DNA of 20,868 nt, taken from the IMG/VR virus record IMGVR_UViG_3300021511_000031, positions 1 through 20,868 of that record. The stretch is one strand, 5' to 3'. How positions within the stretch are numbered: position 1 is the first letter of the stretch; each line of letters opens with the position of its first letter. The stretch is from a virus. The notes below the pieces were generated by a model. It saw only the letters and a program-made list of their open reading frames with translations, searched no databases and had not been told where the DNA came from. A program made the position numbers and the translations under genes. Positions 1 to 20,868 of the stretch are shown here, piece after piece.

Positions 1-239
1 TATACACCGTTGTCATTCCATAACTTTTTACGATCTTTATATTGCATCTTAACTAATTGTGAGTTAGGAACTTTAATACAATGCAATCTGAACATACCGC
101 TTATATATTCAATCCATATGGATGTTAATTCGGTTAAATCAATTATCTCTTTACCATTCCATCTTAATCTTTCCAAACCAACACCTTTAGGTAAAGAATC
201 AACCGTAACACTACCAATAGACGATATTTTTTTTATCAT
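1..239 (-). CDS. Partial unknown tail-distal protein (cut by left edge)
   Basis: An open minus-strand frame runs from an ATG at 239 off the left edge of the window, giving 79 residues beginning MIKKISSIGS. It is rich in beta-type residues and contains LPKGVGLERLRWNG and KVPNSQLVKMQYKDRK. An alternative in-frame ATG at 257 would add six residues (MIYNHD) and overlap the stop of the upstream gene. Neither start has a convincing Shine-Dalgarno sequence at normal spacing; an AGAGGA lies about 20 bases before the 257 ATG. The gene directly follows the coiled-coil gene at 247-720 in the same orientation, so it belongs to the same late tail transcript. I do not recognise the family. The plus-strand frame over the same bases is a shadow. 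Confidence 0.6.
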   Translation of the reverse strand, partial: MIKKISSIGSVTVDSLPKGVGLERLRWNGKEIIDLTELTSIWIEYISGMFRLHCIKVPNSQLVKMQYKDRKKLWNDNGV

Positions 240-246
240 ATCATGA

Positions 247-720
247 TTATATATCATTATTTTCAATTGTTAATATGTCCTCTTGTTTAATTTGTTTTAC
301 TTCAACTGCTTTTTCGGATAATATTTTAATTGATTTTTCAGCTTGTATCATTATATTAGCAATAGCAGCCATTCCTTGTTTTAAATCTTTTAATTCTTCA
401 GTTAATTTTAATATTGTATTTGATTGTTTGTCCTGTGTTTCTTGTATACCTCTATTACTTGCTTCATAATGTGGTAAATAACGTATCCACCATATAGGTA
501 AATATTCTTTTTCTTTTTTTAATTCAGGTGTTGCTAATGGCATTCCTGTTTTTTCATCCCTTCGTTTTTCATAAGTAACTTCAATTGTTAATGCTTCTTG
601 TATTGCTTCTGATACTATTTGTTTAATTTCTTCTTTGGTTTTTTTAGTCATTGTTACTTCAATTGTTAATGCTTCTTGTATTGCTTCTGATACTATTTGT
701 TTAATTTCTTCTTTGGTCAT
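247..720 (-). CDS. Coiled-coil protein with duplicated N-terminal repeat, unknown function
   Basis: This 157-residue protein follows the three fibre-like genes. I chose the ATG at 720 (MTKEEIKQ) over a longer frame to 786 because a good ribosome binding site (aaggggaag) sits just before it, in the 17-base gap after the upstream stop. The N-terminus is a 26-residue unit, TKEEIKQIVSEAIQEALTIEVT, present twice in tandem and predicted helical. A linker contains a tryptophan pair (LPIWWIRYLPHYEASNRG). The C-terminal third is a likely coiled coil with heptad-like hydrophobics (ILKLTEELKDLKQGMAAIANIM). There is no signal peptide, and the membrane potential is weak. By position it could be a tail-fibre assembly or attachment factor, but that is inference from neighbours only. 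The duplication is described separately. Confidence 0.7.
   Translation of the reverse strand: MTKEEIKQIVSEAIQEALTIEVTMTKKTKEEIKQIVSEAIQEALTIEVTYEKRRDEKTGMPLATPELKKEKEYLPIWWIRYLPHYEASNRGIQETQDKQSNTILKLTEELKDLKQGMAAIANIMIQAEKSIKILSEKAVEVKQIKQEDILTIENNDI
578..717 (-). repeat. 78-bp tandem duplication inside a gene
   Basis: Bases 578-639 and 656-717 are identical over 62 bases at a period of 78 bases (26 codons). The duplication stays in frame and doubles an N-terminal helical unit. The lack of any base difference suggests a recent event or ongoing expansion and contraction. Confidence 0.9.
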
Positions 721-737
721 TTTTATCTTCCCCTTTT

Positions 738-1376
738 TTATATATCTGGATGTTGTAATGTTCCAACACTCGCTAATGGTCTCCATGATAAACCATGATT
801 ATGTGATGAATTACTACCAACAGATGCATGTGTATGTGCCCCTCCTATGTTTGTATTTTTAGTTACATGACCAGCAGAGGTTTGAGATGTTGTCCCATAA
901 TGATAACTACCACCAGTAGTTACTAATATAGCGTGTGTATGTGCTCCTGTTTCACCGTGGTCATGAGTAGGTATTTCATCTTCAACTAAAGTATGGTTTG
1001 ATGTTGTCCACGTTCCAGCTTGTGTTCCCCCCGAAACATTGTAATCATTTGAACCACCCTTTAGTGCTAAAACTACATCATAAACAGTAGTATCAATTTT
1101 CCAACCATTTCTCGCAATTTCTTCAAAAATCCATATCTTGGTATTAGTATTTCCATACATAACACCTAACCAATTATCATTAGCAACATTTCTTATCTTT
1201 AATATTTTCTTTGTAGTATCAAACCAAGGCATACCGGCAACATTTGTTGGTAGTGGTATTGAAGTACTTCCAGAAAACATTGAACGTAAACATTCAAAGT
1301 TATTTTCAAATTTTTCAAGGTCTAGGTACCCCTCATTAGTAGTTATATATGAATTAATTGTATAATTTTGTGCCAT
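738..1376 (-). CDS. Fibre-like tail protein, paralogue 1 (HxH-containing C-terminus)
   Basis: This 212-residue protein is one of three tandem paralogues. The shared N-terminal part (about residues 1-75) starts MAQNYTIN and includes ENNFECLRSM and GMPWFDTTKKILKIRN. A central part diverges, and the C-terminal part is Gly/Ser/Thr-rich with four HxH motifs in two pairs (THDHG and AHTHA; AHTHA and SHNHG), ending WRPLASVGTLQHPDI. Paired HxH motifs are known in phage fibre tips such as T4 gp37, where they coordinate metal along a trimer axis, and in tail-collar-like proteins. A receptor-binding or fibre-tip role is inferred from that and from position after the J-like tail-tip gene. The start is supported by GAGG seven bases upstream. 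A 92-bp tract is nearly identical to paralogue 3. Confidence 0.75.
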   Translation of the reverse strand: MAQNYTINSYITTNEGYLDLEKFENNFECLRSMFSGSTSIPLPTNVAGMPWFDTTKKILKIRNVANDNWLGVMYGNTNTKIWIFEEIARNGWKIDTTVYDVVLALKGGSNDYNVSGGTQAGTWTTSNHTLVEDEIPTHDHGETGAHTHAILVTTGGSYHYGTTSQTSAGHVTKNTNIGGAHTHASVGSNSSHNHGLSWRPLASVGTLQHPDI

Positions 1377-1386
1377 TTATTACCTC

Positions 1387-2031
1387 TTATAAGTTAGGAT
1401 ATTGCAAAGTCCCCACTGCTGCTTTTAATCTATATGTTGTTCCACCATGACTATGTGCATCATTACTTGATTTACCATAAGCATTATGTGTATGATTCCC
1501 CTGTGAATCTGTTATGTGATACCCACCTTGTGAATAACTATTAAATCCTCTTGAAGTTGTTTGACCGCTACCAACATTATAATAACAATCCATAGTATGT
1601 GTATGGTCTGATGATGCCCCGTGGTCATGAGCAGGTATTTGTGATAAAGATAATGTACAACCCGGCATTGTCCATGTTCCTGCAACAGAACCACCAGTGG
1701 TATATGTTGACCCACCTTTTAGTACTAAAACTACATCTGTTGGTGGTGAAGGGTCTAATATCCAACCATCTCCCGCTGAATTAGCATAAACCCATAATTT
1801 AGTATTTGAGTTACCATACATAACACCAAGCCATTTAGAATTCAACGAGTTTCGTATTTTCAATAATTTATTTGTAGTATCAAACCATGGCATACCAGGA
1901 ATAGCATTAGCGGGAGCATCACTCCCTGACATCATTGAACGTAAGCATTCAAAGTTATTCTCCATATTTTGTAAATCAGTATTACCAATATGTGATGATT
2001 GATATGAATTAATTTTATAGTTTTGTGCCAT
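1387..2031 (-). CDS. Fibre-like tail protein, paralogue 2 (HxH-containing C-terminus)
   Basis: This 214-residue protein has the same plan as its neighbours: MAQNYKIN start, ENNFECLRSMMSG, GMPWFDTTNKLLKIRN, a WLGVMYGN segment shared with paralogue 1, then PGCTLSLSQIPAHDHG shared with paralogue 3. The C-terminal Gly/Ser/His-rich part has four HxH motifs (HDH, HTH, HTH, HSH) and ends LKAAVGTLQYPNL. The start ATG lies one base from the preceding gene's stop, with gaaggga as the ribosome binding site. Bases 1627-1680 differ at one position from 2267-2320 in paralogue 3, while the 5' tract shared by paralogues 1 and 3 is diverged here, so the three genes are mosaics. A fibre or receptor-binding role is inferred, as for paralogue 1. 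Confidence 0.75.
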   Translation of the reverse strand: MAQNYKINSYQSSHIGNTDLQNMENNFECLRSMMSGSDAPANAIPGMPWFDTTNKLLKIRNSLNSKWLGVMYGNSNTKLWVYANSAGDGWILDPSPPTDVVLVLKGGSTYTTGGSVAGTWTMPGCTLSLSQIPAHDHGASSDHTHTMDCYYNVGSGQTTSRGFNSYSQGGYHITDSQGNHTHNAYGKSSNDAHSHGGTTYRLKAAVGTLQYPNL

Positions 2032-2032
2032 A

Positions 2033-2686
2033 TTATATAATTCCCTTCATATGCTGTCTTGTCCCCACTGCTGCATAAGGTCTCCAATTATTTCCATGAT
2101 TATGTGATTGAGAAAGTCCATCTGAATCATGTGTATGGACTCCACTATTCATTAATACTGATTGAGTATGTGTATTGGTTCCTTTTGAATATGCAGCATA
2201 TGCAGTATAAGTATTAGAAGCATAAACACTTACACCATGTATATGTTCCCCAGCTTCACCATGTGTATGAGCAGGTATTTGTGATATAGATAATGTACAA
2301 CCCGGCATTGTCCATGTTCCAGATTCATTACCACCATCAATATCATAATCTAATCCACCAGTAATTGTTTTTAATGCCAATAATCTATCACCCACAGCGG
2401 TATCTATTGACCATCCATCTTCTTCTGTATTAGAATACATCCACACTTTAGTTGATAATTCAGCAAGAAATACCCCCATCCATGCACTATTAGCATTATT
2501 ACGAATTCTCAAACCTTTTGTGGTAGTATCAAACCAAGGCATACCGGCAACATTTGTTGGTAGTGATATTGAAGTACTTCCAGAAAACATTGAACGTAAA
2601 CATTCAAAGTTATTCTCCATACTCTGTAATTCTGTTTTTACAGTACCAGTTGGTGTAATACAATTTATTGTATAGTTTTGTGCCAT
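2033..2686 (-). CDS. Fibre-like tail protein, paralogue 3 (HxH-containing C-terminus)
   Basis: This 217-residue first member of the tandem trio sits immediately after the J-like gene. It has the N-terminal block MAQNYTIN, ENNFECLRSMFSG and GMPWFDTTTKGLRIRN, then WMGVFLAELSTKVW, PGCTLSISQIPAHTHG and a C-terminal part with HTH, HIH, HTH and HNH motifs, ending WRPYAAVGTRQHMKGII. AAGGA precedes the ATG. It shares near-identical DNA with paralogue 1 in its 5' half and with paralogue 2 in its middle, as expected if gene conversion or unequal recombination has shuffled it. The His-pair arrangement supports a metal-stabilised trimeric fibre tip; this is a family-level inference, not a demonstrated activity. 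Confidence 0.75.
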   Translation of the reverse strand: MAQNYTINCITPTGTVKTELQSMENNFECLRSMFSGSTSISLPTNVAGMPWFDTTTKGLRIRNNANSAWMGVFLAELSTKVWMYSNTEEDGWSIDTAVGDRLLALKTITGGLDYDIDGGNESGTWTMPGCTLSISQIPAHTHGEAGEHIHGVSVYASNTYTAYAAYSKGTNTHTQSVLMNSGVHTHDSDGLSQSHNHGNNWRPYAAVGTRQHMKGII

Positions 2687-2695
2687 TGATTTTCC

Positions 2696-5600
2696 TTATA
2701 TTTTAGTATGTAGTTTTAATGAATAATTTTCTACATAAGCATGTATTTCTGTTGATGGGTCTTCAATCTCTATTTTAACTTTAAAATATCTCCCTGTTAT
2801 AATACCTGATAATATTTCAGCGTTTTTCAGTTCAGACCAACTATCAGTAGTAAATTCTCTATAAAGTATAGTTATATTTACTTTTGGTGCTTCCTCTACA
2901 TCAACTATTTCATTCCAATTTCTACTTGTTATATTTATATCATTCCATGTTGTTTCTGATGGTAAAACATCATCCCAACCATCACCTTCACCAACCACAA
3001 CAATTGAAGCATCTAAATAAACATAGTATTCTTGAGCAGCAACACCTGTATCATATGATGGTGAAATAAATGAACCTGTTAAAACACCAGCTGTGTGTGA
3101 ACATTTTAAATATGCTTCTGAATCATAGGTTATTTTTTCCACATTATCTTTTACATCAGTTTCCCAACCACAAGCACCACCTGATGTTTCTGGTGATATA
3201 TATCCTGATGTGTCATTGATGGAAAAAGTATCAGCACTTCCAACAGCAGTAACACCTTTAACTGTTGTATTAAGTTCTATCATTTGAGTTAAACCTTGAA
3301 AATACACATTATCTCCAACAGCTAAACCGTGAGCCACAGAAGATACAACACCCGGATTTGCTTTAGTAATACCTGTAATATTATTTGCTAATGGAATAAA
3401 TACTTGATAATTAGCATCAGGAACAAATGTATTAGATAATGACCATCCAATAGGTAATGATATAGTAGCGGAAGCTAACTCAGGGTCAATTCCATATATT
3501 CCATTAGTTCCTTTGGTTTCTGCTGAAAAACTATGTTCTCCTGGCTTAACATTAGCTAATGATTCTTGTGGACTTCTTTTAGCTGATAAAAAAACACCAG
3601 TATTCCATGTTCCACCTAATCTAAATTCATATACTTCAATATCAGGGTCAGTTAATTTATCTGAAAATAGGGTTAATGAATTACTACTTGGTATAACAGA
3701 TAAATATGATAAACTTTCTGGTGCATCTGAATTACCAACAATTAAACTTGATAATTTTGGAGCATTATTAAATGTTTCTTTAACTCCATATATACTTACA
3801 GGAATTAAAACAATATAATATTCTTGCCCTTGCTCTACTGGATCTATATTAAAATTATTTGTAGTATTAAATTGATGTACATAATCAGCTTGATCTGGAA
3901 TAGGATCACCATCAATAATCATTGCTTGCCATACTTCAACATGACTAAACCAAGGTTCATTTTCGGACACAGTAAATGTAATATTTAATCTACTAAAAGT
4001 TCTTAATCTGTAGTAATATGTTTCTTCTGTCATTTGAGGATTTTGTATATTAACAACAGTATTTGGGTCAGGTAAATCACAAGTGTAAATTCCTTCTATA
4101 TCAGCATCATAGTCATCATCATATAAATCATAACTTTCATATTGTAGTGAAAGATTGATTAATCCATTACCAGCAAAAGAAGTTGAAACAACTCTCATTG
4201 CTTGGTCACTAATTGCAAGTGCAGTTGAATTTAAAGTTACTAAATCATGTGGTGCTAATTCTAAACAATCATCTCTAAATGTTCCTGAAATACTTCTATT
4301 TAGTTTTAATCTTTCTAATTGATATGTTGCTAAATTACCAACAGTTTCTTTATCTGTATACCCCATTATTGATATATTTTCAACAACACCACCTTCTTCA
4401 CCAACAAGAACATCATCGCTTGTATAATCTTTATCTTTATTATTAAAAGTAGCACGAAGTCCTTTTGGTTTATCAAATCTATTTGGCTGTACTAATCTTA
4501 TTTGTGCTCTACCTTCACCATCTTGAACTATATGTTTATCTTCTATTGTCATTACAGAGGATTCTTCATTTATATCAGCAATTAAAAGATAGTATTTTCC
4601 ATCAAACCAAGATATAGAACCCCTAAAATGTTTCATCATATCTTGTACAATTGACCAAGAATTTTTACTACCTTGGACAACATAATTAAATAACCATCCT
4701 TTACTATCAAAATAATTTGCTGCTGTTGTCCAGCTTGTTTCGTCAATATAATTAGAATCAACATCAAGACCATATTCTTCATCTGTAAAATAATCATATA
4801 AACATAAAACAGCATTTTGTGTCCATTCAATAACAGCAGTAGAATCTCTAAAATCATCTACTTTTTTACCTTTAAAATCTAATATTCTACTTGGGATACC
4901 TCTATATTGATCTTCATCCCAAGTAAACTTCCATCTAATATAAGAAGTAAATCTTTGATTATCCGTCCAATTTGAATCTGCTGTATTTAAATCAGTATCA
5001 TATGTTTGAGTTGATGATCCTGAATAAAATTGATAATCAACAGTTGCTCCAAAATCAGTATAAGGTTTATCATCTATAAGTATTTGATCTACATCATCTA
5101 ATTGATATATACCCTCACATTCACCTTCGCCTAAGTTTTGAATAATATATAATTCTTTATTATGATAACCCATTGTGGAAATATAAACATCATTACCACC
5201 AACTCTTTGTAATCCATATATTACTTTAAGAGGTTCTTTGGTTGACCGAGTATTTAATTGTAATCCTCTTTCTTCTTCTTGTGGTGTATCTGGTATATCT
5301 GGTTGATTAAAGTACGCCCATATAGCAGTAATTAAAGAAATGATTAATCCAATAAAAGCAATCCATGTTCCTGGGTCACACTTAACTATATCACCATCAT
5401 ATAAATAACTATCTTCTTCTAATAATTCAAAATCTTCTGGGTTATCACCTAATTTATAAACAACCTTTGTTATAATTTTTTTAGATTCTTTAAGTCTATA
5501 AACATCAATTATTTTCTTACTTTTTAAACTTAATACTTTAACACCTTTTTGTGTTGTTACTAATATTTTATTATTACCCACAAATACACATGGAACTTTT

Positions 5601-5917
5601 ATATTATCACCAAAATCTACTGATAAAACATCACCTTTTTTCATTTGGTGAGGTGGTATAATTTCACAATAATTAAGAAAATGTTTTTCTACTTCCTTAA
5701 AAACTTCTTTAGGATTTTCACGAAATAAATTTACCACATTATTCCAACTTATATCACCAATTATATTCTTATCAAATTCATAATCTAAATCTAATTCTTC
5801 TTTACAGAAATCTAATGCCATAGAAAGACAATTAAAACCTTCTTCTTTTGATATACCTTCTGGATTAAAGTTTATTCCTGTATATTTATCTGTTATATTA
5901 TATGGTAATTTTTTCAT
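2696..5917 (-). CDS. Tail-tip host-specificity protein, apparent K-I-J fusion
   Basis: At 1073 residues this is the largest protein here. Residues 1-145 resemble an NlpC/P60-type tail peptidase (lambda gpK-like): Cys30 sits where the nucleophile is expected, and GDVLSVDFGDN (95-105) precedes VFVGNNKIL. The position expected for catalytic His (about 108 in KVPCVFVG) is not His, so the enzyme is probably inactive. A hydrophobic helix at 184-203 (TWIAFIGLIISLITAIWAYF) recalls the gpI-like segment. The rest is J-like tip protein, with KVIYGLQRVGG and VDQILIDDKPY early and beta-rich, fibronectin-like modules later. It probably forms the central tail tip that contacts the host. The ribosome binding site is weak (TGGA, far upstream), and translation may rely on coupling to the HNH gene, which ends two bases before. 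Confidence 0.85.
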   Translation of the reverse strand: MKKLPYNITDKYTGINFNPEGISKEEGFNCLSMALDFCKEELDLDYEFDKNIIGDISWNNVVNLFRENPKEVFKEVEKHFLNYCEIIPPHQMKKGDVLSVDFGDNIKVPCVFVGNNKILVTTQKGVKVLSLKSKKIIDVYRLKESKKIITKVVYKLGDNPEDFELLEEDSYLYDGDIVKCDPGTWIAFIGLIISLITAIWAYFNQPDIPDTPQEEERGLQLNTRSTKEPLKVIYGLQRVGGNDVYISTMGYHNKELYIIQNLGEGECEGIYQLDDVDQILIDDKPYTDFGATVDYQFYSGSSTQTYDTDLNTADSNWTDNQRFTSYIRWKFTWDEDQYRGIPSRILDFKGKKVDDFRDSTAVIEWTQNAVLCLYDYFTDEEYGLDVDSNYIDETSWTTAANYFDSKGWLFNYVVQGSKNSWSIVQDMMKHFRGSISWFDGKYYLLIADINEESSVMTIEDKHIVQDGEGRAQIRLVQPNRFDKPKGLRATFNNKDKDYTSDDVLVGEEGGVVENISIMGYTDKETVGNLATYQLERLKLNRSISGTFRDDCLELAPHDLVTLNSTALAISDQAMRVVSTSFAGNGLINLSLQYESYDLYDDDYDADIEGIYTCDLPDPNTVVNIQNPQMTEETYYYRLRTFSRLNITFTVSENEPWFSHVEVWQAMIIDGDPIPDQADYVHQFNTTNNFNIDPVEQGQEYYIVLIPVSIYGVKETFNNAPKLSSLIVGNSDAPESLSYLSVIPSSNSLTLFSDKLTDPDIEVYEFRLGGTWNTGVFLSAKRSPQESLANVKPGEHSFSAETKGTNGIYGIDPELASATISLPIGWSLSNTFVPDANYQVFIPLANNITGITKANPGVVSSVAHGLAVGDNVYFQGLTQMIELNTTVKGVTAVGSADTFSINDTSGYISPETSGGACGWETDVKDNVEKITYDSEAYLKCSHTAGVLTGSFISPSYDTGVAAQEYYVYLDASIVVVGEGDGWDDVLPSETTWNDINITSRNWNEIVDVEEAPKVNITILYREFTTDSWSELKNAEILSGIITGRYFKVKIEIEDPSTEIHAYVENYSLKLHTKI

Positions 5918-5919
5918 AG

Positions 5920-6213
5920 TTAATTATTTTCCATATATATTTGATTTATATTTTTACTAGAGTGAACCCAATTATGACAAGTTTTACATAATGTTGAACC
6001 ATTCCATTCTTCATATCTTAAAGAAGGAAAATCTTGCCATGAATATATATGATGAGCGTTTAATTCTCTGCACCCATTATCACATATTTGACATGTATAA
6101 TTATCTCTTTTAAACACAGACTTCCTCCAATTAATATTTTCACCAGTAAGCTGTGGATGCTTTTTACCTTTATTCCAAGCTGGTTTTGTTCTTTTATAAA
6201 TACCTTTTGGCAT
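5920..6213 (-). CDS. Free-standing HNH endonuclease
   Basis: This 97-residue protein has an HNH fold signature: CQIC (Cys41, Cys44), the AHH pair (His54-His55), Asn71 in EWNGSTLC, then CKTCHNWVH (Cys76, Cys79, His80, His84). The N-terminal PAWNKGKKHPQLTGENINW is a NUMOD3-like DNA-binding stretch seen in phage homing endonucleases. It lies in the gap between the DUF2163 gene and the J-like gene, where lambda-like modules carry a K-type gene, with only two bases on each side. It is most likely a selfish endonuclease gene inserted in the tail module, although small HNH proteins can also assist DNA packaging. The ribosome binding site is GAGGG, inside a GC-rich patch. Confidence 0.9.
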   Translation of the reverse strand: MPKGIYKRTKPAWNKGKKHPQLTGENINWRKSVFKRDNYTCQICDNGCRELNAHHIYSWQDFPSLRYEEWNGSTLCKTCHNWVHSSKNINQIYMENN

Positions 6214-6215
6214 TT

Positions 6216-6881
6216 TTATCCCTCACTCTGTCGTTCGCTCGGGGTTGGGCCCCACCAAATCTTTTTATTTTCAATACTTGGTAACCATCTAAATCCACCA
6301 AAGTTTGCAGTATTTCCTAAAGTTAAACATCTTGTATAACTTCTATCACAAAGATTTTCAACACCACTATAACCACATCTGGTTCCTTTAAATACTTTCC
6401 ATCTGCAAGAAGAAGAGTTTTTATTGAATGTCTGATGCCCCCATCTTGTAAAAATACTTCCAATCACCAATCTTACTTCTGTTTCATCTAATTCAAATGA
6501 ATCGACTTCACCAGTAAACACAAGAACAGTTCCCAACACTTCACTCGTTGCATCTGATGCTGTATTCATTAATCCTAAATATACAGATGCTGTTTTTTCT
6601 TCAACCTGACCTCCTACAAATATAGATGTTAAAACTTGATCGAGATTATCTAATCTTATTGTACAGTCATCCATTACATTTGATAGTGTGTAGTTAATAC
6701 TTTCAAATTCAAATCCTCTTGATGTAAATGTGCCAGATGGATCACCTGTTAGAGTTATAGGAACATCAAGAGTAGTATATTTATATGTATTAACTCCATC
6801 TGTAAAAACTAAACAGAAGAATGGAAACATTTCTAATCCTGCTAACTCATCTATTAAAGTTTGATTTAAATTTCTTGCCAT
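6216..6881 (-). CDS. DUF2163 tail-tip protein (gpL-like, four conserved Cys)
   Basis: This 221-residue protein belongs to the DUF2163/BR0599-like minor tail family, functionally comparable to lambda gpL. The N-terminal part has ELAGLEMFPFFCLVFTDGVNTYKYT. The C-terminal part carries four cysteines (159, 169, 178, 185) in SSCRWKVFKGTRCGYSG and LCDRSYTRCLTLGN. In gpL-type proteins such cysteines hold an iron-sulfur cluster, so cofactor binding is a reasonable inference. It should sit in the tail tip with the DUF2460 protein upstream and the J-like protein downstream. The start has GGAG seven bases before it. The last 11 residues are encoded by a GC-rich stretch unlike the rest and may have been replaced when the HNH gene arrived. 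Confidence 0.88.
   Translation of the reverse strand: MARNLNQTLIDELAGLEMFPFFCLVFTDGVNTYKYTTLDVPITLTGDPSGTFTSRGFEFESINYTLSNVMDDCTIRLDNLDQVLTSIFVGGQVEEKTASVYLGLMNTASDATSEVLGTVLVFTGEVDSFELDETEVRLVIGSIFTRWGHQTFNKNSSSCRWKVFKGTRCGYSGVENLCDRSYTRCLTLGNTANFGGFRWLPSIENKKIWWGPTPSERQSEG
6221..6256. other. GC-rich patch at the DUF2163/HNH junction
   Basis: About 25 of 36 bases here are G or C, in a window that is otherwise around 30% GC by eye. It encodes the odd C-terminal tail GPTPSERQSEG of the DUF2163 protein, contains ggggttgggcccc, and supplies the ribosome binding site of the HNH gene. This fits a segment imported with the endonuclease. Confidence 0.6.
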
Positions 6882-6957
6882 TTATATCTCCTGTGTATTC
6901 TTCAAACTGTATTTTAGTATTATTTCCACATCCACACTCACATAAGTTATTATTCAT
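6847..6957 (-). pseudogene. Possible remnant of an HNH-type gene (CxCxC mini-ORF)
   Basis: A 36-codon frame starts at 6957, overlapping the DUF2460 stop, and runs into the DUF2163 gene in another frame. It begins MNNNLCECGCGNNTKIQF. The CECGCG opening followed by T-K-I is typical of the first residues of many phage HNH/NUMOD endonucleases, and the sequence loses resemblance after about residue 16. No strong ribosome binding site is visible. It may be the stump of a lost endonuclease gene or a chance frame; only the motif supports it. Confidence 0.3.
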
Positions 6958-7549
6958 TAAGCAATCCCATGAGAGAAATCCCGAATGTTTTAAACTTATT
7001 ATAAAAAGTATCAAAAGACATATTGTCTTCTTTAAATCTACATCTTATTTTTAAATTACCTGAAAAATCTAATGTTATTCTTTCTCCTGCTGTTGGAGCA
7101 GCATTAAAATTTATTTCATCACAACCATCGGTTCCACCAAGAGCAGAATAAGTATAATCTCCTGTTGTACTATCTGGACCAACTACTTGTGCTATATTAT
7201 CAACATATACAGTTCTTGCAGTTGAATTCTTACATGGTAGATTATATAATGTTGTTGAACCATCTCCAGTTCCTATATATTCTCCTGTAAATGTTTCAAC
7301 CTCATATTTAAAGAATGTAAATGCTTCATAAGCACCATATCTATCCATATAAAATTGAAATATAGTTCTTGCATCTGTTTTACTAATATTATTATACTGG
7401 AGGGTTATTAATCTTTTAGGATATAACCATTTACGTTTTCTACGTTCTTGACCCAGATCATCAAAGTTACTGAAAAGAGTTTTATATTGCATCTCTTCAA
7501 CAACTGGATTACCATAATTTATAGTTGTATAGTTTGGGAATAACGCCAT
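6950..7549 (-). CDS. DUF2460 minor tail protein
   Basis: This 199-residue protein matches DUF2460 phage tail proteins, which occur in siphovirus and gene-transfer-agent tail modules just before DUF2163. Diagnostic stretches are NYTTINYGNPVVEEMQYKT, RKRKWLYPKRLITLQYNN, and YMDRYGAYEAFTFF near residue 68, followed by a beta-rich half with GTGDGSTTLYNLPC and NFNAAPTAGERITLDFSGNLKIRCRF. It is equivalent in place to lambda gpM, a tail-tip component joined to the tape measure end. Its start overlaps the tape-measure stop, and the ribosome binding site (AGGAGGG) lies inside the last codons of that gene, so the two are translationally coupled. Confidence 0.88.
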   Translation of the reverse strand: MALFPNYTTINYGNPVVEEMQYKTLFSNFDDLGQERRKRKWLYPKRLITLQYNNISKTDARTIFQFYMDRYGAYEAFTFFKYEVETFTGEYIGTGDGSTTLYNLPCKNSTARTVYVDNIAQVVGPDSTTGDYTYSALGGTDGCDEINFNAAPTAGERITLDFSGNLKIRCRFKEDNMSFDTFYNKFKTFGISLMGLLNE

Positions 7550-9333
7550 TATCTTGATACCCTCCTAATATTTGCATTAAGAGCAGAGTTTCCTCGTTGC
7601 ATTTGTTCATTCATTACTGTTGTAACTGCACTTGGGTTCTGTCTGACAAAATCGACAAATGATTTACTATCCATTGCCATTATATTATAATTGATTTGTG
7701 TTGGTTGTTGTCCACTACCCTGTGCCTTAACTCCGAGTTCACCAGATGATGTTTTAGATAGAGGAAGGATTGCTTCTGGTCCTGCTTCACCCATAAGACC
7801 TTGTTGAAATGATGTTGGTTTAGAAACAATACTATTTGTGAATACACCACCTTTAGCATATTTAGGTTCTGTCTTTGCTATAGTAGCTACATTTGCTAAA
7901 CCCGTAGCAGTAATAATTGCAGCCATTGCTATTCCTGCTGGTCCTGAATATTCAGCTAGTGCATCATTAGCAGCCTTATAAGTTTTAACTGTTGCTTCTG
8001 CTATTGACATTGCTTTCTTTAACTTAAATGTTTTCTTTTCATTTTCTTCACTATCAGAACCAATTCTATCTAACATAGAACCAAAATCACCAAATAAATT
8101 ACCCATTTGACCTAAAAACTGTTGTTGTGTTTGAAACTTCTTTTTCGCAATATTAGCTGCATCTGCTGCTGCTTTATCTTCTATTTTTTTTTCTTTATCT
8201 GTTACAGATTGAATTAATTCAATTCTTTTTTGATTGTATTCATTTTGATCATTGAGATTATTCATCCATGCATCACTATCTTTTTGTGCTAATGCTATAT
8301 GATGTTCATCTTTCATTTGTAGTTCATAAGCATGCATTGCTCTTAAAGCATCTTTGTTCTTTTCAAATTCAGATTCATATGGATTTTTATCTGTTGTAGT
8401 GTCTTCACCCCCAGATGGAATATATCCTTTATAACTGGGACCTCGTTTAGCGGATTCTTCATCAATATATTTTTCAGGTGGACCAAGAAGATATTTATTA
8501 TATTCTTTTCTTAATTCAACCAAATCTTTTAATCTTTTATATGTTGTTTTACTTGGATCTAAAGCAATTAAAAAGGCTTTAGTATAATAATAAATTTTTG
8601 CTGATAAATCTGCCATTTCTTTTGATATTTTTCTTATACCTTCAGCAAATGCATCCCAATCAGCATCATTTAATGTTTGAACTAATTGTGCAAATACAGT
8701 TACTTTAAGAGTTTCTAATGAAGCTCTTAATTTCTCCATATTATCTGTATATTTGGCAAAATTATTTGCTTGTTCAGTTGTTACTGAAGCAGCAGTTTCA
8801 CTTAAATTATTTCTTAAACCAGGTAACATTTTATTCAATTCAGCTGCTGTCATGCCAAATATTTCCATTTGAATAGCTGCTCTTTTTACAGGATTTTCAA
8901 TTTTCTGTGTTGCTTCTGCTAATCTTAAAAATTGTTCTTCAGGGTCTAATTTTGATAATGCTTCTACATCTATATTTAGTTCTTCAAATGCTTTCTTAGC
9001 TGCACCTAAACCTCTTGTAGCAAGACCTATTCTACGTTGCATTCTTTCAATTGAACCAGTAACAATAGTAAATGATACACCAGATAAGTTAGCAATGTGC
9101 TCCATTTTAGATAAAGTTTCTACTGATACACCAAGTTTTAAATTTAACTTATGAAATTTATCACCAAGTTTAACTGTATCATTCATTAATTTAGCAAAAC
9201 CAGCAACAACAGCACCAAGAGCTACAGGACCAGCTATCTTTTTAAGGGCTGAAGTTGTATTATCGCTGAATTTCTTAACAACCTTACTACCTTTATCCTT
9301 AGCTACAATATTTACTTTTACATCTTTAGGCAT
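7549..9333 (-). CDS. Tail tape measure protein
   Basis: The 594-residue tape measure protein occupies the tail lumen and sets tail length. Evidence: position after the frameshifting chaperone gene, a basic N-terminus (MPKDVKVNIVAKDKGSK) followed by the hydrophobic stretch IAGPVALGAVVAGFAKLM, long helical regions, an Ala/Lys-rich coiled coil near residues 355-405, a second hydrophobic segment (GPAGIAMAAIITATGLANVATIA), and the typical C-terminal QQGLMGEAGPEAILPL. At about 0.15 nm per residue this predicts a tail near 90 nm, shorter than lambda. The ATG overlaps the stop of the frameshift product (taATG), and its ribosome binding site (GAGGA) is within that upstream frame. Confidence 0.92.
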   Translation of the reverse strand: MPKDVKVNIVAKDKGSKVVKKFSDNTTSALKKIAGPVALGAVVAGFAKLMNDTVKLGDKFHKLNLKLGVSVETLSKMEHIANLSGVSFTIVTGSIERMQRRIGLATRGLGAAKKAFEELNIDVEALSKLDPEEQFLRLAEATQKIENPVKRAAIQMEIFGMTAAELNKMLPGLRNNLSETAASVTTEQANNFAKYTDNMEKLRASLETLKVTVFAQLVQTLNDADWDAFAEGIRKISKEMADLSAKIYYYTKAFLIALDPSKTTYKRLKDLVELRKEYNKYLLGPPEKYIDEESAKRGPSYKGYIPSGGEDTTTDKNPYESEFEKNKDALRAMHAYELQMKDEHHIALAQKDSDAWMNNLNDQNEYNQKRIELIQSVTDKEKKIEDKAAADAANIAKKKFQTQQQFLGQMGNLFGDFGSMLDRIGSDSEENEKKTFKLKKAMSIAEATVKTYKAANDALAEYSGPAGIAMAAIITATGLANVATIAKTEPKYAKGGVFTNSIVSKPTSFQQGLMGEAGPEAILPLSKTSSGELGVKAQGSGQQPTQINYNIMAMDSKSFVDFVRQNPSAVTTVMNEQMQRGNSALNANIRRVSR

Positions 9334-9982
9334 TAGTCTTTTTTCCTCATTGATTGAATTGCTGCTTGGAGTGATACTACTATCTTCTGGGTTATATCTT
9401 TTCTGTGTTCATTTGGGACATCTTCAATATCAAGAACAAGTTTTATAGCATCTGCTTGAATAGAATCTTCTTTCAATAACATAGTTGAATATTTTTCTAT
9501 TAAACCAAATACATAATAATTATCTGGAAGTATTTCTACATATCCACACTTCTTACAATCGGGGATTCTATCAGATGGATTTTTTCTATTACTGCTTATC
9601 TTAATACACTGCTCACAGGATACTTTATTTTTATCATATACCCACGTGAAGTAATCTACTAGGTTTTTTTTTCAATAATCTTATCTTTATCTTCAGCTGA
9701 TTTATTTATAACAAACATCATAATACTTTCAGAATAATCAAATAAAAATTTCTTATTTTCAGTGTTGCATTCTAATGGTTTGTCATCTTCACCATTAATA
9801 CCCTTCCAATCTACAACACAGTAATCAAATATCTTGAAAAACGATTCTACTTGATCATTCTTAGCAATTGATGTTCTTATAACGTTATGAGATACAGGAA
9901 AAGGTCTTATCTTAAACGATACACCCTTAGCTTCTTTGAACTCGATCCATTTAGCTTCTATTAATGATTTATTTATTTTCAT
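9333..9982 (-). CDS. Tail assembly chaperone, -1 frameshift product (gpGT-like, two CxxC knuckles)
   Basis: The zero frame (start 9982) stops at 9659, but a second frame is open from the slippery run down to 9333 and ends exactly at the tape-measure start. Slipping back one base at 9665-9671 gives 106 + 110 = 216 residues. The added part begins NLVDYFTWVYDKNK, carries CEQC and CKKC 16 residues apart (a possible zinc-binding pair), and ends with an amphipathic helix IVVSLQAAIQSMRKKD. It has no ATG until residue 62 of its own length, so separate initiation would discard most of it. Known G/GT pairs in siphophages work as tape-measure chaperones through this arrangement. The frame is read directly from the sequence; use of frameshifting is inferred from family precedent. 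Confidence 0.8.
9659..9982 (-). CDS. Tail assembly chaperone, zero-frame product (gpG-like)
   Basis: This 107-residue protein lies between the tail tube and the tape measure, the standard place of lambda gpG-type chaperones. It starts MKINKSLIEAKWIEFKEAKG with AAAGGAG upstream, contains VSFKIRPFPVSHN and FDYCVVDWKGINGED, and ends IIEKKT at an amber stop directly after nine adenines. Most ribosomes should make this form, and a minority the longer frameshifted form. The family is short and poorly conserved, so the assignment rests on size, acidic and helical character, location and the slippery 3' end. Confidence 0.82.
   Translation of the reverse strand: MKINKSLIEAKWIEFKEAKGVSFKIRPFPVSHNVIRTSIAKNDQVESFFKIFDYCVVDWKGINGEDDKPLECNTENKKFLFDYSESIMMFVINKSAEDKDKIIEKKT
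9664..9672 (-). promoter_or_regulatory. A9 slippery run for -1 programmed frameshifting
   Basis: On the minus strand the codons read gaa aaa aaa acc tag. The heptamer A AAA AAA (9671-9665) allows both tRNAs to re-pair after a one-base backward slip. The new frame then reads aac cta gta and stays open for 110 codons. Confidence 0.8.
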
Positions 9983-10003
9983 TTTAAAAACTCCTTTTAA
10001 CTG

Positions 10004-10417
10004 TTATGATTTATGAACTGCACCATGAAATCTAAAGTCAACAGAAATTTTTATAATGTCATTTGCTGTTGCTGTTACTGCAAAGTTTGTAAAATAAACT
10101 CCAGCATCAGCATCACTACCTATATCAGATGACCAATAAGTTGTATCATCTGTATATAATTTAAAATTAGTAATCTTTGTTCCATTTAAAACAGCACTCT
10201 CAATTACTATTTGACCTGTTGAATCATCTGGATCTAATAGACCACTCAATGATCCACCTGCAGCCTTTATGCCCTGACCTGCAACTACCGACCAAGAGTC
10301 CCCAAATGTTGCTTCTTCAAGCAATGGTGATTCAATAGTTAAACTATAATCAACCATCTTTAGAATAGTATGACTTCCTAACACACATTTTGCTGATTTG
10401 CCTGTGTATACACTCAT
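10004..10417 (-). CDS. Major tail tube protein
   Basis: This 137-residue protein is placed just before the tail chaperone pair, as tail tube genes are in siphophages. The sequence is beta-rich and low in complex motifs: MSVYTGKSAKCVLGSHTILKM, ATFGDSWSVVAGQGIKAAGG, SGLLDPDDSTGQIVIESAVLNG and a C-terminal strand series ending DIIKISVDFRFHGAVHKS. Similar plans (FGDSW..GQ, then a GSLSGLLD turn) occur in small tail tube proteins that stack as hexamers around the tape measure. AGGAG precedes the start. It is probably one of the most abundant late products. Assignment is by size, composition and order. Confidence 0.75.
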   Translation of the reverse strand: MSVYTGKSAKCVLGSHTILKMVDYSLTIESPLLEEATFGDSWSVVAGQGIKAAGGSLSGLLDPDDSTGQIVIESAVLNGTKITNFKLYTDDTTYWSSDIGSDADAGVYFTNFAVTATANDIIKISVDFRFHGAVHKS

Positions 10418-10538
10418 TGTTTATACTCCTATTTTGTTACATAAATTGTAACATTATATTATTATCTATTTGTTTTTTTATTTGATAATGTTTTATTAAT
10501 GATTTCTTCTTTTATTTATTCTTTGTTATCTTCTGCTA
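10418..10538. other. AT-rich intergenic gap with short inverted repeat
   Basis: This gap of 121 bases between the tail terminator and tube genes has no plausible gene. It contains a 6-bp inverted repeat with 5-base loop (gttaca/tgtaac, 10436-10452) just ahead of the tail tube ribosome binding site. On the minus strand it also holds aacaaatagataataata, a weak relative of the recurrent AGAACAAA element. It may carry a promoter for the abundant tube protein, but this is uncertain. Confidence 0.3.
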
Positions 10539-10976
10539 TTAATTATTTTTTTCATATATAACCATCACTTCCATATCGAAGAAGCTACATGGAGCAGATG
10601 CCCCACCCTCAACTACTCCAATATCACCAATGTATGTATTACTACTATATGTGAAATCATTATCTAAGAAGTATTCCACATCAGTTACTAACTGGTGAAT
10701 ATTATCATACTTATTCATTCCATCATTATCCAAATATCCATATAAATAAATATGTAAAAATCTAACTTGATTTGATCCAGCACTATCAAACATTTCATGT
10801 TCCGCCTTATCATCTTCAACTGAAAAACAAACACACGGTTTATTTACAATAGTATCAAATTTATATATTCCACGTTTAACTTCTGCTATTGAAGTTTGAT
10901 ACGGAGACACACTGGGTTTAATATTCTTTTCAAGATCATTTTTAAGATCATTTAAAATTGTATTTCTATCTGCCAT
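10539..10976 (-). CDS. Probable tail terminator/completion protein
   Basis: This 145-residue protein lies between the gp10-like protein and the tail tube, the usual place of the tail terminator (gpU-like) that caps the tail tube before joining to the head. It opens with a helix (DRNTILNDLKNDLEKNI) and continues with mixed strands (PCVCFSVEDDKAEHEMF, VRFLHIYLYGYLDND) and the helix NIHQLVTDVEYFLDNDFTY, a fold pattern like minor tail proteins of this class. Its ATG shares one base with the stop of the upstream gene. The family is not recognisable from motifs alone, so the role rests on order and size. Confidence 0.6.
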   Translation of the reverse strand: MADRNTILNDLKNDLEKNIKPSVSPYQTSIAEVKRGIYKFDTIVNKPCVCFSVEDDKAEHEMFDSAGSNQVRFLHIYLYGYLDNDGMNKYDNIHQLVTDVEYFLDNDFTYSSNTYIGDIGVVEGGASAPCSFFDMEVMVIYEKNN

Positions 10977-11380
10977 TATGGATACTCCTTCAATATACTA
11001 TCTCGAATTAAATTAGCTATTTTATCACGATTATCTTCTATAGCTGGACGTAGAAATGGCCTTAATAATTTAGCTTTTCCTACTCCTGTTTCTTCATGAA
11101 CCTTGCCATATATTACATCCGTACCTATCCATGCAATTAATGATCTAATTTCAACACCTGACCTAATACTCCTTCTTAAATGTCCTGTTCGTACTTTTAA
11201 AGGTCCTGGTGGAGGATTAGGTGGACCAGACCCACAAGAATCAAATCCTTTCTTTGATTCTCCTTCTGCATATAGAGCTGCTCGTTTAAGCCCTTTTATT
11301 AGACCACGACTCCATCTCTTCGGCATAGATTTAAGATATTCAAGATCTGTTTTATCAAACTTAAACTGAACATCAATCAT
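10976..11380 (-). CDS. HK97 gp10-like head-tail/neck protein
   Basis: This 134-residue protein resembles HK97-gp10-type neck or minor capsid proteins. Signature stretches are RAALYAEGESKKGF, a Pro-rich loop (GPPNPPPGPLKVRTGHLRRSI) near residues 53-73, IAWIGTDVIYGKVHEETG, and RPFLRPAIEDNRDKI at the C-terminus. The family acts at the head-tail interface, between connector and tail terminator, and the gene order fits exactly. Start and stop overlap the adjacent genes by one base each, indicating coupled translation. Confidence 0.88.
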   Translation of the reverse strand: MIDVQFKFDKTDLEYLKSMPKRWSRGLIKGLKRAALYAEGESKKGFDSCGSGPPNPPPGPLKVRTGHLRRSIRSGVEIRSLIAWIGTDVIYGKVHEETGVGKAKLLRPFLRPAIEDNRDKIANLIRDSILKEYP

Positions 11381-11946
11381 TATACTACACCAATTCGTTT
11401 ATACTTATTTAATATCATCTTAGTTTGAAGTAATAGTTCTTTAGCTGAATAAGTAACTGAACCATCACTTAATGTCTTTGATAATACATCTACTTCCTGT
11501 CTATTTTTATGTGTTCTTACAACTTCAGTAATACATGCCTGTTTAATATCTTCAGGTACAGTATCATAACCGGCTGTATATATAATTTTAATATTTTGAG
11601 ATCCTTTACTCAATGTAGTTAAGAATACAACGTGGGTTTTATTTTCATGTATTCTATAATCATCTACACCTATTGTACTATCACTTGGCCATACCCATGT
11701 AGTATCTGAATATATTGAATCAACTGAAATAATAGGACTTTGATTTGTAACTAAATTTGACACACCGATCCCATCATAATACTCTGTATATTTTCTGGAT
11801 TTTATATTTTTATTTATATATGACTCGATTAGAGTTGATATGCGGGTTATAATATCTTCAAGTAAGTCATCGTCCTGAGATGTGGAACCAAACTTACCAT
11901 AAAAGTCTTTTACTTCGTCTAATGTAACAAGATCGTATGCTGCCAT
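11380..11946 (-). CDS. Head-tail connector (gp6-like)
   Basis: This 188-residue protein is a gp6-like connector, the ring that binds under the portal. It starts MAAYDLVTLDEVKDFYGKFG with an acidic DDDLLEDIITRISTLIESYINKN helix, then RKYTEYYDGIG, beta strands around PIISVDSIYSD and DDYRIHENKTHVVFL, and the IIYTAGYDTVPEDIKQACITEVVRTHKNR segment typical of this family. It is the first of a tightly overlapping set (connector, gp10-like, terminator). TAGGAG lies about seven bases before the start. Confidence 0.85.
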   Translation of the reverse strand: MAAYDLVTLDEVKDFYGKFGSTSQDDDLLEDIITRISTLIESYINKNIKSRKYTEYYDGIGVSNLVTNQSPIISVDSIYSDTTWVWPSDSTIGVDDYRIHENKTHVVFLTTLSKGSQNIKIIYTAGYDTVPEDIKQACITEVVRTHKNRQEVDVLSKTLSDGSVTYSAKELLLQTKMILNKYKRIGVV

Positions 11947-11956
11947 TATAATACTC

Positions 11957-12112
11957 CTATTTAGTTACTACGTAGTTTTGATTAATTACATATTTTGTTT
12001 GACCACATACGCATTTGGTAGGTTGTGTTTCTGAAATTACTCTGCGTGAGCATGCCAAACATTCCCACACATACTTAGTGTTATCAATAAATTTTAATCT
12101 TTTGTCTATCAT
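11957..12112 (-). CDS. Small zinc-ribbon protein
   Basis: This 51-residue protein has four cysteines in a zinc-ribbon layout: CLAC (18, 21) and CVC (34, 36). I place the start at 12112 (MIDKRLKF), where AAGGAG lies eight bases upstream; a longer frame from 12142 would put that site inside the coding region and has none of its own. It sits between the GIY-YIG gene and the connector gene, where head operons do not normally have a conserved gene, so it may have come with the endonuclease insertion or be a small transcription-related protein. Function unknown. Confidence 0.7.
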   Translation of the reverse strand: MIDKRLKFIDNTKYVWECLACSRRVISETQPTKCVCGQTKYVINQNYVVTK

Positions 12113-12124
12113 CCCATCTCTCCT

Positions 12125-12186
12125 TTGTATATATTTGTACAATTTCTTGTATTAATATATACAATCTCTTGTATATATTTGTACAA
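12125..12186 (-). promoter_or_regulatory. Direct and inverted repeats upstream of zinc-ribbon gene
   Basis: The 18-base sequence ttgtatatatttgtacaa occurs at 12125-12142 and again at 12169-12186, 44 bases apart. A third, inverted element (ttgta...tacaa, 12147-12164) lies between them. The spacing is near four helical turns and resembles a multi-site operator or a promoter with flanking binding sites. Confidence 0.45.
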
Positions 12187-12257
12187 AACAGAGTAATAAA
12201 TATAGTTGTTAGTATTATTGATTAAATGTCAATTCCTGGAACTATAAAAAGTCTCTG

Positions 12258-12935
12258 TTAAGATCGTTTCTTTCTTTTAATCCACGCTTTTTTAACTCCT
12301 TCACTTATCTTTTTTCTAATATCTTTATCTTTAGCAGGATTATTATCACCGGTCATGTCTGGTCGTTTTATTCCTTTATTTATATCTTTACATGATTTTC
12401 TAATATTTGCTTTATGTTCTTCAGAAAGAATCCCACCTTTTTTCGCCTCAGTCATTCTTCTTCTAGTTTTCTTTGTAAATGGTTTTCGTTTCTTGCCTTT
12501 TAAATTACTGCTTATTCTCTTTATTCTTTTATCTGTTTCTTTAGTAAGTCCCTTAGACCAAGATGGTTTCGTTTTCGGATTTTCTTTGAAATAATCCAAC
12601 ATAACATTACTCATTTTCTCACTCCAACCTTCTGGAGGGTTCCATGTATAATTACTATCTCCGCCTGTTGTAAGATTATAACCATTCTTTCCAAATGTAT
12701 CATAATATCCAATATAGAATACTTCTAATTGATTTAACTTTTCTCTACTATCAGTTGTATCTATAACTTCCCATTTGAAATTTTCAGATCCATATACATT
12801 TATAGCTTTATGAAAATAAAATTTTGGTTTTTTTGAATCATGTAAATGCTCTCTTATTCTATATTTCAATGGGCCTATTGTTTGTCCAATATAACTCTTT
12901 CCGTTTAACAAGTTTGTTGCCTTGTAAATTATCAT
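12258..12935 (-). CDS. GIY-YIG homing endonuclease with NUMOD-type DNA-binding tail
   Basis: This 225-residue protein is a free-standing phage endonuclease. The N-terminal GIY-YIG nuclease spans residues 1-92: IYKATNLLNGKSYIGQT gives the two signature halves, Arg26 or Arg28 is the likely catalytic Arg, Glu71 (NQLEVFYIG) the metal-binding Glu, and YNLTTGG closes the domain. The C-terminal half is very basic with NUMOD3-like units (KPSWSKGLTKETDKRI, KKRKPFTKKTRRRMTEA, SEEHKANIRKS, GDNNPAKDKDIRKKISEG). It interrupts the head operon between capsid and connector. The ribosome binding site (GAGAGG) lies in the loop of a small ctaat/attag stem directly before the ATG, which may limit its translation. 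It is likely a selfish element targeting related phages lacking it. Confidence 0.93.
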   Translation of the reverse strand: MIIYKATNLLNGKSYIGQTIGPLKYRIREHLHDSKKPKFYFHKAINVYGSENFKWEVIDTTDSREKLNQLEVFYIGYYDTFGKNGYNLTTGGDSNYTWNPPEGWSEKMSNVMLDYFKENPKTKPSWSKGLTKETDKRIKRISSNLKGKKRKPFTKKTRRRMTEAKKGGILSEEHKANIRKSCKDINKGIKRPDMTGDNNPAKDKDIRKKISEGVKKAWIKRKKRS

Positions 12936-12966
12936 CTAATACCTCTCATTAGGTTTATTTTAGGGC

Positions 12967-12988
12967 GGGGTATGAATGAGCATACCCC
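12967..12988. other. Perfect 8-bp stem-loop between capsid terminator and GIY-YIG gene
   Basis: GGGGTATG pairs with CATACCCC around a six-base loop. Neither side is followed by a T run, so it is unlikely to be an intrinsic terminator. It lies 20 bases downstream (minus strand) of a copy of the recurrent AGAACAAATAAACAAT element and may be a 5' leader hairpin. Confidence 0.7.
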
Positions 12989-13008
12989 ATTACTGTGGCT
13001 AACACCCT

Positions 13009-13024
13009 ATTGTTTATTTGTTCT
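13009..13024 (-). promoter_or_regulatory. Recurrent 16-bp element, copy A
   Basis: Reads AGAACAAATAAACAAT on the minus strand, just after the capsid terminator and before the GIY-YIG unit. It is identical over all 16 bases to the plus-strand copy at 20782-20797. Probable promoter-initiation or leader element for the downstream genes. Confidence 0.5.
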
Positions 13025-13059
13025 TGAAAATAAGGGAGTGACCCAGATTGATCACTCCC
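13025..13059 (-). terminator. Rho-independent terminator after major capsid gene
   Basis: On the minus strand GGGAGTGA pairs with TCACTCCC (13059-13052 with 13041-13034) around a ten-base loop, followed by TTATTTTC. It lies about 30 bases after the capsid stop, so transcripts of the head genes can end here and the genes beyond need read-through or their own start. Confidence 0.8.
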
Positions 13060-13090
13060 ATTAACTATATCACTTTTAATTTAATTTATC

Positions 13091-14260
13091 TTAAGCTATC
13101 ATCTCAAGTTCTGAGAAAGCTGAGCTTGCGCCAACATTTCCATCATAACGAGCATACCCGATGAATTGGGTCACGCCTTCTTTCATCTTAACATATGGGT
13201 TGACCTGGAATATCATGCCCTGACGTTGAGCAATAACATAATACTTTAAGTCTCCAAAGATTGCAAACTCTTCCGTAGCTGCAGGAGCTGACGGCATAGC
13301 GCTTACTAATCTCACTGGATATCCAAGAATAGTTCCATTAGGAGCTCCAGCAATATTTCTTTGGAAAATAGGATCACCTGTAGTATCTTTCAACTTCATT
13401 ACAGCTGCCATAACGTTCTTATGAAAATACCATTTAGGATTAATGGCTCTTTCAATTTCAGCACCATAAACTGCATCAACTAAATTATCATAAGTAATAA
13501 CATTAATATCAGCACCAGTACAATCAATAGTTTTACCAGCTGAACCTAATAGATAAGTAGTAAACTCAGTTCCGTTGAATACTTGACTATCAACTTCTTG
13601 ACCAATAGCTTCAGCAATCAAATTCATACTATGAGATGTAATATCAAACACACTATCTTCTAGGAGGTCATTATAAATTTCTTGATAATCACCAATTCTC
13701 TTGTCGATAGTAAATGTAAGCATTTTATATGTTTGTTCACTATTAGTATTAGCTGTTCCAAATGCTTGATGATCTACACTCGGTCTCGCTAGCAATGCAG
13801 GATACTTAAATGAATTAGTTCCTACAGTTATAATTCTTGCATCCTGAAGTGCTACTGAACTTAATGTGGCTAATGCCAATACGTCGTCTTCATATTCTAC
13901 CGGCACCAAATGTTGTCCAGTGTTTGATTCTGTAAGAGCTTTAGAATGAAACATATCAATAACAAACTTAGCATGTCCTTCACGTCTTTCTACATCCATA
14001 GGCGGCAATGCTAGTTTCATACATTGTCTTTTAACATCATAACCTTTATAAATAAAAGTTTTTTTAGTATTTTTTCCTGGTACAGTAAGATCTACTTTCT
14101 TTCCTTCTGCTTTTTCGATTGTAGCTTTTAACTCAGCATTATTTTCTTTCAATTTAGTAATTTCTTCATCGTTCTTTTTTTGTGCTTCTTGTACTTCTTT
14201 TACGCCTTTTAGTCCCAATTCCTCAGCGACTAGTCCGGCAAGTTCTTTAACTTTGTCCAT
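13091..14260 (-). CDS. Major capsid protein (HK97 fold)
   Basis: This 389-residue capsid protein has an N-terminal coiled-coil delta-like domain (residues 1-60: KVKELAGLVAEELGLKGV, DEEITKLKENNAELKATIEKAEGKK) that would act as scaffold and be removed by the protease encoded upstream. The HK97 fold follows: HLVPVEYEDDVLALATLSSVALQDARII, DKRIGDYQEIYNDLLEDS, EIERAINPKWYFHKNVMAAV, GTILGYPVRLVSAMPSAP, EFAIFGDLKYYVIAQRQGM and VGYARYD-like IGYARYDGNVG at the C-terminus. The start overlaps the protease gene by 14 bases with GAGG upstream, and a terminator follows it, as expected for a heavily expressed gene. Confidence 0.95.
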   Translation of the reverse strand: MDKVKELAGLVAEELGLKGVKEVQEAQKKNDEEITKLKENNAELKATIEKAEGKKVDLTVPGKNTKKTFIYKGYDVKRQCMKLALPPMDVERREGHAKFVIDMFHSKALTESNTGQHLVPVEYEDDVLALATLSSVALQDARIITVGTNSFKYPALLARPSVDHQAFGTANTNSEQTYKMLTFTIDKRIGDYQEIYNDLLEDSVFDITSHSMNLIAEAIGQEVDSQVFNGTEFTTYLLGSAGKTIDCTGADINVITYDNLVDAVYGAEIERAINPKWYFHKNVMAAVMKLKDTTGDPIFQRNIAGAPNGTILGYPVRLVSAMPSAPAATEEFAIFGDLKYYVIAQRQGMIFQVNPYVKMKEGVTQFIGYARYDGNVGASSAFSELEMIA

Positions 14261-15164
14261 CTTTATTTACCTCTGTCAATATTTCCTCACATAGATCATC
14301 AACTGACTTCTCTTTTGAGTTAGAGTCTGTATTGGTATCTTTCGATGCCACAAACTCGTCATAAGTTTCATCAAATAATTTATCTATATAAGAAACCTTG
14401 TCAGTGTTCTTCACACTAACAATATCTTTTAAAAGATTAAGTTCATCTTTTATTTTATTAATTTCTTTAACAAGATCACTATCTACCTCGGTCTTATTTA
14501 TTTGTTCTTGTTTTTCTTCGGTGTAGTTGTCTTCTACAACTTTTAACGATCCATCTTCATTCTTCTCTATTGGCATTGTTTTCTCTACATCATCTGCTTT
14601 CTTATTTTTATCAAGAAAACAATCTAATAATTCATTAAGTTCAAGTTCATCAATTATATTTTCATCAATTGCTTTTCTAACTGATTTAGATGTCAGTACA
14701 GCTCTTGGATTGGCGGGGATGCTAACTAATGATAGTTCAAGTAATTCCTGTTCATTAAATATTCTCCATGGTTGATTACTTCCTTTTTTGCGGTTTGGAT
14801 ATTCAATCTTATCAATATTAGGGACAAAACCTACCGAAACGGCTTTCATATATCCTGCTTTATAAAGTTTATATAACGAATCACCAACAGATGAAACGTC
14901 AGCTTCTGGAAATTCCACATCAAACATTAAATTTTTCTTTTCACTATCTACCCACACTTTCTTTGCTCGAGCAACTGGGGAACCAGTATAATCATGACCA
15001 AATAATATTACAGGATTATCTTTATAATTTTTAAGATTCCAACCAGATGTCATAATTTTATCACCATCACGATCTGTTTTTTGATCACTTCCAATAAATC
15101 TTAATACTCTCTTATCAACAACCTTTGCCTTAGTTGTTGTATACTTTACTATTTTTGTCTTCAT
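14247..15164 (-). CDS. HK97-type prohead protease with acidic C-terminal extension
   Basis: This 305-residue serine protease matures the procapsid. Catalytic features: His57 in PVILFGHDYTGSPVARAK and Ser110 in YMKAVSVGFVPN, with the family's opening DRDGDKIMTSGWNLKNYKDN. The protease domain ends near residue 165 (LVSIPANPRAVLTSK). The remaining 140 residues are acidic, helical and rich in Asp, Glu and Lys (DELELNELLDCFLDKNKKADD, LVKEINKIKDELNLLKDIV), resembling a fused scaffold segment. Since the capsid protein also has its own coiled coil, there may be two scaffold-like parts. Start supported by AGGAG nine bases upstream. Confidence 0.93.
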   Translation of the reverse strand: MKTKIVKYTTTKAKVVDKRVLRFIGSDQKTDRDGDKIMTSGWNLKNYKDNPVILFGHDYTGSPVARAKKVWVDSEKKNLMFDVEFPEADVSSVGDSLYKLYKAGYMKAVSVGFVPNIDKIEYPNRKKGSNQPWRIFNEQELLELSLVSIPANPRAVLTSKSVRKAIDENIIDELELNELLDCFLDKNKKADDVEKTMPIEKNEDGSLKVVEDNYTEEKQEQINKTEVDSDLVKEINKIKDELNLLKDIVSVKNTDKVSYIDKLFDETYDEFVASKDTNTDSNSKEKSVDDLCEEILTEVNKDGQS

Positions 15165-15232
15165 TACTCTTGCTCCTATGTCTTTGTATTTGATCTTTAG
15201 TCATCCTTCCAATGTATCAATTGGAGATGTTG

Positions 15233-17224
15233 TTATTCAATATAAGGCGCTACCGCACAACGACAATTTATTATGTTTCCAGGATCCCCACCAGGATCGC
15301 CTGGGTATTCTAAACCATTTGAAAAAGTTTGATCCATATCTATAGTTTCGCCATCTACAGCAGCATGTTGAGGTCTGGTTCCACCTACCCAAGTCTTCTT
15401 ACTAACTCCCTCTTTTTCATATTCTTTCATTGTAGTTTGAGATACCATACTCGCTGTCTCTGTCCTTGCGATTGTTTTGGCTCTCTTCCCTGCAAAGTTA
15501 TATACATTCTTAATACGTTTAGTTAGTTGAGCTAATGTCTCACCTTCATTTGCACTATCAAATATCTCAATCTTAATCTGATTCCATACTGTATTATTTA
15601 TATCTGTTATCTTAGATAGCCGACTATTAATAATAGTACTATCAATCATATCAGGTAGATCTATATCTTTATAACTCTTTCCTAATCTATCCTTAACTAA
15701 TTTAATACCTACTTTATAGGCCTCATTATAAATTGGTTTAGTATATTTCTTTAGCGTTTTGTTCTCTTTATCCCATATTTTTATCAAATCATTAAGTATT
15801 CCGTACTGTTGGGTGTTCATATTCTTAGAATTCCTAATGACCGCTAATACAGTTTTGCCTTGTTCATAAAAGAATCTCTTAATTTTCGAGTAGAATAATT
15901 TATCAACTACCTTAACTCTTCTTAAATACAACTGTCTATATTTTTTATTTGCTCTTGAAACCTTAAGTTCTATACTCTTTGTTTCAATATCACCAACATC
16001 TTTTGTAGATTTAGGTTCATCATCTAATGACATCCCACGAGGTACTAAGTTAATAGGAATTAAATCTTCGTCATCGTTTGAATATTTCATATCCAAAGAT
16101 AGTCTGTCATTTATTTCATTTCTTGTATAACCAAGATGTAATAAATTCTGTGCTGATTCAAGCGTAGTTTTAAGATCACCCTTCAACTCTTCTATTTGAC
16201 TTAGATTGAATTTACATTTATATCCTGGTAAATATTGTAGGAATAATTCAGCATTCAACTTTTCTTGTATTCTAATCAACTGTGGTTTAAGAGTTAGTGT
16301 CCATATCTGACGCATACCCTCTTTAGCATTTGCTCTATTAACGTCATCTGATATTCCCATAGCTGTTTTATTAACACCCAATGTAACTAGGATTCTATCT
16401 CGTATATCTTTACGTCCTTCCAAATATTCCATATCCTTTTGAGACATTGCAGTATCCACATAGTCCATACCAGCAGGCAATCCAGCTATCTTACCAACAT
16501 TATTAATACCTCTATGAGAATTGTTCCAATCAATAACTGCTTTCTTTAATTCAGCTGGTGATATTTCAGATGCCTTATCATTCTTTAGATAACCACTAAC
16601 TCTGGCAAAGTTTTCAAAGAACTTTTTATTATATTTGGCAGCATCCGCATCAGCAGCATATTCCATGATGACTGTATCAATAGGTGACAGTCCTCTTAAT
16701 CCTTTTGTATTGGGAAGTTTAAAAAATATAACTTCATCGACACTCATAGGAATTTTATAATTGAATATCCAACTACCTATTTGACCAGTCGCCTTATCTT
16801 TCTCATGTTTCATGAACTTAGGATTAAGCACATATATATCTTGTATCTTCCCATATTCATTATTATTGATATACCAGAATGACTCTCCATAATTATATAG
16901 ATAGATCATTGTCAATTCCCACAGTTCAAAGTTAGACATATAAGGGTTGGGTCGAATGAACATATTATACATTTCATTTTCTGGTGGTAATGGATCCTCA
17001 CCCTTGTATATATCTAAAGGAACTTGTGCCACATTTTGTGCAAGGAGGGATATTGCTCTGTTAATTACATAGTTAGTAGAAAACGGATCTTGCTTCTCTG
17101 TACTATATGTCTCCATTCTATTTCCAACTACAGCATAAAGTTCTTCGAATCCCTTCTCTACTACTTGATCTGTGTTTGACTCTTTGGTCCACAGGCCTGT
17201 TTCTGATAATTTATAATTATCCAT
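15233..17224 (-). CDS. Portal protein fused to MuF-like head morphogenesis domain
   Basis: At 663 residues it is much longer than a simple HK97-type portal (about 400). Residues 1-410 are portal: PFSTNYVINRAISLLAQNVAQVPLDIY, FELWELTMIYLYNYGESFWYI, VDEVIFFKLPNTKGLRGLSPI, and KDMEYLEGRKDIRDRILVTLGVNKTAMG. The C-terminal 120 residues are MuF-like: KRAKTIARTETASMVSQ, WVGGTRPQHAAVDGETI, and NIINCRCAVAPYIE with the typical CRC ending. Phages usually encode these as neighbours; here they form one chain, so each of the probably twelve portal subunits would carry a MuF domain inside the head. GGAG lies upstream of the start. Confidence 0.93.
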   Translation of the reverse strand: MDNYKLSETGLWTKESNTDQVVEKGFEELYAVVGNRMETYSTEKQDPFSTNYVINRAISLLAQNVAQVPLDIYKGEDPLPPENEMYNMFIRPNPYMSNFELWELTMIYLYNYGESFWYINNNEYGKIQDIYVLNPKFMKHEKDKATGQIGSWIFNYKIPMSVDEVIFFKLPNTKGLRGLSPIDTVIMEYAADADAAKYNKKFFENFARVSGYLKNDKASEISPAELKKAVIDWNNSHRGINNVGKIAGLPAGMDYVDTAMSQKDMEYLEGRKDIRDRILVTLGVNKTAMGISDDVNRANAKEGMRQIWTLTLKPQLIRIQEKLNAELFLQYLPGYKCKFNLSQIEELKGDLKTTLESAQNLLHLGYTRNEINDRLSLDMKYSNDDEDLIPINLVPRGMSLDDEPKSTKDVGDIETKSIELKVSRANKKYRQLYLRRVKVVDKLFYSKIKRFFYEQGKTVLAVIRNSKNMNTQQYGILNDLIKIWDKENKTLKKYTKPIYNEAYKVGIKLVKDRLGKSYKDIDLPDMIDSTIINSRLSKITDINNTVWNQIKIEIFDSANEGETLAQLTKRIKNVYNFAGKRAKTIARTETASMVSQTTMKEYEKEGVSKKTWVGGTRPQHAAVDGETIDMDQTFSNGLEYPGDPGGDPGNIINCRCAVAPYIE

Positions 17225-17237
17225 TAATTAGTCTCCG

Positions 17238-18419
17238 TTATACTTGAACGCTATATGATTGTTTTCTTCTTAACTTTTCAGTTGCATATCTTAAAGCATC
17301 TATATAATGATTGTTTTTATCTTCCACTAAAGGAGTAATCTCCCCACTCATCCTATCTACCTTATATTGATATGTTGAAAACTCGTGAATTACTCCCTTC
17401 AATGACTCATGAATTATAGTTGTATAATTCTTTATAAATTCAATCCCTTCAATTATACTACCAGCACCTTTCTTGGATGCTCTTACTCTAAATCCTTTTC
17501 CTTTAAGATATGATATAATCTCAGGTCGAGCTGAATCAGCAGTTATCATCCACTTCTTACAATCAGGTATAATTGATTCTAGGAATGCTGGATGGTCATC
17601 TATTTCAACTCCAGTTGATGACCCTGCCTTATCTATATATAATAGTCTTTTGTCATTATCTAGATAACATCTTAAAAATGCCAGAGGGTCAACTGAAAAA
17701 CCTAGATCTAATCCCAAATAAAAGACACTATCTTTAGGTGCTTCGAATCTATCTATCTTAAATTTATTCTTGAATATAACTGCATCGCTTATTGTTAATG
17801 GGTTGCCTTCCCATTTATGTTGGTATTTATCTGGGTCATGCTTCTTATCATACGCTCTATCATTCTTTGACTTTTGACTGGAGAAGGGGTTGTCTCTAAA
17901 AGTTACTTTCTTAACAATAGAGTTTGGCATTTTATTTTTAATCCACATTTGCCATACTGGATCTTTTACTTCATATGGATTAAATGATACCCAAACTTCA
18001 CTACCTTCTTTTCTTATTGTAGGTAGTAATATGTCCCATGATAAGACGGATAATGTGTTGGCTTCTTCAACCCAACATACGTCCACATTATTAGTAGACT
18101 TTATATTATTAACATTCAGTTTAATACCTGCAAATATAAACTCGGTTCCATTAATACCTGTGATTGAATTATTAGTAGACTTATAGAAATATCCCATATC
18201 CATTATATCAATCATTTCATCTAACGTTGACTTAACTGAATCTTTTATTGAAGACATATACTCTCTTACACATAATATCTTCATTTTCTTTTCTGCCCCT
18301 TTGAGTAATAGTGCTTGAGCAAAGGTATATGACTTGGCACCATCTCTACCGCCATAGTATACTTTATATGTTTTGGGTATAAATAGTTCCGAGAATGCTT
18401 CTGGTATTTTAACTCTCAT
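17238..18419 (-). CDS. Terminase large subunit
   Basis: This 393-residue packaging motor belongs to the PBSX/Terminase_3 group. ATPase: Walker A GGRDGAKSYT (23-32, with Asp at a position often Gly), Walker B VCWVEEA (114-120) with catalytic Glu, and coupling motif SFNP (145-148). Nuclease: Asp238 in YLGLDLGFSVDP, Asp295 in ITADSARPE and Asp374 in NHYIDALRYATEKL, forming an RNase H-like metal site. It overlaps the upstream small subunit by 11 bases. The chain is compact and complete. Confidence 0.95.
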   Translation of the reverse strand: MRVKIPEAFSELFIPKTYKVYYGGRDGAKSYTFAQALLLKGAEKKMKILCVREYMSSIKDSVKSTLDEMIDIMDMGYFYKSTNNSITGINGTEFIFAGIKLNVNNIKSTNNVDVCWVEEANTLSVLSWDILLPTIRKEGSEVWVSFNPYEVKDPVWQMWIKNKMPNSIVKKVTFRDNPFSSQKSKNDRAYDKKHDPDKYQHKWEGNPLTISDAVIFKNKFKIDRFEAPKDSVFYLGLDLGFSVDPLAFLRCYLDNDKRLLYIDKAGSSTGVEIDDHPAFLESIIPDCKKWMITADSARPEIISYLKGKGFRVRASKKGAGSIIEGIEFIKNYTTIIHESLKGVIHEFSTYQYKVDRMSGEITPLVEDKNNHYIDALRYATEKLRRKQSYSVQV

Positions 18420-18855
18420 TACTATCAGGTTTAATAAATTCTATTTGTATTTTTCTATTTTCTGGAGTGCTTATTTCACTATTAATTTGTTGTACTGCAC
18501 GACCATACTTAAATTCTGTCAGCCATTTTAAAATCTCAAACTGATCTTTATTTGATAATACATTATGGCCAGTTCTTGCATCATATTTACCATTAGGTTT
18601 TATTTTTCTTAGATACTTTCTAAATTTTTTCTTAACATCTGGATGTTCTATTAATTTAACTATACCTGAATTAGTATCAATATTAGTATTAATTCCATGT
18701 GTTTTGCAAAACAGCATATAAGCTACAAGTTCATCAGTAAATAATTCACCAAGTAGTTTTGTGAAGTTTGCTCTTGAGTGTTTACCTCCAGGATTACCGG
18801 ATACTCCCTTCCTCCATGTTCCATCTTCATTTTGGGTTTTAGGATCTATGGGCAT
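18409..18855 (-). CDS. DUF5681 protein, putative terminase small subunit
   Basis: This 148-residue protein opens the late operon immediately upstream of the large terminase. Near its start is WRKGVSGNPGGKHSRANF (residues 14-31), the diagnostic KG.SGNP.G motif of DUF5681 proteins, which are often encoded next to terminases. The central part is helical (KLLGELFTDELVAYMLFC, DVKKKFRKYLRKIKP), and the end has an acidic tail. A role in recognising phage DNA for packaging is inferred from location. The AGGAGG nine bases upstream of the start can pair weakly with a CCTC a few bases earlier. Confidence 0.8.
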   Translation of the reverse strand: MPIDPKTQNEDGTWRKGVSGNPGGKHSRANFTKLLGELFTDELVAYMLFCKTHGINTNIDTNSGIVKLIEHPDVKKKFRKYLRKIKPNGKYDARTGHNVLSNKDQFEILKWLTEFKYGRAVQQINSEISTPENRKIQIEFIKPDSNES

Positions 18856-18900
18856 TTAGAATACCTCCTGCACTGAGGACTATAACTATACCTCTCTCGT

Positions 18901-18916
18901 ATTATTGTTTTGTTCT
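18901..18916 (-). promoter_or_regulatory. Recurrent 16-bp element, copy B (head of late operon)
   Basis: Reads AGAACAAAACAATAAT on the minus strand, about 45 bases upstream of the putative small terminase start, preceded by cttaattta. It is the natural place for the late promoter that drives the whole structural module. Confidence 0.45.
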
Positions 18917-18996
18917 TAAATTAAGATGTTACTAGTATCCAACTCACAAATTTAAACGTTTTATAAGTTATTACACAGTCGTTTACCATATATTTT

Positions 18997-19016
18997 GGAA
19001 CAAACAATTATAAATA
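18997..19016 (+). promoter_or_regulatory. Recurrent element, copy C (with TATAAATA)
   Basis: Reads GGAACAAACAATTATAAATA, preceded by catatatttt, and lies 24 bases before the first ribbon-helix-helix gene. It faces away from copy B, 80 bases apart, forming a divergent control region. Confidence 0.45.
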
Positions 19017-19039
19017 CAAATTTTAAGGAGGATTATTTT

Positions 19040-19192
19040 ATGTCTCGTAAAAAGAAATTTGATAGAATGATAACATTTCTAGTTACTGATAAAATGTATA
19101 ATGATATAAAAAAACTAGCTGATGATAATAATAAAGAAATGAGTGAGTTTATAAGATTTTGGTTAGAAGATAGGATAAGGAGGATGTCATAA
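19040..19192 (+). CDS. Ribbon-helix-helix DNA-binding protein 1
   Basis: This 50-residue protein begins MSRKKKFDRMITFLVTDKMYND. I chose the ATG at 19040 because AAGGAGG lies just upstream; a longer frame from 18995 has no such site. A strand (MITFLVTD) followed by two helices (KMYNDIKKLADDNN and EMSEFIRFWLEDRIRR) is the ribbon-helix-helix (CopG/Arc-like) plan, which binds operator DNA as dimers. It is the first gene of the plus-strand unit, next to the divergent control region, so regulation of the late operon or of itself is plausible. A paralogue is found at 20240-20404. Confidence 0.8.
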   Translation: MSRKKKFDRMITFLVTDKMYNDIKKLADDNNKEMSEFIRFWLEDRIRRMS

Positions 19193-19401
19193 TGGACACA
19201 TATAAAATAAGATATATTTGTTGGAATTGTGGTCATACATTTAAGAAAAGATTAGATAAAGGAATACGTGCTAAAGGGAACGGAGGTGTATGTCCTAATT
19301 GTGGATTAGAAGATAAATATTTTGATATGTCTTATCCTTATGATGTAGAATATCATAATTTTATAGAAGATTTTATTATTAACGGGTTGGAGGACAAATA
19401 A
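19192..19401 (+). CDS. Zinc-ribbon protein
   Basis: This 69-residue protein has ICWNCGHTF (Cys10, Cys13) and VCPNCGLED (Cys34, Cys37) about 20 residues apart, with a basic loop (KKRLDKGIRAKGNGG) between, a rubredoxin-like zinc ribbon. The C-terminus is acidic and aromatic (YFDMSYPYDVEYHNFIEDFI). The ATG overlaps the preceding stop (taATG), and AAGGAGG is inside the end of the RHH gene. Its function is unknown; small zinc ribbons in phage early regions can bind DNA or host RNA polymerase, but nothing here proves that. Confidence 0.75.
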   Translation: MDTYKIRYICWNCGHTFKKRLDKGIRAKGNGGVCPNCGLEDKYFDMSYPYDVEYHNFIEDFIINGLEDK

Positions 19402-19402
19402 A

Positions 19403-19606
19403 ATGATACAAGAAAAGATCAAATTAAATATAGATAGATTAAGGGATTCTATAACTTCTCTTGATAACAATAAATTTGACACTGAAGATATATTTGGGCT
19501 AATGTGTGATCTTGAGAAAGATATTGATGACATATATAAAAAATTAGAAATATTCTCTAGTTTTGTAACTGCTGCTAAAGAAGTGTTTGGTAGTGATATA
19601 TCATAA
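19403..19606 (+). CDS. Small helical protein, unknown function
   Basis: This 67-residue acidic protein is predicted almost fully helical (EKIKLNIDRLRDSITSLDNN, DIFGLMCDLEKDIDDIYKKLEIFSSF). It starts one base after the upstream stop with GGAGG nine bases before the ATG, so it belongs to the same small operon. No recognisable motif. It could be a coiled-coil partner or an inhibitor of a host protein; no assignment is made. Confidence 0.7.
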   Translation: MIQEKIKLNIDRLRDSITSLDNNKFDTEDIFGLMCDLEKDIDDIYKKLEIFSSFVTAAKEVFGSDIS

Positions 19607-19638
19607 AAATAAATTTAATAAAGAGAGGAGATTGAAAG

Positions 19639-19959
19639 ATGAAAAGATTAATCATAGTTTTAATGTTAGTATTTAGTTTAGTATTTAGTTTTAATGTAAT
19701 AGATTCGGAGGCAGCAACTTTTGATTTAAAAATACAAAATGTTTATGATAATACATATAGAGTTGTATTTTATAATGGAACATCAAGACCAATTGTAATA
19801 TGTAGAATAACTCTTAATTTTTATAATGGTAATAAATGGGTGACAACAAGAGTAGCTACTTTTACATCAATATCTCCCTATAATAGAGGTACTGCTGTTA
19901 TTCATCTTGATGGATATAACTGGAATAAATATAGGTGGGAAATCAAATCAATAAGATAA
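19639..19959 (+). CDS. Secreted small protein with type I signal peptide
   Basis: This 106-residue protein has a clear signal peptide: KR near the start, the hydrophobic core LIIVLMLVFSLVFSF, and a likely cut after DSEA. There is no lipobox Cys. The mature 80 residues are beta-rich with aromatic and Asn content (VYDNTYRVVFYNGTSRPIV, ITLNFYNGNKWVTTRV, DGYNWNKYRWEIKSIR), resembling small immunoglobulin-like or FxLYD-type extracellular domains. The core codons contain a short repeat (ttagtatttag twice). GAGGAG precedes the ATG. As a secreted product in a phage accessory block it may be a moron acting on the host envelope, such as exclusion or adhesion. That role is inference. Confidence 0.75.
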   Translation: MKRLIIVLMLVFSLVFSFNVIDSEAATFDLKIQNVYDNTYRVVFYNGTSRPIVICRITLNFYNGNKWVTTRVATFTSISPYNRGTAVIHLDGYNWNKYRWEIKSIR

Positions 19960-19975
19960 AAACTTATAAAAAAAG

Positions 19976-19991
19976 AGAACAAACAAATGAT
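19976..19991 (+). promoter_or_regulatory. Recurrent 16-bp element, copy D
   Basis: Reads AGAACAAACAAATGAT, directly before the first of three stem-loops after the secreted-protein gene. Together with downstream bases it aligns without gaps to copy F. Confidence 0.4.
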
Positions 19992-20015
19992 GGAGATATT
20001 TATCTTCGTCTTTTT
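19989..20015 (+). terminator. Probable rho-independent terminator after secreted-protein gene
   Basis: GATGGAGA (19989-19996) pairs with TCTTCGTC (20003-20010), with two G-T wobbles and a six-base loop, followed by TTTTTA. It lies 30 bases after the stop of the secreted protein. Confidence 0.6.
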
Positions 20016-20021
20016 ATCATC

Positions 20022-20077
20022 CTCTCTTAAAGTGCCTGTTAAGGTAGAGTACTTTTCAGGCACTTTATATTAGAGAG
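20022..20077 (+). other. Long imperfect stem-loop
   Basis: AAAGTGCCTG (20029-20038) pairs perfectly with CAGGCACTTT (20057-20066) around an 18-base loop, extended by an outer CTCTCT/AGAGAG pairing (20022-20027 with 20072-20077). There is no T run on either strand. It could be a processing signal or part of a small RNA. Confidence 0.7.
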
Positions 20078-20101
20078 TAGATAAGTTACCTTCTTTTTTT
20101 T

Positions 20102-20140
20102 CCCGGGATGTTTTTAGACTCTTCATCCCGGGTTTTCTTC
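20102..20140 (+). terminator. Strong rho-independent terminator
   Basis: CCCGGGATG (20102-20110) pairs perfectly with CATCCCGGG (20124-20132) around a 13-base loop and is followed by TTTTCTT. It is the most GC-rich stem in this block and faces the plus direction. Confidence 0.85.
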
Positions 20141-20195
20141 CGTCGGTTTTAAGAAAGAAACTTAATATATTTACGAGATGCCAACTATATTTCTA

Positions 20196-20213
20196 AGAAC
20201 AAACATATAAATA
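20196..20213 (+). promoter_or_regulatory. Recurrent element, copy E (with ATATAAATA)
   Basis: Reads AGAACAAACATATAAATA, preceded by ctatatttcta, and lies 27 bases before the second ribbon-helix-helix gene and after the strong terminator, the expected place of a promoter for a new unit. It is closest in plan to copy C, which precedes the paralogous gene. Confidence 0.5.
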
Positions 20214-20239
20214 AACTATAAAATATATAGGTGATAAAT

Positions 20240-20404
20240 ATGGCAAGAAAAAAACGATTTAGTAAAATGATGACTTTTATGATTAATGAAAAATTATATA
20301 ATGATATATATAAAACATGTAATGACTTAGATATTGAAATGAGTTCTTATATACGAGACTTATTACGGAAGGCAACTTTTAAACATTTAAACGAAAGAGA
20401 TTAA
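20240..20404 (+). CDS. Ribbon-helix-helix DNA-binding protein 2 (paralogue)
   Basis: This 54-residue protein begins MARKKRFSKMMTFMINEKLYND and continues DIEMSSYIRDLLRKATFKHLNERD. About half of its first 42 residues are identical to the protein at 19040-19192, with the same strand-helix-helix plan. AGGTGA precedes the ATG by six bases. It begins a second plus-strand unit behind its own promoter-like element, so the two paralogues are expressed separately and may form homo- or heterodimers with different operators. Confidence 0.75.
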   Translation: MARKKRFSKMMTFMINEKLYNDIYKTCNDLDIEMSSYIRDLLRKATFKHLNERD

Positions 20405-20405
20405 G

Positions 20406-20732
20406 ATGATTAACATTTATGAATTAGTAAAAGAAAGAGGAAAAGCAGAAGTTATTAAAACTATTTTTAAAATAATTAAGAAACACGACTATGAATTGAA
20501 AGAGGGACAAGAACTATTAACTCCTGATGAATTTTTAAACACAGAAAAGGATTATATAGAAACAGTATTACAAAAAGTTTTTGATGTATTAGTTGAAGAT
20601 CTTAGTGAAACGTCAAGTACCTATATTGATGGAAATATTAAATTTGATGTATGTAATCCATTTGAGGAACCAGATTCCTCTGCAAGGCGTAGAACTGTTA
20701 TAATTAAAATCGGTACATGTAGTGGTGATTAA
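20406..20732 (+). CDS. Unknown 108-residue protein
   Basis: The ATG is one base after the stop of RHH protein 2, with only a weak purine-rich site (gaaagagattaag). The N-terminal helix region (YELVKERGKAEVIKTIFKIIKKHDYELKEG) is basic. The middle is acidic (DEFLNTEKDYIETVLQKVFDVLVEDLSE), and the end is beta-like (RRRTVIIKIGTCSGD). It is co-transcribed with the regulator. I do not recognise a family, and no catalytic motif is visible. Confidence 0.7.
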   Translation: MINIYELVKERGKAEVIKTIFKIIKKHDYELKEGQELLTPDEFLNTEKDYIETVLQKVFDVLVEDLSETSSTYIDGNIKFDVCNPFEEPDSSARRRTVIIKIGTCSGD

Positions 20733-20742
20733 TCACAAATAT

Positions 20743-20761
20743 TATATATATATATATATAT
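20743..20761. repeat. TA dinucleotide run
   Basis: About nine TA units directly after the last gene. This is a low-complexity tract prone to slippage; no function is claimed. Confidence 0.8.
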
Positions 20762-20781
20762 TAGAGTTATGAGATTTTTTT

Positions 20782-20797
20782 AGAACAAATAAACAAT
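20782..20797 (+). promoter_or_regulatory. Recurrent 16-bp element, copy F
   Basis: Reads AGAACAAATAAACAAT, identical to copy A on the other strand 7.8 kb away. It is preceded by a T-rich tract (gatttttt) and followed at once by a stem-loop. Confidence 0.5.
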
Positions 20798-20826
20798 GAA
20801 GACTGTTTTGGCCCTTCAGTTTTCAT
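20796..20826 (+). other. Stem-loop after element copy F
   Basis: ATGAAGACTG pairs with CAGTTTTCAT (one G-T wobble) around an 11-base loop. No T run follows. It may be a leader hairpin of a gene beyond the window edge; the frame starting at its ATG ends after 13 codons. Confidence 0.6.
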
Positions 20827-20868
20827 CCTCGGTTTAACATGGTATCTGATAGAGGGAGTAGTTCTTAC

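Follow-up and report, generated by a model that had tools for sequence, protein, structure and literature searches.

Conflicting shared tracts among three tandem tail-fibre-like genes of an uncultured phage suggest gene conversion within the array

The window, i.e., the whole stretch of DNA analysed here, is the complete IMG/VR record IMGVR_UViG_3300021511_000031, a linear fragment of 20,868 bases with 31% G+C. Its minus strand carries a head and tail module (terminase, portal, protease, capsid, tape measure, a DUF2460-like protein and a gpJ-like tail-tip protein), which is followed by three fibre-like genes, designated P3, P2 and P1 from the first to the last of the array (Table 1). The first-pass annotation had reported three tandem fibre-like paralogues at 738–2686, and the ORFs indeed lie there, all on the minus strand and each with an SD-like sequence upstream (AAGGAAAA for P3, AAGGGAA for P2 and AGAGGT for P1). 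Fibre genes are also found directly downstream of gpJ in all relatives examined (L007, L021, L009, L040, L126, L027–L030 and the isolated Roseobacter phage CRP-406). The NlpC/P60-like and gpJ-like parts are fused in a single ORF in the window and in L027 (1017 aa), while they are separate ORFs in L007, L021 and L126. On the other side of the array, the conserved downstream gene contains, near its start, a 78-bp in-frame tandem duplication (575–652 and 653–730; core of 71 nt at 96%), the unit being single in the homologues of L027, L029, L007 and L126. Two endonuclease ORFs complete the picture: a free-standing HNH endonuclease among the tail genes, probably a homing-type insertion, and a GIY-YIG endonuclease between the capsid and connector genes.

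Table 1. Coordinates of the fibre array, its shared tracts and variable tips, and neighbouring genes in the window.
Feature	Positions	Strand	Description and evidence
Conserved downstream gene	250..720	-	157 aa from ATG at 720; after the fibre gene(s) in relatives too
P1, third fibre gene	738..1376	-	212 aa; ORF and family alignment
P1 variable tip	789..974	-	four His-X-His motifs; motif scan and tip blast
Tract 1, P1 part (anchor)	1213..1304	-	91/92 identical to 2523-2614; holds an insertion common only to P3
P2, second fibre gene	1387..2031	-	214 aa; ORF and family alignment
P2 variable tip	1441..1638	-	four His-X-His motifs; motif scan and tip blast
Tract 2, P2 part (neck GTWTMPGCTLS.SQIPAH)	1627..1680	-	53/54 identical to 2267-2320
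P3, first fibre gene of the array	2033..2686	-	217 aa; directly after the gpJ-like gene; ORF and family alignment
P3 variable tip	2090..2275	-	four His-X-His motifs; motif scan and tip blast
Tract 2, P3 part (neck)	2267..2320	-	P3 codons 123-140
Tract 1, P3 part (anchor)	2523..2614	-	P3 codons 25-55
gpJ-like central tail-tip protein, with N-terminal NlpC/P60-like part	2696..5917	-	1073 aa; PHROG_31 (E=6.7e-34), PF13550, synteny
HNH endonuclease ORF	5920..6213	-	PF01844 (E=8.5e-6)
GIY-YIG endonuclease ORF	12258..12935	-	PF01541 (E=2.8e-5)

Family alignments, computed from 28 and then 49 relatives, define an N-terminal anchor (consensus MxQ.......TDLQNMENNF..LKS.FSG..AP...AGM.WFDT...LK.RN...AW), a neck (GW.VD...D.VLA.KGGS...GG..AGTW) and, after a variable part, a C-terminal motif WRPAAAVGTLQYLDL. 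P1–P3 are laid out accordingly: an anchor made of a helix followed by GMPWFDTT...LKIRN...W, the neck GTWT...IPAH, a variable His-X-His tip and a C-terminal WRPxAAVGTLQ. The neck of P1, SNHTLVEDEIPTH, resembles the alternative HTL-type neck of other members. The three tips all differ from each other (39–45% aa where blastp aligns them), that of P1 being nearer to the tip of L004 (49%) than to those of P2 or P3. The four His-X-His repeats of each copy depart from shuffled sequences (p 0.004–0.023), and H138 and H140 are invariant across the 49 members. The same motif is known from the iron-binding tip of T4 gp37 and from marine phage fibres (PMC11705849); as in the gp37 needle, it is repeated in the distal part of P1–P3, but these proteins have no detectable homology with either gp37 or gp12.

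Several members of the family match tail or tail fibre families in PHROG (best E=7.1e-11), most of them weakly, and member L013 matches, at the level of the anchor only, a gene of CRP-406 annotated as “putative tail fiber”, located at the same position after gpJ. Searches with the fibres of the window were less productive: tblastn with P3 against annotated phages and a scan with P3 alone yielded no viral relative, Pfam, NCBIfam and PDB sequence searches returned no family, and a PDB chain profile search retrieved neither gp37 nor gp12, its best match being a “Tail fibers protein” at E=0.043. An AlphaFold monomer model based on the 49-sequence alignment was poor (pLDDT 65), and Foldseek found no fold below E=0.001. 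The same anchor precedes unrelated C-terminal bodies in other contigs, as expected for an attachment domain; it also occurs in metagenome-assembled genomes (MAGs) labelled Deltaproteobacteria and Proteobacteria (L109, L110 and L112), labels that give a hint of the hosts of the wider family. Taken together, P1–P3 are best regarded as putative short tail-fibre (adhesin) proteins of a siphophage-like virus, presumably acting as fibres of the virion, in which the variable tip would bind the receptor.

Of 93 non-redundant loci, six hold a tandem array, with two copies in L009 and L040 and three in the window, L007, L021 and L126; the other 87 are single-copy, the counts being minima for some single-copy loci that stop near a contig end, where further copies may be missed. 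Identical copies are thus not a fixed feature of the relatives, which are mostly single-copy and vary in copy number and in their tips. In a tree inferred from codons 1–136 (L126 left out), the copies of each array cluster together and those of the window cluster with the single-copy L008, which means that arrays arose more than once or that copies were kept alike within genomes; trees of the anchor or the neck only have too few columns for resolving array histories. Overall, the copy nearest to L008 is P2 (56% aa). As the copies of the window are about as distant from each other as from L008, their duplication appears to be old. In a further locus (L162, positions 8515–10498), two genes in tandem (411 and 246 aa) have nearly the same anchor but C-terminal bodies unrelated to each other, which suggests that the anchor can duplicate and acquire new bodies.

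Over most of their length, P1–P3 are only about 50–70% identical, and two tracts depart from this background. The first-pass annotation had described both, a 92-base tract linking P1 to P3 and a 54-base tract linking P2 to P3, each with one mismatch (at positions 1256 and 1647, respectively) and each diverged in the remaining copy; our alignments reproduce these observations. In whole codons of tract 1, P1 and P3 are identical at 91/93 sites, compared with 68/84 for P1–P2 and 67/84 for P2–P3. In tract 2, P2 and P3 share 53/54 sites and the other two pairs 34/54 each. L008 is no closer to the P1–P3 pair in tract 1 (60/84 and 61/84) than to the third copy (60/87). Furthermore, tract 1 includes an insertion absent from the other 26 of the 28 aligned members, which makes it a derived state, since only P1 and P3 have it. 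The longest exact words shared by the copies are 48 and 33 nt; exact repeats of at most 48 nt make an assembly mix-up of the array unlikely, and all three ORFs are intact. All comparisons nevertheless rest on single assembled contigs, one per phage.

At face value, such tracts might be slowly evolving stretches under functional constraint, without any recombination, especially as anchor and neck are conserved across the family. To account for this, conserved columns were controlled for by running a GENECONV-like permutation (200,000 permutations) on the variable sites of P1–P3 only. The tract shared by P1 and P3 was never matched (0/200,000; p<=5e-6), that of P2–P3 reached p=7e-5 and the best of P1–P2 p=0.01, so that divergence is not uniform along the genes, whether judged by alignment or by permutation. 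Silent codons are identical as well within each pair (26/27 in tract 1 and 15/15 in tract 2) and, taken alone, still give p=1e-4 for P1–P3 and a modest p=0.023 for P2–P3. When the same permutation was applied to 249 triples drawn at random from the single-copy members of the family, one pair was found at p<=5e-4 in 11/249 triples and two pairs in 0/249, these controls being somewhat more diverged than the window copies (median best pair of 53% nt vs. 61–65%). A four-taxon test on the order of 74 informative sites, with L008 as the outgroup, did not detect significant clustering (p=0.19), a result that could be read in favour of constraint, but the test has low power because L008 lies about as far from the copies as they do from each other. 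Constraint would also have to explain why identity is specific to one pair, while the third copy and L008 differ at 20–40% of sites within the same stretches, and why the insertion of P1 and P3 is missing elsewhere. The identity of silent codons largely refutes this explanation, which we consider barely credible. Recombination among P1–P3 is thus well supported by these comparisons.

A similar conflict is seen in one other triple array. In L007, the first and third copies share a neck tract (codons 101–123, p<=5e-6), whereas the second and third have a common C-terminal flank (codons 177–183, p=5.6e-4). Neither L021 nor L126, which are triple arrays too, contains two conflicting tracts (best p of 0.017 and 0.24), which indicates that conversion is not universal.

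Between related phages, it is the tip that changes. We compared 22 pairs whose anchors have an identity of 75% or more; some members belong to several pairs, so that not all pairs are independent. In 20/22, a similar anchor (75–96%) goes with a divergent tip (24–59%), most often altered in length, and with last 13–16 residues that are near 100% identical, while 2/22 keep their tip. Consistently, blastn alignments of several loci (L033/L133, L035/L133, L074/L075 and L017/L033) break at the neck, around codon 104–126, and resume near the C-terminal motif. In some pairs, fast divergence of the tip is possible, but replacement is likelier, given that lengths changed and flanks stayed nearly identical. 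The first-pass annotation had proposed that receptor-binding regions are shuffled between conserved anchors; this holds in the wider family, between related phages, but finds no direct support among P1–P3, for which the shared tracts correspond to anchor and neck and no tip is common to two copies.

The clearest evidence that conserved flanks serve as exchange points is the comparison of L016, which has one fibre gene, with L040, which has two, on backbones 89–90% identical at the nucleotide level. Homology of the fibres ends around codon 104 and returns in the last ~16 codons, the 5' part of the L016 gene matching the first copy of L040 and its 3' end matching the second copy, with a different tip in between. 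This change in copy number, with its junctions at conserved flanks, fits simple unequal crossing-over in which copies misalign and no conversion takes place, as do the existence of arrays of one to three copies and the 78-bp tandem duplication adjoining the array; the tracts of the window do not fit it. After a single crossover, identity would indeed extend as far as the end of the gene or across into the following copy, whereas both tracts are short and bounded on both sides by sequences ~50–70% identical. Hence, of the two mechanisms initially put forward for the patchwork, gene conversion or unequal crossing-over, recombination as such is upheld, and the second in its simple form is very improbable as the origin of the tracts. 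Gene conversion, or a double exchange, fits better, precisely because diverged sequence flanks each tract on each side.

Alternatively, the copies might stem from recent duplications, their diverged parts having been imported from other phages and the 92- and 54-base tracts being what remains of the original duplicate. The frequent replacement of tips between phages of the family goes in this direction, as do the HTL-type neck of P1 and the proximity of its tip to that of L004. Yet, several separate imports per gene would be required, all ending at the same short tracts; moreover, the identity of P1 and P3 in the anchor tract does not extend upstream, even though the segment there belongs to the anchor too. 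We therefore hold this scenario to be unlikely, albeit the most serious of the competing explanations.

Other mechanisms known to diversify fibres find no support within the 20.9-kb fragment. Regarding a diversity-generating retroelement, no reverse transcriptase was found in the Pfam-scanned ORFs of this linear fragment. As for an invertase-driven fibre switch (Mu Gin or shufflon type), all copies are in direct orientation, positions 1–4000 contain no long high-identity inverted repeats, and there is no site-specific recombinase among the scanned ORFs of the fragment.

According to our preferred interpretation, to which we assign a probability of roughly 0.77, the array combines an old duplication with later gene conversion in the anchor and neck of the tandem fibre genes, in a family where tips behave as cassettes. 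One fibre gene would have been duplicated long ago to give a tandem array; later, homologous recombination (gene conversion) would have transferred short stretches from one copy to another wherever similarity sufficed. Anchor and neck would be the sites of these transfers, hence the conflicting tracts, and the putative conversion postdates the divergence of the copies. Across the family as a whole, the tip is replaced as a cassette between conserved flanks, at which copies are also gained or lost. Gene conversion is presumably the exact mechanism, and altered adsorption or host range a plausible result.

A close parallel is the distal tail-fibre locus gp37/gp38 of T-even phages, where Tetart et al. 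(1996 and 1998, cited in PMC6466182) reportedly found that adhesin specificity is swapped by recombination at conserved short motifs; duplications of the fibre adhesin are likewise said by these authors to alter or widen host range. In both cases, a variable tip lies between conserved motifs and can be replaced while both flanks are kept (20/22 pairs here). However, exchange in T-even phages takes place between phages and in one long fibre gene, whereas here the genes are short and in tandem, and the tracts would pass within one genome.

Tandem amplification of tail-fibre sequence, with a variable copy number, has also been observed in EfV12-phi1, in which a duplication within the tail-fibre gene occurred during coevolution, its copies being near identical and without diversification (PMC6365445); in contrast, the copies studied here are separate genes, old and diverged. 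Fragment exchange in receptor-binding proteins is common to our family and to the domain-mosaicism survey of Smug et al. 2023 (PMC10684548), where these proteins are presented as hot spots of exchange between phages, and whose abstract and outline do not mention conversion within a tandem fibre array. Likewise, the abstract of a study of Ackermannviridae (PMC11414711) describes a branched complex made of several tail spike proteins; one phage thus encodes several receptor-binding proteins (putative in our case), but, unlike tail spikes, the short paralogues of the window share an anchor and a C-terminal motif. In the literature searched, whose coverage was limited, we found no account of complete fibre genes in a tandem array undergoing conversion, which is weak evidence of novelty. 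Hence, adhesin mosaicism as a route to altered binding is known, and what appears new here is its context, tandem genes of an apparently undescribed fibre family.

It is tempting to go further and to regard the tandem copies as a within-genome archive, from which conversion between copies, together with tip replacement between the anchor and neck on one side and the C-terminal motif on the other, would continually make new adhesins in one phage population. We see this as a doubtful extension, but, if true, such an archive would resemble the antigenic-variation cassettes of bacteria, in a phage. Whatever its fate, our analysis defines an apparently undescribed fibre family of uncultured phages, which offers a compact natural system for adhesin variation within one genome, with short genes, clear anchors and one to three copies. 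Since arrays recur and conflicting tracts are found in at least two independent phages, intragenomic fibre recombination would be directly testable with long reads.

Follow-up and report, generated by a model that had tools for sequence, protein, structure and literature searches.

A putative G/GT tail assembly chaperone gene pair with a CxxC...CxxC T half in an uncultivated long-tailed phage

Tail genes of the phage fragment

We analysed the virus record IMGVR_UViG_3300021511_000031 over its whole length of 20,868 bases (hereafter referred to as the window). The window is a low-GC (31%) fragment of an uncultivated long-tailed phage, and its structural genes are encoded on the minus strand. 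The head part follows the order terminase, portal, protease, capsid, head-tail connectors and tail terminator, and the tail part the order tail tube, G/T pair, tape measure, DUF2460, DUF2163, tail tip hub and fibres, with some of these assignments made by position and length. The G/T pair (9982..9333), which is the subject of this study, sits between the tail tube and tape-measure genes (Table 1). Besides its PHROG match, the tail tube protein matches Pfam Phage_tail_2 at an E-value of 0.013, which lies under the Pfam cut-off.

Table 1. Positions of the G/T pair, its sequence elements and the flanking genes in the window.
Feature	Position	Strand	Basis
Tail tube (major tail) protein, 137 aa	10004..10417	-	phrog_10528 major tail protein, E 2e-4
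G half, tail assembly chaperone, zero frame, 107 aa	9659..9982	-	phrog_313, E 7.2e-10
A9 run (T9 on the plus strand)	9664..9672	-	read directly
-1 slippery heptamer A AAA AAA, in phase, 3 nt before the zero-frame stop	9665..9671	-	within the A9 run
T half, -1 frame, 112 codons (9671..9336) plus TAA (9335..9333)	9333..9671	-	open frame, codon usage, relatives
Predicted stem-loop, candidate stimulator, starting 3 nt past the heptamer	9602..9661	-	folding
First CxxC (CEQC), T residues 19-22	9606..9617	-	invariant in alignment A6, 24 T halves
Second CxxC (CKKC), T residues 39-42	9546..9557	-	invariant in alignment A6, 24 T halves
Tape-measure protein, 594 aa	7549..9333	-	phrog_9483 tail length tape measure, E 4.3e-36

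Elsewhere in the window, a single 663-aa ORF (15233-17224, minus strand) combines a portal with a Mu F-like head morphogenesis domain (Phage_portal, 54-371; Phage_Mu_F, 548-658). A GIY-YIG endonuclease gene (12258-12935, minus strand; Pfam GIY-YIG, E 2.8e-05), probably encoding a homing endonuclease, lies between the capsid and head-tail adaptor genes, and a free-standing HNH endonuclease gene (5920-6213, minus strand; Pfam HNH, E 8.5e-06) lies between the DUF2163 and tail hub genes. The HNH gene looks like an insertion: in L035 (IMGVR_UViG_3300022540_000165), the nearest relative that we found, the hub match starts 21 nt after the DUF2163 match. Three paralogous genes in tandem (738-2686, minus strand), about 51% identical and sharing the start MAQNY.IN and NNFECLRSM, probably encode the tail fibres. 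The 179-aa ORF at 247-786 (minus strand) has an internally duplicated segment, TKEEIKQIVSEAIQEALTIEVT.

Slip site and second reading frame

The G ORF ends with ATT GAA AAA AAA ACC TAG, in which the zero-frame TAG occupies 9661..9659. Behind the heptamer, the -1 frame reads KKNLVDYF...MRKKD, with 110 codons following two slipped Lys codons, and its TAA overlaps the tape-measure ATG at 9333. None of 20,000 first-order Markov sequences built from the T region stayed open for 112 codons, and the longest of the 1313 stop-free runs in the +1 and -1 shadow frames of the window genes spanned 73 codons. The codon usage of the T frame was like that of the window genes (+0.09 per codon; the remaining two sense frames scored -0.14 and -0.11). 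An earlier sequence-only reading had proposed a classic G/GT arrangement here, which is borne out by the gene order tube–G–T–tape measure, the phrog_313 match of the G half, the in-phase heptamer and the open -1 frame.

Since the sole start-initiated ORF in the T frame has only 49 aa (9482..9333), a start-based gene caller would miss the T domain; the same reading was right to describe a 110-codon frame without an upstream start. The 49-aa ORF begins with ATG, and T could in principle be a separate protein made from this internal start, the slip remaining unused. We regard this as very improbable, because the ORF contains neither of the two CxxC pairs of the T half, and because conservation among relatives, the Cys part included, reaches back to the slip site.

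Direct searches for such relatives failed because the proteins diverge quickly. In viral_contigs, none was found with the window T half, capsid or tape-measure protein, and in the phage collection the fused protein, the G half and the DUF2460 protein gave nothing beyond one chance-level match. With an alignment of the three tandem fibre paralogues (A1), the same tail module was located at 22 IMG/VR loci, a DUF2460 alignment (A5) added further loci, and a T alignment (A3) yielded 19, some on contigs already found. The T half was not a selection criterion for loci obtained via the fibres or DUF2460, whereas selection through A3 depended in part on the first CxxC pair and the KKL start, the second pair playing no role. 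Neither A1 nor alignment A4 detected relatives in genome_contigs, and alignment A2 was too divergent for scanning. Searching with the large terminase subunit led to mosaic phages with other tails. One contig (L009:1-567) carries a terminase large subunit fragment that is 76% identical to that of the window, while its other genes resemble a different, contractile-tailed phage; this is mosaicism.

The relatives allowed the slip site to be compared across loci. In every examined locus whose T half has the four cysteines described in the next section (the quartet loci), an in-phase heptamer lies exactly at the T start, the G frame is open upstream, and the G stop follows 0 to 84 nt past the heptamer. 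Only three of them depart from the heptamer A AAA AAC: the window and L047 have A AAA AAA within an A9 run, and L035 has G GGA AAT. Pelagibacter phage HTVC026P (L030) has an A9 run as well; at more than 25 related loci, an in-phase A AAA AAC stands in place of the long A run. L035, whose G and T halves are 47% and 35% identical to those of the window, differs from it not only in its heptamer but also in having no A9 run and no clear stem-loop. Relatives with the same gene order thus possess both an in-phase heptamer and a -1 frame. The A9 run, which had been taken for the slippery element, does contain the heptamer in phase, but the run itself is not conserved, A AAA AAC being the usual form.

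These comparisons bear on two other accounts of the separate frames. Runs of a single base are prone to errors, and adding one base to the A9 run, or removing two, would join the frames into one uninterrupted ORF, as expected if the real gene had been broken by a sequencing or assembly error. Such an error is hardly credible: L035, with G GGA AAT and a stop directly after it, uses the same -1 frame, and the frames are still separate at the more than 25 other loci with A6C. The A9 run is also long enough for slippage by RNA polymerase, and its recurrence in L047 and L030 would suit a switch of frame made during transcription rather than by the ribosome. We consider this unlikely, because most relatives have A6C only and L035 has neither run, the arrangement being kept all the same. 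For this reason, transcriptional slippage may add to frameshifting at the window locus but cannot be the shared mechanism. L035 and the short-run loci rule out a shared homopolymer error and leave ribosomal frameshifting as the simplest common mechanism.

Judged from these sequences, the G/T pair is a programmed frameshift of the lambda G/GT type. The lambda slip site is G GGA AAG, as against A AAA AAA here, and the cysteine quartet is a feature of the window T half that further sets it apart from lambda. The lambda gpG/gpGT pair is likewise encoded between the tube and tape-measure genes, and its shift, also by -1, falls close to where G ends (PMC5009743).

The predicted stem-loop downstream of the heptamer was evaluated by folding. 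Positions 9601-9663 of the window fold at -13.8 kcal/mol with a z-score of -2.26, and a slightly different stretch gives -1.90. Across 30 loci, which are partly related to one another and so not fully independent, the 65 nt 3′ of the site were more stable than dinucleotide shuffles (mean z -1.57), with 13 loci below -2, whereas only 1 to 3 of the 30 fell below -2 at four control offsets. The stem-loop was not significant in L035 (z +1.0) and in several others of the 30 loci folded.

Cysteine quartet of the T half

The two CxxC pairs of the T half are separated by 16 residues, exactly as the sequence-only reading had stated. In alignment A6, which comprises 24 T halves with 16 to 35% identity to that of the window, full invariance is confined to columns K2, L4, C19, C22, C39 and C42. 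Two of these, K2 and L4, are located at the slip site and had also been used in a search pattern. The quartet CxxC...CxxC occurs in the window and in L034, L035, L038, L040, L041, L043, L045, L046, L047, L084, L097 and L098, none of them having been picked by T; L035 agrees with the window in gene order as well. In L089 the quartet has a variant spacing. Five loci of the same layout (L039, L044, L052, L053 and L096) have T domains without this or the other four-cysteine type described below. Therefore, the quartet is common in this tail module but not universal. The metal knuckle that had been suggested from the two pairs is in keeping with the invariance of the four cysteines in the aligned T halves, although conservation does not extend to these several relatives of the same layout.

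CxxC pairs that lie 8 to 20 residues apart are the usual pattern of zinc ribbons and zinc knuckles. From the cysteine pattern alone, we infer zinc as the metal; the quartet would most likely be a structural zinc site of the knuckle type. The window T half had no match to a known zinc-ribbon family (best PF16503, E 0.86), and L035 weakly matched the zinc-ribbon family PF11023 (E 0.004, below the cut-off). A four-cysteine site is also compatible with an iron-sulfur cluster or another metal, and the quartet might serve as a redox switch; L098 weakly matches the Fe-S domain PF05484 (E 0.0025, below the cut-off). The spacing of the pairs, which is that of zinc sites, and the match of L035 to PF11023 argue against these alternatives, which together seem rather unlikely, and we favour a zinc knuckle.

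We compared the T half with known families. That of the window reached no Pfam or PHROG family, DUF1799 (PF08809) included; DUF1799 was reached by the relatives L040, L041, L043, L045, L046 and L065. With everything up to the last Cys removed, window-type T halves aligned by hhalign with canonical T halves (SECphi18, phiES15 and two Pseudomonas phages) over 68 columns, with an E-value of 2.6e-6 for this single comparison. The DUF1799 T halves of Escherichia phage SECphi18, Cronobacter phage phiES15 and Pseudomonas phage AUS531phi share with the window T half the C-terminal region after the PEN motif and, where a slip site was found, follow A AAA AAC or G GGA AAC in the -1 frame. Unlike the window T half, those examined from cultured phages have no CxxC pairs. 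At the level of sequence similarity, the T half outside its Cys part is a distant relative of the DUF1799 T domains, and the Cys site most likely replaces the segment before the PEN motif of the canonical T halves. Two quartet T halves were used as queries against 50,697 phage records. They matched 955 and 506 of these, in no case reaching 80% coverage of the query, and among the matches listed, most start after the Cys part.

AlphaFold2 models of the window T half had pLDDT values of 85 and 89. When viral models were searched by fold, most of the best-ranked named matches were chaperones of the tape measure or of tail assembly, at weak E-values no better than 0.01. The top match was the tape-measure chaperone of Serratia phage Scapp, for which its annotators give the joined frameshift product; a heptamer scan of its G end gave no in-phase site. 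Acinetobacter phage Loki, also matched by fold, carries A AAA AAC, and its T half lacks CxxC. A fold search of the PDB gave no convincing match to the T half, although a solved relative may exist. Searching the PDB by sequence returned multihaem cytochromes only, which we dismissed as a match of cysteine composition.

A second type of T half with four cysteines is present at L048:3131-3445, L091:2574-2912, L100:4423-4737 and L003:5412-5753, the last being Microcystis phage Mae-JY22. Like the window T half, it lies in a -1 frame and contains four invariant cysteines; it follows A AAA AAC and has a KKL start. The cysteine spacing differs, being C-x2-C-x10-C-x18-C, and the C-terminal part is unrelated. 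This type was also matched in Alteromonas phage P24 and in Rhizobium phages.

The frameshift is textbook, and what seems new is the Cys quartet in T domains. In the open-access literature searched, we found no account of zinc, CxxC or a Cys quartet in tail assembly chaperones or T domains. T domains are small, divergent and hidden in a second frame, and are without a solved structure as far as we searched. A conserved metal site would provide a recognisable T-domain signature and a handle on frameshift halves missed in uncultivated phages, and would also offer a simple mutational test of the role of T in tail assembly.

Proposed roles of the two halves

Taken together, the evidence makes us confident, if short of certain, that this locus holds the tail assembly chaperone genes of an uncultivated long-tailed phage, a pair that encodes G and a frameshifted GT with a CxxC...CxxC T part. 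The slip itself and the partners of each half we infer as follows. Most ribosomes would stop at the TAG at 9661 and produce the 107-aa G protein, while a minority would slip back by one base on A AAA AAA (9671..9665), probably aided by the downstream stem-loop, and produce a 216-aa GT protein. If the lambda model holds, the tape-measure protein would be coated by G, both free and within GT, and the T part would recruit tail tube subunits, so that tube polymerisation starts. Here, as in the relatives, the first part of T, between the first helix and the conserved Glu/Asp-Asn motif (PEN/PDN), would be built around CxxC...CxxC, most likely as a structural zinc knuckle.

The assignment of partners follows studies of lambda, in which the tape measure is bound by G, free or as part of GT, and T attaches to the major tail protein to start tube polymerisation (PMC5009743; PMC4493119). 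Because T has this partner in lambda, the suggestion of the sequence-only reading that the T-like domain binds the tape measure is unlikely; in lambda that role belongs to the G part (PMC5009743; PMC4493119). The presumed partner of the window T half, by analogy, is the tail tube protein encoded at 10004..10417. A more general proposal, in which the T part that frameshifting adds to many tail chaperones would serve as a zinc-dependent adaptor to the tail tube subunit, is speculative and unlikely; if it were true, zinc or redox state could influence the onset of tube polymerisation.

The distribution of the T types among the relatives offers a further comparison. L048 and L091 share a G cluster with L040 and its kin, but have their T and tube clusters in common with L003 and L100. 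On these four loci and single-linkage clusters, the T type appears to follow the tube type rather than the G type, which fits the lambda model.
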